A DNA stretch of 64,000 nt from assembly GCF_013705725.1 (NCBI RefSeq), contig NZ_CP055481.1, forward strand, positions 1,240,001-1,304,000, written 5' to 3'. This DNA comes from Klebsiella sp. RHBSTW-00484. Its GTDB lineage: Bacteria; Pseudomonadota; Gammaproteobacteria; Enterobacterales; Enterobacteriaceae. Below are positions 1 to 64,000 of the stretch, in pieces (positions within the stretch are counted from its first letter, which is position 1; every line of letters begins with the position of its first letter). The notes beneath the pieces are model-generated. The model saw nothing but the letters and a program-made list of their open reading frames with translations, had not been told where the DNA came from and did not search any database. Made by a program: the position numbers and the translations under genes.

Positions 1-2
1 GG

Positions 3-2198
3 CTGCTGGCGATGCTCGAAGAGAATCCTGAACTGACGCCGCGCGATATTATCGTTATGGTCGCGGATATCGATAGCTACAGTCCCTATATCCAGGCCGT
101 CTTCGGCAGCGCCAGCGGCGAACGCTGGCTACCATGGGCGATTTCTGACCGTCGCGCCCGTGAATCGCATCCTGCGCTACAGGCATTTATTACCCTCCTT
201 TCACTGCCCGATAGCCGCTTTGCCAGCGAAGACGTGCTGGCGCTGCTGGACGTTCCGGTGCTGGCGGCGCGGTTTAATATTGACGAAGAGGGGCTACGCT
301 ACCTACGCCAGTGGGTTAACGAATCCGGTGTGCGCTGGGGGATGGATGACGACAACGTTCGTGAGCTGGATCTCCCGGCAACTGGTCAGCACACCTGGCG
401 CTTTGGCCTGACGCGGATGCTGTTGGGCTATGCGATGGACAGCAGCGAAGGGGAGTGGCGCTCGGTTCTGCCATACGATGAGTCGAGCGGGCTTATCGCC
501 GAACTGGTGGGTAACCTGGCATCCTTGCTAATGCAGCTTAATCTCTGGCGTCGCGGGCTGGCTCAGGAGCGCCCTCTGGCGGAGTGGCTGCCGGTATGCC
601 GCGACCTGCTGAACGACTTTTTCCTGCCTGATAGCGAAACGGAAGCGGCTCTGGCGCTCATTGAACAACAATGGCAGGCGGTGATTGATGGCGGCGTTGA
701 GGCCCAGTACGGCGAAGCGGTGCCGCTGTCGCTGCTTCGCGATGAACTCTCCCAGCGCCTCGATCAGCAGCGCATCAGCCAGCGCTTCCTTGCCGGCCCG
801 GTGAACATCTGTACCCTGATGCCCATGCGCTCGATTCCTTTTAAAGTGGTCTGCCTGCTGGGAATGAACGACGGCGTTTATCCGCGTACTCTGGCACCGC
901 TGGGCTTTGACCTGATGAGCCAGAAACCGCAGCGTGGCGACCGAAGCCGTCGTGATGATGACCGTTATCTGTTCCTCGAAGCGCTGATGTCGGCCGAGCA
1001 GAAGCTGTATATCAGCTATATTGGTCGCTCTATTCAGGATAATAGCGAGCGCTATCCTTCCGTTCTGGTCCAGGAGCTGGCGGACTATATCGGTCAAAGC
1101 CACTGTCTGGTGGGCGATGAGTCGTTGGATTGCGATGCCAGCGAGCGTCGTGTCAAAGAGCACATCACTCATTTGCATACGCGCATGCCTTTTGATGCCG
1201 CCAACTTTCAAGACAACGAAGATCAAAGCTATGCCCGGGAATGGCTGGCAGCCGCCAGCCAGCAGGGGGAGGCGCACGGTGATTTTATCCAGCCGCTACC
1301 CGCCCCGGAAATTGACCACCTCCCTTTCGAACAGTTGCTGCGTTTCTGGCAGCATCCGGTTCGCGCCTTCTTCCAGCAGCGGCTGCGGGTTAATTTCCGC
1401 TCGGAAGAGAGCGAAATCCCCGACGATGAACCTTTCACCCTTGAAGGGCTCAGCCGCTATCAGCTGAACCAACAGCTGCTGAATACGCTGATTGAGCAGC
1501 AGGATGCCTCGGTGATGTATCGCCGTTTCCGTGCCGCCGGAGAGTTACCCTATGGCGCTTTCGGCGAGCTGGCCTGGGAGACCCAGCGGCAAGAGATGCA
1601 AAACCTGGCGGAGCGGGTTATTGCCAGCCGCAAACCGGGGCAGAGTCTGGAAATCGATCTGCAATGTAACGGAGTCAACATTACTGGGTGGTTGCAGCAG
1701 GTACAATCCGATGGTTTGCTGCGCTGGCGGCCATCGCTGCTGAGCGTGGCGCAGGGAATGCAACTTTGGCTGGAGCATCTTGTCTATTGTGCAAGTGGCG
1801 GTATCGGCGAAAGTCGACTGTTTGTGCGCAAAGACGGGAAGTGGCATTTCCCTCCACTGGCGCAAGAGCAGGCTCAAGGATACCTGAATGAACTGGTCGA
1901 CGGTTATCTGCAAGGGATGTCTAAACCGCTACTGCTGCTGCCAGAAAGCGGAGGTGCATGGCTAAAAGTCTGTTACGACGCCGAAAAGGATGTCATGTTA
2001 ATGGATGAAGAGACGCAGCAGAAAGCGCGCAGTAAATTTCTTCAGGCCTATGAAGGGAACATGGTGGTCAGTGGTGAGGGTACCGACGTTTGGTATCAGC
2101 GCCTGTGGCGCACTCTGGAGCCGGAATACTATGAAGAGATTATCGCGCAAACGCAGCGCTATTTGCTGCCGGTATTTCGTTTCCATCAGTCCGAATAA
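3..2198 (+). CDS. recC: RecC, exonuclease V gamma subunit (3' part, cut by window start)
   Basis: This is the C-terminal two thirds of RecC; the reading frame is open to the first base, so the true start lies outside the window (about 730 residues seen of about 1120 usual). RecC is the non-catalytic scaffold of the RecBCD helicase-nuclease. It splits the duplex and reads Chi in a channel built from a dead helicase fold. The visible part follows E. coli RecC closely, including PVNICTLMPMRSIPFKVVCL and the C-terminal EGNMVVSGEGTDVWYQRLWR region. ptrA, recB and recD follow on the same strand, as in E. coli. Confidence 0.97.
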   Translation: MLAMLEENPELTPRDIIVMVADIDSYSPYIQAVFGSASGERWLPWAISDRRARESHPALQAFITLLSLPDSRFASEDVLALLDVPVLAARFNIDEEGLRYLRQWVNESGVRWGMDDDNVRELDLPATGQHTWRFGLTRMLLGYAMDSSEGEWRSVLPYDESSGLIAELVGNLASLLMQLNLWRRGLAQERPLAEWLPVCRDLLNDFFLPDSETEAALALIEQQWQAVIDGGVEAQYGEAVPLSLLRDELSQRLDQQRISQRFLAGPVNICTLMPMRSIPFKVVCLLGMNDGVYPRTLAPLGFDLMSQKPQRGDRSRRDDDRYLFLEALMSAEQKLYISYIGRSIQDNSERYPSVLVQELADYIGQSHCLVGDESLDCDASERRVKEHITHLHTRMPFDAANFQDNEDQSYAREWLAAASQQGEAHGDFIQPLPAPEIDHLPFEQLLRFWQHPVRAFFQQRLRVNFRSEESEIPDDEPFTLEGLSRYQLNQQLLNTLIEQQDASVMYRRFRAAGELPYGAFGELAWETQRQEMQNLAERVIASRKPGQSLEIDLQCNGVNITGWLQQVQSDGLLRWRPSLLSVAQGMQLWLEHLVYCASGGIGESRLFVRKDGKWHFPPLAQEQAQGYLNELVDGYLQGMSKPLLLLPESGGAWLKVCYDAEKDVMLMDEETQQKARSKFLQAYEGNMVVSGEGTDVWYQRLWRTLEPEYYEEIIAQTQRYLLPVFRFHQSE

Positions 2199-2217
2199 AA
2201 TTTTAATAGTATAAAAA

Positions 2218-2247
2218 TTGCGCAATATATAGCTGTTCATTTATGAT
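2218..2247 (+). promoter_or_regulatory. possible ptrA promoter
   Basis: The 128-bp recC-ptrA gap is AT-rich. It holds TTGCGC (2218-2223) and TATGAT (2242-2247) with an 18-bp spacer, a fair sigma-70 match. ptrA has its own ribosome binding site (GAGG, about 8 nt before ATG 2327). Assignment is by pattern only. Confidence 0.35.
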
Positions 2248-2326
2248 GCGCAACGAATCACGGACTGATGTTTTATTAAGGCTGCATACCGTGCAGCGCC
2301 AGGTTTGTTAATGATGAGGTCCGTGA

Positions 2327-5212
2327 ATGCCCCGCAGTTTATGGTTCAAGGTTATTGTAGTTCTGGCCGCCCTTTGGGCACCGTTAAGTCAGGCAGACAC
2401 CGGATGGCAACCGATTCAGGAAACCATTCGTAAAAGCGAAAAAGATACCCGTCAATATCAGGCGATTCGCCTGGATAATGGCATGGTGGTTCTGCTGGTT
2501 TCCGATCCGCAAGCGGTGAAATCGCTGTCGGCGCTGGTCGTCCCTGTGGGTTCGCTACAGGATCCCGTGGAGCATCAGGGACTGGCTCACTTCCTGGAAC
2601 ATATGACGCTGATGGGCTCGCAGAAATATCCGCAGCCTGACAGCCTCGCCGAGTTCCTCAAAATGCACGGCGGCAGCCACAACGCCAGTACTGCGCCGTA
2701 TCGCACCGCGTTCTATCTTGAAGTGGAAAACGATGCGCTGGACGGCGCTGTTGACCGTCTGGCTGACGCCATTGCTGCACCGCTGCTGGATAAAAAATAT
2801 GCCGACCGCGAGCGTAATGCAGTTAATGCCGAGCTAACGATGGCGCGAACCCGAGATGGGATGCGGATGGCGCAGGTTAGCGCTGAAACCATCAACCCGG
2901 CGCACCCGGGCTCGCATTTTTCCGGCGGTAACCTCGAAACGCTGAGCGACAAGCCCGGCAAGCCGGTGCTCGATGCGCTGCATACCTTCCGCGATAGCTG
3001 GTATTCCGCCAACCTGATGAAAGCGGTGATCTACAGCAACAAACCTCTGCCGGAGCTGGCGAGCATCGCCGCAGCTACCTATGGTCGCGTGCCGAACCAT
3101 AATATTAGCAAGCCGGAAATTACCGTGCCGGTGGTGACCGATGCGCAAAAGGGCATCATCATTCACTATGTCCCGGCGATGCCGCGTAAAGTGCTGCGCG
3201 TTGAGTTCCGCATCGATAACAATAGCGACCAGTTCCGCAGTAAAACCGACGAACTGGTGACCTATATGATCGGCAACCGTAGCCCGGGCACGCTTTCTGA
3301 CTGGCTGCAAAAGCAAGGACTGGTTGAAGGTATCCGTGCCGATTCCGACCCGGTGGTTAACGGCAACAGCGGGGTGCTGGCTATTTCCGCAACCCTGACG
3401 GATAAAGGCCTGGCGCATCGTGATGAAGTCACCGCGGCCATTTTCAGCTACCTCAATCTGCTGCGTAGTCAAGGAATTGATAAGCGCTATTTCGATGAAC
3501 TCGCCCATGTGCTGGCGCTCGATTTCCGCTACCCGTCAATTAACCGCGATATGGATTACGTCGAATGGCTGGCTGATACCATGATCCGCGTGCCGGTTGA
3601 GCATACTCTGGATGTCGTCAACATTGCCGACCGTTACGACCCGCAGGCGATTAAAGACCGTCTGGCGATGATGACGCCGCAAAACGCCCGCATCTGGTAT
3701 ATCAGTCCGAAGGAACCGCATAACAAGACGGCCTACTTCGTTAACGCGCCTTATCAGGTGGATAAAATCAGCGCGCAGACCTTTGCCGACTGGCAGAAGA
3801 AATCCAGCGCCATCGACCTCAAGCTACCGGTGCTGAACCCCTATATTCCTGATGATTTCACCTTAATCAAAAGCGACAAGGCTTATCCGCATCCACAGCT
3901 GATCGTTGATGAGCCGACGCTACGTGTGATTTACGCGCCGAGCCAGTACTTCGCCAGTGAACCGAAGGCGGATATTTCGCTGGTCCTGCGTAACCCGCAG
4001 GGCATGGACAGCGCCCGTCGTCAGGTGATGTTTGCCCTTAATGATTATCTGGCGGGTATCGCGCTTGACCAGCTTAGCAACCAGGCGGCGGTCGGCGGCA
4101 TCAGCTTCTCCACCGGTGCTAATAATGGGCTGATGGTTAACGCCAACGGCTACACGCAGCATCTTCCGGAACTCTTTAACGCGCTGCTGGATGGTTACTT
4201 CAGCTATACGCCGACCGAAGAACAACTGGAGCAGGCTAAATCCTGGTACGCCCAGATGATGGACTCGGCGGATAAAGGTAAAGCCTACGATCAGGCGATC
4301 ATGCCAGTTCAGATGATTTCACAGGTGCCGTATTTCCAGCGCGAAGAGCGCCGGGCGCTGCTGCCCTCGATTACGCTTAAAGAGGTGCTGGAGTACCGTG
4401 ATAATCTCAAAGCCAAAGGGCGTCCGGAGCTGTTGGTGATTGGTAATCTCACCGCCGATCAGTCAACTGCCATGGCGCGGCAGATTCAAAAACAGCTGGG
4501 GGCAGACGGCAACGAATGGTGCCGTAATAAAGACGTGCTGGTAAACAGCAAACAGCTGGCTATTTTTGAAAAAGCGGGCAACAGCACGGACTCCGCGCTG
4601 GCTGCCGTCTTCGCGCCGCCGAACGTGGATGAATACACCAGTTCTGCGGCGAGTTCTCTTCTCGGGCAAATCGTGCAGCCGTGGTTTTACAACCAACTGC
4701 GCACGGAAGAACAATTGGGCTATGCGGTTTTTGCCTTCTCAATGAACGTTGGCCGCCAGTGGGGAATGGGCTTCCTGCTGCAAAGTAACGACAAGCAGCC
4801 TGAATTCCTGTGGCAGCGTTTCCAGGCCTTCTTCCCGACGGCGGAAGCCAAATTGCGGGCGATGAAGCCGGAAGAGTTTGCGCAGATTCAGCAGGCGGTT
4901 ATCAGCCAGATGCAGCAGGCACCGCAGACCCTGGGCGATGAGGCATCAAAGCTGAGCAAAGATTTCGATCGCGGTAATATGCGTTTTGATTCACGTGATA
5001 AAGTAGTGGCTCAGATTAAACTGCTGACGCCGCAAAAACTTGCTGACTTCTTCCATCAGACGGTAGTGGATCCGCAAGGCATGGCGATACTTTCCCAGGT
5101 TTCCGGGAGCCAGAACGGCAAGACGGAATACGCACATCCGCAGGATGGCAAAGTCTGGGAAAACGTCAGCGCATTGCAGAAATCCTTACCCCTGATGCGA
5201 GAGAATGAATGA
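2327..5212 (+). CDS. ptrA: Pitrilysin (protease III), periplasmic zinc protease
   Basis: 961-residue M16 metalloprotease that degrades small peptides in the periplasm. A signal peptide is visible (residues 1-23, hydrophobic core VIVVLAALWAPL, then SQA-D). The inverted zinc motif HFLEH is at residues 88-92 (H88, E91, H92), the same numbering as E. coli pitrilysin. The length fits an intact four-domain enzyme. The stop overlaps the recB start by ATGA, so ptrA is probably cotranscribed with recB and recD although its function is unrelated to recombination. This order is standard in Enterobacteriaceae. Confidence 0.97.
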   Translation: MPRSLWFKVIVVLAALWAPLSQADTGWQPIQETIRKSEKDTRQYQAIRLDNGMVVLLVSDPQAVKSLSALVVPVGSLQDPVEHQGLAHFLEHMTLMGSQKYPQPDSLAEFLKMHGGSHNASTAPYRTAFYLEVENDALDGAVDRLADAIAAPLLDKKYADRERNAVNAELTMARTRDGMRMAQVSAETINPAHPGSHFSGGNLETLSDKPGKPVLDALHTFRDSWYSANLMKAVIYSNKPLPELASIAAATYGRVPNHNISKPEITVPVVTDAQKGIIIHYVPAMPRKVLRVEFRIDNNSDQFRSKTDELVTYMIGNRSPGTLSDWLQKQGLVEGIRADSDPVVNGNSGVLAISATLTDKGLAHRDEVTAAIFSYLNLLRSQGIDKRYFDELAHVLALDFRYPSINRDMDYVEWLADTMIRVPVEHTLDVVNIADRYDPQAIKDRLAMMTPQNARIWYISPKEPHNKTAYFVNAPYQVDKISAQTFADWQKKSSAIDLKLPVLNPYIPDDFTLIKSDKAYPHPQLIVDEPTLRVIYAPSQYFASEPKADISLVLRNPQGMDSARRQVMFALNDYLAGIALDQLSNQAAVGGISFSTGANNGLMVNANGYTQHLPELFNALLDGYFSYTPTEEQLEQAKSWYAQMMDSADKGKAYDQAIMPVQMISQVPYFQREERRALLPSITLKEVLEYRDNLKAKGRPELLVIGNLTADQSTAMARQIQKQLGADGNEWCRNKDVLVNSKQLAIFEKAGNSTDSALAAVFAPPNVDEYTSSAASSLLGQIVQPWFYNQLRTEEQLGYAVFAFSMNVGRQWGMGFLLQSNDKQPEFLWQRFQAFFPTAEAKLRAMKPEEFAQIQQAVISQMQQAPQTLGDEASKLSKDFDRGNMRFDSRDKVVAQIKLLTPQKLADFFHQTVVDPQGMAILSQVSGSQNGKTEYAHPQDGKVWENVSALQKSLPLMRENE

Positions 5213-8200
5213 CCGAAACCGCCGAGTCTCTTGACCCCCTGCGTTTGCCCCTGACGGGCGAGCGCCTGATAGAAGCCTCTGCGGGCACCGGAAAAACCTT
5301 TACCATTGCCGCGCTCTATTTGCGGCTGCTGCTGGGGCTGGGCGGTGAATCCGCCTTTCCCCGGCAGGTCAGCGTTGAAGAACTGCTGGTGGTGACCTTT
5401 ACCGAAGCGGCGACCGAAGAGCTGCGCGGGCGTATTCGTAGCAACATCCACGAGTTGCGCATCGCCTGCCTGCGTGACAGTACCGATAACCCTCTCTACG
5501 CCGGACTGCTGGCGGAAATACCTGACAAAAACCTCGCCGCGCAAACGCTGCTGCTGGCGGAACGCCAAATGGACGAAGCGGCGGTGTTTACCATTCACGG
5601 ATTCTGCCAGCGGATGCTGAGCCTCAATGCTTTTGAATCCGGCATGCTGTTTGAACAGCAGCTTATTGAAGATGAATCCCGCCTGCGCTATCAGGCCTGC
5701 GCCGACTTCTGGCGTCGCCACTGCTATCCGCTGCCGCGGGATATCGCCGCGGTTATTCACGAAGCGTGGAAAGGCCCCCGTGACCTGCTGAAATCAATCG
5801 ACCGCTGGCTGCAGGGCGAAGCGCCGCAGCTAAAGTCTCCGCCGCCCGCTGAAGAAACGCTGTCTGAACGCCATCAGCAAATTATTGGGCGTATCAACGC
5901 GCTCAAGCAGCAGTGGCAGGAACAGGCGGGTGAGATTGAGGCTGTGCTGGAAAATTCAGGCCTCGACCGGCGCAAATTCAATCGCGGAAATCAGGGAAAG
6001 TGGCTGGAGAAAGTGCATGCCTGGGCGCAGGAAGAGACCCTGAGCTACCAGCTTCCGGATGCGCTGGAAAAGTTCTCTCAGGCCTTTTTGCTTGAACGTA
6101 CCAAAGCGGGCGGCGAATCGCCAGTACATCCGCTGTTTAGCGCGGTAGAGAACCTGTTGGCTTCACCGTTAACGTTGACCGATCTGGTTATCGCCCGGGC
6201 AATGGTCGAAATCCGTGAAGCAGTGGCCCGGGAGAAACGTCGCCGCGGCGAGCTGGGCTTTGACGATATGCTCAGTCGCCTTGATGATGCTCTGCGCGGG
6301 GATAGTGGAGAAGCGCTGGCCAGCGCGATTCGTCAGCGTTTTCCGGTAGCGATGATCGATGAATTTCAGGATACCGACCCGCAGCAGTATCGTATTTTTC
6401 GCCGTATCTGGCGACAGCAGGCAGACACCGCGCTGCTGCTGATTGGCGACCCGAAGCAGGCGATTTACGCCTTCCGCGGCGCGGACATTTTTACCTACAT
6501 GAGAGCGCGTGGCGATGTGAGCGCCCACTATACGCTGGATACTAACTGGCGCTCCGCGCCGGGAATGGTTGAAAGCGTCAATCGCCTGTTTAGCCTCAGC
6601 GATAATCCCTTTATGTTTCGCGAAATCCCGTTCCTGCCGGTCAAATCGGCGGATAAAAACCAGGGGCTGCGATTTACTGTTGATGATGCCGTGATCCCCG
6701 CAATGAACGTCTGGCTGATGCCGGGCGAGGCCGTTGGCTCGGGGGATTATCAAACATTTATGGCGCAGATTTGCGCCGGGCAAATTCGCGACTGGCTCAG
6801 CGCGGGTCAGCAGGGTAAAGCGCTGCTGTGGCGTGGCGAAAAATCCACTCCGGTTCAGGCCTCGGATATCACGGTGTTGGTGCGTAACCGCCAGGAGGCC
6901 TCGCTGATCCGCGACGCCCTCCAGCTGTTGTCGATACCTTCCGTCTACCTTTCCAATCGCGATAGCGTATTTGAAACGCCGGAAGCGCAGGAGCTGCTAT
7001 GGTTGCTGCAGGCGGTGCTGGCGCCCGAACGCGAAAATACCCTGCGCAGCGCTCTGGCGACCTCAATGTTCGGCCTGAACGCGCGGGATATCGAAAATCT
7101 CAATCAGGATGAACGGGCGTGGGATGAACTGGTTGAGGAGTTTAGCGGCTACCGGCAAATCTGGCGTCAGCGTGGGGTCATGCCGATGCTGCGCGCGCTG
7201 ATGACCGCGCGACGTATCGCCGAAAATCTGCTCGCTACAAACGGTGGCGAACGACGCCTGACCGATATTCTGCATATCAGCGAGCTACTTCAGGAAGCTG
7301 CCAACCAGCTTGAAAGTGAACATGCGCTGGTACGCTGGCTGGCGCAGCATATCGCCGAGCCGGATAGCAATGCCTCCAGCCAGCAGATGCGCCTGGAAAG
7401 CGACAAGCACCTGGTGCAGATTGTCACCATTCACAAATCAAAAGGTCTGGAATATCCACTGGTCTGGTTGCCGTTTATCGCGCGTTTTCGTAAACAAGAT
7501 CAAGCGTTTTATCACGACAGAAGTTCCTTTGCGGCGGTCCTCGACCTCGGGCAGGATGACGGCAGCATGGAGCTGGCGGAGGCCGAGCGTCTGGCTGAAG
7601 ATTTGCGCCTGCTGTACGTGGCGCTGACCCGTGCGGTCTGGCACTGTAGCCTTGGCGTTGCGCCGCTCAGTACTCGCCGTAGTGATAAACCCGGTGCCAG
7701 CGATTTTCACCACAGCGCACTGGGCCGCCTGATCCAGGGCGGGGAGGCGATGGAAGCCGCAGGGCTAACGGCTCGTTTACAGACTTTCTGCTGCGATGAT
7801 ATTGCTCTGCAACGTCCTGCGCTTACGGATCCGATGCCCTGGCAAGCTCCGCAGACGGAACTGCCGCCGCTTTGCGCGCGTATGCTTGAGCGCACGGTGG
7901 TTGACGACTGGCGAGTCACCAGCTACTCCGGTTTACAGCAGCACGGCCACAGCGCGGCGCAGGATCTTCTGCCGCGCCTGGATGTTGATGCCGCAGGCGT
8001 TGGCGAAGTAACGGAAGAGCCGCAGCTCACGCCGCACCAGTTCCCGCGCGGCGCATCTCCGGGGACGTTTCTGCATAGCCTGTTTGAAGATATTGATTTC
8101 ACCCAGCCGGTGCCCGCCGACTGGATGGCGGAGAAACTACAGCTGAGCGGGTTCGAGGAGAAATGGACGCCAGTACTGACCGAATGGCTCGACGGCGTGC

Positions 8201-8754
8201 TGCGCACCCGCCTGCCGGGGGCGGAGATCGCCCTGAATCAGCTTAGCGAAAGTGATAAGCAGGTGGAGATGGCCTTTTATCTGCCCATCGAACAGCCGCT
8301 GAACCCGTTGCTTCTGGATGCGCTCATCCGTCAGTACGATCCGCTCTCCGTTGATACCCCAACCCTCGATTTCCGTCAGGTACGCGGCATGTTGAAAGGC
8401 TTTATCGACCTGGTTTTTCGCCATAATGGTCGCTATTACCTGCTGGATTACAAATCAAACTGGCTGGGGCAAGATCGCGAGGCCTATACCCAGGACGCCA
8501 TGATGCAGGCAATGCGCACGCATCGTTATGATTTGCAATATCAGCTCTACAGCCTGGCGCTGCACCGTTATTTACGCCATCGTATTGCGGACTACGACTA
8601 TGAACACCATTTTGGCGGCGTGATTTATCTCTTTTTACGCGGCATGGACGGGCAGGACGGCGGGCAGGGGATCTTTACCACCCGTCCGGTGCTGCCGTTG
8701 ATTGACGGCCTTGATGCGCTGTTTGCCGGGGAAACGCAGGAGGTGGCGCTATGA
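5209..8754 (+). CDS. recB: RecB, exonuclease V beta subunit (3'-5' helicase and nuclease)
   Basis: 1181 residues. RecB is the UvrD-type 3'-5' motor and the only nuclease of RecBCD, and it loads RecA after Chi. Walker A ASAGTGKT lies at about residues 23-30. Helicase motif II is DEFQDTD and motif VI is LLYVALTRA. The C-terminal nuclease motif LLDYKSN places the catalytic Asp at residue 1080, as in E. coli. It is coupled to ptrA upstream and to recD downstream by 4-bp ATGA overlaps, implying translational coupling. No defects seen. Confidence 0.97.
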
Positions 8755-10595
8755 CTATGGACGAACTGTTGCTGGAGGCCGCTGAGCAGCGCCTGCTGCG
8801 CCCGCTGGATGTCCAGTTTGCGCTGATGGTAGCGCAAGAAGCGCATCCGGCAGTGAAACTGGCCGCCGCGATCCTGAGCCGCGATGCGGGTGAAGGGCAC
8901 GTCTGCTTGCCGATCTCTCGTCTCGAAGATGATGAGCTGCTGAGCGGAAAAGCGGCGGGCCTGCGCGAGCAAATCCTTGAGCTGACAGGTACCCCGGACG
9001 ACTGGTCAACGCTGCTCCTTAGCTCTGAGGCGGTCAGCCGCGGCGAGCGGCCGACGCCCATCATTCTCTGCGGCGAACGGCTTTACCTCAACCGTATGTG
9101 GCGCAATGAACTGACCGTCGCGCGCTTTTTCAACGAAGCCAATCAGGTACTGGATGTTGATGAAGCCCGGTTGGCTTCAACGCTGGATGCGTTGTTTCCG
9201 CCAGGGGATGATATTGACTGGCAAAAAGTGGCCGCAGCGGTTGCTCTGACCCGACGGATTTCGGTGATCTCCGGCGGCCCCGGTACCGGAAAAACCACCA
9301 CCGTCGCCAAACTGTTGGCGGCGCTGATTCAGACGCACGCCAGCCCGCGCTGTCGCATCCGCCTGGCGGCGCCAACCGGCAAAGCCGCGGCTCGCCTGAC
9401 CGAATCCCTTGGCGCTGCGCTGCGCCGTCTGCCGTTAACGGACGAGCAAAAGGCGCTGGTGCCGACCGAAGCCAGCACCCTCCATCGCCTGCTCGGCGCT
9501 CAGCCGGGGAGCCAGCGGCTGCGCTATCACGCCGGAAACCCGCTGCATCTTGACGTGCTGGTGGTCGATGAAGCCTCAATGATCGACCTGCCGATGATGT
9601 CGCGTCTGATTGACGCTCTACCTGAACATGGGCGGGTCATTTTCCTTGGCGACCGCGATCAGCTGGCCTCGGTAGAAGCCGGGGCGGTGCTCGGTGATAT
9701 TTGTGCCTGGGTAAATGCGGGATATACCCCCGAACGCGCGGCCCAGTTGGGGCGATTAACGGGTCAGCCGGTGCCTGCGGGCGAGAGCGAAGCGGCGGGG
9801 GCGCTGCGCGACAGCCTGTGCCTGCTGCAAAAAAGCTACCGTTTTGGCCGTCATTCCGGCATCGGTAATTTGGCTTATGCGGTGAACAGCGGCGAACGTA
9901 GCGCGGTACGATCGACACTGCGCCAACCGTTCGATGACATCACCCTGCATCCGCTAAGTACCACCGAAGAGTACGAGGCGATGCTTATCCAGGCGCAGGC
10001 AGGCTACGGCCGTTTCCTGCAACTGCTGCGCGAACGAGCCGAACCCGAAGAGATGATTGCCGCATTCGGTGAGTTCCAGTTGCTGTGTGCGCTGCGTGAT
10101 GGTCCCTACGGCGTTAGCGGCGTGAATGAACAGCTGGAGCAGATGCTAAATCGCAAGCGGGCGATTACCCTGCCGCGCCATTCACGCTGGTATGAAGGGC
10201 GTCCGGTGATGATCTCCCGCAATGATAGCGCGCTGGGGCTGTTTAATGGCGATATCGGCATTGCGCTGGAAAGAGATGACGGCCTGCGCGTCTGGTTCCC
10301 GATGCCCGATGGCAGCATCAAGTCGGTACAACCGAGCCGCTTGCCGGAGCACGATACCGCCTGGGCGATGACAGTGCACAAATCGCAGGGCTCGGAGTTC
10401 GATCACGCGGCGCTGATCCTGCCTTCCCGCAGCGTGCCGCTGTTGACGCGTGAACTGGTTTACACCGCCATTACTCGCGCCAAACAGCAGCTGTCGATTT
10501 ATGCCGATGAGCAAGTGCTGACTCAGGCGGTTGTCGCACGTACCGAACGCCGCAGCGGGCTGACGGAGATCTTTGCGGGGCAGGGACATCTCTGA
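8751..10595 (+). CDS. recD: RecD, exonuclease V alpha subunit (5'-3' helicase)
   Basis: 614 residues, superfamily 1B helicase; the fast 5'-3' motor of RecBCD, required for its nuclease activity and Chi response. Walker A GGPGTGKT is at residues 175-182. Walker B is [10 protein letters not shown], and the C-terminal motif [12 protein letters not shown] is present. The start overlaps the recB stop by ATGA. It ends 12 bp before the convergent small membrane-protein gene at 10608. Length is close to E. coli RecD (608). Confidence 0.97.
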
Positions 10596-10607
10596 GTCTG
10601 CCGGGCG

Positions 10608-10919
10608 CTAATAAGGGGCGACTAAAGGCATTATCCACAGTAGCGATATGGAGTTCATGGCGAAGAAATACTTCGCCGAACCCTTTGCAAGCGGTGGGGT
10701 TGAGACGTTGGCCACCACGAGGACAATGGCTGAAATCACCAGGTTAATAACGGAGAGGATCATAAAGATAAAGAAAATAAACAGCCCGGCACCGTAAGCG
10801 CTTCCTGACGAGCCGCCGCTCCCCATCATCATCAGCAGAATGAGCAGCCAGGGGTAGAGCGAAATAACGGTGACGATTAATTTTATATTCTTCACAAACC
10901 CGTTTGGTGATTTCTTCAT
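10608..10919 (-). CDS. Small three-helix membrane protein, tandem paralogue A (unknown function)
   Basis: 103-residue hydrophobic protein. Predicted membrane segments are about residues 14-33, 44-70 and 84-102, with a lysine-rich N terminus. It shares SLYPWLLILL, SVINLVISAI and GSAKYFFAMNSISLLW with its neighbour at 10962-11276, so the two are duplicates. I do not recognise the family. It lies between recD and argA, which are adjacent in E. coli, and local base composition is clearly more AT-rich than the flanks, suggesting later acquisition. A 42-bp gap to the upstream paralogue suggests cotranscription. It could be an immunity-type or stress membrane protein, but nothing shows this. Confidence 0.75.
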   Translation of the reverse strand: MKKSPNGFVKNIKLIVTVISLYPWLLILLMMMGSGGSSGSAYGAGLFIFFIFMILSVINLVISAIVLVVANVSTPPLAKGSAKYFFAMNSISLLWIMPLVAPY

Positions 10920-10961
10920 AATGAATACAGCTCCTTTGTGTTCAGTTTGAATATGAAAAGG

Positions 10962-11276
10962 TCATAGACTGAATACGGGAAAAATCATCCATAGTAAAGA
11001 AATAGAGTTTATTGCGAAGAAATAACCGGCGGATCCTCTTTTGGTATCGGTGATATATATATTAGCCAGCACAATAAAAATCACAGAAATAATAAGGTTG
11101 ATAAATGATAATCCCGCCAGCGTCAGGGCAAACGCAGCGCCTGCGCAAAAAAATCCGCCTGCAGGTTTATGTCTTACGTCGAGAAAGGTCAGCAATATTA
11201 TCAGCCAGGGATACAAAGAGAGGATTGCGATCATCACTCTTGTGTAGCGGGTAAACCAGTTTCCCGAGTTGTCCAT
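10962..11276 (-). CDS. Small three-helix membrane protein, tandem paralogue B (unknown function)
   Basis: 104 residues with three hydrophobic segments (about 12-30, 41-72 and 86-104). Shared signatures with the downstream paralogue are SLYPWLIILL, SFINLIISVI and GSAGYFFAINSISLLW. The middle, which is glycine- and serine-rich in the neighbour (GSGGSSGSAYGAG), is instead DVRHKPAGGFFCAG here. Conservation is therefore concentrated in helix 1 and helix 3. The ATG at 11276 is preceded by a GGAGAG-type ribosome binding site. The 150 bp upstream (11277-11428) is AT-rich and probably holds the promoter. Function unknown. Confidence 0.75.
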   Translation of the reverse strand: MDNSGNWFTRYTRVMIAILSLYPWLIILLTFLDVRHKPAGGFFCAGAAFALTLAGLSFINLIISVIFIVLANIYITDTKRGSAGYFFAINSISLLWMIFPVFSL

Positions 11277-11378
11277 TAATGGTGCTCTCCGTATTTATAT
11301 TTTTAATTCCATTTTAGCAAAATATAGGCAAGAAAGGTCTAAAGGGGAAGTGATAATAAAGTAGGTCGATAGTCGGAG

Positions 11379-11417
11379 AAAAAGAATGATCCCCGGTCAC
11401 GTATGCGTTTTCCGGGG
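11379..11417 (-). terminator. possible argA terminator
   Basis: Just after the argA stop, read on the minus strand, CCCCGG (11417-11412) and CCGGGG (11396-11391) can pair across a 15-nt loop. A U-rich tract (complement of 11379-11383) follows after 7 nt. The long loop and the gap make this a weak candidate. Confidence 0.35.
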
Positions 11418-11428
11418 GGAGGAGGGAA

Positions 11429-12760
11429 TTAACTCAAGTCCGCCATCAGCACTTTTGAACGGCGCTGATAGTTGTACATCTCTTTCTTGCTCTCCGGCAG
11501 CAGGTCGACGTCTACTGGGGTAAAGCCGCGCTCCTGGAACCAGTGAATGCTTCGGGTTGTCAGCACGAACAGCTTACTCAGGCCCATTTGCCTCGCCTGA
11601 GCGGCAATGCGCTCGAGCAGCACTTCTCCGCGCGATGAGCTACGGTAATCCGGATGCACCGCCACGCAGGCCATTTCACCGATTTTCTCTTCCGGGAACG
11701 GATAGAGGGCAGCGCAGGCGATAGTGGTGTTGTCACGCTGAATAATGGTGAATTTATCGATTTCCATCTCCAGTTGTTCGCGAGAACGCCGTACCAGGAT
11801 GCCCTGTTGCTCCAGTGGGCTAATCAGTTCAAGGATCCCGCCGATATCGTTGATGGTGGCGCGACGGATCTGTTCGGCGCTCTCCATCACAATCTGGGTA
11901 CCGATACCGTCGCGCGAGAACAGTTCCTGCAACAGCGTGCCGTCTTCCTGATAGCTGATCAGGTGACAGCGACGCACGCCGCTACGGCAGGCTTTGACCG
12001 CCCCGCGCAGGAAGCGCACCGTGCCGGAATTATAATCTTCGTCTGCTTCCAGCTCCTCAACCCGCGCCTGAGCTTCGTTGGGGAACAGTTCGGGAACGAT
12101 ATCGCCATTCTGGTCGTAGACCCCTTGCGACGAGCAGAAGCCGATCATTTTTTCGGCTTTCAGCTTAATCGCCAGTTGAGTGGCAATCTCTTCGGAAGTG
12201 AGGTTAAAGCTTTCGCCAGTGACCGACACCGCAACTGGCCCCATCAGCACAATCGCGCCGTTATCCAACTGGCGGTGAATGGCTTCTTCATCAATGCGCC
12301 GAATGCGTCCGCTGTGGCAATAATCCACGCCGTCATCTACCCCTAACGGCTGCGCGATCAGGAAGTTGCCGCTGACCACGTTGATATGGGCACCCTGCAA
12401 CGGCGTGTTGTTCAGGCTCATAGACAGGCGAGCGGTAATTTCCAGCTGCAGCATGCCCGCCGCTTGCTTAACCAGCTCAAGCGTTTTGGCGTCAGTCACT
12501 CGGGTCTGTTTGTGATAAACCGGCTCGTGACGATGCTCTGCCAGGTTGGCGTCAATCTGCGGGCGTGCGCCATAGACCACCACCAGGCGAATACCCAGGC
12601 TGTGAAGAAGGCCAATGTCATTGACTATACTAGAAAAATTATCATGCTCGATGGCTTCTCCGCCCAGCATGATGACAAACGTTTTACCCCGATGGGCGTT
12701 AATATAGGGGACAGAATGGCGGAATCCCTCTACCAGTTCGGTGCGACGTTCCTTCACCAT
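11429..12760 (-). CDS. argA: N-acetylglutamate synthase (amino-acid acetyltransferase)
   Basis: 443 residues, the same length as E. coli ArgA. It acetylates glutamate with acetyl-CoA, the first step of arginine synthesis. An N-terminal amino-acid-kinase-like domain (about 1-280, with [15 protein letters not shown] and [11 protein letters not shown]) carries the arginine feedback site in this family. A C-terminal GNAT domain (about 295-440, with [19 protein letters not shown]) is catalytic. It is read divergently from amiC. The two ARG boxes just upstream show that it belongs to the ArgR regulon. Confidence 0.96.
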
Positions 12761-12771
12761 GACACAACCTC

Positions 12772-12810
12772 AATGCATGATTATTCGTAATTAGTGTATT
12801 TTTATTCTGT
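12772..12810. promoter_or_regulatory. Tandem ARG boxes (ArgR operator of argA)
   Basis: Two 18-bp matches to the ARG box consensus (TGAAT, four A/T, ATTCA): 12772-12789 with core TGCAT-gatt-ATTCG and 12793-12810 with core TGTAT-tttt-ATTCT. They are separated by exactly 3 bp, the spacing known for ArgR hexamer binding. They lie 12-50 bp upstream of the argA start codon, where they would cover the promoter. Each half-site departs from consensus by one or two bases. Confidence 0.8.
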
Positions 12811-12987
12811 TTTGCCGGTAAACGCAAGCGCCAATTTGTTGCTGAGTTGAGAAAGTAGTGTGAGCTAAATCAGGGTGTCAAAGATTGTTTACCCTTTTAT
12901 AGATGACAGGTTATACGCCTTTCGTTAAAGTTTCTGGTCAATCTGTTTGTTTTAAATACCAATGATTTCTTACTGCTTGGGAGTGGC

Positions 12988-14241
12988 ATGTCGGGATACA
13001 AGTCAGAATTAAGCCGCCGCCGTTTTTTACAAGGGGCGGGCGCCATGTGGTTAATGAGTGTGAGTCCGGTTGGGTTGGCTGCCGCGGCGCAGGTTGTTGC
13101 CGTGCGCGTCTGGCCATCGTCGACCTACACGCGCGTCACCGTGGAGTCCAATCATATTCTGAAGTATCGGCAGTTTGCGCTCAGTAACCCTGAACGACTG
13201 GTCGTGGATCTGGAAGGCGTTAACCTCAACTCGGTGTTAAAAGGAATGGGCGGGCAGATTCGCGGCGACGATCCTTATATTCAGTCCGCTCGCGTGGGTC
13301 AGTTCGATCCGCAAACCGTGCGTATGGTCTTTGAGCTGAAACAGAACGTGAAACCTCAGCTCTTTGCGCTGGCCCCGGTTGCTGGTTTTAAAGAGCGTCT
13401 GGTGATGGATCTCTACCCCTCCAATGCCACCGATGTGCAGGATCCGCTGCTGGCGCTGCTTGAGGATTACAATAAAGGCGATCTTCAGCGTCAGGTTCCC
13501 CCTGCGGAAAGCGGGCCGAAACCGGGTAAAGCCGGGCGCGATCGGCCGATCGTGATTATGCTCGACCCCGGCCACGGTGGTGAAGACTCTGGTGCTGTGG
13601 GGAAATATCGCACTCGCGAAAAAGACGTGGTGCTACAAATTGCCCGACGGCTGCGCGCGCTGATCGAGAAAGAGGGCAATATGAAGGTCTATATGACCCG
13701 CAACGAGGATGTCTTTATCCCGCTGAAGGTGCGCGTTGCCAAGGCGCAAAAGCAGCGTGCCGACCTGTTTGTCTCTATTCACGCCGATGCATTTACCAGC
13801 CGACAGCCCAGCGGCTCTTCGGTCTTTGCGCTGTCGACCAAGGGGGCCACCAGTACTGCGGCGAAGTTTCTGGCTCAGACCCAGAACGCCTCGGATCTGA
13901 TTGGCGGCGTAAGCAAAAGCGGCGATCGCTACGTCGATCACACAATGTTCGACATGGTGCAGTCGCTGACCATCGCCGATAGCCTGAAGTTTGGCAAGGC
14001 GGTGTTGGAAAAGATGGGCAATATTAATAACCTGCACAAGAATCGCGTTGAGCAGGCGGGCTTCGCGGTGCTGAAAGCGCCGGATATTCCATCGATTCTG
14101 GTGGAAACCGCGTTTATCAGTAACGTCGAAGAAGAGCGTAAATTGAAAACGGCGAAATTCCAGCAGCAGGTTGCTGAGTCGATTCTGGCAGGGATTAAAG
14201 CCTACTTCGCCGACGGCGCGACGCTGGCAAGGCGAGGGTAA
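12988..14241 (+). CDS. amiC: N-acetylmuramoyl-L-alanine amidase AmiC
   Basis: 417-residue periplasmic amidase that splits septal peptidoglycan during daughter-cell separation. The N terminus is a twin-arginine signal (SRRRFLQ at about residues 9-15, then a hydrophobic stretch to about 33). An AMIN domain (about 40-145) targets it to the septum. The amidase_3 domain (about 187-408) shows the zinc ligands H196 ([10 protein letters not shown]), E211, H265 (SIHADAF) and E373 (VETAFISN). In E. coli it is activated by NlpD. In E. coli the tRNA-Met genes and mltA follow directly; here a 37-kb metabolic block intervenes. Confidence 0.96.
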
Positions 14242-14257
14242 CGCAACAGGAATGTAA

Positions 14258-15337
14258 ATGGCTCTATTGAAGAGCGCGCACGGCGGAAACGTCCGCGAGG
14301 CCGCCGCGCTATTGGGTATCTCTGCGGAACAATTGCTGGATTTTAGCGCCAATATAAATCCACTGGGGATGCCGGAAAGTTTAAAGCGTGCCATCATCGA
14401 CAATATGGCCTGTGCTGAACGCTATCCTGATGTTGAATACCAGCAACTGCATCTCGCGCTGGCGGAGCATCACCAGGTTCCCGCCTCATGGATCCTCGCC
14501 GGAAATGGCGAAACCGAAGCGATCTTTACCCTCGTTCAGGGTCTGAAGCCGCGACAGGCGATGATCGTTACGCCGGGCTTTGCTGAGTATCGCCGGGCGC
14601 TGCAATCTGTCGACTGCACGGTGCGGGAGTTTCTTCTGCATGAAGAGGATGGTTGGCAGCTGACTGGCGCTATCCTTGATGCCCTGACGCCGGATCTGGA
14701 CTGCTTATTCCTCTGCACGCCAAATAACCCGACCGGACTGCTACCCGAACGTCGTCTGCTCGAATTAATTGCGCAGCGTTGTCAATCGTTGGGAATCGCG
14801 CTGATTCTTGATGAAGCGTTTATCGATTTTATTTCCGATGAGCCGGGATTTATTCCGCTTCTGCGCGATAACCCACACGTATGGGTGTTGCGTTCGCTCA
14901 CCAAGTTTTATGCCATCCCCGGCCTGCGCCTGGGGTATCTGGTCAATGGTGATGAACGGGCGGTGGCGCGAATGCGCGAGCGACAGATGCCGTGGTCGAT
15001 TAACGCCTTTGCTGCGCTGGCGGGTGAAATCATTCTTCAGGATAGCGACTATCAACAGAAAACCTGGCTGTGGCTGGAGGAAGAGGGGCAGCGTTTTTAC
15101 CATCAACTGCGCCATATTCCCGGCCTGACGGTTTATCCTGGCCGGGCCAACTATTTGTTTTTGCGTTGCGACGTGCCGGACCTTGACCTGCAATATGCCA
15201 TGCTGCAACAGCATATCTTGATCCGCAGTTGTGCCAATTATCCGGGGCTGGACGGGCGCTACTTCCGCGTCGCGATCCGCAGCCAGCAGGAAAACACCCA
15301 GTTGCTAACGGCTTTCAGTCGGGTATTTAGCGGGTAG
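14258..15337 (+). CDS. cobD: L-threonine-O-3-phosphate decarboxylase CobD
   Basis: 359-residue PLP enzyme of the class I/II aminotransferase fold that makes (R)-1-amino-2-propanol O-2-phosphate, the linker attached by CbiB. The PLP lysine is K216 in [17 protein letters not shown], the position known in Salmonella Cob[11 protein letters not shown] supplies the Asp contacting the pyridine nitrogen. It starts 16 bp after amiC behind an AGGA site and may ride on amiC transcription. It converges on pduX, whose product (L-threonine phosphate) is its substrate, so the two consecutive enzymes meet tail to tail. Confidence 0.93.
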
Positions 15338-15386
15338 ATACCTGCCTGTTATATCGCCGGGGCTATACCCGCCATGCGTGGATTTT

Positions 15387-15545
15387 CCCGGCTTGCGCTG
15401 CGCTTAGCCGGGCTACCGATTCACAGTCGCCTACGGTCCGGTAGCCCGGGTAAGGCGTTTACGCCGCGACCCGGGAATTCCGGCCACGAGTTCGTGTAGT
15501 TTGGGGTCTGGTAGCCCGGACAGGTGCGCAGCACCGCCTCCGGGA
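15387..15545. repeat. Cluster of three REP-type palindromes between cobD and pduX
   Basis: Three GC-rich imperfect palindromes lie in the convergent cobD-pduX gap: 15387-15417, 15438-15479 and 15510-15545. The last two share GTAGCCCGG starts. The middle unit (GTAGCCCGGGTAAGGCG ... CGCGACCCGGGAATTCC) is almost repeated at 53282-53322. This is a BIME-like array that could protect or end both transcripts. The rest of the 230-bp gap shows nothing else. Confidence 0.8.
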
Positions 15546-15567
15546 ATATGGTCGCAGGAGAGTGGCG

Positions 15568-16434
15568 CTAGCGCCGCTCGACGCCGCCCTGCACCATGCG
15601 CAGCAGGTGTTGCTCGGGCCAGTATTCGCTTAGCCGTGTTTCCACCAGCCGCCGCTGCAAATACTCAATATCGTGACGTTCACGGTCGAGCATCAGGCCA
15701 ACAACGCTACCGCTGTGCGCCACGTTCAGGCCGTATAAATCACACTCTTCCACCAGCGCCAGCAGCGCATTAAACCCCGGTTTTGGCAGCAGGTGCTGGC
15801 TGGCGATGGCGCTGAGCGTTGCCGCTTCTCCCATGCAACGGGGGTCATCCGTCTGACAGGCCTGCTGGATTTTCTCCCAAGCCTGTTGCAGGGCGGCAGA
15901 ATGAGCGTGCAGCTTTTCAAGTCTGGGAAGGCGGTGATAATCAGTAGTCAGCAGCGTGGCGGGGCTTTCAAGTACCAGCAGATCAAGCTGAGGCTGAGAA
16001 TGGCAGGCTATTTGCGTTTCGGCGGTGTTGTGATCGAACAGCGTAAGCTGACGGAACAGGGTGCTGTCGGTCGGTTCCAGAGAAACGCACAGTTGGGCAA
16101 GGGTGGTTTCATCCAGCGGATGACCGAGATGATGCGCGGTAGCTACCGCCGTTGCGGCGATATCCGCAGTGCTGCTGGCCATGCCTTTGGCAACCGGAAT
16201 GGTGGAGAAAATGTCGATGCGAATCTCTTTGCTGAGGTCAGCCGGATAGCGCCAGTAGTTCAGTAGCCTGTCGACCATTGCCCGTGAAAGCGGACGCTCA
16301 TCCGCACGAGGTGAACCGTAGTCCACCTCGACGGTGCTGTACCAGTCAACGGGGCAGGATACCAGCTTCTCGCTGCCGAGGATCCAGCCCTGGATGAGTT
16401 CGCCACAGGAGGCGGGGCATTGCGCAACAGCCAC
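15568..16434 (-). CDS. pduX: L-threonine kinase PduX (start altered by an ERIC)
   Basis: 288-residue GHMP kinase that phosphorylates L-threonine to L-threonine O-3-phosphate for the cobalamin aminopropanol linker. The GHMP glycine/serine-rich motif PVAKGMASSTADIAA and the C-terminal GLNVAHSGSVVGLML are present. The only start downstream of the in-frame TGA (16455-16453) is GTG at 16434, with an AAGGTGA site at about 16441-16447. Sense codons between that stop and the GTG read VKGENV, resembling residues just before MAVAQ in the longer Salmonella PduX as I recall it. An ERIC seems to have cut off the original first residues. Function is probably kept, since the kinase core is whole. Confidence 0.9.
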   Translation of the reverse strand: MAVAQCPASCGELIQGWILGSEKLVSCPVDWYSTVEVDYGSPRADERPLSRAMVDRLLNYWRYPADLSKEIRIDIFSTIPVAKGMASSTADIAATAVATAHHLGHPLDETTLAQLCVSLEPTDSTLFRQLTLFDHNTAETQIACHSQPQLDLLVLESPATLLTTDYHRLPRLEKLHAHSAALQQAWEKIQQACQTDDPRCMGEAATLSAIASQHLLPKPGFNALLALVEECDLYGLNVAHSGSVVGLMLDRERHDIEYLQRRLVETRLSEYWPEQHLLRMVQGGVERR

Positions 16435-16445
16435 GTTTTCACCTT

Positions 16446-16639
16446 TTACCCGTCATACTTCAAGCTACATATGCGTTGGCTGCTCTCATTCACCCCAGTC
16501 ACTTACTTATGTAAGCTCCTGGGGATTAATGAGAGGCTCCTGCCTCTCACCGGAGGCCAGCCTTCGGCTGGTCAAATTCGTTCCCGACGAATTTGTCACT
16601 CGCTTGCCGCCTTCCTGTAACTTGAATTATTTAGGGTAA
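16446..16639. repeat. ERIC element with internal insert, between pduW and pduX
   Basis: About 194 bp bounded by inverted ends (TTTACCC ... GGGTAAA). It contains the ERIC core (CAGTCACTTACTTATGTAAG then CTCCTGGGGATTA) and a roughly 70-bp insert made of small hairpins (GAGAGGCTCCTGCCTCTC; GCCAGCCTTCGGCTGGTC; AAATTCGTTCCCGACGAATTTG). It separates the last two pdu genes. Its left end runs into the pduX ribosome binding site. Confidence 0.88.
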
Positions 16640-16718
16640 ATCATCAGAATTTAAAACGCATAGTGTCATGCCGATCCCGCTATTTCCATGATTCACCGCA
16701 ACTTGCCGGGCGACGAAC

Positions 16719-18370
<1,652 letters not shown>

Positions 18371-18374
18371 TGGC

Positions 18375-18725
18375 TTACGTCCGGGTGATCGAACAGGTGG
18401 TGAACTGCATCATTTCGCCCAGCGTGCGCGTCACCTGCTTGAGGGCATATTCGACGGCGGAAACATCGCCGGTCAACACCACCGCGCCGGTAAAGCGATC
18501 GAGAAAACCAATCTCCACCGCGCCGGATTTGGTGGCGATATCGCAGGCGATAATCGACGCTTCGCTCGGCGTGATGGTAAGGATGCCAATGGCGGAAACC
18601 GCATCCGGCAGGCCCAGCTTCTTAAAGAGATCTTTCCCTGGATTGGCAATCAGGTGCGCGAGGGTGACCTGTTTCCCCGGCACGTATTCCTGAATCATGC
18701 GATCCGTTGTCGGTTGTCTTTCCAT
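18375..18725 (-). CDS. pduU: Microcompartment shell protein PduU
   Basis: 116-residue BMC-domain shell protein of the circularly permuted type. It forms hexamers whose central face is capped by an N-terminal beta barrel and is the docking point for PduV. The ATG at 18725 overlaps the pduT stop as TAATG and gives the family's usual length; an in-frame start 24 nt upstream would add eight poorly matching residues (MATDGGGI). The sequence from [19 protein letters not shown] to the C-terminal CSITRT follows Salmonella PduU almost residue for residue. Confidence 0.95.
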
Positions 18726-19279
18726 TATCCCTCCACCATCTGTCGCCACATGGCTTCATGCGGGCGCGGGATCACCGAACGGTAAACCAGCAGCCCTTTC
18801 TCGCCTGCGCTTTCGCTGGCAACCGTTACGGCGTTATTGACGTCAGAAACGTCGCCCGCCACCACCATGTAGCACTTACCGCCGATGCCGAATGCCATAT
18901 GCACTCTTACCAGGGTGACGTTTGAGGCTTTCACCGCCCGGTCCGCGGCGCTAATGCAGGCCGCTACGCTCCAGGTTTCGACGATGCCGACCGCCTGGCG
19001 TTTTTCGACGCTGTTCAGGCCGCTGATCGCCGGGAGAATGCTGGGATGGATGTTCGCCAGCACCATGCTGTCGACGAGCATCTCGCCCGCCAGCGACGTG
19101 CCGGTTTCAATGGCCTGCTGGAGCGCGCCGATATCGCCGCCCAGCATCAGTAAAAACTTACCTGGGCAGATGGTCTTGCTGACCAGTAAATCGACGTTGG
19201 CGCTTTTCAGCATTGCATCACCAAGCTCCATGCCTTTGGCGATGCTGGTGAGTTCTAAAATTCCTATAGCCTGAGACAT
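18725..19279 (-). CDS. pduT: Microcompartment shell protein PduT with [4Fe-4S] site
   Basis: 184-residue tandem-BMC trimeric shell protein. Cys108 (WSVAACISA), the known ligand of the pore [4Fe-4S] cluster, is present, as is Cys38 (KTICPG). PduT is thought to pass electrons across the shell, probably with PduS. The start [16 protein letters not shown] at 19279 gives the Salmonella length; the longer open frame upstream overlaps pduS and is arginine-rich noise. It lies 2 nt from the pduS stop. Confidence 0.95.
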
Positions 19280-19281
19280 GG

Positions 19282-20637
19282 TTAACCTCTTACAACCGTG
19301 ATGGCCTGTTCGCTGATGGCCGATACAACGCCGTCGATGCTGGCGTGAATCGGCGCGCCTAATGCACCTGCCGGGACATCGGCAATGCACTGTCCGCGCG
19401 TGACGCGTTCCCCTTGCGTGACATTCGGCACCGCGCTGGCACCAATATGCTGGCGCAGCTGCAAGGTCACTGTTTCCACTGACGGTTCGTCAGCGCAGAG
19501 CGGCGCTTCCTGATACCAGGGGCTGAGCCCGAGTTTGGCGATCAGCCGCTTCACCGGCACCAGGCGATATTTCGCCATCTCATCGGCCGGATACAGCGGC
19601 CCTTCGTAGCGCTGGTTTTGCGCCCGCAGCTCGCGTTTCAGCATCCGGTTGATGCGCATCGGTGAGATCCCCACCGGGCAGGCCACGCTTTCACAAACGT
19701 TGCATTCCGAGCAGGTAAGGGCGCTCAGCAGCAGCTGCGGCGTGGCGGCCTGGTGAAAGTTCACTGCCCGAACCAGCAGGTGCGGGGAGAGTTCGTGGCC
19801 AATCAAATGCCGCGGGCAGAGATCGGTGCACAGACGGCACTGCTCGCAGACGGTACGCGCGACGGAAAGCACCGTGCGCTCGTCCTGCATTCGCCGCTGG
19901 ATAAGCGGATGGCTTTTCGGTAGCACCAGCAGACCACCGGTGGTTTTGGTCACCGGGTTATCCAGCGAGGTAATCAGGCCGCCCATCATCGGGCCGCCGT
20001 TAATAAAACCGGGGTCGTCAACCGTTGCACCGCCCGCCAGCGCTAATACTTCGCGCAACGACATGCCGATGGGGACGGTAACGGTCAACGGCCTGGCGAC
20101 CGCGCCGTTCACGGTCAACGTGCGGCGGGTCACCGGAAACTGCTGCTCGACCGCCCGGGCAATATTAAGGATCGTTTGCACGTTATTGACGACTACGCCA
20201 ACGCTGGCTGGTAGCGCTGCCGGGGCGACCCGGCGGCCGGTTGCCATCCAGATGGTCAGCACTTCATCGCCCGCCGGATAGACATCCGGCAGGATATGCA
20301 GGCGGATACCGGCAGGCAGCAGCGGGGTTAATGCGTCGATGGCCTGGCGGTATTTCTCTTTCAGGGCGATAACCCCTTCGCGCGCGCCGGTTGCCGTCAT
20401 CGCATATTGCACGCCGCGTACCAGACGCGCGGCCTGCTGCCACATCAGCTGCTGGTCAACTTTGAGCATCGGTTCACACTCGGCGGCGTTCACCAGGAAA
20501 ATTTCCACCTGCGCCTGTAGCTTTACGTGGGCGGGAAAGCCTGCGCCACCTGCGCCGACGACGCCCGCCGCGCGAACGCGCTCGCGAATTTCATCAGCGC
20601 TATAAGACATTTCAACGGCGTTGATGGCGGTACTCAT
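19282..20637 (-). CDS. pduS: Cobalamin reductase PduS
   Basis: 451-residue flavin and iron-sulfur protein related to RnfC/Nqo1. It reduces cob(III)alamin for reactivation inside the compartment. [13 protein letters not shown] (about 26-38) is the nucleotide-binding glycine loop. Two 4Fe-4S motifs follow: [12 protein letters not shown] and [14 protein letters not shown] lipoyl/RnfC-like C terminus ends the protein. It overlaps pduQ by 4 nt and precedes pduT, its likely electron partner. It works with PduO, which adds the adenosyl group. Confidence 0.94.
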
Positions 20638-21746
20638 AGCAGTTCCTCCAGCAGTTCCCGAATGGCTTCGGCATTAGCCGGACGCGGGTTGGTGCGTAGG
20701 GTGACGTCAGCCAGCGCAGCCTGCACCATCGCTGGAATGCGCGCGGAAAAGTCGGATTTTCCTTCTTTAAGCGCAGCGGCCAGTGAGGGAAGGGCGCAGC
20801 GTTGCTTAAGCAGTTCGATTTGCTGAATCAGCGCATTGATCGCCGCGATATCATTAGCTTCTGCCGGGCAAAAACCACAGGTCTTCGCCATCCGCGCGTA
20901 GCGTTTGGCGGCACGCGGGTCACCCGCGTTAAAACGAATCACCGTCGTGAGCAGCAGCGCATTAGCCAGCCCGTGCGGCAGATGAAACTGTCCGCCGAGC
21001 TGGTGAGCTATCGCGTGATTAAGCCCCAAACCCGCCTGACTGAACGCCATCCCCGCCAGTGTTGAAGCATTGTGCATTTTCCCGCGCGTCGCTACGCAGT
21101 CACCTTTTTCCACCGCCGTGGGCAGATACTGGAACACCAGTTTGGCGGCTTTTTCCGCCAGCGCGTCGGTAAAGTCGCTGGCGTGCGGTGATACCCAGGC
21201 CTCCAGGGCGTGGGTCAACACGTCCATACCGGTGTTGGCGGTAATCTGCGGCGGTACGCTGACCACCAGCTCCGGGTCGAGGATCGCCATATCCGGATAC
21301 AGCGCATTGTTGAACAGCGGGTACTTGATACCTTTATCAGGATCGCTGATCACGCAGGCGCTGGTGACTTCCGAACCGGTGCCGCTGGTGGTCGGGATCG
21401 CTACGCAGGTTTCGATGTTGATCCCGCTCTGCTGGCTAAACCAGACGATGGCCTTCGCCGCGTCCATTGCCGAGCCGCCGCCGAAACCGATCACCACCTG
21501 CGGTTGCAGAGCCTGCATTTGCGCAATGCCCTGCACCACGGTGTGGATGGTGGGGTCCGGCGTTATCTCGCTAAAGACGCTGATGCGGTTATCTGCGGGC
21601 AGCGCGTTGCGCAGGGTATCCAGCAGCGGCGAGCGTGCCAGAAACCCATCGCAGATTATCCAGATGTGCTTGTTGGTAAAGCGCTTAAGCACCGCCAGAC
21701 TGCCCTGACCGCTGTACAACCGCGTTTGTAGTGAGAAAGTATTCAT
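20634..21746 (-). CDS. pduQ: Propanol dehydrogenase PduQ
   Basis: 370-residue iron-containing group III alcohol dehydrogenase that reduces propionaldehyde to 1-propanol and regenerates NAD+ inside the compartment. Seen: the nucleotide-binding region VVIGFGGGSAMDAAKA, TSGTGSEVT, and metal-ligand segments DVLTHALEAW and LNHAIAHQLGGQFHLPHG. It balances the NADH made by PduP. It starts 11 bp after pduP. Confidence 0.95.
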   Translation of the reverse strand: MNTFSLQTRLYSGQGSLAVLKRFTNKHIWIICDGFLARSPLLDTLRNALPADNRISVFSEITPDPTIHTVVQGIAQMQALQPQVVIGFGGGSAMDAAKAIVWFSQQSGINIETCVAIPTTSGTGSEVTSACVISDPDKGIKYPLFNNALYPDMAILDPELVVSVPPQITANTGMDVLTHALEAWVSPHASDFTDALAEKAAKLVFQYLPTAVEKGDCVATRGKMHNASTLAGMAFSQAGLGLNHAIAHQLGGQFHLPHGLANALLLTTVIRFNAGDPRAAKRYARMAKTCGFCPAEANDIAAINALIQQIELLKQRCALPSLAAALKEGKSDFSARIPAMVQAALADVTLRTNPRPANAEAIRELLEELL

Positions 21747-21757
21747 CGCGACCTCGG

Positions 21758-23149
21758 TTAGCGGATGGAGAAGCCGTTGGTCAGCACGCAGCGCCGTGAG
21801 CGAGCAAAGGTTCGCGCCGACGTGGTCCCTTCACCGGTTGGCGTGGCGATAGTGAAGGTGGTAAACCCTTCGCCGCCGACGCCAATCCCGGCATAGGATG
21901 GGCCGTTTTTAACGAATATTGAGGTTTGCAGGGTGCGCGCTGCGAGGTTCAGGCGCGACACGTTCTGCGAGTGCATGATCGCGGTGTGATGCAGCCCCTC
22001 TTCAACCTTCAGTGCTAGCGTCAGCGCGCTATCGAAATCGCTGACTTTTACCACCGGCAGCATCGGCATCAGCTGTTCGCTGGTCACCCACGGATCGTCG
22101 GCGTTGACGATGCCAATCAGCAGACGAGGCGCTTTGGCAGGAACGGCGATCCCGGCGGCTTCCAGCATGGCTGACGGGCTTTTCCCGACCAGCTTTTTAT
22201 TGGCCTGGCCTTCTGGCAGGCAGGCGGCGCGGAGTTTGTCGGTATCGGCAGGACTTAGCAGCAGCGCGCCGAAGGTCTGCATTTGCTGCACCAGGCGGTC
22301 GGCGACGCTCTCCACCACAATCAGGCTCTTTTCAGCAATGCAGGGCAGGTTGTAATCGAATGAAGCGCCGTTGATGATATCTTCCGCAGCCTTCACCAGA
22401 TCGGCCGTTTCATCGACGATACAAGGCGGGTTGCCCGCGCCTGCGCCAATCACTTTCTTACCGCTCTTCATTCCCATCGCCACAATGCCCGGCCCGCCGG
22501 TAATAGCGAGTACCGCAATTCGCGGGTGGGCCATCATCTGCTGGGTGGCTTCGAAAGTTGGCTCTGCGACGGTAACCACCAGGTTGCGGATGCCGCAGCA
22601 GCGGAAAGCAATCTCTTCAATCAGGCTGATAAGCTTGAGAGAGACCTTTTTCGCTCCCGGATGCGGGCTAAAGTAGACGCTGTTGCCCGCTGCCAGCATG
22701 CTGATGCTGTTGTTGATGATGGTTTCCGTCGGGTTGGTGCTTGGGGCGACCGAACCGATGACGCCAAACGGTGAGTATTCAAAGAGCACCATGCCGCCGT
22801 CGCCGGTCAGCGCGGTAGTGGTGAGGTCTTCTACGCCCGGGGTGTTATCCAGCGCAGCCTTGTTTTTCAGAAACTTATCTTCTTTATTGCCCATGCCCGT
22901 TTCATTGGCGCTCTCTTCCGCCAGCGCGGCGAGAAGCGGCGTCAGCTCCTGACGCATTGCGCTGATGATTGCGCTGCGCGTTTTCAGCGGGCACTGCTGG
23001 TAACGTAAGAACGCCTGGTGCGCGGCGTCGATTGCCTCGCTGACGGACTGGAAGATCCCTTTGCCCTGAGGCTGGCTCGGCGTTTGCTCCGGGGTCAGTT
23101 GCTCGCTGAGAATGGTGCGAATGAGGGTTTCGAGTTCAGAAGTATTCAT
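21758..23149 (-). CDS. pduP: CoA-acylating propionaldehyde dehydrogenase PduP
   Basis: 463-residue aldehyde dehydrogenase superfamily member converting propionaldehyde, CoA and NAD+ to propionyl-CoA. The first 18 residues (MNTSELETLIRTILSEQL) form the amphipathic helix known to target PduP into the microcompartment, followed by a proline/glutamine-rich linker. The catalytic Cys is residue 270 in FDYNLPCIAEKS. ITGGPGIVAMGMKSGKK and GAGAGNPPCIVD are typical of the acylating group. The start overlaps the pduO end by 4 nt. Confidence 0.96.
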   Translation of the reverse strand: MNTSELETLIRTILSEQLTPEQTPSQPQGKGIFQSVSEAIDAAHQAFLRYQQCPLKTRSAIISAMRQELTPLLAALAEESANETGMGNKEDKFLKNKAALDNTPGVEDLTTTALTGDGGMVLFEYSPFGVIGSVAPSTNPTETIINNSISMLAAGNSVYFSPHPGAKKVSLKLISLIEEIAFRCCGIRNLVVTVAEPTFEATQQMMAHPRIAVLAITGGPGIVAMGMKSGKKVIGAGAGNPPCIVDETADLVKAAEDIINGASFDYNLPCIAEKSLIVVESVADRLVQQMQTFGALLLSPADTDKLRAACLPEGQANKKLVGKSPSAMLEAAGIAVPAKAPRLLIGIVNADDPWVTSEQLMPMLPVVKVSDFDSALTLALKVEEGLHHTAIMHSQNVSRLNLAARTLQTSIFVKNGPSYAGIGVGGEGFTTFTIATPTGEGTTSARTFARSRRCVLTNGFSIR

Positions 23150-24156
23150 TGATGAGTTCCCACGTTAATGGCCGCAATGGCAGCCAGTGCTATATCCATG
23201 TCCTGCTCAACGCTGCCGCCGCTGATGCCCAGACCCCCAATCAACAGACCGTCACGCCACAGAGCGTAACCGCCGCCAAAGGTAACGACTTTTCCCTGTA
23301 AATGACTTTCCAGGCCATAAAGCGCGGCGCCCGGCTGAACGACATCGCTCAGTTCATGGGTTGCCGTTTTCATAGCGACTGCGGTCCAGGCTTTTTTCGG
23401 TGCCAGTTCGCTGCTGACCAGCAGCGCATCCGGCATTCGCCAGGTGACGGTTTCCGTGCCATGTGCGTCAACAATGCTGACTACCACTGGGACCTGAAGC
23501 TGCTGGGCGCGCTCTACGGCGGCGCGGGTCAACTGGTGTAGATCGTGAAATGAGAGAGCCACGGGCGTCGTCTCCTTGATGCGAGGTGGCTGGCTGGCAG
23601 CCAGATAGCGTTTGCTGATTTCACGGATGATGTCGTTCTGGTGCGCATCGCTATCTTCGGCGCGAGCCAGGGCGTACAGGCAGTCTGATAAGCGGTTGAT
23701 GTAGCGCATCAGCACCTGGCGCACGTTGACTTCTGCCGCCAGTTCCACCAGGCGGCGTTCGGCCCGGCGGGCTAGCGTGCGGGCAAAATGTAAGCGGCTC
23801 GCGGCTTCGCAGCGGCCGGGTAAAATAAAGCTGTGCAGCGGCTCGACGCGAGCCATTGCCCGATCGATAGCGGCTTCCAGAGCCGAAATCTCTTCGCTGC
23901 TGATGTAGCGCTGTTTGGGCGACGGCTGCTCGCTGTCGCTGGCCAGTTCGGCGCTAAACCAGAAAATTTGCTGCTGGATGGCCTCGAGTAAGATGCGATG
24001 GCTTTCATCCGCAGCGGCGCAGGCGCACAGGCTCAACGCGGCGTTCAGCTCATCCAGCGTGCCGTAGGCTTCGACGCGCGGGTGGGTTTTGCTCACTCGT
24101 TGGCCGGTAAATAACGATGTGGTGCCGGCGTCACCTGTTCGGGTATAAATCGCCAT
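23146..24156 (-). CDS. pduO: ATP:cob(I)alamin adenosyltransferase PduO
   Basis: 336 residues, two domains. The N-terminal part (about 1-185) is a PduO-type adenosyltransferase that makes coenzyme B12: the ATP loop TRTGDAGTTSLFTGQR, and RCEAASRLHFARTLARRAER, which carries the active-site Arg residues. The C-terminal part (about 200-336) is a GlcG/HbpS-like domain reported to bind heme in Salmonella. In the pathway it takes cob(I)alamin from PduS. Length equals the Salmonella protein. Confidence 0.95.
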   Translation of the reverse strand: MAIYTRTGDAGTTSLFTGQRVSKTHPRVEAYGTLDELNAALSLCACAAADESHRILLEAIQQQIFWFSAELASDSEQPSPKQRYISSEEISALEAAIDRAMARVEPLHSFILPGRCEAASRLHFARTLARRAERRLVELAAEVNVRQVLMRYINRLSDCLYALARAEDSDAHQNDIIREISKRYLAASQPPRIKETTPVALSFHDLHQLTRAAVERAQQLQVPVVVSIVDAHGTETVTWRMPDALLVSSELAPKKAWTAVAMKTATHELSDVVQPGAALYGLESHLQGKVVTFGGGYALWRDGLLIGGLGISGGSVEQDMDIALAAIAAINVGTHQ

Positions 24157-24165
24157 AATCGCCCC

Positions 24166-24441
24166 TTAACGCGAAAGCGTATCTACAATGCCGACAACGG
24201 CGAGGTCAATGGCCTCATTGGGCCCGGAAAAGACATGTCTGGCGCTGGAGCCGCCGCTAAGCAGCACCAGTTCGCCGACGCCTGCGCCGACGGAGTCAAC
24301 GGCAACTTCATCGCCTGACGTTGGTGATGCGGGAAGTTCGCCATCGGCGCTGACCCGACGTACCAGCAGCAGTTTTTTCCCTACCAGGGAGGGCGATTTT
24401 TGCGTGGAGACAACCGCGCCCGTGACTCGTGCCAGATGCAT
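24166..24441 (-). CDS. pduN: Microcompartment vertex protein PduN
   Basis: 91-residue EutN/CcmL-family (BMC-P) pentamer that caps the vertices of the shell. Family features: [27 protein letters not shown] at the start, [20 protein letters not shown] in the middle and the C-terminal [12 protein letters not shown] strand. It lies 10 bp from pduO and 3 bp from pduM. No anomalies. Confidence 0.95.
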
Positions 24442-24444
24442 GAT

Positions 24445-24936
24445 TTACTCCTGCTTAATTAATTGAATATTCCGCGCGCTTGCCGCTTCATGCGCCAGTG
24501 CGGTCACGAGGCATTTGCGATGGAGAACCAGGCGCCCCTGGCCCAGCAGCGCGACGTCGCGATAGCTCAGTAGCGAACCGGCGTGCAGAGTCAGCGCCAG
24601 CCCGTGCTCGTCGGTGAACATCACCGGTAGACGAGCCAGTTTTTTTACCGGGATAACCGGTAGCAGCTGGCTATGCACGGAGAGCTGTACGCGGATGCCG
24701 AAAGCCAGAGCGTCGTGAATTTTCCCGGCGACGGGGTCGTCGGTTTCCGCTTCAGCGAGCTGGCCCAGCAGCGGCAGGTCGATGAGCAGAATGCGCAACG
24801 ACGCGTGCTGACAGAACAGGCTTCGGCTGTCCGCTTCACGCAACTGCGCAACGCTCAGCGTCGCCGTGCTGTGGGCGCGACGCTGCAGCCGGGAGACAAT
24901 CTCCTCAACAATGCGCTGCAGAATTTCGCCGTTCAT
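24445..24936 (-). CDS. pduM: Microcompartment assembly protein PduM
   Basis: 163-residue protein of the PduM family, found only in propanediol microcompartment operons. In Salmonella it is needed for proper compartment assembly, but its molecular role is unknown. No catalytic motif is seen. The N terminus (MNGEILQRIVEEIVSRLQRR) is predicted to be an amphipathic helix like the targeting helices of PduP, PduD and PduL, which fits a lumen location. It overlaps pduL by 4 nt. Confidence 0.9.
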   Translation of the reverse strand: MNGEILQRIVEEIVSRLQRRAHSTATLSVAQLREADSRSLFCQHASLRILLIDLPLLGQLAEAETDDPVAGKIHDALAFGIRVQLSVHSQLLPVIPVKKLARLPVMFTDEHGLALTLHAGSLLSYRDVALLGQGRLVLHRKCLVTALAHEAASARNIQLIKQE

Positions 24937-25565
24937 CGTGGGGCCACCAGCCGGGCAAAGGCCTGCGGGTTATCGGCACCGGCGGCGTTGGCTTCATCGG
25001 TATCGATATGCATTTCGAGGCGCATGTCCGGTGAAACGCGAATCGCCACGTTGTTGAAAATCAGCCCGCGCTCGTCGCCTTCGATTGCCACGGAGACCTT
25101 ATCGCCGTGGGAGACCCGCAGGATCAGGGCATCCAGCGGCGACATATGAATATGCCGCTGGGCGACAATAACCCCAGAAGATAATTCCAGTTCGGCAAAG
25201 GGGCTGACCAGACGGATGCCCGGCGTCCCTTTCAGGTTGCCGGACATTCTTAGCGGTGCTGCCACTCCCAGCGTCCTTGCGTCGGTGCGCGATATTTCCA
25301 CCTGGCTTGTTGAGCGCAGTGGGCCAAGCAGGCGTACGTTTTTGAGCTGCCCTTTTGGCCCCACCAGGGTGACGGTTTGATCTGCGGCATACTGCCCCGG
25401 CTGCAACAGCGCTTTTTTCTCGCTGATGGGCTGGCCGGGAAAAAGCTGCGTGTAATCCTGCGCAGACAGATGGATATGACGGTTCGAGACGCCCAGCGGA
25501 ATCGGGCGCTCGCGCATCTCATCAAGAACTTTGCTGACCGTTGATTCCAGAAGCTGTTTATCCAT
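24933..25565 (-). CDS. pduL: Phosphate propanoyltransferase PduL
   Basis: 210-residue microcompartment phosphotransacylase, unrelated in sequence to Pta. It converts propionyl-CoA to propionyl phosphate and recycles CoA in the lumen. The N-terminal helix (MDKQLLESTVSKVLDEMRER) is the encapsulation peptide type. The zinc-binding histidines sit in the repeated motifs GVSNRHIHLS and VAQRHIHMSPLDA of the two beta-barrel domains. The start overlaps the pduK stop as TAATG. Confidence 0.95.
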   Translation of the reverse strand: MDKQLLESTVSKVLDEMRERPIPLGVSNRHIHLSAQDYTQLFPGQPISEKKALLQPGQYAADQTVTLVGPKGQLKNVRLLGPLRSTSQVEISRTDARTLGVAAPLRMSGNLKGTPGIRLVSPFAELELSSGVIVAQRHIHMSPLDALILRVSHGDKVSVAIEGDERGLIFNNVAIRVSPDMRLEMHIDTDEANAAGADNPQAFARLVAPR

Positions 25566-26047
25566 TACGCTTCACCTCGCTTGCCTGAATGAAGGCAAAG
25601 AGAACGAGGATCGCCTTTCTGACGCTGGCATTTCGGGTCCAGGCACAGGTTGCAACTGACCAGTCCGGCTTCCTGTGGTACTTCATCTGCTGGCTCTTCA
25701 GAAACGACATCGGCCATGATTGGCTCTTCAGGTTCAGGTTCCATGACGGAGGGCGGGGGAGTTTCTGCGGGCATTATCCCTTCTCCGGGCCTGGCGATGA
25801 CCTTGTGGGCCACCAGGCCATTTCGCTGTTCGGCAAAATGTGCACCGGTGGTGATCGCCGCCTGCACGGAGGCGACATCACCGGTCACTTTAATAACCGT
25901 CCAGCCTGAACCATTGGTCTTTTCGAGGGCGACCAGCGTGATAGAAGCGGATTTCGCCATGATATCGGCGCAGCTGATAGCCAGTGCCAGACCACAAACT
26001 TCAAGTAATCCAAGAGATTGCTTCACGCGGTGCTCCTTATTCGCCAT
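25565..26047 (-). CDS. pduK: Microcompartment shell protein PduK with Cys-rich tail
   Basis: 160 residues. An N-terminal BMC domain (about 1-95, from SLGLLEVCGLALAISCAD) is joined through an acidic, proline-rich linker (EPEPEEPIMADVVSEEPADE) to a C-terminal Cys cluster, CNLCLDPKCQ ... SLC (CX2CX4CX10C), a probable metal or iron-sulfur site. It is a minor shell component. It precedes pduL by a 1-nt overlap and follows pduJ by 3 bp. Confidence 0.93.
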   Translation of the reverse strand: MANKEHRVKQSLGLLEVCGLALAISCADIMAKSASITLVALEKTNGSGWTVIKVTGDVASVQAAITTGAHFAEQRNGLVAHKVIARPGEGIMPAETPPPSVMEPEPEEPIMADVVSEEPADEVPQEAGLVSCNLCLDPKCQRQKGDPRSLCLHSGKRGEA

Positions 26048-26050
26048 CGA

Positions 26051-26323
26051 TCAAGCTTTCGGTAAAATGGCCTCAACGTCGCTGTGCGGACGCGGGATAA
26101 CGTGGCAGGATTTCACTTCACCCACTACGCTTGCCGCCGCGCTGCCTGCGTCTACGGCTGCTTTAACCGCGCCAACATCGCCGCGAACCATCACGGTAAT
26201 CAGACCAGAGCCAATTTTTTCGTAGCCCACCAGCTGCACGTTGGCGGATTTCACCATCGCATCGGCGGCTTCAATGGCGCCGACCAGCCCTTTTGTTTCA
26301 ACCAGTCCCAGTGCGTTATTCAT
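26051..26323 (-). CDS. pduJ: Major microcompartment shell protein PduJ
   Basis: 90-residue single BMC-domain protein forming the hexameric tiles of the shell facets. It is very similar to PduA ([20 protein letters not shown] pore loop, [10 protein letters not shown]). With PduA and PduB it makes most of the shell surface. Gap to pduH is 18 bp. Confidence 0.96.
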
Positions 26324-26341
26324 ACTGCCGTTCTCCTGTGT

Positions 26342-26692
26342 TTAAGCATGGAGATCCCTAAAAGGGATCCCTTTGACGAGCCGTGCCGCGTTGTTACCTG
26401 TGTTGCGTTGGGCTTGACTGTCCTGATGATGCATCAGCGTAAAAAGCGGCGCGGATGCGGGTAAATTCTTGTAGTGCACGACCAGCGTGCGCCGATTGCA
26501 GGCAATGCCGACCAGCAGCGGCGAGCTGCGCGCCGCCTGCCATGCGCTGTCTACGACGTCTCCAGCCGGGTGATGTTGAATCAGGAAAGGGATGCCTTCC
26601 TCTTCGATACCCAGCAGCACTTCGCCCCAGAGGCTGGCGCAGTCGTCGATAGCGGTAATGACAATTGCCGGAGTGGTGTGGTTACTGTCCAT
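26342..26692 (-). CDS. pduH: Diol dehydratase reactivase small subunit PduH
   Basis: 116-residue small subunit of the chaperone-like reactivating factor that swaps damaged cobalamin out of diol dehydratase. It resembles the dehydratase beta subunit, as in K. oxytoca DdrB. The start at 26692 (MDSNHTTPAIVITAI) gives the expected length and overlaps the end of pduG by 11 nt; another in-frame start 6 nt upstream exists. Conserved LLGIEEEGIPF, HHPAGDVVDSAWQAA and GNNAARLVKGIPFRD segments are seen. Confidence 0.94.
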   Translation of the reverse strand: MDSNHTTPAIVITAIDDCASLWGEVLLGIEEEGIPFLIQHHPAGDVVDSAWQAARSSPLLVGIACNRRTLVVHYKNLPASAPLFTLMHHQDSQAQRNTGNNAARLVKGIPFRDLHA

Positions 26693-28514
26693 GAGCAAAC
26701 TCCTTATACCAGGAGAGAATCAGGCCAGTTGCCACCGCGTTTCTTGGGCCTTCGCTGCCGCGAATATTTCCTCGCCCGGCAACCAGGCGGTAGTGCGCCA
26801 GCGCATCGGTGACCAGCTGCGGAACTTCGAAATCCAGCGACGAGCCGCCGACCAGCACCACGAACGGAATATCGCGAATGTTGCCAGTCGGGCTAACCTG
26901 ACGCAGTGCGCGCAGTGCGTTGGTGACGAAGACGCGTTCTTTGGCGCTGCGGCGAATAGCGCGCACCTTTTCCAGCGCTAAATCGCCGGGAAGCGGCACC
27001 AGTCCATCGGGTTTCACCACGCAGACGCGGGCGAATACGGCAGGGGGGAGCGGCGTCGGGAAGAACTGGACGCTGCCGTCCTCGTGGCGTAAATGGAACA
27101 GGCTTTCGACCTTGGCCAGCGGGTATTTCTTAATCTCTTCCGCCAGATAGCGGTCTTCCAGCCCCAGCTCGCGGGCAATGATCATCGTGACCATATCGCC
27201 TGCACCGGCGAGGTGGGTGGCGATAATTTCGCCTTTGGGGTTGATGATTGACGCATCTGTAGAACCTGCGCCAAGGTCGAGGATCGCCAGAGGGCGGGTA
27301 GTGCCCGGAGTAGTCAATGCGCCTAAAATGGCGGCTTCGGCCTCAGCACCGCCGATTTGCACGTCGATATTGAGCTTTTGCTCGATTTCACGGGCAATCA
27401 TCGCCATTTGCAGACGGTCTGATTTCACCATCGAAGCGATGCCGACGGCCTGCTCCAGCGAGAACTCCCCGGCAAGACCACCGGTGACGCTGACCGGTAC
27501 CGAAGTATCAACGGCCAGCAGATCCTGAATAAAAATCTCGCTGCTGGGCTTGTTGGTCAGTTCGGCCATGGTCTGGCGCACGTGTTCCAGCATGCCGCCG
27601 ATATTGGTCCCGGCCTCGCCGGTCACGTTATCGAGCTTGCTGCAACCATCGACCGCTTTCATGATGGCTTCGGCACCGGCGGCAACATCGACGCGCACGG
27701 TACGTCCTTGAGCCAGCAGTTCCAGATTACCGGCTGGTATGGCGCGCGCTTTGACGTCGCCAGAAGGCGTTTTGACCACCACCGCAGAGCGGTTGCCGAT
27801 CAGCGCACGCGCCATCGGCACGATATTTTTCGTCTCATCGGCGGTGAGGTTAAATACGGTGGCGATGCCGTAAGGGTTGGAGAGGGTTTCGATAACCTTC
27901 CCCGGAACGGCGACTTCAATCGCCGCCAACATCCCCAGCGGAATGCGGTCGATGTACAGAACTTCATCGACAATCGGCAGTGGTTTTTCCAGCCGATTGC
28001 TGACCAGTACGCCATCATCGCGCTGCAAAATGACGCCGGTAATCTGGTATCCGGCGCGCATAGAGGCGTTGATGACGTTGGCGATGTCGGCAAAATCGAA
28101 TGCCGATGACACCACCAGAATATAGGACGAGTCCGCCGGGCGGGTTAACAACTCCTCCGGCGTAATCGTGATACCCACACCAAGGCCTACTCCACCCGGC
28201 GTTTTCGGGTTATGGCCGATCATTGTCGATTCGGTGATGATGGTTTCGGTAATCGTCTCCATCGCCACATCGCCAATGACCGGCGTGGCTTCGTTAATGC
28301 GAATGAGCGAAATATCGCTGACATTGATCCCCGCGCGTTTTGCAACGAGGGAAAGTGCTTCCTGAATCCCGAACACGTTGCGTAACGTGCCTTTGATTCC
28401 GGTGGTTTCCGCCAGCGCACTGTGCGTAATCGTCAGTGCGTCTGTCCCATCAAGCGTCGCCAGCGCGATTTCCGTTGATGAGTTACCAATGTCAATGCCA
28501 GCTATATATCGCAT
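26682..28514 (-). CDS. pduG: Diol dehydratase reactivase large subunit PduG
   Basis: 610-residue ATPase of the DdrA/PduG family with an actin/Hsp70-like fold. It uses ATP to release inactivated cobalamin from PduCDE. The N-terminal phosphate loop GIDIGNSSTEIAL (about 5-17) and the second loop LDLGAGSTDASIIN are visible, with GGSSLDFEVP near the C terminus. It works as a complex with PduH. It lies between pduE and pduH, 15 bp after pduE. Confidence 0.96.
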   Translation of the reverse strand: MRYIAGIDIGNSSTEIALATLDGTDALTITHSALAETTGIKGTLRNVFGIQEALSLVAKRAGINVSDISLIRINEATPVIGDVAMETITETIITESTMIGHNPKTPGGVGLGVGITITPEELLTRPADSSYILVVSSAFDFADIANVINASMRAGYQITGVILQRDDGVLVSNRLEKPLPIVDEVLYIDRIPLGMLAAIEVAVPGKVIETLSNPYGIATVFNLTADETKNIVPMARALIGNRSAVVVKTPSGDVKARAIPAGNLELLAQGRTVRVDVAAGAEAIMKAVDGCSKLDNVTGEAGTNIGGMLEHVRQTMAELTNKPSSEIFIQDLLAVDTSVPVSVTGGLAGEFSLEQAVGIASMVKSDRLQMAMIAREIEQKLNIDVQIGGAEAEAAILGALTTPGTTRPLAILDLGAGSTDASIINPKGEIIATHLAGAGDMVTMIIARELGLEDRYLAEEIKKYPLAKVESLFHLRHEDGSVQFFPTPLPPAVFARVCVVKPDGLVPLPGDLALEKVRAIRRSAKERVFVTNALRALRQVSPTGNIRDIPFVVLVGGSSLDFEVPQLVTDALAHYRLVAGRGNIRGSEGPRNAVATGLILSWYKEFAHGQ

Positions 28515-28529
28515 TGCCTACTCCTAAAG

Positions 28530-29051
28530 TTAATCGTCGCCTTTGAGTTTTTTACGCTCGACGTACAGCGTTGCCGCTTCACGAACAAAAGCTGCGCAAA
28601 TTTTTGCCTGATAGCGGTTTTCGAGATCGTCAGCCATTGCTATCAGCTCTTCTTTGGTGGAACGATACGGACGAAGGGCGTTGTAGATTTCAAGAATGCG
28701 ATCGTCCGGTACAGCGGTCAGTTCGGCGGCGCGTTCAAAGTTCATCGCCAGCCGGTCGCGGCCTGCATCTTTGGCGATAGACGCCTGTAAACGCAGGGTT
28801 TCCGGAGTGATACGCATATCCTGAGCGGTGACTTTATTGCTCAGCACGTTTTCCAGCGTGAAGTCATCCAGCGTTTTGTTGGTGGCGGTTTTCACCCACT
28901 CTGGATGCTTATTCGCCAGCGGATAGTCGCTGACTTTTGCGCTACGGGCTGTGTCGCTAGCAGCAGGAGCCGCCGCTGGCGCATCGCCCTGCAGGCTGTT
29001 CATGCGGCTCAACACATCCCGAACCATCGATTCAATTGCGTCGGTATTCAT
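28530..29051 (-). CDS. pduE: Propanediol dehydratase small (gamma) subunit PduE
   Basis: 173 residues, the length of the K. oxytoca gamma subunit. An upstream in-frame start would add MIKDNS, so ATG 29051 (MNTDAIESMVRDVLSRMN) was chosen. That N terminus is an amphipathic helix followed by an Ala/Pro linker (QGDAPAAAPAASD), typical of lumen-targeted parts. The core SDYPLANKHPEWVKTATNK onward packs against PduC. It follows pduD by 14 bp. Confidence 0.95.
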   Translation of the reverse strand: MNTDAIESMVRDVLSRMNSLQGDAPAAAPAASDTARSAKVSDYPLANKHPEWVKTATNKTLDDFTLENVLSNKVTAQDMRITPETLRLQASIAKDAGRDRLAMNFERAAELTAVPDDRILEIYNALRPYRSTKEELIAMADDLENRYQAKICAAFVREAATLYVERKKLKGDD

Positions 29052-29065
29052 GGAGTTATCCTTTA

Positions 29066-29740
29066 TCAAAGCGCCACGCGCAGTTCCTGCGGGTTTTTGC
29101 CCGTCACGACGTATTTGGTCTCTTTAATGTGCAAAATGGCCGACTTCGCCTGGTATTTTGGGCGTGCCATCTGGTCATTAAGCGTAGGGACCGGTTGCGG
29201 CGATTCGCGCTTCGCATAGCGGGCGGCGTTTTTACCAATCTGCCGATAGGTTTCCAGCGTCAGCAGCGGTGCCTGCGGGAACAGCTCAAGGTTGGAGAGC
29301 GGCGGCAGTCCCTGCTGATGGATAACCGTGGTGCCCTTCGACTGGATGCCGATGGAGATACCGGAGCCGCTCAGGCGGTTGCCTTCAACGGCGACAAACG
29401 CCACGTCGGAGGATTTAAAGCAGCGAATCACGCGCGCTTTGACGCCTTCTTCTTCAATACCGGCAATGACTTCGCGCAAAATGCTCTTATGCGATAAGCC
29501 GACGATATTGACGGTCTGCGCCAGGCCAAATGCCGGGCCGACGGCGATAATCACTTCGTCCTGCTGAGTGCCCTGGCGAGCTTCGCCCACTTCGGTCAGA
29601 AAGCCGTCGCCCGCAGGCGCAGCGGTCTGTGGTGCTGTGGATGCCGCTGGCGCATTAAACGAGACGGGTTTATCGCTGCCCTTCATATCGCGGAGCACGT
29701 CTTCAATTATCTGGCGCAGCAATTTTTCATTAATTTCCAT
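29066..29740 (-). CDS. pduD: Propanediol dehydratase medium (beta) subunit PduD
   Basis: 224-residue subunit that binds the lower face of cobalamin together with PduC. The N-terminal helix ([20 protein letters not shown]) and flexible linker form the segment known to direct the whole dehydratase into the microcompartment. The core contains [14 protein letters not shown] and [19 protein letters not shown], typical of B12 diol and glycerol dehydratase beta subunits. Same length as the K. oxytoca protein. Confidence 0.96.
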
Positions 29741-29750
29741 TTCTCACCCC

Positions 29751-31415
29751 TTAATCAATCTCGTTGGGATCAAGAGCGCCAGGGATGTTTTTAATCTCTT
29801 CCCAGCGTTCTCCCTGCAGGCGATAACCCGTTGCCGGACCGGCATAGTCATTGACGTCATTAACCGCAGAGAGCACCTGTCCGTCGCCGACGATAATGGC
29901 GGAGGTGTGCAAATAGTCCCCGGTCAGCTTGGCTTTCTGGATGTTGAGCATGTCCTGCGCAACATCGGTAAACCCGCCCTGAGCCAGCGCTTTCACCACT
30001 TCCAGGCCGTTACGGTTTTTGCTGATGATTTCCTGTGCGAACTTGATATCTTCAACGATGTTACGTTCCGGCATATCTTTCGAACCGTGGGCGTAGGTCG
30101 CGGCTTCGACTTCTTCGTCGGTAATCGGCGGCAGGCCCATTCCGGCAAACACGGCCTGCAGGGCGCGAGCAGCTTTGTTACGAATAGCGATAACGTCTTC
30201 CTCGCGAACCGGACGCAGACCGCCGTCCACTTTCAGGTCGCGCTGGATAACGTTGTAATCGTCAAAATCTTCCGCATCTTCGTTGGAACCGGCGAACATG
30301 TTGTCGTAGTTCGGCACCGCGGAATAACCGGAGGAGATAAAGTCAGTACCCGGCAGGAACTGCATCAGCAGGCGTGCGGTACGACGCATATCGGAGTGGG
30401 TGAAGGTCTGGTCATTACTGGAGGCGCATTCCAGATCCAGCGATGAGCAAATCAGGTTTTCTGCCAGCACTGCGCGAATGCCTGATGGCACGGCTGATGG
30501 CACACCGATGCAGCTTACAGAGCCGTTTTGCAGACCCTGAACGCCAGCGGCTTTGGTGATATAGATGCAGCGCGCTTCCAGATAAAGCATCGATTTACCT
30601 TCGGCGTAGCCCATCTGTACTTCAGAGCCAGAACCGGAGGTGAAGCGCATTTTCAGGCCGCGAGAGGCGTAGGACGAGGCCAGGAAGCCCTTCGACCACG
30701 GAGTATCGTCACCGTCGGTAAACACCGGTTCAGTACCGTACACGGAAATGGTTTCCGCATAGCAGGTGTGGCCTAACATGCCGAGCTTCAGCTCGGTGGC
30801 TTCTTCCAGTGAACACTGGGTTAATACGCCCGGACGACCTACCTGTGAACCTACCAGCAGCGCGATGGCGTTGAACGGGGCATAACGCGCTACCGCAACG
30901 GTCGTCTCTTGCTCATCAAACCCGCGCCATGCGCCTTCGGCGGCGTCGGCGGCAATTTGCACCGGGTTATCTTTGACGTTGGTGACGTGCGCCTGTTGAG
31001 AAGGGGTACGGCGTGCGCGCATTTTCTGCATCGACATCATCATTTCGACGACGTTCATATGCGAAACCACTTCGACAATTTTCGCCGGGGTCATGGCGGT
31101 GGTCAGGGGGACGATGTCGCTGCGTTTTACGTTAGGATCGCACAGCATGTTCGCCAGCTTGACCGAATCCATCGCCATCACTTCTTCTGCACGATTCAGG
31201 TTAATACCGTAGCGGGCAATAAAGTGGTCGATCAGGTCAAATTCGCTAACCGGTTTCCCGTCCAGCTCGGTCACCGCGCCGTTTACGATTTTAATCGACG
31301 GTTTCGGGTCGTTCGGGCTTTCCATCGCGATAAAGCCTTCTTCGATCCACTCTTTAACGAAGCCGTCCTGATTCACAGGGCGTTTCGCGAGTGCTTCAAA
31401 TCTTTTCGATCTCAT
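29751..31415 (-). CDS. pduC: Propanediol dehydratase large (alpha) subunit PduC
   Basis: 554-residue catalytic subunit of adenosylcobalamin-dependent diol dehydratase; converts 1,2-propanediol to propionaldehyde by a radical route. Its TIM barrel holds the active-site residues known from K. oxytoca at identical positions: H143 (QAHVTN), E170 (DEQETT) and D335 (ASSNDQTF). From memory the sequence is almost identical to K. oxytoca PddA, one of the main pointers to the host genus. Glycerol can also be a substrate and causes suicide inactivation, hence PduGH. Confidence 0.97.
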   Translation of the reverse strand: MRSKRFEALAKRPVNQDGFVKEWIEEGFIAMESPNDPKPSIKIVNGAVTELDGKPVSEFDLIDHFIARYGINLNRAEEVMAMDSVKLANMLCDPNVKRSDIVPLTTAMTPAKIVEVVSHMNVVEMMMSMQKMRARRTPSQQAHVTNVKDNPVQIAADAAEGAWRGFDEQETTVAVARYAPFNAIALLVGSQVGRPGVLTQCSLEEATELKLGMLGHTCYAETISVYGTEPVFTDGDDTPWSKGFLASSYASRGLKMRFTSGSGSEVQMGYAEGKSMLYLEARCIYITKAAGVQGLQNGSVSCIGVPSAVPSGIRAVLAENLICSSLDLECASSNDQTFTHSDMRRTARLLMQFLPGTDFISSGYSAVPNYDNMFAGSNEDAEDFDDYNVIQRDLKVDGGLRPVREEDVIAIRNKAARALQAVFAGMGLPPITDEEVEAATYAHGSKDMPERNIVEDIKFAQEIISKNRNGLEVVKALAQGGFTDVAQDMLNIQKAKLTGDYLHTSAIIVGDGQVLSAVNDVNDYAGPATGYRLQGERWEEIKNIPGALDPNEID

Positions 31416-31433
31416 GAATCAGCCTCGTGGGGT

Positions 31434-32246
31434 TTAGATGTAGGACGGGCGATCGTTTTTCGGTTCAGAACCGAGGGTCGCAAGGACGGTTTTGCCAATT
31501 TCGCGCGCGGAGGTGACCGCCTGACGGACTGCGCCGGAGTCGCCAGAAATCACCAAAATGGCTTCGTTACTGAAGCTGGTGCCGTGTGCCGGTGAGCTGT
31601 AAGCGACCACTTCCACGTTGGCTGATTTCAGAGCGGTATCGGCCATTAACACACCGACGGAAGCCGGAGCGCCGACGATGATGCCGCAGGCACGGCCAAT
31701 TGGCGCACCGAAGGCTTTTTCAAGGGCGTAGCTGGCGCGTGCGGTGTATTGCAGCTCGATATGCCCGGCTTCGTTGGCGTAAACATCGCCGAAGGTGCGG
31801 TCGAGTTCTTTCAGCGCGACTTCGATACCGCGCTTAACGTCAGAAACGTCGTTGCCGCCTAAAATAATCAGCGAACCGTGACCTGCTCCGCCTTTGGTAT
31901 CGCGGGGAAGTTCGATGCTGACCACTTCGGTGTTAGTGGCTTTCACCGCTTCGTCCGCCGCCATAATGTGCGGACCTGCGCCGGTACGGGCGCCAAGAAT
32001 GCCGATGGAGCGATAGCGCTTTTCAAGCTTCATCGCGTCCAGCAGGGCGGTATCAACGTTAGCGATAACCAGACCCAGGGTGTCGCCAATGGCGGTCCCG
32101 ACAAATTCCGTTAAACTGCAGCTTTTTTCTGCCATAGCCGTCTCTCGTATAGGATGGGGGTGAGTAGGGGTGGCCTGCTGTTCCGGCGTTGCCACTCGGG
32201 CAATCACCTGCGCCATGATCTGTTCAACCAGCTCATTGCTGCTCAT
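31434..32246 (-). CDS. pduB: Major microcompartment shell protein PduB (with internal start for PduB')
   Basis: 270-residue tandem-BMC trimeric shell protein. In Salmonella the gene yields full-length PduB and a shorter PduB' from an internal start. Here Met38 (ATG at 32135, [13 protein letters not shown]) is preceded by GAGAG about 8 nt upstream, so both products can be made (270 and 233 residues). The N-terminal 37 residues, absent from PduB', link the shell to the enzyme core. It overlaps pduA by 4 nt. Confidence 0.96.
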
Positions 32247-32527
32247 TGGCTAATTCCCTTCGGTAAGATTTTTTCTACATCGGAGTGAGGGCGTGGGATG
32301 ACGTGTACGGCTTTCACTTCACCCACATTGCGTGCGGCGGCGGAACCAGCATCGGTTGCCGCTTTAACCGCACCGACATCACCGCGGACGATGACGGTTA
32401 CCAGCCCGGAGCCAATCTTTTCATAGCCCACTAACATCACATTGGCCGATTTAACCATTGCATCAGCGGCCTCTATGGCTGCGGTTAAGCCTTTGGTTTC
32501 TACCATTCCTAGTGCTTCTTGTTGCAT
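32243..32527 (-). CDS. pduA: Major microcompartment shell protein PduA
   Basis: 94-residue BMC-domain hexamer, first gene of the pdu operon. The pore loop KIGSG has Ser40, which lines the channel used by propanediol. [12 protein letters not shown] and [16 protein letters not shown] are standard. The ATG at 32527 has a GAGG ribosome binding site 5 nt upstream (complement of 32533-32536). It is read divergently from pduF across a 523-bp regulatory region. Confidence 0.97.
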
Positions 32528-32532
32528 AAAGA

Positions 32533-32579
32533 CCTCGCATGGAGTGTTCCGATAGTTGGGACTATAAGAAGATGCGAGG
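32533..32579 (-). promoter_or_regulatory. Candidate pdu operon promoter and flanking inverted repeat
   Basis: On the minus strand a -10-like TATAGT (complement of 32561-32566) lies 34 nt before the pduA start. The hexamer 17 bp upstream (CATTCT) is a poor -35, as expected if an activator such as PocR is needed. Perfect 8-bp inverted repeats (CCTCGCAT 32533-32540 and ATGCGAGG 32572-32579) flank the -10 box; the inner arm contains the pduA ribosome binding site. Confidence 0.45.
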
Positions 32580-32814
32580 AAAAAGAATGGCTGACTTGAA
32601 TTTGATGATGAAAAAATAGTGAGCTATCAATAATATAAAATTGCTATTTTATAATCTAATATATTGATTTGTATCATTTTATTTATTTGTTTTGATGTGA
32701 TTATTTTGTTTTGTATATTCCATATTTACAAATTTGTTTATGACGATTTTAATTTTATCTGCTATGCGAAAAAAACGATTTGTGATGCTTGTTGGAAAAC
32801 AGTGAGTTGGTTAT

Positions 32815-32908
32815 AGCAATAATTTTGCATGTTTGATGGGGCGGTTAATTGCGAAAGCCGCGCGTGTGCTATGCCGCCATCCATTATTTAATAGCAATAA
32901 TTTGTTAT
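32815..32908. promoter_or_regulatory. Repeated AT-rich motif, candidate PocR sites
   Basis: AGCAATAATTTTGCAT (32815-32830) and AGCAATAATTTGTTAT (32893-32908) repeat in direct orientation 78 bp apart in the pduA-pduF regulatory region. A third copy, AGCAATAAATTGTCAT, lies at 35030-35045 upstream of the cbi operon. A weaker relative containing CAATAAT lies at about 32628. The rest of this 523-bp gap is very AT-rich without another recognised signal. Confidence 0.4.
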
Positions 32909-33050
32909 CCATGCCCGAATTTTCCGGGGTAGCCATCAGCAGGTTGCCAACAATTTGCAGGCAGGAATTCATTATAGTGTGCCCGTTGTACTCTACTGCC
33001 AGCAGGATGTTGGCTGGTCAGGACACGAAATCTGCTAAGAAGGTGTCACA

Positions 33051-33851
33051 ATGAATGATTCGCTAAAAGCGCAATGTACCGCCGAGTTTTTGGGCACCGG
33101 GCTGTTTTTGTTTTTCGGCATCGGTTGCCTGAGCGCAGTGAAGGTGGCGGGAGCAAGCCTCGGATTGTGGGAGATTTGCATCATATGGGGATTGGGGATC
33201 TCTCTCGCTGTCTATCTGACCTCAGGAATATCCGGTGGCCATCTCAACCCTGCTGTTACCGTCGCGTTGTGGTTATTTGCTTGTTTTCCGGGACGAAAAG
33301 TTTTTCCTTACATCATTGCACAGGTCGCAGGCGCCTTTGGCGGAGCTGTGCTGGCCTACGTGCTTTACAGCACAATGTTTACCGAGTTTGAAGCCACACA
33401 CCATATCGTGCGCGGTAGCGTAGAGAGCCTGCAACTGGCAAGCATCTTTAGTACCTATCCGGCGGCATCGCTGAGCATCTGGCATGCGGCGCTGGTCGAA
33501 GTGGTGATTACCTCCATGCTGATGGGGATGATTATGGCACTGACTGACGACGGTAACGGTGTGCCAAAAGGGCCTCTGGCTCCGCTGTTGATTGGTCTGC
33601 TGGTCGCGGTTATTGGCGCATCCACCGGGCCACTTACCGGGTTCGCGATGAATCCGGCACGTGATTTTGGGCCGAAACTGTTTACGTGGATAGCGGGCTG
33701 GGGTGATATCGCGATAACCGGCGGACGGGATATTCCGTACTTTATCGTGCCGATTATCGCACCGTTAATCGGAGCCTGTTTGGGTGCGGCTATCTATCGT
33801 TATCTGATTGGTAATAACCTACCGTGTAATACCTGTAAGTTAGAGGATTAA
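33051..33851 (+). CDS. pduF: Propanediol diffusion facilitator PduF
   Basis: 266-residue inner-membrane channel of the MIP/GlpF family with six membrane helices. The two NPA half-helix motifs are GGHLNPAVTVAL (N66) and GFAMNPARDFGP. The Arg and Asp after the second NPA are typical of glycerol-type facilitators. It admits 1,2-propanediol for the divergent pdu operon. A good ribosome binding site (AAGGTG) precedes the ATG. A strong terminator follows at 33911, so pocR is mostly transcribed separately. Confidence 0.95.
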   Translation: MNDSLKAQCTAEFLGTGLFLFFGIGCLSAVKVAGASLGLWEICIIWGLGISLAVYLTSGISGGHLNPAVTVALWLFACFPGRKVFPYIIAQVAGAFGGAVLAYVLYSTMFTEFEATHHIVRGSVESLQLASIFSTYPAASLSIWHAALVEVVITSMLMGMIMALTDDGNGVPKGPLAPLLIGLLVAVIGASTGPLTGFAMNPARDFGPKLFTWIAGWGDIAITGGRDIPYFIVPIIAPLIGACLGAAIYRYLIGNNLPCNTCKLED

Positions 33852-33910
33852 TTCATAAGCTGAATTAGAAAAATGTTTTCATGAACCGGTATCACGAAGT
33901 CGCCCAAAAT

Positions 33911-33934
33911 GTCTCCCACGGATGGGAGACTTTT
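33911..33934 (+). terminator. Rho-independent terminator after pduF
   Basis: A perfect 8-bp stem, GTCTCCCA / TGGGAGAC, with a CGGA tetraloop (33911-33930) is followed by TTTT. It lies 60 bp past the pduF stop and before pocR. The A-rich bases ahead of the stem (CAAAAT) complete a typical intrinsic terminator. Confidence 0.88.
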
Positions 33935-34039
33935 GCTATCGTATTATTCTTTTATCGTTGCCGGTGGATGATGATGAAAGGGCGTAAATATTAATAAAAT
34001 GTTTTATTTATAACAAAAAATTAACTGAGAGGTTTTATC

Positions 34040-34951
34040 ATGATTTCTGCGAGTACACTGAACTCAGAACTCATCAATAAAATCGCACAGGATTTTGCAC
34101 AAGCCACCAGTCTGGCGGTTGTGGTTGTCAATATTCACGGTGATGAAATTTCTGAACTGTTTAATTTCACTCCTTTCTGCCAGCTTATGCGGCAACACCC
34201 CCAGCATAGCACCCGCTGTCGAATGAGCGACCGCTGCGGAGGCCTGGAAGCCTCAAAAACCGATCAGCTCTGTATCTACCGCTGTCATGCCGGGTTAACC
34301 GACTTTTCCATCCCTCTGGTTATTGCCGGGCACCTTGTGGGCTTTGTGCTATGCGGGCAGGTGCGCTTAAGTAACGATGTTGAACTGGTTGACATTTTGA
34401 ACGTCGACGACCGCTGGCAGACCGATCCTGATTTGGTCAAAGCGTTCCGCGACGTACCGGAGATGGACTACTCACGCGTTATTGCTTCCGCCGATTTATT
34501 GAAGCTAATAGTAGAAAACTGTCTTAAAAAACAGCTCAATTTTGTGGTGATTAAAGACAATCCGCAGCAGCCTGAACCCGCGCGCGCCAGCCGGGCCGTC
34601 AGCCCCCATGACAGTAAAATGAAGAAGGCGCTGCGCTATATCGATGCCCATTTGTCTGATGAGCTTCGTCTGGAAGACGTTGCGGCCCATGTTTATCTCA
34701 GCCCGTACTACTTCAGTAAGCTGTTCAAGAAATATCAGGGGATTGGCTTTAACGCGTGGGTTAACCATCAGCGGATGGTGAGCGCCAAAGAGCTGCTGTG
34801 CCACAGCGACTGGAGTATTGCCAGCATTGCCCGGAATTTAGGATTTTCTCAAACCAGCTATTTTTGCAAAGTTTTTCGCCAGGCCTATCAGGTGACTCCG
34901 CAGGCTTATCGCCAGCAAATTAATGCCAGATCACAAACTGAACCATTTTAA
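34040..34951 (+). CDS. pocR: Transcriptional activator PocR (AraC family)
   Basis: 303-residue activator of both pdu and cob/cbi operons, responding to propanediol. The N-terminal PocR sensory domain (about 5-165) carries a Cys cluster (CQLMRQ, CRMSDRCGG, CIYRCHAG) typical of the family. The C-terminal AraC domain (about 200-295) shows two helix-turn-helix units, LEDVAAHVYLSPYYFSKLFK and IASIARNLGFSQTSYFCKVF. Length equals Salmonella PocR. It sits between its two targets. A 105-bp AT-rich leader precedes it after the pduF terminator. Confidence 0.95.
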   Translation: MISASTLNSELINKIAQDFAQATSLAVVVVNIHGDEISELFNFTPFCQLMRQHPQHSTRCRMSDRCGGLEASKTDQLCIYRCHAGLTDFSIPLVIAGHLVGFVLCGQVRLSNDVELVDILNVDDRWQTDPDLVKAFRDVPEMDYSRVIASADLLKLIVENCLKKQLNFVVIKDNPQQPEPARASRAVSPHDSKMKKALRYIDAHLSDELRLEDVAAHVYLSPYYFSKLFKKYQGIGFNAWVNHQRMVSAKELLCHSDWSIASIARNLGFSQTSYFCKVFRQAYQVTPQAYRQQINARSQTEPF

Positions 34952-35029
34952 ATGACAATATTTTGTTATTGCCGATTTTTGATATGCCCCCGTATCTACC
35001 TCATTATAAAATGAAAAACTCTCATCCAG

Positions 35030-35045
35030 AGCAATAAATTGTCAT
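35030..35045. promoter_or_regulatory. Third copy of candidate PocR motif, upstream of cbi operon
   Basis: AGCAATAAATTGTCAT matches the two motif copies between pduA and pduF in the first eight bases and most of the rest. It lies about 80 bp after pocR, ahead of the long cbi leader, where an activator site for the cob/cbi promoter would be expected. I could not place the promoter itself with confidence. Confidence 0.35.
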
Positions 35046-35253
35046 AGCGCAACAAATTAATAATGAGAGAGCGCTAAGCTGCACCAGTTTTTATTTATTT
35101 GATGGGATAGAGTGTTACCAGAAATTGCTTTCAGATCGCCGCAGGCGTAATGAAACTACCTTTGCAATTAAAAACCAAAGACGATGGAAGCCATCCAGCT
35201 TCCACAAAATGTTCCAGGAATAATTCGAGCGAGGATTAATCCAGCTCGAGAAA

Positions 35254-35523
35254 ACCGACAGGTGCCAGGGAAGGGGGTGTAAATCCCCCGCAGCCCCCGC
35301 TGCTGTGATGCTGACGAACCCATATATACGCTAAATAATTCGCGTTGTAGGAAGGCGGCAAACGAGTAAATCCCCAGGAGCTTACACTGGTAAGTGACTG
35401 GGGTGAACAAGTGAAGCCAACGCACATACAACGTGAAGTATGACGGGTATGACCACTGATCCGATTACTGGATTGGGAAGGATGGGGAAGGACGACGCTA
35501 AGCCAGAAGACCTGCCTGTCGGT
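35254..35523 (+). promoter_or_regulatory. Cobalamin riboswitch of the cbi operon, carrying an ERIC insertion
   Basis: The closing helix is a perfect 9-bp pair, ACCGACAGG (35254-35262) with CCTGTCGGT (35515-35523). Inside are a GGGGG-TGTAAAT-CCCCC hairpin (35273-35289), GCAGCCCCCGCTGCTGT, the CCACTG ... GGGAAGG element (35453-35480) and the B12 box AGCCAGAAGACCTGCC (35501-35516). A 126-bp ERIC is inserted between CCCAT (35319-35323) and ATGGG (35482-35486), which can still pair. A separate 7-bp hairpin (TGGAAGC/GCTTCCA, 35185-35204) precedes the aptamer. Adenosylcobalamin binding should block cbiA translation. Confidence 0.92.
35325..35450. repeat. ERIC element inside the cobalamin riboswitch
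   Basis: 126 bp, the canonical ERIC length. The inverted ends read ATACGCTAAATAATTCGCG on the left and ATACCCGTCATACTTCACG on the complement of the right end. The core includes AATCCCCAGGAGCTTAC and TAAGTGACTGGGGTGAAC. The element is one long imperfect palindrome and so would fold as a hairpin in the leader RNA. Confidence 0.92.
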
Positions 35524-35610
35524 GACTACCAACAACTTCGGTGGGAAGTGGGTTGCTCAGATGCGTACAGTCGAAGGACTGGGTTTGCGCGCACCTCTAC
35601 AGCCCTACCA

Positions 35611-35628
35611 CCCTGAACAGGATCAGGG
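35611..35628 (+). promoter_or_regulatory. Hairpin sequestering the cbiA ribosome binding site
   Basis: CCCTGA (35611-35616) pairs perfectly with TCAGGG (35623-35628). The 6-nt loop ACAGGA holds the likely Shine-Dalgarno bases, directly before the cbiA ATG at 35630. This matches the RBS hairpin known in Salmonella cob leader control, where B12 binding upstream stabilises it and stops translation. Confidence 0.75.
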
Positions 35629-35629
35629 T

Positions 35630-37009
35630 ATGGCAGCCAGGCAGCACGCATTTATTCTCGCAGGGACCGGCAGCGGTTGTGGCAAAACCACCGTTACGCT
35701 CGGTCTGCTCAGCCTGCTGAAACAGCGCGGCATGCGGGTTCAGCCCTGTAAAGTCGGCCCTGATTATCTCGATACCGGCTGGCATACCGCCGTCAGCGGC
35801 GTCGCCTCCCGCAACCTCGACAGTTTCATGCTCCCGGAACCGGTTCTCAATGCACTGTTTTGTGAACAGATGCAGCAGGCGGACATCGCGGTGATTGAAG
35901 GCGTCATGGGGCTTTATGACGGCTACGGCACCGACCCGAATTATTGCAGCACCGCCGCGATGGCCAAACAGCTCGGCTGCCCGGTGATTTTACTGGTCGA
36001 TGGCAAAGCGGTATCCACCTCCATTGCCGCTACGGTGATGGGATTTCAGCACTTCGATCCCAGTCTGAATATCGCAGGCGTTATCGTCAATCGCGTTAAC
36101 AGCGAATCCCACTATCAGCTACTGAAAAGCGCTATTGAACGCTACTGCGCGCTGCCAGTTCTCGGCTACGTGCCGCGAGTGGAAGGCGTGGCCTTGCCCG
36201 AACGCCATCTGGGGCTGGTGACCGCCCGTGAATCGCTGGTGAACCAGCAGCCGTGGCGCGATTTTGCCCAAACGCTGGCGCAAACTCTGGATATTGAACA
36301 ACTTCTTACCCTCAGCCAGCTTACTGCTTTACCCACCGGGGAGTGGCCTGCGCTACCGTCGCCTGATGCCGGAGCAGGTTTGACTCTGGCGCTGGCTGAC
36401 GACGAAGCCTTCAACTTTTACTACCCGGATAACCTCAACCTGCTTGAACGCTGCGGGGTGAATATTGTGCGTTTTAGCCCGCTGCATGATAGCGAACTCC
36501 CACCGTGCCAGATGATCTGGCTTGGCGGCGGGTATCCGGAAATTCATGCCGCCGGACTGGCGGCAAATACCGCTATGCTGGCGCAGTTGCGGGATGCGCA
36601 TCGGCGTGGGGTGGCTATCTACGCCGAATGCGGTGGGCTGATGTATCTCGGCAGCACCCTTGAAGACGCCGGCGGCGAAATTTACCCGATGGCCAATCTT
36701 ATTCCCGGCCACAGCAAGATGGGCAAACGGCTCACCCGCTTTGGCTACTGCGAAGCGAGGGCGATGCGGCAAACGCTGCTGGCAGCACCCGGCGAAACCC
36801 TACGCGGGCACGAGTTTCACTACTCAGATTTCATCCCGGAAAACCCGGCGGTGCTGGCCTGCCGTAAAGTGCGCGACGGCCTGACGCTTCAGCAGTGGTC
36901 GGGGGGCTGGCAGGTGGGCAACACTTTCGCCAGCTACCTGCATCTGCATTTCGCCCAGCGTCCGGCAATGCTCAACCACTGGCTGGCTGCGGCAAGGAGC
37001 GCCCAATGA
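35630..37009 (+). CDS. cbiA: Cobyrinate a,c-diamide synthase CbiA
   Basis: 459-residue glutamine amidotransferase, first gene of the cbi operon; it amidates the a and c side chains of cobyrinate using ATP and Gln. The N-terminal P-loop GTGSGCGKTTVT lies at about residues 12-23. The C-terminal triad-type glutaminase domain has AIYAECGGLMYLG with the nucleophile Cys. ATG 35630 (MAARQHAFILAGTG) gives exactly the Salmonella length. An in-frame start at 35522 lies inside the riboswitch and is rejected. Confidence 0.95.
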   Translation: MAARQHAFILAGTGSGCGKTTVTLGLLSLLKQRGMRVQPCKVGPDYLDTGWHTAVSGVASRNLDSFMLPEPVLNALFCEQMQQADIAVIEGVMGLYDGYGTDPNYCSTAAMAKQLGCPVILLVDGKAVSTSIAATVMGFQHFDPSLNIAGVIVNRVNSESHYQLLKSAIERYCALPVLGYVPRVEGVALPERHLGLVTARESLVNQQPWRDFAQTLAQTLDIEQLLTLSQLTALPTGEWPALPSPDAGAGLTLALADDEAFNFYYPDNLNLLERCGVNIVRFSPLHDSELPPCQMIWLGGGYPEIHAAGLAANTAMLAQLRDAHRRGVAIYAECGGLMYLGSTLEDAGGEIYPMANLIPGHSKMGKRLTRFGYCEARAMRQTLLAAPGETLRGHEFHYSDFIPENPAVLACRKVRDGLTLQQWSGGWQVGNTFASYLHLHFAQRPAMLNHWLAAARSAQ

Positions 37010-37965
37010 CGCTGCTGGCCTGGGGCGTGGCCTGGATCCTCGATTTTATCATTGGCGACCCGCAGAGCTGGCCGCATCCGGTGCGCTGGATAGGCAACCT
37101 GATCTCCGCCGTTCAGCGCAGCGTGCGCCGCTATTGTCACAGCGACTTTGCTTTACGCATCGGTGGCGGGGTGATGTGGGTCATCGTGGTCGGCCTCACG
37201 TGGGGTATCTCCTGGGGTGTGCTGACGCTGGCGCAGATGATTCATCCGTGGCTTGGCTGGGTGCTTGAGGTGTGGATGATCTTCACCGTGCTGGCCGGAC
37301 GCTGTCTGGAGCAGTCGGCGCGGGATGTTGAGCAACCGCTGCGCGCGGGCGATCTGGCTGAAAGCCGCGTCAAGCTGTCGTGGATTGTCGGGCGCGACAC
37401 CTCGCAACTTGAGCCGCAGCAGATTAACCGTGCGGTGGTGGAAACGGTGGCGGAAAACGCCGTTGACGGCATTATCGCGCCGCTCTTCTTTCTGCTGCTG
37501 GGCGGTGCGCCGCTGGCGATGGCTTACAAAGCGGTCAATACCCTCGACTCGATGGTCGGTTACAAACATGAAAAATACCGCGCCATCGGCATGGTTAGCG
37601 CCCGCCTTGATGATGTTGCCAACTTTATTCCTGCTCGTCTGAGCTGGCTGCTTATCAGCCTGGCCGCTTTCCTCTGCCGTGAAGCGGGCGACCGCGCGCT
37701 GCGTATTGGCTGGCGCGATCGCTACAACCACAGCAGCCCGAACTGCGCCTGGTCAGAGGCGGCGGTTGCCGGGGCGCTCGGCATTCAGCTCGGCGGCCCC
37801 AATGATTACTTTGGTCAGCGCGTGGAGAAGCCGTGGATTGGCGACGCGACGCGCGACATTGCCGTAGACGATATTTCCCGAACTATTCGACTGATGTGGG
37901 TAGCCTCGACCCTGGCACTGGCGCTGTTTATGGCGACGCGGTACTGGCTGGTTGGCGTGGCCTGA
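37006..37965 (+). CDS. cbiB: Adenosylcobinamide-phosphate synthase CbiB
   Basis: 319-residue multi-pass inner-membrane protein that joins aminopropanol phosphate (from PduX and CobD) to adenosylcobyric acid. The ATG at 37006 overlaps the cbiA stop as ATGA and starts MTLLAWGVAWILDFIIGDPQ, matching the Salmonella start. The conserved VAENAVDGIIAPLFF, NTLDSMVGYKHEKY and DRYNHSSPNCAWSEA segments are family signatures. Confidence 0.95.
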   Translation: MTLLAWGVAWILDFIIGDPQSWPHPVRWIGNLISAVQRSVRRYCHSDFALRIGGGVMWVIVVGLTWGISWGVLTLAQMIHPWLGWVLEVWMIFTVLAGRCLEQSARDVEQPLRAGDLAESRVKLSWIVGRDTSQLEPQQINRAVVETVAENAVDGIIAPLFFLLLGGAPLAMAYKAVNTLDSMVGYKHEKYRAIGMVSARLDDVANFIPARLSWLLISLAAFLCREAGDRALRIGWRDRYNHSSPNCAWSEAAVAGALGIQLGGPNDYFGQRVEKPWIGDATRDIAVDDISRTIRLMWVASTLALALFMATRYWLVGVA

Positions 37966-37975
37966 GGACAAATAA

Positions 37976-38608
37976 ATGCACTATATCCAGCAACCACAGG
38001 CGATTGAGGCGAAAAGCTTCGACATTATTGGCGACATTATTGCAGAAACTCGCCCGGACTACCGCTTTGCCAGCCCGCTGCATGAAGCCATTATCAAACG
38101 GGTGATCCACACCACCGCCGATTTTGACTGGCTGGATATTCTGTGGTTTTCAGCCGATGTTCTTGAGCGCCTCAGCGCTGCCCTGAGCCAGCCCTGCACC
38201 CTGTATACCGATACCACCATGGCGCTCTCCGGGATTAATAAAACCCTGCTGGCTAAATCCGGTGGCGAGTGCCGCTGCTATATCAGCGATCCGCGCGTAG
38301 TGGCTGAGGCGAAAGCGCAGGGGATGACCCGCTCGATGGCGGCGGTTGACATCGCGGTTGCCGAAGAGGGCGAGAAGGTGTTTGTTTTCGGCAATGCCCC
38401 CACCGCGCTGTTTCGTCTGCTTGAGCATGATGTCGCGGTGAACGGCGTGATTGGCGTGCCGGTTGGTTTCGTCGGCGCGGCGGAATCGAAAGAGGCCCTG
38501 ACGCAAAGCAACCTGCCAGCCATTGCCGCTCTGGGTCGCAAAGGCGGTAGCAACGTCGCCGCGGCTATCGTCAACGCCATTTTGTATCACCAGCAGGGGG
38601 CGCGATGA
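37976..38608 (+). CDS. cbiC: Cobalt-precorrin-8 methylmutase CbiC
   Basis: 210-residue CobH/CbiC family enzyme that moves the methyl group from C11 to C12, forming cobyrinate. [11 protein letters not shown] contains the conserved active-site His, and [13 protein letters not shown] is the family signature. It starts 10 bp after cbiB and overlaps cbiD by 4 nt (ATGA). Confidence 0.95.
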
Positions 38609-39744
38609 GCGAGCAATCCTTTGATGACCCGGTGTGGCACAACGGCAAGGCATTGCGTAAAGGCTATACCACCGGCTCCTGCGCGACGGCGGCGGCAAAA
38701 GTCGCGGCGCTGATGGTGATGCGTCAGCATCTGATTCATCAGGTCTCGATTATTACCCCGTCCGGTGTAACGCTATGTCTTAACGTCGAGTCGCCGCACG
38801 TCGAAGGACAACAGGCGATTGCCGCGATTCGAAAAGATGGCGGCGACGATGTTGATGCCACCCACGGGATGATGATTTTTGCTCGTGTGACCCTTGATGA
38901 CTCCGGCGACATCACCCTGCGCGGCGGTGAAGGCGTCGGCACCGTGACGCGCAAAGGGATTGGCCTGCCCATCGGCAGTCCGGCAATTAACCGTACTCCG
39001 CGCCACACGATTGAGTCAGCGGTGCGTGAAGCGATTGGTCCATCGCGGGGGGCGGCGGTAGAAATTTTCGCACCGGAAGGCGAGGAGCGGGCGCAGAAAA
39101 CCTACAACTCGCGGCTCGGTATTTTAGGCGGCATCTCAATTATCGGCACCACCGGGATCGTCACGCCGATGTCGGAGGAGAGCTGGAAGCGTTCGCTTTC
39201 GCTGGAGCTGGAGATCAAACGCGCGGCGGGGCTGGATCGCGTGGTGTTGGTGCCGGGTAACCACGGCGAGCGCTTTGTTCGCGAGCAGATGGGGATCGAT
39301 TCTCAGGTGGTGGTCACCATGAGCAACTTTGTCGGCTACATGATTGAAGAGGCCGTGCGCCTCGGGTTCCGCCAGATTGTTCTGATCGGCCATCCCGGCA
39401 AGCTGATTAAAATTGCCGCCGGTATTTTTCACACCCACAGCCATATTGCCGATGCGCGGATGGAAACGCTCGTCGCGCACCTGGCGCTGCTCGGCGCGCC
39501 GCTGGCGCTGCTGCGGCTGGTCAGCGAATGCGATACCACTGAAGCGGCGATGGAACATATCGACGCGTACGGTTTTCAGCATATCTACGACCATCTTGCC
39601 GAGCGCATCTGCCTGCGGGTGATGCAGATGCTGCGCTTTACCAAAACGCCGCCCACCTGCGACGCCATCATGTTCTCCTTTGATAACAAGGTCCTCGGCA
39701 GCAATCGCCCGGTCAAAGAGATCGCTCGGGAGATGTCATGTTAA
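38605..39744 (+). CDS. cbiD: Cobalt-precorrin-5B C1-methyltransferase CbiD
   Basis: 379-residue enzyme of the anaerobic pathway, unrelated to the tetrapyrrole methylase fold. It uses S-adenosylmethionine to methylate C1. The N-terminal [17 protein letters not shown] and [14 protein letters not shown] segments are family marks. It overlaps both neighbours (4 nt with cbiC, 7 nt with cbiE). Its presence, with cbiG and cbiK, marks the oxygen-independent route. Confidence 0.95.
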
Positions 39745-40343
39745 CGGTTGTCGGCATGGGGCCGTCGGGCCTGCATCTGATGACGCCCGCGGCGCGTGAG
39801 GCGGTGGCGACGGCAGATGCTTTGGTCGGCGGCAAGCGGCATCTATTGCAGTTCCCTGAATTTCACGGCGAGCAGTTTGCGCTGGGCGCCAATATTGCCG
39901 AGCTGCTGGAATGGCTCGAAGAGCGTGAAGCGCAGCAAGTGGTGGTGCTGGCCTCCGGCGACCCGCTGTTTTACGGCATCGGCACGCGGCTGATTGCCCA
40001 CTTTGGCATCGAACGCGTGCGCATTATCCCCGGTATCAGCGCGGTGCAATACCTGTGCGCCCGTGCCGGAATCGACATGAACGATATCTGGTTGACCAGC
40101 AGCCACGGGCGAGAGGTCTCTTTCGATGAGCTGGCTCGCCACAGCAAAGTGGCGATGGTGACCGACGGACGCTGCGGGCCGCGTGAAATCGCCGCCCAGC
40201 TAGCAGCGCGAGGGAAAGGGTATCGCTGGATGGTGATTGGCGAAAATCTGGCGATGGAAAATGAGCGCATTCACTGGCTGCCGGTTAGTGAGGTCGACGC
40301 TGAATATGAAATGAACGCGGTGGTGATCCTCGATGAAAGATGA
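39738..40343 (+). CDS. cbiE: Cobalt-precorrin-7 C5-methyltransferase CbiE
   Basis: 201-residue tetrapyrrole methylase (class III SAM fold) acting at C5. It begins [19 protein letters not shown], and [12 protein letters not shown] and [14 protein letters not shown] are standard for the fold. Its partner CbiT methylates and decarboxylates at C15; in aerobic bacteria the two are fused as CobL. It overlaps cbiT by 11 nt. Confidence 0.95.
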
Positions 40344-40902
40344 GCTTTTTCTGCGCGGCGAGAAAGTGCCGATGACCAAAGAAGCGGTTCGCGCGCTGGC
40401 GCTGGCCAAACTTGAACTGCACCGGGCAAGCCACCTGATTGATATCGGCGCCGGTACCGGCAGCGTGTCGATTGAGGCGGCGTTGCAATATCCCTCGCTA
40501 CAGGTGACGGCGGTCGAACGTAATCCCGCAGCCCTGCGGCTGCTTGATGAAAATCGCCAGCACTTCGCCTGCGGCAACATTGAGATCCTGCCTGGCGAAG
40601 CGCCGATGGTGATTACCGAACGGGCCGATGCCATTTTTATGGGCGGCAGCGGCGGCCATCTTGGGGAACTGATTGACTGGTCCTGGCAGCAGCTCTATCC
40701 CGGCGGCCGTCTGGTGATGACCTTTATTCTGCAAGAGAACCTGAACGCCGCCCTCGACTACCTGCAACAACGGGGGATCGAGCAGGTCGATTGCCTCCAG
40801 CTTAACGTTTCGTCGCTGACTACGCTTGGCAGCGGCCACTATTTCAAACCGAATAATCCCGTTTTTGTTATCGCCTGTCAGAAGGAAGAAAACCATGGCT
40901 GA
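40333..40902 (+). CDS. cbiT: Cobalt-precorrin-6B C15-methyltransferase (decarboxylating) CbiT
   Basis: 189-residue class I SAM methyltransferase. The SAM-binding motif is [17 protein letters not shown] (about 36-52), followed by the acidic VERNPAAL turn. It methylates C15 and removes the carboxyl of the C12 acetate. The start [21 protein letters not shown] matches the family. It overlaps cbiE and cbiF (8 nt). Confidence 0.95.
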
Positions 40903-41668
40903 GACATTTGACCCCCGTAGTGTGTGGTTCGTTGGCGCAGGGCCGGGCGACCGTGAGCTGATTACCCTCAAGGGTTACCGCTTGTTGCAGCAGGCCCAGG
41001 TGGTGATCTACGCCGGTTCGCTGATAAACACCGAATTACTGGAGTATTGCCCGGCAGGAGCTGAGTGCCACGACAGCGCCGAACTGCATCTGGAGCAAAT
41101 TCTCGACCTGATGGAAGCGGGCGTAAAAGCCGGGAAAACGGTGGTGCGTCTACAGACCGGAGACGTCTCGCTGTACGGTTCGGTACGCGAGCAGGGTGAA
41201 GAGCTGACTAAACGCGGTATCGACTGGCAGGTGGTACCGGGAGTCAGCGCGTTTTTGGGCGCGGCGGCGGAGCTGGGCGTTGAGTACACCGTGCCGGAAG
41301 TCTCTCAGAGCCTGATTATTACCCGTCTTGAAGGGCGCACGCCGGTGCCAGAGCGCGAACAGCTTGAGTCGTTTGCCAGCCACCAGACCTCGATGGCGAT
41401 TTATCTCTCGGTACAGCGCATTCACCGGGTGGCGGAACGCCTGATTGAAGGCGGCTACCCGGCAACCACGCCGGTAGCGGTTATCTATAAAGCGACCTGG
41501 CCGGAAAGCCAGACCGTGCGCGGCACGTTGGCCGATATCGGCGACAAGGTCCGCGATGCAGGGATCCGTAAAACGGCGCTCATTCTGGTCGGGAATTTCC
41601 TTGGGGACGAGTATCACTACTCAAAACTCTACGCGGCGGACTTTAGCCATGAATACCGTAAAGCCTGA
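40895..41668 (+). CDS. cbiF: Cobalt-precorrin-4 C11-methyltransferase CbiF
   Basis: 257-residue tetrapyrrole methylase. ATG 40895 ([19 protein letters not shown]) gives the Salmonella length; the longer open frame upstream overlaps cbiT and is not conserved. [15 protein letters not shown] and [16 protein letters not shown] are the SAM and substrate loops. It acts after ring contraction by CbiH. Confidence 0.95.
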
Positions 41669-42704
41669 ATCTATCGCTCTTTTCTGCCTGACCCCAGGCG
41701 GTGTCTTGCTGGCGAAAAGGTTGGCGGCAATGCTGCCGTTAACCTGCTTTACCAGCGAGAAGCTGTTGGAGGAGGGGTTTCTGCCCTTTGAAAACGGCTT
41801 CGCCAACGCTGCGCGCGAGGCCTTCAGCAGCTACTCGGCGCTGATTTTCATCGGCGCGACCGGTATCGCGGTGCGCGTGCTGGCGCCGCTGGTTAATGAC
41901 AAGTTCAGCGATCCGGCGGTGGTGGTGATCGATGAACGCGGGCAGCACGTCATCAGCCTGCTCTCCGGTCACGCGGGTGGGGCTAATGCCCTAAGCCGCT
42001 ATCTGGCGGGAATGCTCGGTGCAGACCCGGTGATCACCACCGCCACCGACGTTAACGATATGGCGGCCCTCGATACCCTGGCATTCCAGCTTAACGCGCG
42101 GATGACCGACTTCCGCGCGGCGGTGAAAACCATCAACCAGATGCTGGTTAGCCATCAGCGCGTCGGCCTGTGGTGGGATGAAGAGCTGGATGAAGACGTC
42201 AATCACTGCGACCGGCGTGGGTTTATTACCGTCTCTGACCTGAATCAGCTTCCCGAACTGGATGCGCTTATCTGTATCACCTTGCGCAACGAGCTGCCGG
42301 AGATCGCCGTGCCGCACTGGAAGCTAGTGCCGCAGCGCGTCGTTGCGGGCATCGGCTGTCGTCGCGATACGCCGTTCCCGCTGTTAGCGGCGCTGCTGGC
42401 GCGTCAACTTGAGGCGCAGCGGCTCGATCCTCTGGCGCTGAAAGCTATCGGTAGCGTTACGTTGAAAAAACACGAGCAGGGGCTTATCCAACTGGCCTCC
42501 TGCTGCCGCGTGCCGTTTGAAACCTTTACCGCTGACGCGCTGCGTGAGCATGAACACCACTTCCCTTCGTCCTCGTTTGTTCGCCAAACGGTGGGGGTTG
42601 GAAGCGTATCGGGTCCGGCGGCGTGGCTGCTGAGCCATGGGCAACTTTTAGGCGAAACCCTGCGCGAGCAGGGCGTCACAATTACTTTGGGAGTTTCACA
42701 CTGA
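41649..42704 (+). CDS. cbiG: Cobalt-precorrin-5A hydrolase CbiG
   Basis: 351 residues; opens the delta-lactone of cobalt-precorrin-5A and releases acetaldehyde, a step found only in the anaerobic pathway. ATG 41649 starts [18 protein letters not shown] and overlaps cbiF by 20 nt. The middle domain has [14 protein letters not shown] and [17 protein letters not shown]; the C-terminal domain has [13 protein letters not shown] and [11 protein letters not shown]. No anomalies. Confidence 0.94.
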
Positions 42705-43429
42705 TGTTAAGCGTAATCGGGATTGGCCCTGGCTCACAGTCAATGATGACTATGGAAGCGATTGAGGCGTTACAGGCGGCGGAAATCGTCGTGGGTTATA
42801 AAACCTACACCCACCTGGTGAAAGCCTTTACCGGTGATAAGCAGGTGATCAAAACCGGGATGTGCAAAGAGATTGAACGCTGCCAGGCGGCGATTGAGCT
42901 GGCGCAGGCCGGGCATAATGTGGCGCTGATTAGCAGCGGCGACGCCGGTATTTACGGCATGGCGGGGCTGGTGCTGGAGTTGGTGAGCAAGCAGAAACTC
43001 GACGTAGAAGTTCGCCTTATTCCCGGGATGACCGCCAGTATCGCCGCCGCCTCGCTGCTGGGCGCGCCGCTGATGCACGACTTCTGTCATATCAGCCTCA
43101 GCGACCTGCTGACCCCGTGGCCGGTGATTGAAAAACGCATTATCGCTGCCGGAGAAGCCGATTTTGTTATTTGTTTTTACAACCCACGCAGCCGCGGCCG
43201 CGAAGGGCATCTGGCACGTGCCTTTGAACTGCTGTCTGCCAGCAAAAGCGCACAAACGCCGGTGGGCATCGTGAAGTCCGCCGGACGCAAGAAACAGGAA
43301 AAATGGCTGACCACCCTGGGGGAGATGGATTTTGAACCCGTCGATATGACCAGCCTGGTGATCGTAGGCAATAAAGCGACCTATATACAGGATGGCCTGA
43401 TGATCACTCCGCGAGGCTATGTGCTGTGA
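42704..43429 (+). CDS. cbiH: Cobalt-factor III C17-methyltransferase CbiH
   Basis: 241-residue tetrapyrrole methylase that methylates C17 and drives ring contraction. The ATG at 42704 shares one base with the cbiG stop (TGATG) and starts [15 protein letters not shown]; the longer frame upstream is rejected. SSGDAGIYGMAGLVLE and IPGMTASIAAASLLGAPL are the family loops. It overlaps cbiJ by 4 nt. Confidence 0.95.
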   Translation: MLSVIGIGPGSQSMMTMEAIEALQAAEIVVGYKTYTHLVKAFTGDKQVIKTGMCKEIERCQAAIELAQAGHNVALISSGDAGIYGMAGLVLELVSKQKLDVEVRLIPGMTASIAAASLLGAPLMHDFCHISLSDLLTPWPVIEKRIIAAGEADFVICFYNPRSRGREGHLARAFELLSASKSAQTPVGIVKSAGRKKQEKWLTTLGEMDFEPVDMTSLVIVGNKATYIQDGLMITPRGYVL

Positions 43430-44211
43430 GCTACGGCGAGGTGCTGGTCATGGGCGGAACCAGCGACGCGCGGGCGCTATGCCAACAGCTGGACGCGGCG
43501 CAGGTCAAATACACCCTGTCGGTGGCGACGCCGACTGGCCAGCAGTTGGCAGGCGATATTCAGGGGCAGGTGCGCTGCGGGCGGCTTGAGCCGGAAGAGA
43601 TGGTTGCCTGGCTAAAGGACAATCGTACCCGCTGGGTTATTGACGCTTCGCACCCCTACGCCGAAGTGGTGAGTCGTAACATCATCCGCGCCTGTGAAAC
43701 CGCTAGCGTGTTGCTCAGCCGCTATCAGCGCCCGGAACAGCTTAGCGACCTGACGCATCCACAGCTTTATACCGTGCAGAGCATCGAAGAAGCCTGCGAT
43801 GTGGCGCGGGGCTTTGGTCAGCGCGTGCTGCTCACCACGGGAAGCAAAGATCTGGCGCGCTGGCGGGCAGGATTAGGTGAAAAAACGCTGCTGGCTCGCG
43901 TACTGCCCGTTCCCGATGTTATCGCGCAGTGCGCTGAGCTTGGCTTTGGCGTCGGCGAGATCTTCGCGCTATGCGGGCCGTTCAGCGCCGAGTTTAACGC
44001 TGCTTTTTACCGCCAGTGCCGCGCCGATGTGGTGATCACCAAGGCCTCCGGCGCGGAAGGCGGTTATCAGGAAAAAGTACAACCCTGTCTCGATGCCGGT
44101 ATCCCCTGCATCGTGATTACGCGTCCGGCACCGCTGGTGACGGGTGAAGAGTTACTGGAAAGTCAGGCTGCCTTTGCCCAACGCTTAGCGCGCTGGCTGG
44201 CCGCTGCTTAA
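43426..44211 (+). CDS. cbiJ: Cobalt-precorrin-6A reductase CbiJ
   Basis: 261-residue NAD(P)H-dependent reductase of the CobK/CbiJ family. It starts at GTG 43426, which overlaps the cbiH stop as GTGA. VLVMGGTSDARALCQQL is the N-terminal nucleotide-binding segment, and IDASHPYAEVVSRN and TTGSKDLARW are conserved. It reduces the macrocycle to cobalt-precorrin-6B. Confidence 0.94.
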   Translation: MSYGEVLVMGGTSDARALCQQLDAAQVKYTLSVATPTGQQLAGDIQGQVRCGRLEPEEMVAWLKDNRTRWVIDASHPYAEVVSRNIIRACETASVLLSRYQRPEQLSDLTHPQLYTVQSIEEACDVARGFGQRVLLTTGSKDLARWRAGLGEKTLLARVLPVPDVIAQCAELGFGVGEIFALCGPFSAEFNAAFYRQCRADVVITKASGAEGGYQEKVQPCLDAGIPCIVITRPAPLVTGEELLESQAAFAQRLARWLAAA

Positions 44212-44221
44212 GGAGTCAGAA

Positions 44222-45016
44222 ATGAAAAAAGCGCTTCTGGTGATCAGTTTTGGCACCAGCTATCCCGACACCTGTGAAAAGAACATTGTCGCCTGCGAGC
44301 GTGAGCTGGCGGCCAGCTGTCCTGACCGCGACACGTTTCGCGCCTTTACCTCGGGGATGATTATTCGCAAGCTCAAGCAGCGTGATGGTATCGAGATTGA
44401 TACGCCGTTGCAGGCTTTGCAGAAGCTCGCCGAACAGGGCTATCAGGATGTGGTGATTCAATCGCTGCACATCATTAACGGCGATGAATACGAAAAGATC
44501 GTTCGCGAAGTGCAAAGCATGCGCCCGCTATTCGCCCGCTTAACGCTGGGCGCGCCGCTGCTGAGCAGCCATGACGATTATGTTCAACTGATGCACGCAC
44601 TGCGTCAGCAAATGCCGCCGCTTGCTGAGAAAGAAACGGTGGTCTTTATGGGGCACGGTGCCAGTCATCACGCCTTCGCCGCCTACGCCTGTCTGGACCA
44701 TATGATGACCGCCCAGCGCTTTCCGGCGCGGGTGGGGGCAGTCGAAAGTTATCCGGAAGTCGATATTCTTATCGACAGCCTGCGCCAGCAGGAGGTTACC
44801 GGCGTTCACCTGATGCCGTTGATGCTGGTGGCGGGCGATCATGCCATCAACGATATGGCCTCCGATGAAGAGGACTCCTGGAAAACGTTGTTCAACGCCG
44901 CCGGTATTCCGGCGACGCCGTGGCTTAGCGGGCTGGGGGAAAACCCGGCGGTGCGCGCGATGTTTGTCGCCCATCTACAGCAGGCGCTGAATCTGGCAAT
45001 GGAGGAAGCAGCATGA
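44222..45016 (+). CDS. cbiK: Sirohydrochlorin cobaltochelatase CbiK
   Basis: 264-residue class II chelatase that inserts cobalt into sirohydrochlorin, the committing step of the anaerobic route. The catalytic His residues H145 (FMGHGASHH) and H207 (VAGDHAIND) fall at the Salmonella positions. It is cytosolic with no signal peptide, unlike the periplasmic version in some sulfate reducers. It starts 10 bp after cbiJ and overlaps cbiL by 4 nt. Confidence 0.96.
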   Translation: MKKALLVISFGTSYPDTCEKNIVACERELAASCPDRDTFRAFTSGMIIRKLKQRDGIEIDTPLQALQKLAEQGYQDVVIQSLHIINGDEYEKIVREVQSMRPLFARLTLGAPLLSSHDDYVQLMHALRQQMPPLAEKETVVFMGHGASHHAFAAYACLDHMMTAQRFPARVGAVESYPEVDILIDSLRQQEVTGVHLMPLMLVAGDHAINDMASDEEDSWKTLFNAAGIPATPWLSGLGENPAVRAMFVAHLQQALNLAMEEAA

Positions 45017-45726
45017 GCGGCAAACTGTATGCCCTGAGCACCGGACCGGGCGCGTCCGACCTGATTACCGTTCGCGCGGCGCGCATTCTTGGCAAGCTGG
45101 ACATTCTCTACGCCCCAGCCGGACGTAAAGGCGGCGACAGCCTGGCGCTCTCCATCGTGCGTGAATATATCGGCGAACAGACCGAAGTACGCTGCTGCCA
45201 TTTTCCGATGAGCGCTGACAGTGCGGAAAAAGAGGCGGTCTGGGACGAAGTTGCCGCCGCGCTGGTGCACGAAGTGGAGGCGGGTAAACAGGTCGGGTTT
45301 ATTACCCTAGGTGACGCCATGCTGTTCAGCACCTGGGTGTTCTTACTCCAGCGTATCGGCTGTGCGGACTGGCTGGAGATTGTTCCTGGCGTCACCTCTT
45401 TCGCCGCCATTGCCGCGCGTTCAAAAACGCCGCTGGCTATGGAGCAACAGTCGCTGGCGGTGGTCTCCTGCACCGCGCCGGAAGCGGAAATTGAACAGGC
45501 GCTGCGCCAGCATGAAAGCCTGGTACTGATGAAAGTGTATGGCCGTTTCCCCCGCATTAAAGCGCTGCTGGAGAAAAACGGCCTGCTCGATGCCGCGCTG
45601 ATGATGTCCGAGGCCACGCTGCCCGGCGAACAGTGCTGGCGTCATCTGAATGACGTGAGCGACGAACAGCCGCTGCCCTATTTTTCGACCATCCTGGTGA
45701 ATAAACAGTGGGAGTATGCAGAATGA
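45013..45726 (+). CDS. cbiL: Cobalt-factor II C20-methyltransferase CbiL
   Basis: 237-residue tetrapyrrole methylase acting just after CbiK. It begins MSGKLYALSTGPGASDLITVRA; LGDAMLFSTWVFLLQ and IVPGVTSFAAIAARSKTPLA are the SAM-fold loops. It overlaps cbiK and cbiM by 4 nt each. Confidence 0.95.
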   Translation: MSGKLYALSTGPGASDLITVRAARILGKLDILYAPAGRKGGDSLALSIVREYIGEQTEVRCCHFPMSADSAEKEAVWDEVAAALVHEVEAGKQVGFITLGDAMLFSTWVFLLQRIGCADWLEIVPGVTSFAAIAARSKTPLAMEQQSLAVVSCTAPEAEIEQALRQHESLVLMKVYGRFPRIKALLEKNGLLDAALMMSEATLPGEQCWRHLNDVSDEQPLPYFSTILVNKQWEYAE

Positions 45727-46469
45727 AACTTGAACAACAGCTAAAACAGCTGTCTTTCAGCGGGTTAGCTGCGGCGCTATTGCTGATAGTGGTTCCCGAA
45801 AAGGCCTTCGCGATGCACATCATGGAGGGATTTTTACCACCGATGTGGGCCCTGGCATGGTGGCTGCTGTTTCTGCCTTGCCTGTGGTACGGGCTGGTGC
45901 GCCTGCGCCGTATCGTGCAGGAAGATAACAATCAGAAGGTACTGCTGGCGCTGTGCGGAGCGTTTATTTTTGTCCTCTCGGCGCTGAAGATACCATCGGT
46001 AACCGGCAGCTGTTCGCACCCGACCGGCGTCGGCCTGGCGGTCATTCTGTTCGGGCCGGGCGTGGTGGCGATCCTCGGCGCTATCGTGCTGCTGTTCCAG
46101 GCGCTGTTGCTGGCGCATGGCGGGCTGACAACGCTCGGCGCTAACGGCATGTCGATGGCGGTGATTGGGCCGGTGGTCGGCTATATGGTATGGAAAATGG
46201 CCTGCCGGGCGGGGATTCGCCGCGACGTCGGGGTCTTTCTCTGCGCGATGCTGGCGGATCTGGTGACCTACTTTGTCACCTCCGTGCAGCTTGGCGTGGC
46301 CTTCCCGGATCCGACGGCGGGCGCAACCGGCTCGATCGTCAAATTTATGGGGATCTTCTGCCTGACGCAGATCCCGATCGCCATCGCTGAAGGGTTGTTA
46401 ACCGTCATGATCTACGACCAGTTGACCAAACGCCAGCTGATCACCGCACAGACCGCACAGGGGCATTAA
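45723..46469 (+). CDS. cbiM: Cobalt ECF transporter substrate-binding protein CbiM
   Basis: 248-residue membrane protein, the S component for Co2+. The N terminus (to PEKAFA, about residue 30) resembles a cleaved signal. The mature chain would begin MHIMEGFLPP, whose N-terminal Met-His is the metal-binding site in CbiM/NikM proteins. Several helices follow with GSCSHPTGVGLAVILFGPG. ATG 45723 overlaps the cbiL stop (ATGA). Confidence 0.94.
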   Translation: MKLEQQLKQLSFSGLAAALLLIVVPEKAFAMHIMEGFLPPMWALAWWLLFLPCLWYGLVRLRRIVQEDNNQKVLLALCGAFIFVLSALKIPSVTGSCSHPTGVGLAVILFGPGVVAILGAIVLLFQALLLAHGGLTTLGANGMSMAVIGPVVGYMVWKMACRAGIRRDVGVFLCAMLADLVTYFVTSVQLGVAFPDPTAGATGSIVKFMGIFCLTQIPIAIAEGLLTVMIYDQLTKRQLITAQTAQGH

Positions 46470-46470
46470 C

Positions 46471-46752
46471 ATGAAAAAGACGCTGATATTGTTATCGATG
46501 GTGGTGGCGCTGGTGATCCTACCGTTCTTTATCGATCACGGGGGTGAATTTGGCGGTTCGGACGGCGAGGCGGAGAGCCAGATTCAGGTGGTTGCACCGC
46601 ACTATGAGCCATGGTTCCAGCCGCTGTACGAACCGGCGAGCGGAGAAATTGAGAGTCTGCTGTTCACGTTACAGGGCTCCCTTGGCGCGGCGGTGATTTT
46701 CTATATTTTGGGCTACAGCAAAGGCAGACAACGCCGTGATGACCGGGTTTGA
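46471..46752 (+). CDS. cbiN: Cobalt transporter small subunit CbiN
   Basis: 93-residue protein with two membrane helices (about 4-21 and 68-86) around a periplasmic loop that ends PHYEPWFQPLYEPASGEIES. It works with CbiM to load Co2+ into the transporter. It lies 1 bp after cbiM and overlaps cbiQ by 14 nt. Confidence 0.95.
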   Translation: MKKTLILLSMVVALVILPFFIDHGGEFGGSDGEAESQIQVVAPHYEPWFQPLYEPASGEIESLLFTLQGSLGAAVIFYILGYSKGRQRRDDRV

Positions 46753-47416
46753 CAGACTAAGCTATCAAAGCCGCTGGTTTCACGTCGCGCCAGAGCGCAA
46801 GTTTCTGTTCTGGCTGCTGCTGATGGTGCTGGCCTTTACCCTGCCCCCGCTGGGGCAGGGTATTGAAATGGTGCTGATTGCCGCCTTGACCTGCTGGCTG
46901 CTGCGGGTTTCGCCGTGGCGCTGGTGCCGCTGGATGGCGCTGCCGTTCGGCTTCCTGTTGATCGGCGTGGTGACTATTCTGTTTAGCATCAGCCGCGATC
47001 CGCATGCTCTGCTGGTGAGCGTTCCGCTGGGAAGCTACTGGCTGGGCATCACCTCAGCGGGGCTGAACACCGCTAATGAGACCTTCTGGCGCAGCCTGGC
47101 GGCGCTGGCGTCAACCTTCTGGCTGGTGCTGAACCTGCCGTTCCCGCAGCTGATTTTGCTGCTTAAGCGCGGTCGGGTACCACGACTGTTGACCGAGCAA
47201 ATCCTGCTGACCTGGCGCTTTATTTTTATTCTCTTAGACGAAGCGCTGGCGATTCACCGTGCGCAAACTTTGCGTTTTGGCTACCGTAGCGTGCCGAAAG
47301 GCTATCGCTCGCTGGCGATGCTGGTGGGGTTGCTGTTTACCCGCGTGATGATCCGCTACCAACAAATGAGCACCACGCTGGATATCAAACTGTACCAGGG
47401 TGATTTTCACCTCTAA
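46739..47416 (+). CDS. cbiQ: Cobalt ECF transporter T component CbiQ
   Basis: 225-residue integral membrane coupling protein. ATG 46739 (MTGFDRLSYQSRWFHVAPERK) gives the Salmonella length; a GTG codon immediately before it would add one residue. The C-terminal cytosolic helices bearing the Ala-Arg-type coupling region (RAQTLRFGYRS) contact the CbiO ATPase. Confidence 0.94.
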   Translation: MTGFDRLSYQSRWFHVAPERKFLFWLLLMVLAFTLPPLGQGIEMVLIAALTCWLLRVSPWRWCRWMALPFGFLLIGVVTILFSISRDPHALLVSVPLGSYWLGITSAGLNTANETFWRSLAALASTFWLVLNLPFPQLILLLKRGRVPRLLTEQILLTWRFIFILLDEALAIHRAQTLRFGYRSVPKGYRSLAMLVGLLFTRVMIRYQQMSTTLDIKLYQGDFHL

Positions 47417-47424
47417 GGATAAGT

Positions 47425-48240
47425 ATGCTTGCCACGACCGATCTCTGGTTTCGCTATCAGGATGAGCCGGTGCTGAAGGGGCTGACTCTGGATTTTTCTC
47501 ACCACTCCGTGACCGGGCTGGTGGGGGCAAACGGCTGCGGAAAATCCACGCTTTTTATGAACCTGAGCGGCCTGCTGCGCCCGCAAAAAGGGGCGGTGTT
47601 GTGGCAAGGGAAGCCGCTGGATTATGGCAAGCGCGGCCTGCTGGCGCTGCGTCAACAGGTGGCGACCGTATTTCAGGATCCGGATCAGCAGATCTTTTAT
47701 ACCGATATCGATAGCGATATCGCCTTTAGCCTGCGTAACCTGGGCGTCGCGGAAGATGAAATCGCCCGTCGGGTGGACGATGCGCTGACCCTGGTTGATG
47801 CGCAGTCTTTTCGCCAGCAGCCGATTCAGTGTCTGAGCCACGGGCAGAAAAAACGCGTGGCGATCGCCGGAGCGCTGGTGCTGCAGGCACGCTATTTGCT
47901 GCTTGATGAACCCACGGCGGGCCTCGATCCCTCCGGGCGCGCGCAGATGATCGACATCATTAAGCGCATTGTCGATCAAGGCAACCACGTGGTGATCTCC
48001 AGCCACGATATCGATCTGATTTATGAAGTCAGCGATGCGGTTTACGTTTTGCGCCGTGGCGAAGTGCTTGCACACGGCGAACCCGGAGAGGTGTTTGCCC
48101 GCAGCGAGTTAATGACGCAGGCCGGATTGACCCAGCCGTGGCTGGTGAAACTGCATGCGCAGCTGGGACTGCCGTTGTGCAAAACCGAAGGCGAGTTTTT
48201 TGAGCGGATGCGAAATCATGCAATGAAGGAGGCGTCATGA
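47425..48240 (+). CDS. cbiO: Cobalt ECF transporter ATPase CbiO
   Basis: 271-residue ABC ATPase powering CbiMNQ. Walker A is GANGCGKST, the Q-loop region is [11 protein letters not shown], the signature is [15 protein letters not shown], Walker B is [12 protein letters not shown], and the switch His lies in VISSHDIDL. The stop overlaps cbiP as ATGA. Cobalt import in this operon feeds CbiK. Confidence 0.96.
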
Positions 48241-49760
48241 CGCTGGCAATTATGTTACTGGGCACTGCTTCTGACGTCGGTAAAAGCGTGCTGGTGGCGG
48301 GGCTGTGCCGTATTTTTTATCAGGACGGGCAGCGTACCGCGCCGTTTAAATCGCAGAATATGGCGCTCAATTCCGGTATCACACCGGATGGCAAAGAGAT
48401 GGGTCGTGCGCAGATTTTCCAGGCTGAAGCTGCGGGCATTGCCCCGGATGTGCGTATGAACCCGGTGCTGCTCAAGCCGACCAGCGACCGCAAAGCCCAG
48501 GTGGTGCTGATGGGCAAGGTGGCGACCGATATGGACGCGGTGAGCTATCACGAATACAAGCCGCGCCTGCGCGAGCAGATCCTTTCGGTCTATAACAGCC
48601 TGGCCGCGGAGCATGATGTGCTGGTGCTGGAAGGGGCGGGCAGCCCGGCGGAGATCAACCTGCGCGACCGCGACATCGTCAATATGGGTATGGCCGAGAT
48701 GGCGCAGTGTCCGGTGATCCTCGTGGCGGATATCGATCGCGGCGGCGTCTTTGCCTCCATTTACGGCACCCTCGCGCTGCTGCACGACCACGAACGTGCG
48801 CGGGTTAAAGGCGTCATTATTAATAAATTTCGCGGCGACGTGACGCTGCTTTACTCGGGTATCGAGCAGATAGAAGCACTGACCAACGTCCCGGTGCTCG
48901 GCGTGATGCCGTGGCTGGATGTCGATCTCGAAGACGAAGACGGCGTGGCGCTGCAAAAGGGAAAATACCTGCGTACCGACAAGCGCGATATTGAGATTGC
49001 TGTGGTCCAGGTACCGCATATTTCCAACTTTACCGACTTCAACGCGCTGGCGGCGCAGCCGGACGTTCGCGTGCGCTATGTTCGTTACCCGCAGGAGCTG
49101 GCGGGCGCGGATATGGTGATCCTGCCGGGTAGCAAAAATACGCTCGGCGATCTGCTCTGGCTGCGCGAAAGCGGGATGGCGCATGCGGTGCTGCAGGCCC
49201 GGCGTCAGGGCGTGCCGGTGCTGGGGATTTGCGGCGGCTACCAGATGCTCGGCGAAACCATTATTGATGAGGTGGAATCGGGACTTGGCACCCAGCCCGG
49301 GCTAGGGTTACTCAATACCGTGACCCACTTCGCACAGCACAAAACCACCACTCAGGTCACGGCGACACTGGCTCCGGTGCTGCCAGAGTGGCTGGCGGCA
49401 ACGGCAGGGCTTGCCGTACGCGGCTATGAAATTCATATGGGCGAGACCGAGCTGCACGACGGCTGCCGTTCGCTGATGCAATTACATAAGAACGGGCTGA
49501 GCGTGGCGGACGGCGCGGTGAGCGACGATGGTCTGGCGTTTGGTACCTATCTTCACGGCTTGTTTGATAGCGATGAATTCACTCGCGCGCTGGTTAACGG
49601 CCTGCGCCAGCGTAAAGGTCTGGCGGCGCTCGATAGTGACTTCCAGTATGCGCAGTACAAATCCCAGCAGTTCGATCTACTGGCCGACGCGATGCGCCAG
49701 AATATTGATATCGAAAAAATCTACGCCATCATGCGCCAGCATCAGGAGCCTGTATGCTGA
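48237..49760 (+). CDS. cbiP: Adenosylcobyric acid synthase CbiP
   Basis: 507-residue amidotransferase that amidates the b, d, e and g side chains. The N-terminal ATP domain starts [19 protein letters not shown] with a P-loop-like TASDVGKS. The C-terminal glutaminase has [15 protein letters not shown] with the nucleophile Cys and [15 protein letters not shown] with the triad His. It overlaps cbiO and cobU (7 nt). Confidence 0.95.
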
Positions 49761-50299
49761 CTTTAGTTACTGGTGGCGCGCGCAGCGGCAAAAGCCGTCA
49801 CGCCGAAGCGCTGATCGCCCACTCGCCGCAGGTGCTGTACATCGCCACTTCACAGATTTTTGATGATGAGATGGCGGCGCGGATCCAACACCACCGCGAC
49901 GGCAGGCCCGCGCACTGGCGCACGGCCGAGCGCTGGCAGCAGCTTGATGAGCTGATAACGCCGGATAACCATCCCGAAGAAGCGATCTTGTTGGAGTGTA
50001 TTACCACCATGGTCACCAATTTGCTGTTTGCGCTGGGCGGCGACAGTTCGCCGGACGGCTGGGATTACGCGGCGATGGAGCGGGCTATTGACGCCGAAAT
50101 CGCCGTGCTGATTGCCGCCTGTCAGCGCTGCCCGGCTCACGTGGTGCTGGTAACCAACGAGGTGGGGATGGGGATCGTGCCGGAAAACCGTCTGGCCCGC
50201 CATTTCCGCGATATTGCCGGGCGAGTCAACCAGCGCCTTGCGGCGGCGGCGGATGAGGTCTGGCTGGTGGTGTCGGGCATCGGCGTAAAAATCAAATAA
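49754..50299 (+). CDS. cobU: Adenosylcobinamide kinase / guanylyltransferase CobU
   Basis: 181-residue bifunctional enzyme that phosphorylates adenosylcobinamide and activates it with GTP. The P-loop GGARSGKS (7-14) and His46 (RIQHHRDG), the guanylylated residue in Salmonella, are present. The C terminus [10 protein letters not shown] matches Salmonella, so the gene is whole. Its product, adenosylcobinamide-GDP, is the substrate of CobS, which is missing next door. Confidence 0.95.
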
Positions 50300-50300
50300 A

Positions 50301-50348
50301 CCAGGCGCTCCGTACCGGGAGTTATTCTTCCTGCTGGCTCTGCCATGA
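50301..50348 (+). pseudogene. cobS: Remnant of the 3' end of cobS
   Basis: In Salmonella and E. coli, cobS (about 247 codons, cobalamin synthase) lies between cobU and cobT. Here the gap from the cobU stop to the cobT ATG is 74 bp. In the frame 50301-50348 it reads [15 protein letters not shown] then TGA, closely resembling the CobS C terminus as I recall it from Salmonella (GELIFLLALL). The rest of cobS is gone, so this looks like an in-place deletion. The match is short, hence the moderate confidence. The last bases also form an 8-bp palindrome (GCTGGCTC/GAGCCAGC, 50333-50354). Confidence 0.6.
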
Positions 50349-50373
50349 GCCAGCCAACATGACGAGAATCTCT

Positions 50374-51429
50374 ATGCACAGCTTAACCTCTCTACTGGGC
50401 GCGATCCCTGCGCTTGATGAAAATGCAATGGCGCGCGCGCAACTCCATATTGATGGCCTGCTTAAGCCGCCGGGAAGCCTTGGACGCCTTGAAGACCTGG
50501 CCGTACAGCTCGCGGGAATGCCCGGTCTTGAAGGCGTGCCGCAGGTGAAAAAGAAGGCGCTGCTGGTGATGTGCGCCGACCACGGCGTTTGGGATGAAGG
50601 GGTGGCGATTTCGCCCAAAGTGGTGACCGCAATTCAGGCGGCCAATATGACGCTGGGCAAGACCGGCGTTTGCGTGCTGGCGGCGCAGGCAGGGGCGGAA
50701 ATGCATGTGATTGACGTCGGGATTGATGCCGAGCTGATTCCTGGCGTTATCAATATGCGCGTGGCGCGTGGTTGCGGAAATATCGCCGTCGGCCCGGCAA
50801 TGAGCCGTGGTCAGGCCGAAGAGCTGCTGCTGGAGGTGATTCGCTATACCCGTGGGCTGGCGGAAGATGGCGTCACGCTGTTTGGCGTTGGTGAGTTGGG
50901 GATGGCGAATACTACCCCGGCGGCGGCGATCGTCAGCGTTCTGACCGGTAGCGATGCGCAAGAGGTGGTGGGGATTGGCGCGAATTTACCGCTGACCAAA
51001 GTCGGTAACAAAGTGGAAGTGGTACGTCGAGCTATCGCCGTTAACCAGCCTGACGCGAATGATGGTCTGGACGTGCTGGCGAAAGTGGGCGGTTTTGATT
51101 TATTGGGGATGGCGGGCGTGATGCTGGGCGCGGCTTCCTGTGGATTGCCGGTACTACTCGATGGCTTCCTGTCTTACGCGGCGGCGCTGGCGGCGTGCCG
51201 AATTGCGCCGGAAGTGAAACCCTACCTGATACCGTCGCACTATTCGGCAGAGAAGGGCGCACGCACGGCACTGATGCACCTGGAGCTGGATCCGTATCTC
51301 AATATGGGCATGCGTCTGGGGGAAGGCAGCGGCGCGGCGCTGGCTATGCCAATCGTCGAAGCGGCCTGTGCGATGTACCACGATATGGGCATGCTGGCGG
51401 CGAGCAATATTGTTTTGCCAAAAGGCTGA
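50374..51429 (+). CDS. cobT: Nicotinate-nucleotide:dimethylbenzimidazole phosphoribosyltransferase CobT
   Basis: About 351 residues. It makes alpha-ribazole phosphate, the lower ligand of cobalamin. ATG 50374 ([22 protein letters not shown]) aligns with the Salmonella start and has GACGAGA upstream; ATG 50359 would add five residues (MTRIS). [16 protein letters not shown], the nucleotide region [15 protein letters not shown] and [12 protein letters not shown] with the catalytic Glu are seen. It is the last gene of the cbi operon. Confidence 0.95.
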
Positions 51430-51439
51430 GGAGATTTGC

Positions 51440-51462
51440 GGGGACGGTGCTAAGCCGTTCCC
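51440..51462 (+). terminator. Hairpin after cobT
   Basis: GGGGACGG (51440-51447) pairs with CCGTTCCC (51455-51462), with one G-U pair and a 7-nt loop, 11 nt past the cobT stop. No U-tract follows, so it may be a 3'-protecting or Rho-associated structure rather than a true intrinsic terminator. Confidence 0.4.
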
Positions 51463-51493
51463 GTGAAAGGTCTGGGGTTTGCGGAACGCAGAA

Positions 51494-51519
51494 ACAAAAA
51501 AACACCCTTGAGGGTGTTT
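51494..51519 (-). terminator. Rho-independent terminator of the tRNA-fMet operon
   Basis: Read on the minus strand, AAACACCC and GGGTGTTT pair (positions 51519-51512 and 51507-51500) across a TCAA loop, then run into U residues (complement of the A-run at 51495-51500). It lies 8 bp beyond the end of the last tRNA. Confidence 0.88.
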
Positions 51520-51526
51520 ATGATGT

Positions 51527-51603
<77 letters not shown>

Positions 51604-51613
51604 TCCGTCTTTC

Positions 51614-51733
51614 TACGTCGTATTTCAAACCACATGTACGTTGGCTTTCCTCGTTCACCTCAGTCACTTACTTATGTAAGCTCCTAAGGATTCACTGCGT
51701 CGCCGCCTTCCTGTGATTCGAACTACTCGTATA
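51614..51733. repeat. ERIC element between tRNA-fMet copies 1 and 2
   Basis: About 120 bp with the ERIC core (CAGTCACTTACTTATGTAAG, CTCCTAAGGATTCAC) and decayed ends (TACGTCGTATTTCAAAC; GATTCGAACTACTCGTATA). It lies wholly in the spacer, so the two tRNAs are 147 bp apart instead of the 47 bp seen between copies 2 and 3. Confidence 0.85.
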
Positions 51734-51750
51734 AATAATCAGATTTTAAT

Positions 51751-51827
<77 letters not shown>

Positions 51828-51874
51828 TCCGTCATTACTCTTCCATCGAGTAACGTTACTTCTCTGATTTTAAT

Positions 51875-51951
<77 letters not shown>

Positions 51952-51964
51952 TCCGTGGAAGCGC

Positions 51965-51992
51965 ACTATACTCTGCTAACGTTTTGATGCAA
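51965..51992 (-). promoter_or_regulatory. Promoter of the tRNA-fMet operon
   Basis: On the minus strand TTGCAT (complement of 51987-51992) and TATAGT (complement of 51965-51970) are 16 bp apart. The GC-rich stretch GCGCTTCC follows the -10 box, as in stringently controlled stable-RNA promoters. The first tRNA begins about 14 bp downstream. Confidence 0.8.
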
Positions 51993-52162
51993 CCCTTTTT
52001 CATAGAAATCGTCAATTTTGTAAGAATTGATGCATATGGAAGCATTGTTAGTCTGTTTTTTGCGCAAAACTGTCTTTGCCGTGCCTAAGCGCATTTCATT
52101 AGCCCTGGGGGTTTGTTATCTTCATCACGCACCCGGGCTTAGTTGCATAAAGAAGAGATACC

Positions 52163-53260
52163 ATGAAAGGACGTTGGGCAAAATACGCAGTAACAGGGGC
52201 AATGCTGGCAATGCTGGCCGCCTGTTCCTCAAAACCGACCGATCGCGGTCAGCAGTATAATGAAGGCAAACTCACCCAGCCGTTTTCATTGGTTAACCAA
52301 CCTGATGCGGTCGGCTCACCGATTAACGCTGGTGACTTCTCCGAGCAGGTGAGCAAAATCCGTAGCGCCTCGCCGCGTCTCTATAACAGTCAGAGCAACG
52401 TCTACAACGCGTTGCAGGATTGGCTGCGCTCCGGCGGTGATACCCGCACGCTGAGCCAGTTTGGTATCGACGCCTGGCAGATGCAGGGGACGGACAACTA
52501 CGGTAACGTCCAGTTTACTGGCTACTACACGCCGGTGGTGCAGGCGCGCCATACTCGCCAGGGCGAGTTCCAGTATCCGATTTACCGTATGCCGCCCAAG
52601 CGCGGTAAGCTGCCGTCCCGCGCCAGCATTTACGCGGGCGCTCTGAGCGACAACTACATCCTCGCCTACAGCAACTCGCTGATGGACAACTTTATAATGG
52701 ACGTGCAGGGCAGCGGCTATATTGATTTTGGCGACGGTTCGCCGCTGAACTTCTTTAGCTATGCCGGGAAAAACGGCTGGTCCTATTACAGCATCGGTAA
52801 GGTGCTTATCGATCGCGGCGAAGTGAAGCGTGAAGATATGTCGATGCAGGCGATCCGCGAATGGGGTGAAAAGCACAGCGAGGCGGAAGTTCGTGAACTG
52901 CTGGAGCAGAACCCGTCGTTCGTCTTCTTTAAGCCGCAGTCTTTCGCACCGGTGAAAGGCGCCAGCGCGGTGCCGCTGATTGGCCGTGCATCGGTCGCCT
53001 CCGATCGTTCGATTATTCCACCGGGCACCACGCTGCTGGCGGAAGTGCCGCTGCTGGATAATAACGGTAAGTTTAACGGCCAGTACGAGCTGCGCTTAAT
53101 GGTTGCCCTGGACGTTGGCGGTGCGATTAAGGGCCAGCACTTTGATATTTACCAGGGCATTGGGGCTGATGCCGGGCATCGTGCCGGTTGGTATAACCAC
53201 TATGGTCGCGTATGGGTGCTGAAAAACGCGCCGGGCGCTGGCAACGTCTTTAGCGGTTAA
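52163..53260 (+). CDS. mltA: Membrane-bound lytic murein transglycosylase A
   Basis: 365-residue outer-membrane lipoprotein that cleaves peptidoglycan glycan chains to 1,6-anhydro ends. The signal peptide ends in lipobox LAAC with Cys21 as the lipid site. The catalytic Asp is D328 (QHFDIYQG), matching Asp308 of mature E. coli MltA. The 3D domain segment RLMVALDVGGAIKGQHFD is intact. A ribosome binding site AAGAAGAG precedes the ATG. The 210 bp upstream, to the tRNA promoter, shows no other gene. Confidence 0.96.
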   Translation: MKGRWAKYAVTGAMLAMLAACSSKPTDRGQQYNEGKLTQPFSLVNQPDAVGSPINAGDFSEQVSKIRSASPRLYNSQSNVYNALQDWLRSGGDTRTLSQFGIDAWQMQGTDNYGNVQFTGYYTPVVQARHTRQGEFQYPIYRMPPKRGKLPSRASIYAGALSDNYILAYSNSLMDNFIMDVQGSGYIDFGDGSPLNFFSYAGKNGWSYYSIGKVLIDRGEVKREDMSMQAIREWGEKHSEAEVRELLEQNPSFVFFKPQSFAPVKGASAVPLIGRASVASDRSIIPPGTTLLAEVPLLDNNGKFNGQYELRLMVALDVGGAIKGQHFDIYQGIGADAGHRAGWYNHYGRVWVLKNAPGAGNVFSG

Positions 53261-53281
53261 CGCGCACCTGACCGATATTTT

Positions 53282-53322
53282 GTAGCCCGGGTAAGGCGCT
53301 TGCGCCGCGACCCGGGAATTCC
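53282..53322. repeat. REP-type palindrome between mltA and tcdA
   Basis: GTAGCCCGGGTAAGGCG ... CGCGACCCGGGAATTCC forms a GC-rich hairpin. It is almost the same unit as 15438-15479, nearly 38 kb away, showing an active repeat family in this chromosome. Confidence 0.8.
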
Positions 53323-53340
53323 CACTAATTCTGAGGTTCT

Positions 53341-54162
53341 ATGTCTGTTGTAATCAGCGATGCCTGGCGTCAGCGTTTTGGCGGTACGGCGCGTTTATAT
53401 GGTGAAAAAGCGCTGCAGTGTTTTGCCGATGCGCATGTCTGTGTGGTCGGCATCGGCGGTGTGGGCTCATGGGCGGCGGAAGCGCTGGCGAGAACCGGGA
53501 TTGGCGCGATTACCCTTATCGATATGGATGATGTCTGCGTTACCAACACTAACCGCCAGGTTCACGCGCTCGACGGTAACGTCGGTCTGGCGAAAGCGGA
53601 AGTGATGGCGGAACGCATTCGCCTGATCAACCCCGAGTGTCGGGTGACGGTGGTGGACGATTTTGTCACCCCGGAAAACGTCGCTGAGTATCTGGGCGTG
53701 GGTTTCAGCTACGTGATTGATGCCATTGATAGCGTGCGCCCGAAGGCGGCATTAATCGCATACTGCCGTCGCTATAAGGTGCCGCTGGTTACCACTGGCG
53801 GTGCGGGCGGGCAAATCGACCCGACGCAAATTCAGGTCGCCGATCTGGCGAAAACCATCCAGGACCCGCTTGCAGCCAAGCTGCGCGAGCGGCTAAAAAG
53901 CCAGTTTGGGGTGGTGAAGAACAGTAAAGGTAAACTGGGCATTGATTGCGTCTTTTCCACCGAAGCGCTGGTGTATCCGCAGGCAGACGGCAGCGTGTGC
54001 GCGATGAAAAGCACCGCCGAGGGTCCAAAACGGATGGATTGCGCATCCGGATTTGGCGCGGCAACGATGGTGACCGCGACCTTTGGTTTTGTCGCCGTGT
54101 CCCATGCATTGAAGAAAATGCTGGCGAAGGCGGCACGTGAAGCGGCGGCTTCTGCCGGGTAA
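53341..54162 (+). CDS. tcdA: tRNA threonylcarbamoyladenosine dehydratase TcdA (CsdL)
   Basis: 273-residue E1-like enzyme that uses ATP to cyclise t6A37 of ANN-decoding tRNAs to ct6A. The nucleotide-binding VVGIGGVGSWAAEALAR lies at about residues 37-53, followed by LIDMDDVCVTNTNRQ. VYPQADGSVCAMKS and the C-terminal basic helix are conserved. CsdA and CsdE, encoded opposite just downstream, supply sulfur relay functions linked to this enzyme. Confidence 0.95.
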   Translation: MSVVISDAWRQRFGGTARLYGEKALQCFADAHVCVVGIGGVGSWAAEALARTGIGAITLIDMDDVCVTNTNRQVHALDGNVGLAKAEVMAERIRLINPECRVTVVDDFVTPENVAEYLGVGFSYVIDAIDSVRPKAALIAYCRRYKVPLVTTGGAGGQIDPTQIQVADLAKTIQDPLAAKLRERLKSQFGVVKNSKGKLGIDCVFSTEALVYPQADGSVCAMKSTAEGPKRMDCASGFGAATMVTATFGFVAVSHALKKMLAKAAREAAASAG

Positions 54163-54164
54163 TT

Positions 54165-54253
54165 CCCCGGAGGCGGTGCTGCGCACCTGTCCGGGCTACA
54201 AAACCGCACGAACTCGTAGCCCGGGCAAGGCGCGTTAAGCGCCGCCCCCGGGA
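54165..54253. repeat. Paired REP palindromes between tcdA and csdE
   Basis: Two GC-rich palindromes face each other: CCCCGGAGGCGGTGCTGCGC ... GTCCGGGCTAC and CGTAGCCCGGGCAAGGCGCG ... CCGCCCCCGGGA. They fill the convergent gap between tcdA and csdE and may serve as a two-way transcript end. Confidence 0.78.
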
Positions 54254-54258
54254 TGAGG

Positions 54259-54690
54259 TTAAACCTCGCGGGCGGCGGTGAGAACCGCTTCGCTCAGCGC
54301 ATTCAGCCCCTGGCTGCGCGAGGCGCTGAGTTGGCCGCGCAGTCCCAGCTCATCAAATAGCGTCAGCGGGTCCCGTGCCAGTAGTTCTCCGGCGTTTTTC
54401 CCCTCAATGGCGGTTAATAACACCGCCAGCATGCCGCGCACAATGCGGCCTTCACTATCGCCGTAGAAATGCAGTTTGCCCTCGGCATCAATGAAATAGC
54501 CTAGCCAGACGCGGTTTTCACACCCGGCAATCTCTTTGGCACGGGCTTTCAGGTCGTCCGGCAGCGCCGGAAGCTGCTTACCGAGTAAAATCAGCTGGCG
54601 GTATTTATCCTCCCACTGGGTGAGTGGAGTGAAGGTCTGGCGCAAGGCCTCTTCAGTAATGCGGGTACCAAAAGGGTGAGAAGTCGTCAT
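54259..54690 (-). CDS. csdE: Sulfur acceptor protein CsdE
   Basis: 143-residue SufE-like protein that accepts persulfide sulfur from CsdA. The acceptor Cys is in [15 protein letters not shown] (Cys57). The ATG at 54690 shares one base with the csdA stop (TGATG); a TTG codon directly before it would add one Met. [14 protein letters not shown] is the SufE-family signature. Translational coupling fits the 1:1 complex. Confidence 0.94.
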
Positions 54691-55895
54691 CAATCCACCA
54701 GTATTTGCAGGGCGCGGTCAACGGCGTGCACCAGCGCATAAACATCGTCTTGCGTATTATAAGGCGCGAACGAGGCTCGCAGGGTACCGCTGACGCCAAG
54801 CGCCGCCAGCAGCGGCTGAGCACAGTGTTGACCGGCCCGCAGGGCGATGCCGGACTCCGCCAGTAGCGTGACCATGTCGCTATGGTGCACGCCGTCAAAA
54901 TCAAACGCCAGCAGGCTGGAGTCCTGGCAGCGGAAGGAACGGAAGCCCGGACGCTTTGCCAGCTCCTCTTCCGCCAGCGTTGCCAGGCTGCGGCTCCAGT
55001 TTTCCGCTTGGGCAATATCGGTTTCTTCCAGCCACTCCAGCGCCGCGCTCAGGCCAATTACTCCGGCGATATTTGGCGTTCCTGCTTCGAAGCGGTAAGG
55101 CGCAGGCTGGGTTTTAAAGCCGTCGAAGGTGACTTCAGTAATCATTTTCCCGCCGCCGAGCCAGGGCGGCATCTCGGCCAGCAGTTCGCTTTTGCCATAC
55201 AGCGCGCCAATGCCCGTTGGCCCATAGAGCTTATGGCCCGAGAAGGCATAAAAGTCGATATCCAGCGCCTGCACGTCCGCCGGGAAATGCACCGCACCCT
55301 GTGCGCCATCCACCATCACGACCATATCGGCAGCGTGGGCCAGACCAATCGCCAACGCCAGATCCGGACAGCCGCCGGTGACGTTGGACATCTGACCGAT
55401 CGCCAGCACCCGGCTGCGCGGCGTAATCAGCGAGCTCAGTTGAGCCACATCCGGCAGGCGATTGGCCGCAAGCGGAAGCTTCACCACCCGGGCTCCGGTC
55501 TGCTCTGCGACCATTAGCCACGGAACCAGATTGGCGTGATGCTCCGCCTCACTGACGATAATTTCATCGCCCGGCTTCAGGCGCGGACGGACGTAGCTCT
55601 GCGCCACCATATTTATGGCCTCGGTGGTGCCGCGCGTCCAGACAATATCCTTGCCGGAAGGGGCGTTAAGCAGCGCCGCCACGCGCGCGCGCGCGTCTTC
55701 ATAGCGTTCAGTTAACCGCTGGGCTGCGGCGAACTGGCTGCGATGGACGTTACCCGCGCTGAGGCGATAAAACTGGTCGCTGGCCTCGATCACCGCCAGC
55801 GGCTTAAGCGCCGTCGCTGCGCTATCAAGATAGACGCCAGCATCGGACAGCGCCGGAAACTGGGCGCGAAATTGGACGGGGTTGAATGCGTTCAT
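54690..55895 (-). CDS. csdA: Cysteine desulfurase CsdA
   Basis: 401-residue PLP enzyme of the NifS group II type. The PLP lysine is in [20 protein letters not shown]. The persulfide Cys is Cys358 ([13 protein letters not shown]), as in E. coli. [12 protein letters not shown] holds the conserved active-site His. It supplies sulfur to CsdE and, through it, to tRNA modification by TcdA. It reads divergently from ygdI. Confidence 0.96.
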
Positions 55896-56086
55896 GAGCT
55901 CCTCATATTGATTCGGCGATCGTCGCGCAAATCGGCTGGCGATACAAGGTTTCTGCTAGCGAGTGGAATTTTCTGAATGTGACTTCGGCGGTGTAAAAGA
56001 TGGTTATGCTAAATAGTGTTGGGTTTGCGTTTTAACCTGGTGATGAATGAATCATAAACAGTATAAATAGTCGTAAGGAGAGAAAG

Positions 56087-56317
56087 ATGAAAATGAATAA
56101 GACTGCCGCCATTATTTCTGCCTGTGTGCTGACCTTCGGTCTGAGCGCCTGTTCTTCCAACTACGTGATGCACACTAATGACGGGCGCACCATTGTGACG
56201 GACGGGAAACCGCAAACGGACAATGACACTGGGATGATTTCCTACAAAGATGCCTGGGGCAATAAGCAGCAGATCAATCGTTCTGACGTAAAACAGTTGG
56301 GCGAACTGGATAAGTGA
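56087..56317 (+). CDS. ygdI: Small outer-membrane lipoprotein YgdI (DUF903)
   Basis: 76-residue YgdI/YgdR-type lipoprotein of unknown function. The signal peptide ends in lipobox LSAC with Cys22 as the lipid site. An SH3-like DUF903 segment follows ([39 protein letters not shown]). A strong ribosome binding site (AAGGAGAG) precedes the ATG. Same place as in E. coli, next to gcvB. Confidence 0.94.
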
Positions 56318-56325
56318 TTGGCGTA

Positions 56326-56597
56326 TATACCCTAAATAATTCGAGTTGCAGGAAGATGGCTAGTGAGCGACAAATTCGTCGGGAACGAATTTGACCAGCC
56401 GAAGGCTGGCCTCCGGTGAGAGGCAGGAGCCTCTCATTAATCCCCTGGAGCTTACTCGAGTATGTGACTGGGGGTGAACGACAAATCTGTCTGGAACAGA
56501 TTTGAACGCTGTGTAGCGGCGGCCCGTAAGGGCGAGGCTCATGGATGAGCCGAGTAACGTAGCCAACGCACAGGCAACTTGAAGCATGACGGGTATA
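56326..56597. repeat. Long ERIC element with two inserts, between ygdI and gcvB
   Basis: 272 bp bounded by TATACCC ... GGGTATA. The ERIC core (AATCCCCTGGAGCTTACTCG, GTGACTGGGGGTGAACG) is in the middle. The left arm carries a roughly 70-bp insert built of the same hairpins as the 16446 element (mirror orientation). The right arm carries a second, different insert (AAATCTGTCTGGAACAGATTTG, then GAGGCTCATGGATGAGCC). It ends 6 bp before the U-tract of the gcvB terminator. Confidence 0.88.
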
Positions 56598-56603
56598 GCA
56601 GGC

Positions 56604-56814
56604 AAAAAAAAGCACCGCGCATTGCGGTGCTACATTAAATCACTATGGACAGACAGGGTAAATGTACAGGAAGTGAAAAAGGGGTAGCTTAGCTACCATG
56701 GTCCGCACACACACAGACCAATTGCAAACACAACAACACAACATCACAACCGTAAGCCAAAAGCTTGTTGGAACACGCATTCCAAAAAAAGCTCTTCGTT
56801 CCGGCTCAGGAAGT
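56604..56814 (-). ncRNA. gcvB: GcvB small regulatory RNA
   Basis: About 211 nt, starting ACTTCCTGAGCCGGAACGAA as in E. coli GcvB. The G/U-rich target-binding region R1 (TTGTGATGTTGTGTTGTTGT, then GTTTGCAATTGG) is intact. The RNA ends with CCTGTCTGTCCATAGTG and a GC terminator (GCACCGCAATGCGCGGTGC) followed by U7. GcvB represses many amino-acid and peptide transporter mRNAs with Hfq and is activated by GcvA, encoded divergently. Differences from E. coli lie mainly in the first hairpin and the loop after GGTCTG. Confidence 0.96.
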
Positions 56815-56820
56815 GCCGCC

Positions 56821-56849
56821 ACTATAGGTATTTGCTGGTAGAACCTCAA
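56821..56849 (-). promoter_or_regulatory. gcvB promoter
   Basis: TATAGT (complement of 56821-56826) sits at -7 to -12 from the GcvB 5' end at 56814. TTGAGG (complement of 56844-56849) lies 17 bp upstream. The 130-bp gcvA-gcvB gap (56815-56943) must also hold the GcvA sites and the gcvA promoter, which I did not resolve. Confidence 0.82.
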
Positions 56850-56943
56850 CGGACAAATTATAATGGCTCAGATAAAAAAAACTAATAGGTTAACTGTTGT
56901 TTCCTGTTTGTTAAATTGCCTTAACATCTAAGCCAGAATAACT

Positions 56944-57861
56944 ATGTCAAAGCGTTTGCCACCTCTGAATGCATTACGTGTTTTTGATGCAGCCGCACGT
57001 CATCTCAGCTTCACTCGCGCTGCCGATGAGCTTTTTGTGACCCAGGCCGCAGTCAGCCACCAAATCAAGTCACTGGAGGATTTCCTCGGCCTCAAGCTGT
57101 TCCGTCGACGCAATCGTTCTCTTCTTTTGACGGAAGAGGGACAGAGCTATTTTCAGGATATTAAAGATATTTTTTCCCAGCTCACCGAGGCGACCCGCAA
57201 GCTTCAGGCACGAAGTGCAAAAGGGGCGTTGACCGTCAGTATGCTGCCCAGTTTTGCCATACAGTGGCTGGTGCCGAGACTCACAAGCTTTAACTCAGCT
57301 TATCCGGGAATCGATGTCAGAATCCAGGCGGTAGACCGTCAGGAAGACAAGCTGGCGGATGATGTTGACGTAGCGATTTTTTATGGCCGCGGCAACTGGC
57401 CGGGGCTGCGCGTTGAAAAATTATACGCCGAATATCTGCTCCCGGTTTGCTCGCCATTGTTGCTTACCGGCGACAAAGCATTGAAAACACCTGCTGATCT
57501 GGCGCAACATACGCTGTTACACGATGCTTCCCGTCGCGACTGGCAAACTTATACCCGCCAGTTGGGTCTAAACCATATTAATGTGCAACAGGGACCGATT
57601 TTTAGCCACAGCGCAATGGTGCTGCAGGCCGCAATCCATGGACAAGGTGTCGCTCTGGCCAACAACGTGATGGCGCAGTCCGAGATTGAGGCAGGCCGTT
57701 TGGTCTGCCCGTTTAATGATGTTCTGGTCAGCAAGAATGCGTTTTATCTCGTTTGTCATGACAGTCAGGCTGAACTGGGTAAAATAGCTGCCTTCCGCCA
57801 GTGGATTCTGGCAAAAGCGGCTAATGAACAAGAAAAATTTCGCTTTCGTTACGAACAATAA
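56944..57861 (+). CDS. gcvA: Glycine cleavage system transcriptional regulator GcvA
   Basis: 305-residue LysR-family regulator. The N-terminal helix-turn-helix is HLSFTRAADELFVTQAAVSH (about 22-41), followed by QIKSLEDFLGLKLFRRR. The C-terminal effector domain covers about 92-295. It activates the gcvTHP operon with glycine and turns on gcvB, read divergently here. Length matches E. coli (305). Confidence 0.96.
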   Translation: MSKRLPPLNALRVFDAAARHLSFTRAADELFVTQAAVSHQIKSLEDFLGLKLFRRRNRSLLLTEEGQSYFQDIKDIFSQLTEATRKLQARSAKGALTVSMLPSFAIQWLVPRLTSFNSAYPGIDVRIQAVDRQEDKLADDVDVAIFYGRGNWPGLRVEKLYAEYLLPVCSPLLLTGDKALKTPADLAQHTLLHDASRRDWQTYTRQLGLNHINVQQGPIFSHSAMVLQAAIHGQGVALANNVMAQSEIEAGRLVCPFNDVLVSKNAFYLVCHDSQAELGKIAAFRQWILAKAANEQEKFRFRYEQ

Positions 57862-57880
57862 ATCATTGTAGGGTAATCAC

Positions 57881-58276
57881 ATGACCAGCCGTTTTATGCT
57901 GATATTCACCGCGATAAGCGGTTTTATCTTTGTGGCTCTGGGCGCTTTTGGTGCGCATGTTTTAAGTAAAACGATGGGCGTTGTGGAAATGGGCTGGATC
58001 CATACCGGCCTGCAATATCAGGCTTTCCACACGCTGGCAATTTTTGGTCTGGCGGTGGCGATGCAGCGCCGTATCAGCATCTGGTTTTACTGGAGCAGCG
58101 TGTTTATGGCGCTCGGTACCGTTCTTTTTAGCGGCAGCCTGTACTGTCTGGCGCTATCGCATTTACGCCTGTGGGCGTTCGTTACGCCGGTGGGAGGCAT
58201 CTGCTTCCTTGCCGGTTGGGTATTAATGTTAATTGGTGCAATTCGTCTGAAACGTAAGGGCGTTGTTCATGAATAA
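57881..58276 (+). CDS. ygdD: DUF423 inner-membrane protein YgdD
   Basis: 131-residue protein with four predicted membrane helices (about 5-26, 43-62, 70-90 and 98-120) of the DUF423 family, function unknown. [12 protein letters not shown] and the C-terminal [21 protein letters not shown] are family signatures. It starts 19 bp after gcvA and overlaps rlmM by 8 nt, the E. coli arrangement. Confidence 0.93.
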
Positions 58277-59369
58277 AGTTGTCCTCTATTGTCGCCCTGG
58301 GTTTGAGAAAGAGTGCGCAGCAGAAATTACCGATAAGGCTGGCCGCCTTGAGGTATTTGGTTTTGCCCGAGTCAAAGATGACTCCGGCTATGTGATTTTT
58401 GAGTGCTATCAGGCCGAAGACGGCGAAAAGCTGGTGCGTGAACTGCCGTTCAGTTCGCTGGTGTTTGCTCGTCAGATGTTTGTTGTCAGCGAGCTGCTGC
58501 GCGACCTGCCGCCGGAAGACAGGATCACCCCGATTGTCGGCATGCTGCAGGGCGTGGTCGAAAAAGGCGGCGATCTGCGCGTTGAGGTCGCTGATACCAA
58601 CGAAAGCAAAGAGCTGATGAAGTTCTGCCGTAAGTTTACGGTACCGCTGCGTGCGGCGCTGCGCGAGGCGGGGGTGTTGACCAACTATGAAACGCCAAAA
58701 CGTCCGGTGGTGCATGTGTTCTTTATCGCCCCCGGTTGCTGCTATACCGGCTATTCGTTGTCCAATAACAACTCGCCGTTCTATATGGGTATTCCGCGCC
58801 TTAAATTCCCGTCTGACGCGCCGAGCCGTTCAACCCTCAAGCTGGAAGAGGCGTTTCATACCTTTATTCCGGCAGATGAGTGGGATGAGCGTCTGGCGAA
58901 CGGCATGTACGCGGTAGATCTCGGGGCTTGTCCCGGCGGCTGGACCTATCAGCTGGTGCAGCGCAACATGTGGGTCTCCTCGGTGGATAACGGCCCGATG
59001 GCGCAAAGCCTGATGGATACCGGGCAGGTGACCTGGCTGCGTGAAGATGGCTTTAAATATCGTCCGACGCGCAACAACATCTCATGGATGGTGTGCGATA
59101 TGGTGGAAAAACCGGCGAAAGTGTCGGCGCTAATGGCGCAGTGGCTGGTAAACGGCTGGTGTCGTGAAACTATCTTTAACCTTAAGCTGCCGATGAAAAA
59201 ACGCTATGAAGAGCTATCGCGCAACCTGGCTTATATTCAGGAGCAACTGGACGAGCACGGTATTAACGCGCAAATCCAGGCGCGCCAGCTGTATCACGAT
59301 CGCGAAGAAGTGACCGTTCACGTGCGCCGCCTGTGGGCTGCCGTCGGTGGTCGTCGCGACGAACGCTAG
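58269..59369 (+). CDS. rlmM: 23S rRNA (C2498) 2'-O-ribose methyltransferase RlmM
   Basis: 366 residues, the E. coli length from ATG 58269 ([20 protein letters not shown]). An upstream in-frame TTG would add two residues. An N-terminal THUMP-like region precedes the SAM domain with [14 protein letters not shown] (about 220-233). [13 protein letters not shown] contains the catalytic-type Lys. It modifies the peptidyl transferase loop of 23S rRNA. Confidence 0.95.
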
Positions 59370-59380
59370 TTTTGTCGATT

Positions 59381-59423
59381 TTGCAGGCCGGATAAGGCGT
59401 TAAGCTATTATCCGGCACTGCAA
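59381..59423. repeat. REP-like hairpin between rlmM and fucR
   Basis: Nested perfect arms TTGCAG/CTGCAA (59381-59386, 59418-59423) and CCGGATAA/TTATCCGG (59388-59395, 59408-59415). The symmetric hairpin lies between two convergent genes and probably ends both transcripts. Confidence 0.75.
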
Positions 59424-59430
59424 ATAACCG

Positions 59431-60141
59431 TTATGACTGCGACACATCAGAAACAATATGCGTTACATCATTCAGATGGCCGATCCGCGCCTCCCCCGAA
59501 CGATTAAATTTGCTCTTATCAATCAGCAGTAACGATTGCGAAGCCCGCTTCAGCAGCAGCGATTTAAAATCGGCATTGACCGTATTCGAGTCCCAAAGCG
59601 CACCGTCGCTGTCGATGCCTTCACACGAAAAAATAAACAGGTCGATTTCCAGCGATTTGAGCTGCGAGATAAGCGACGAGCTGACGTAACAGCCATATTT
59701 GCGCTGGAGCGTACCGCCGGAGCAGGTGAGCTGAATATTTTCGCGCTTGCTCAATTCCTGGCAAATCGGCTGGCTATTGGTAAACACATGAAGGTCGATA
59801 TCCGGCAGCTGGCGGGCCAGATACCAGCAGGTTGAGCTGGCATCAAGGGCGATAACCATCCCTTCTTCTATCCACGCAAGGGCTTCACGCGCGATATCTG
59901 CCTTGTGGGCGTAATGGCTTTTAAGACGGATGTGAAAAGGGTCGCCGCTGTCCTGGTTTTCCCGATGAATCACTTTTGCCCGACCGTGGTTGCGCAGCAC
60001 TTTCCCCTGGGACTGGAGTTCGCTGAGGTCGCGACGAATGGTTTCCCGGCTGACGTTAAGCTGTAGCGATAAGGCTTCGGTGGTCAGGCTGGTATGGTTC
60101 ATGAGCAGGTCTAGAATCGCTTGCTGTCGTGCCGCTTTCAT
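59431..60141 (-). CDS. fucR: L-fucose operon activator FucR (DeoR family)
   Basis: 236 residues from ATG 60141 (MKAARQQAILDLLMNHTSL), which has GGTGAG upstream and matches the E. coli start; GTG 60150 would add three residues. The N-terminal helix-turn-helix LTTEALSLQLNVSRETIRRDL and the DeoR sugar-phosphate sensor domain are intact. The C terminus stops at IVSDVSQS, slightly short of E. coli FucR (243). It activates fuc genes with fuculose 1-phosphate. Confidence 0.95.
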   Translation of the reverse strand: MKAARQQAILDLLMNHTSLTTEALSLQLNVSRETIRRDLSELQSQGKVLRNHGRAKVIHRENQDSGDPFHIRLKSHYAHKADIAREALAWIEEGMVIALDASSTCWYLARQLPDIDLHVFTNSQPICQELSKRENIQLTCSGGTLQRKYGCYVSSSLISQLKSLEIDLFIFSCEGIDSDGALWDSNTVNADFKSLLLKRASQSLLLIDKSKFNRSGEARIGHLNDVTHIVSDVSQS

Positions 60142-60164
60142 TTTTCTCACCCTGGCGTTCGATG

Positions 60165-60187
60165 AGCGCCCGCATTGGACGGGCGCT
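60165..60187 (-). other. Intercistronic hairpin between fucU and fucR
   Basis: AGCGCCCG (60165-60172) and CGGGCGCT (60180-60187) form a perfect 8-bp GC-rich stem with a 7-nt loop in the 57-bp fucU-fucR spacer. No U-tract follows on the minus strand, so it looks like an mRNA-stabilising or partial-termination element lowering fucR relative to fucIKU. Confidence 0.65.
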
Positions 60188-60198
60188 GCGGCATGAGA

Positions 60199-60621
60199 TT
60201 ACGGCGTTACCCCTTTTTTTAAAAGAATATTCCCGTACTTGGCACGCTCACCTGTGATAACGATCGCAAAGGCTTTTTGCGCCCGCTCGTAGAAGGCAAA
60301 GCGGTCGATGCGGGTGATATCCGGGCAGGATGCGGGGCCTGAAAGCGCATCGCGATAGCGCGTTTCAACCTGCGGGTCGAGCGTATCGCCTTCTACCGCA
60401 GCCATCATCACCAGCGGCGGGGCGTAGCTGTCGAGTTCAAATAACGGAATAATGGCTTGCAACAGATCGCTAACTAACAGCCCGTCGGCGCGAATCACCT
60501 GCGGCCCCATGCTGTGTGCCGGGAAGTGGGCATCGGAAAAAATGATCTCATCCCCATGTCCCATTTCCGCCAGCACTTTCAGCAGTTCTGGAGAGATTAA
60601 CGGTGAAATAGTCTTTAGCAT
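60199..60621 (-). CDS. fucU: L-fucose mutarotase FucU
   Basis: 140-residue RbsD/FucU-family enzyme interconverting alpha- and beta-L-fucose. ATG 60621 ([20 protein letters not shown]) gives the E. coli length; the frame stays open five residues upstream into the end of fucK. The catalytic His region [18 protein letters not shown] is intact, and the C terminus [17 protein letters not shown] is highly conserved. It starts 2 nt after the fucK stop. Confidence 0.96.
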
Positions 60622-60622
60622 C

Positions 60623-62041
60623 TCAAATTCCCTCAATCAGTTCGGGTTCGGTTTGCGGATAAAAATAACGGTATTCGTAGCTCACCTGTGCTCTGGCCTG
60701 TTCCGGGCTGGTAAATTCACCGACGCCGTACCAGCCGAACATTGCAGCTCCGGCCACGGTGGTTTCGGCATCATCCAGCACCTTAATCGGAATATCGAGC
60801 ATATTGGCTTTGATCTGATTCCACAGTGCGTTACGGCTGCCGCCGCCAACCAGCAGCAGTTCGGTCGCTTTAAAGTGGCCAATTTTTTGTAGCGTTTGCA
60901 GGTTGCGCGCAAGCTGTTCCGTTAACCCTTCCAGCGCAGCGCGATAGAAATGACCGCGAGTGGTGTTGAGCGTGACGCCCTGCCAGCCCGCGTTTTGGCA
61001 GGCGAGCAGGTCGCACTGCATCTTCACACCTTCAGCACCCTCAGGAATAACCCGTGCCTCATCAATCAGCGTCTGCCACGGCGTTTCCGACGTCCACAGC
61101 AGCTTGCGCACCCATTCGAGCACGCCGGAAGCCAGCCATTGCATGCCGGGATTATAGAGATCTACCTGGCTATCCAGCTCGCAGGTGGAACCTGCATAGT
61201 GGCTAAGCAGCGGCGTGTTGACCTGGGCGCTGCGCACCATCAGTATTTCCCAGGTGCCGGATGAGAGTACCGGTTCATCCTGCTCTGCGCCCGCGCCAAA
61301 CAGCGCAAACTGCGTGTCGTGTCCGGCGGAGATAACTGGAATACCTGCGGGTAAGCCCAGTAAGTTCGCGGCATCAGATTGCAACGTGCCTATTTTCTCG
61401 CCCGCTTCGACCAGGCGGGGAAAGAGGCGGCGCGGCAGGCCGGTGGCTTGTAAGATTTCCGGGCTGAAATCCCGCTGGTGGATGTCCAGCATCTGGCTGG
61501 TGCCCGCCATAGTGATATCGGTGGTGAATTCCCCGGTCAGTCGGTGGTTGATGAGCGAGGAAATAAACAGCCAGGCGTGGGCCTGCTCCAGCAACTGCGG
61601 GTGGTTCTCTTTCAGCCATATCAGCTTGTACAAGGTGTTGAAGCTAAACGCGCCGACGCCGGAGATTTGCTGGAGCTGTTGCGGGGGCATAAAACGGCTG
61701 ATGCTTTCCATTACCGCTGCGGTGCGCGGGCATTTCCAACTGATCACCGGATAGAGCAGCTCGCCGTGTTCATCAACCAGCGCGCCATCGACGCCGAAGG
61801 TGGTGACCGTGATGCCGCGAACCCGACAGGAGGACAGCTCGCTGCGAATCAGCCGACAGCACTGTGCGAAGCGTTGCACAATGGCCTCCAGCGACCACTG
61901 GTGCCAGGCGCTGTTCTCCACGGCAATATCGCTGGCGTTTGCGGTGGCGGCACGGGCAATAATTTTCCCTTGTCGGTCAACGGCAATCGCCCGTACGTTG
62001 GTGGCGCCGCAGTCGAGGACCAGGATGACGTCTTGTTTCAT
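60623..62041 (-). CDS. fucK: L-fuculokinase FucK
   Basis: 472 residues from ATG 62041 ([21 protein letters not shown]), the E. coli length. It is a FGGY-family sugar kinase making L-fuculose 1-phosphate. The phosphate loops [11 protein letters not shown] and [13 protein letters not shown] and the adenosine motif [19 protein letters not shown] are seen. It lies between fucI and fucU in the fuc operon. Confidence 0.96.
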
Positions 62042-62060
62042 ATATAACTCCATAAACGTC

Positions 62061-62133
62061 GCCGGATGGCGCTGCGCTTATCCGGCCTACGGTTCACGCG
62101 CCCGTAGGCCCGGTAAGCTTGCGCCACCGGGCA
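62061..62133. repeat. Two REP elements between fucI and fucK
   Basis: GCCGGATGGCGCTGCGCTTA ... TCCGGCCTAC (62061-62090) and GTAGGCCCGGTAAGCTTGCG ... CCACCGGGCA (62104-62133) are classical REP palindromes facing each other (BIME). They lie inside the fuc operon and probably stabilise the upstream fucI message. Confidence 0.85.
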
Positions 62134-62141
62134 AAGCCGCA

Positions 62142-63917
62142 TTAACGTTTATACAGCGGGCCATAGTTCTGGCAGGCGCGGTAATCCTGACCTTCTGTGT
62201 CCATGCCGTGCGCAGACCAGGTGGAAGGGCGATAAATTTTCGCCTCTTCGACGTTATGCATGCACACCGGAATGCGCAGCATAGAAGCCAGGGTGATAAA
62301 GTCGGCGCCGACGTGGCCGATGGTCAGCACGCCGTGGTTAGCGCCCCAGTTTGCCATCACTGAATAGACGTCGGAGAACGGGCCTTTACCGGTCAGGCGC
62401 GGTGCAAACCACGTGGTAGGCCAGGTGGAGTTGGTGCGGGCATCAAGCTGGTCGTGCATCTCTTTCGGCAGCTCAACGCTCCAGCCTTCGGCGATTTGCA
62501 GTACCGGACCAATGCCTTTGATGATATTCACGCGGGTCATAGTGAACGGCACGCCGCCTTCGGTCAGGAAGCGGGAAGAGAAGCCGCCGCCGCGGAAATA
62601 TTCATGAATCGCCGGGCACCACTCGGTGGCAGCCAGGCAGTCGTCGGCTTCTTTCTGGCTGATCTCCCAGTGCGGTTTCATCGTTGGTTTGCCGTTGCCA
62701 TCACGCTGTTTGCAGGAGCCATCCAGCGCCGCAGAGCCGGAGTTAATCAGGTGGATGATGCCGTGCTCGGCGAGGCCGGTGAGCGGTTTACCGGTGACGC
62801 GTTCAACGGCGTCTGGCGACCAGTAGGTACGGACGTCAGCGAACACCTGGGCGGTGCCGGTTAACTGATGCCCCATCAGCATGGCAACGCCGTTCAGGCT
62901 GTCGTTTTCGGTGGCGACGACAAAGGGTTCACGCACTCCATTCCAGTCAAAAGAGCTGTTCAGCAGGGCTTCGGCGGTATCGCCGTTAGGGTATTGATCG
63001 GTCCAGTGACGCTGGCCCTGGAAGCCGGCGGCAATGGCGTTATAGCCCAGCGACTCTTCCACCAGCCCTTTTTCCGCCAGCTTCTTGTTGCCCTGCATCA
63101 TGTCGCGGATGCACATCGCCATCAGCAGGCTCTCTTTGAGCACCGCGCGGCTCTGCTCTTCATTACGCTTATACTGCTGCGCGTTCTGGTCTTCGCCATA
63201 GCGGAAGTTTTTGTCCGCCCACGCCAGCGCCATCTCCAGCTCGGCTTCGTCATAGATTTTCTGATCGATACGGCGGCGCAGTTCGGTCATATCCACCGCC
63301 TGCACCTTCATGCCCAGCCAGGATTCGAAGAAGTTGTGATCGACAATGGAACCGGCTATCCCCATCGACACGCCGCCGACGGAAAGATAGCTTTTGCCTT
63401 TCATGCTGGCGACCGCTAAACCGGCGCGGGCAAAGCGCAGCAGTTTTTCTTCGACATCTGCCGGAATGGAGGTGTCATCGGCATCCTGCACGTCATGGCC
63501 GTAAATGGAGAATGCCGGAATGCCTTTCTGGCTGTGCGCTGCTAGTGCGGCGGCAAGATACACCGCGCCTGGGCGCTCGGTGCCGTTAAAGCCCCAGATG
63601 GCTTTCGGGCGCAGAGGGTCCATGTCGATCGTCTCGCTGCCGTAGCACCAGCACGGAGTGACGGTAATGGTGACGCCAACGTTGTGGCTGCTGAATTTCT
63701 CTTCACAGGCGGCGGATTCGGCCATTCCCGCGATACAGCTATCGGCGATCACGCATTCAATTTGTGCGCCGCAGGCGTGGCGGAGTTTCTCGGTGATAAG
63801 CGCGGCGGTGGCTTTCGCCATATTCATGGTTTGCTCTTCCAGCGACTCGCGCACTCCCATGCGACGTCCATCAATCACCGGGCGAATACCAATTTTCGGT
63901 AAGCTGATTTTTTTCAT
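62142..63917 (-). CDS. fucI: L-fucose isomerase FucI
   Basis: 591-residue Mn2+ enzyme converting L-fucose to L-fuculose; same length as E. coli FucI. Catalytic and metal residues fall at the known positions: E337 (PFVVATE), D361 (VFADVR) and H528 (WGANHG). It also acts on D-arabinose in relatives. It is the most upstream fuc gene in the window; the fucP permease normally precedes it. Confidence 0.97.
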
Positions 63918-63950
63918 TATAGATTCCTCACGTTATTCGGATAAATGTTT

Positions 63951-64000
63951 ATACCCGTCATACTTCAATTTGCTTATGTGTTGGCTACACTCGCTCACCC
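63951..64000. repeat. ERIC element upstream of fucI (cut by window end)
   Basis: TATACCCGTCATACTTCAAT is the typical ERIC end, followed by the GTGTTGGCTACACTCGCTCA stretch, then the window stops before the core. It starts 34 bp upstream of the fucI ATG, where the fucP-fucI spacer would be. Confidence 0.75.

Follow-up and report, generated by a model that had tools for sequence, protein, structure and literature searches.

A cobS relic in the cbi operon of Klebsiella and an intact cobS at a second site point to gene-by-gene resolution of two cobUST sets

Introduction

The described system closest to the locus studied here is the cbi-cobUST operon of Salmonella and Citrobacter, which has the same gene order, cbiP-cobU-[cobS]-cobT, and the closest sequences. 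CobU is the AdoCbi kinase/AdoCbi-P guanylyltransferase. A different arrangement, yeeA-cobUST, occurs in Escherichia sp. E1V33, Kluyvera, Trabulsiella and Kosakonia cowanii. Horizontal acquisition of the Salmonella cob operon is stated in a passage of PMC2394748, which cites Lawrence and Roth. With regard to the proteins, a passage of PMC8749415 reports that overproduction of CobS is lethal in E. coli and that CobC or PspA relieves this effect, and passages of PMC8749415 and PMC8092220 put forward, as their authors' proposal, a CobS-anchored complex that includes CobU.

Here we describe a cbi operon from Klebsiella sp. RHBSTW-00484 in which, compared with the Salmonella and Citrobacter operons, cobS has been cut down to its last codons. 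The window, that is, the whole stretch of DNA that was analyzed, comprises 64,000 nucleotides (contig NZ_CP055481.1, positions 1,240,001 to 1,304,000). An earlier note, made from its letters and open reading frames, had drawn attention to the shortened operon.

Results and Discussion

The cob genes of the cbi operon

A cobalamin riboswitch (RF00174, 68 bits; window positions 35243..35533, + strand) lies upstream of the cbi genes. The last cbi gene before cobU is cbiP (48237..49760, + strand; NF001989, E=1e-200), which marks the left side of what we call site A. It is followed by cobU (49754..50299, + strand; NF004469, E=3.2e-71, 181 aa) and cobT (50374..51429, + strand; NF000996, E=1.6e-132), both of the site-A type and both full matches to the curated models, in agreement with the earlier observation that CobU is complete and that the reading resumes cleanly at CobT. 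In a protein tree, the window cobU clustered with other site-A cobU sequences and with those of Citrobacter, Salmonella and Escherichia. The cobT start was placed at the ATG at 50374 because an in-frame ATG at 50359 is missing from several relatives in the junction alignment. An mltA-like gene (52163..53260, + strand) is the right-hand marker of site A among relatives, so that the site reads cbiP-cobU-[cobS]-cobT-mltA in the window. This gene is 94-98% identical next to the site-A cob genes in most genus loci compared; it follows most Klebsiella operons, whereas it was not found behind the operon in Citrobacter and Salmonella loci. The names mltA, yeeA and sbmC are those that we presume these neighboring genes to carry.

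Two other features of the window were observed near the operon. Three tRNA genes (Rfam) lie 3' of cobT on the - strand (51530-51951) and are a possible insertion point of the cbi cluster. A match to the sRNA family STnc230 (RF02075, 66 bits) occupies 33898-33977 on the - strand, just upstream of an open frame at 34040-34951.

A 3' relic of cobS between cobU and cobT

The interval between cobU and cobT (50300-50373) is 74 nt long and too small for cobS. As it lies between two genes that are complete by curated models, the claim that cobS is missing from this place stands, and the frame at 50301-50348 does encode a peptide resembling the end of CobS. The earlier note had staked its reading on the relatives' own cobS 3' ends, and this comparison came out in its favor. 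Eight intact cobS 3' ends, each with the sequence following it, were sought as references, and all seven that could be aligned scored above shuffled sequence. Local alignment gave a score of 66 over 58 aligned columns for Citrobacter sp. R56, 55 for 'Enterobacter sp. 10-1', 44 and 43 for Citrobacter Cu233 and MGH106, 37 and 44 for two Raoultella and 37 for Salmonella diarizonae; for each of the seven references, none of 2000 mononucleotide shuffles matched the observed score (shuffle maxima 25-27).

The cobS-homologous portion of the gap extends over approximately 50318-50376. Its first part (50318..50348, + strand) holds the last codons and the stop TGA (50346-50348) of cobS and aligns to A-type cobS 3' ends. 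The remainder up to cobT (50349..50373, + strand) aligned to the spacers of Citrobacter R56 and Enterobacter sp. 10-1 and corresponds to the former cobS-cobT spacer, in which the ribosome-binding region of cobT presumably lies. Between the cobU stop and the recognizable cobS end is a deletion scar (50300..50317, + strand), which falls outside the cobS alignments and is not clearly cobS. As judged from these alignments, we regard it as confirmed that the operon lost cobS and that the gap is its 3' relic plus the cobS-cobT spacer. Over eight species, the gap accumulated 34 changes in 74 sites against 67.7 expected from the rate at third positions in codons 1-59 of the adjacent cobU (p=4.5e-6), which is half that rate; the scar had 8 substitutions in 18 sites and the spacer 9 in 25.

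A junction of this kind could in principle arise from an assembly collapse or a sequencing error. However, the cobU-relic-cobT junction, with species-level differences, is present in 8 of 20 genus genomes, i.e., in seven besides the window's own, as well as in a contig labeled Escherichia sp.; K. spallanzanii, K. michiganensis, K. oxytoca, K. grimontii and K. indica are among these genomes. The comparison of the junction across strains that the earlier note had called for thus reveals a cobS loss reaching beyond this strain, and we dropped the artefact explanation, whose probability is next to nil. The K. pneumoniae-like group (three genomes) has its own, shorter cobU-cobT junction. The junction of the Escherichia contig (L065, labeled Escherichia sp. 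MOD1-EC7003) is Klebsiella-like, with a cobU that is 97% identical, and this contig is possibly a contamination; querying E. coli genomes with the cobU-cobT stretch in a near search produced no hit.

The relic also contains a hairpin, GCTGGCTC-TGCCAT-GAGCCAGC (50333..50354, + strand), which lies upstream of cobT and covers the former stop codon of cobS. All 8 pairs are formed in each of the eight relic genomes, with changes to G-U only (counted on the best stem per stretch, with no shuffle control). The 8 pairs also occur in 11 of 11 Citrobacter rows, in Intestinirhabdus and in 'Enterobacter sp. 10-1'; both Salmonella sequences form 7 of the 8 pairs, and the three K. pneumoniae-like genomes have a comparable stem, likewise with 7 of 8 pairs. 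In three of three Escherichia it was not found as the best stem per stretch. This comparison sought 21 rows, 3 of which were missed by the search pattern. When 13 stretches were folded separately, the full stem appeared in 11, the window being the sole relic genome among them. We read the hairpin as part of a cobT leader, and it looks like a leftover that has been kept. We propose that the site-A relic survives at its 3' end because this stretch, with the hairpin and the ribosome-binding region, would serve as the leader of cobT.

An intact cobS at a second site

If cobS were absent from the whole cell, a case that the earlier note had raised from a cbi operon without this gene, both halves of B12 (adenosylcobinamide-GDP and alpha-ribazole phosphate) would be made and never joined. 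A family search of the complete genome (6.94 Mb, 28 contigs), which that note had suggested, detected one CobS (PF02654, E=1.8e-54, C1:2271359-2272066), and this is a complete copy approximately 0.98 Mb from the window. The gene (G000:C1:2271338-2272078; start at L046:9339) encodes 246 aa and matches TIGR00317 with E=2e-72 and 243.9 bits against a cut-off of 110, covering residues 1-245 of 246. The motif HLDGLADTCDG (FHLDGLADTCDG), which we take to be the conserved aspartate-bearing motif of a CobS cytoplasmic loop, is present in all eight site-B cobS of the window's clade; cytoplasmic loop 2 of CobS is discussed in a part of PMC8092220. The remote protein is a predicted adenosylcobinamide-GDP ribazoletransferase and would perform the joining step. 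Because an intact cobS exists at a second locus, the predicted block after adenosylcobinamide-GDP and alpha-ribazole phosphate does not follow. All 20 genus genomes gave exactly one cobS match each, and a cell-wide loss of cobS is hardly credible. The same genome has one cobC match above cut-off and two cobA/btuR matches.

The second locus, site B, has the order sbmC-yeeA-[cobU]-[cobS]-[cobT]-ahcY-like-HPP. At the gathering score, no cobalamin riboswitch or other Rfam match was found in six site-B loci, and a riboswitch at this site was dropped from consideration. Expression of cobS from site B is presumed. In the window's genome, ISL3-family and IS481-like transposase genes flank the site-B cobS region (L046:5444-6664 and 10189-11346), the second beginning approximately 110 nt past the genome's only cobS; neither was found in the other 19 site-B loci examined.

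Five complementary arrangements in the genus

The 20 genus genomes distribute cobU, cobS and cobT over the two sites in five complementary patterns. In pattern (i), found in eight genomes including that of the window, site A has cobU and cobT, and site B has a cobU fragment and cobS. Three genomes, including K. pneumoniae ATCC 13883, have cobU and cobT at site A and cobS and cobT at site B (pattern ii). Six Raoultella-like genomes keep cobU and cobS at site A and cobT at site B (pattern iii). 'Enterobacter sp. 10-1' alone combines a complete cobUST at site A with cobT at site B (pattern iv), and in the two genomes of pattern (v) there is no cobUST at site A and a complete cobUST at site B. No genome lacks a full copy of any of the three genes. 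Patterns (ii) and (iv), in which cobT is doubled (4 of 20 genomes have both the A and the B copy), are natural intermediates. With respect to pattern (iii), a blastn search of the six Raoultella-like loci for pieces of cobT at site A gave short, weak matches only; in one of these genomes (Raoultella G018) the site-A contig ends less than 200 nt past cobS, and the sole cobT match of the genome is that at site B.

Origin of the two cob sets

Phylogenetic trees of 46-50 proteins were used to examine the ancestry of the A and B copies. Site-A cobS and cobT clustered with Citrobacter, Salmonella and Escherichia, whereas the B-site rows stood apart, the 13 of cobS as one clade (SH-aLRT 98) and those of cobT as one group (99). 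Forcing all 24 genus cobT rows into one clade was rejected (p-AU 0.0028), and the A and B copies of cobT have separate ancestry. The same test for cobS did not quite reject a single clade (p-AU 0.054); for this gene, the separation of A from B therefore depends on synteny and on support values. It should be noted that position and ancestry do not coincide in Escherichia: its yeeA-site genes, located in the same neighborhood as site B, cluster with A-type sequences.

A simpler history would be a single relocation, in which the operon cobS moved to the yeeA site and no second cob set ever existed. The single cobS of the window's genome, the two transposase genes close by and the p-AU value for cobS would fit such a move. 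However, site B has a full cobUST in two genomes, cobS-cobT in three, cobT in seven and a cobU remnant with cobS in eight; relatives have B-type genes at site B, and in the trees the B-site copies of cobS and of cobT each make up a separate group. In addition, no such transposase genes were detected in G005, the nearest relative, and transfer of cobS by way of these genes was dropped for this reason. Relocation is therefore very improbable.

Instead, two redundant cobUST sets have very probably been resolved divergently, gene by gene, leaving a pathway that would be complete but split over two loci. Under this gene-by-gene resolution, the genus ancestor would have possessed two sets, B between yeeA and the ahcY-like gene and A at the end of the cbi operon. 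The A set, which is Citrobacter/Salmonella-like, probably arrived together with cbi. With two copies, single genes would have become dispensable, and deletions could have occurred at either site in combinations that differed by lineage. In the lineage of the window, which comprises the K. oxytoca complex and K. indica, A would have lost cobS, and B would have lost cobT and most of cobU, such that CobU and CobT would now come from A and CobS from B. The order of the losses, an acquisition of A by horizontal transfer and a greater age of B are suggested by neighborhood and tree, which give a direction and no dates; the horizontal origin of Klebsiella site A is our own inference. The flanking-gene tree requires the pattern to have changed four times or more. 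The K. pneumoniae-like genomes are located apart from the window's clade in this tree (support 93/96, not starred) and the two junctions also differ, so site-A cobS was probably lost twice.

This situation resembles the divergent resolution (reciprocal loss) of duplicates, as there are likewise two redundant copies, lineage-specific losses and a full set in 20 of 20 genomes. Unlike usual duplicates, the Klebsiella copies are operon ends of different ancestry that were resolved gene by gene. Since few losses are involved, complementary retention is plausible by chance, and the patterns alone are no proof of selection for a full set.

A conserved CobU fragment ahead of the remote cobS

In comparison with a full yeeA-cobUST, site B of the window's clade has only cobS intact; cobT is gone, and cobU is reduced to a fragment. 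A CobU-like open frame of 65-77 aa precedes cobS in all eight genomes of this clade and was not found in the other 12 genus genomes. In the window's genome it encodes 70 aa (L046:9061-9273, G000:C1:2271060-2271272). The fragment is homologous to CobU residues 1-58 (1c9k, E=1.1e-12), scores 43.4 bits against NF004469, under the cut-off of 161, and is short in comparison with the approximately 180 aa of a complete catalytic domain. The lysine of the nucleotide-binding P-loop GKS is lost in 8 of 8 fragments and kept in two intact controls, whereas RIQHHRD is invariant in all ten rows. The latter we take to be the His-46 motif, with His-46 being one of its two histidines; His-46 is reportedly the guanylylation site of CobU (Thomas et al. 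2000).

The fragment might be an ordinary decaying pseudogene, whose conservation predates its truncation or reflects an RNA or antisense constraint. The loss of the P-loop lysine throughout and the variable length of the frame are consistent with decay. However, as this loss is shared by all eight genomes and the distance from the fragment ATG to the cobS ATG is constant (271-283 nt in 8 of 8), inactivation and truncation most likely occurred before these genomes diverged and are shared and old. Across the eight genomes, substitutions at codon positions 1, 2 and 3 of the fragment numbered 20/12/62 (binomial p=1e-10 for position 3), against 29/25/26 in the 76-nt tail directly 3', between the fragment and cobS. 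The tail changes at 1.05 per site, which is the rate of the fragment's third positions; that third positions change as fast as adjacent DNA argues against an RNA constraint. The tail was used as a control in place of the upstream stretch (L046:8528-8863), which holds a 111-aa open frame (changes 40/39/77) and is therefore no neutral control. The pooled pN/pS of the fragment was 0.25, and a codon model rejected omega=1 (2dlnL 67; a test on likelihoods only, in which kappa was varied over a grid under the omega=1 null). Substitution patterns thus point clearly to a protein-level constraint on the fragment, which appears weaker than that on intact A-site cobU (7/0/54 at the same codons), and this difference is again in line with decay. 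AlphaFold2 prediction (10-row alignment, rows 1-9 with one extra codon at the start) had low confidence, with a mean pLDDT of 51 and a pTM of 0.28, and gives no support for a fragment that folds stably by itself, as would be expected of a pseudogene. Taken together, we consider the pseudogene explanation rather unlikely.

The fragment looks like a second leftover that has been kept. A short, conserved leader frame of 10 codons precedes it (L046:9032-9064; MLSLQQVPPR in 7 of 8 genomes). The stop of the leader overlaps the fragment start by ATGA, and a conserved TATACT-like stretch is located before the leader; a similar leader frame occurs ahead of the full site-B cobU in two genomes (G001 and G002). 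It is possible that the putative product partners or limits CobS. The more specific idea, that the 5' third of the site-B cobU became a new small protein, made by way of a coupled leader and acting with CobS at the membrane, for example by partnering it or braking its dosage within the cobamide-assembly complex that has been proposed, is speculative and, as it stands, unlikely.

Split cob sets in other genera

We also surveyed 295 genomes of family scope, the tables of which were read by eye. A cobU-cobT pair without intervening cobS was detected in G144, G245, G249 and G052; cobU was located away from cobS-cobT in G080, G203 and G280; and in G155 each of the three genes was on a contig of its own. 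In one genus-level group, three genomes (G121, G230 and G302, the last at locus L180) had cobS-cobT without a cobU match, and G163 and G197 had two complete cobUST sets. For 8 of these 13 scattered-set genomes (G144, G245, G249, G155, G052, G080, G280 and G302), the loci agree with the tables. The genomes of family scope with dispersed cobU, cobS and cobT (groups g62, g126, g137 and g34) have the missing gene elsewhere, at sites and in combinations that differ from those in Klebsiella. Split cob sets are thus recurrent, that of the window being one of several. In the cobU-cobT loci without cobS (L163-L168 for G144 and G245, L169-L170 for G249, L174-L175 for G052), cobS is found elsewhere; in G052, the lone cobS adjoins an mltA-like gene. 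Among the literature matches listed, no title or beginning of an abstract describes this cob split, which may still have been published.

Implications for B12 synthesis in Klebsiella

Read alone, the cbi operon of the window suggests a broken B12 synthesis, and the B12 capacity of Klebsiella needs to be judged genome-wide. Within the genus, the gene-by-gene resolution of two redundant operon ends that differ in origin can be followed at fine sampling, with intermediates still extant. The riboswitch-headed operon is without cobS in one clade and without cobT in another, so that it becomes testable whether the dosage of CobS has to follow the operon. In addition, the conserved CobU fragment could reveal a contact between CobU and CobS.
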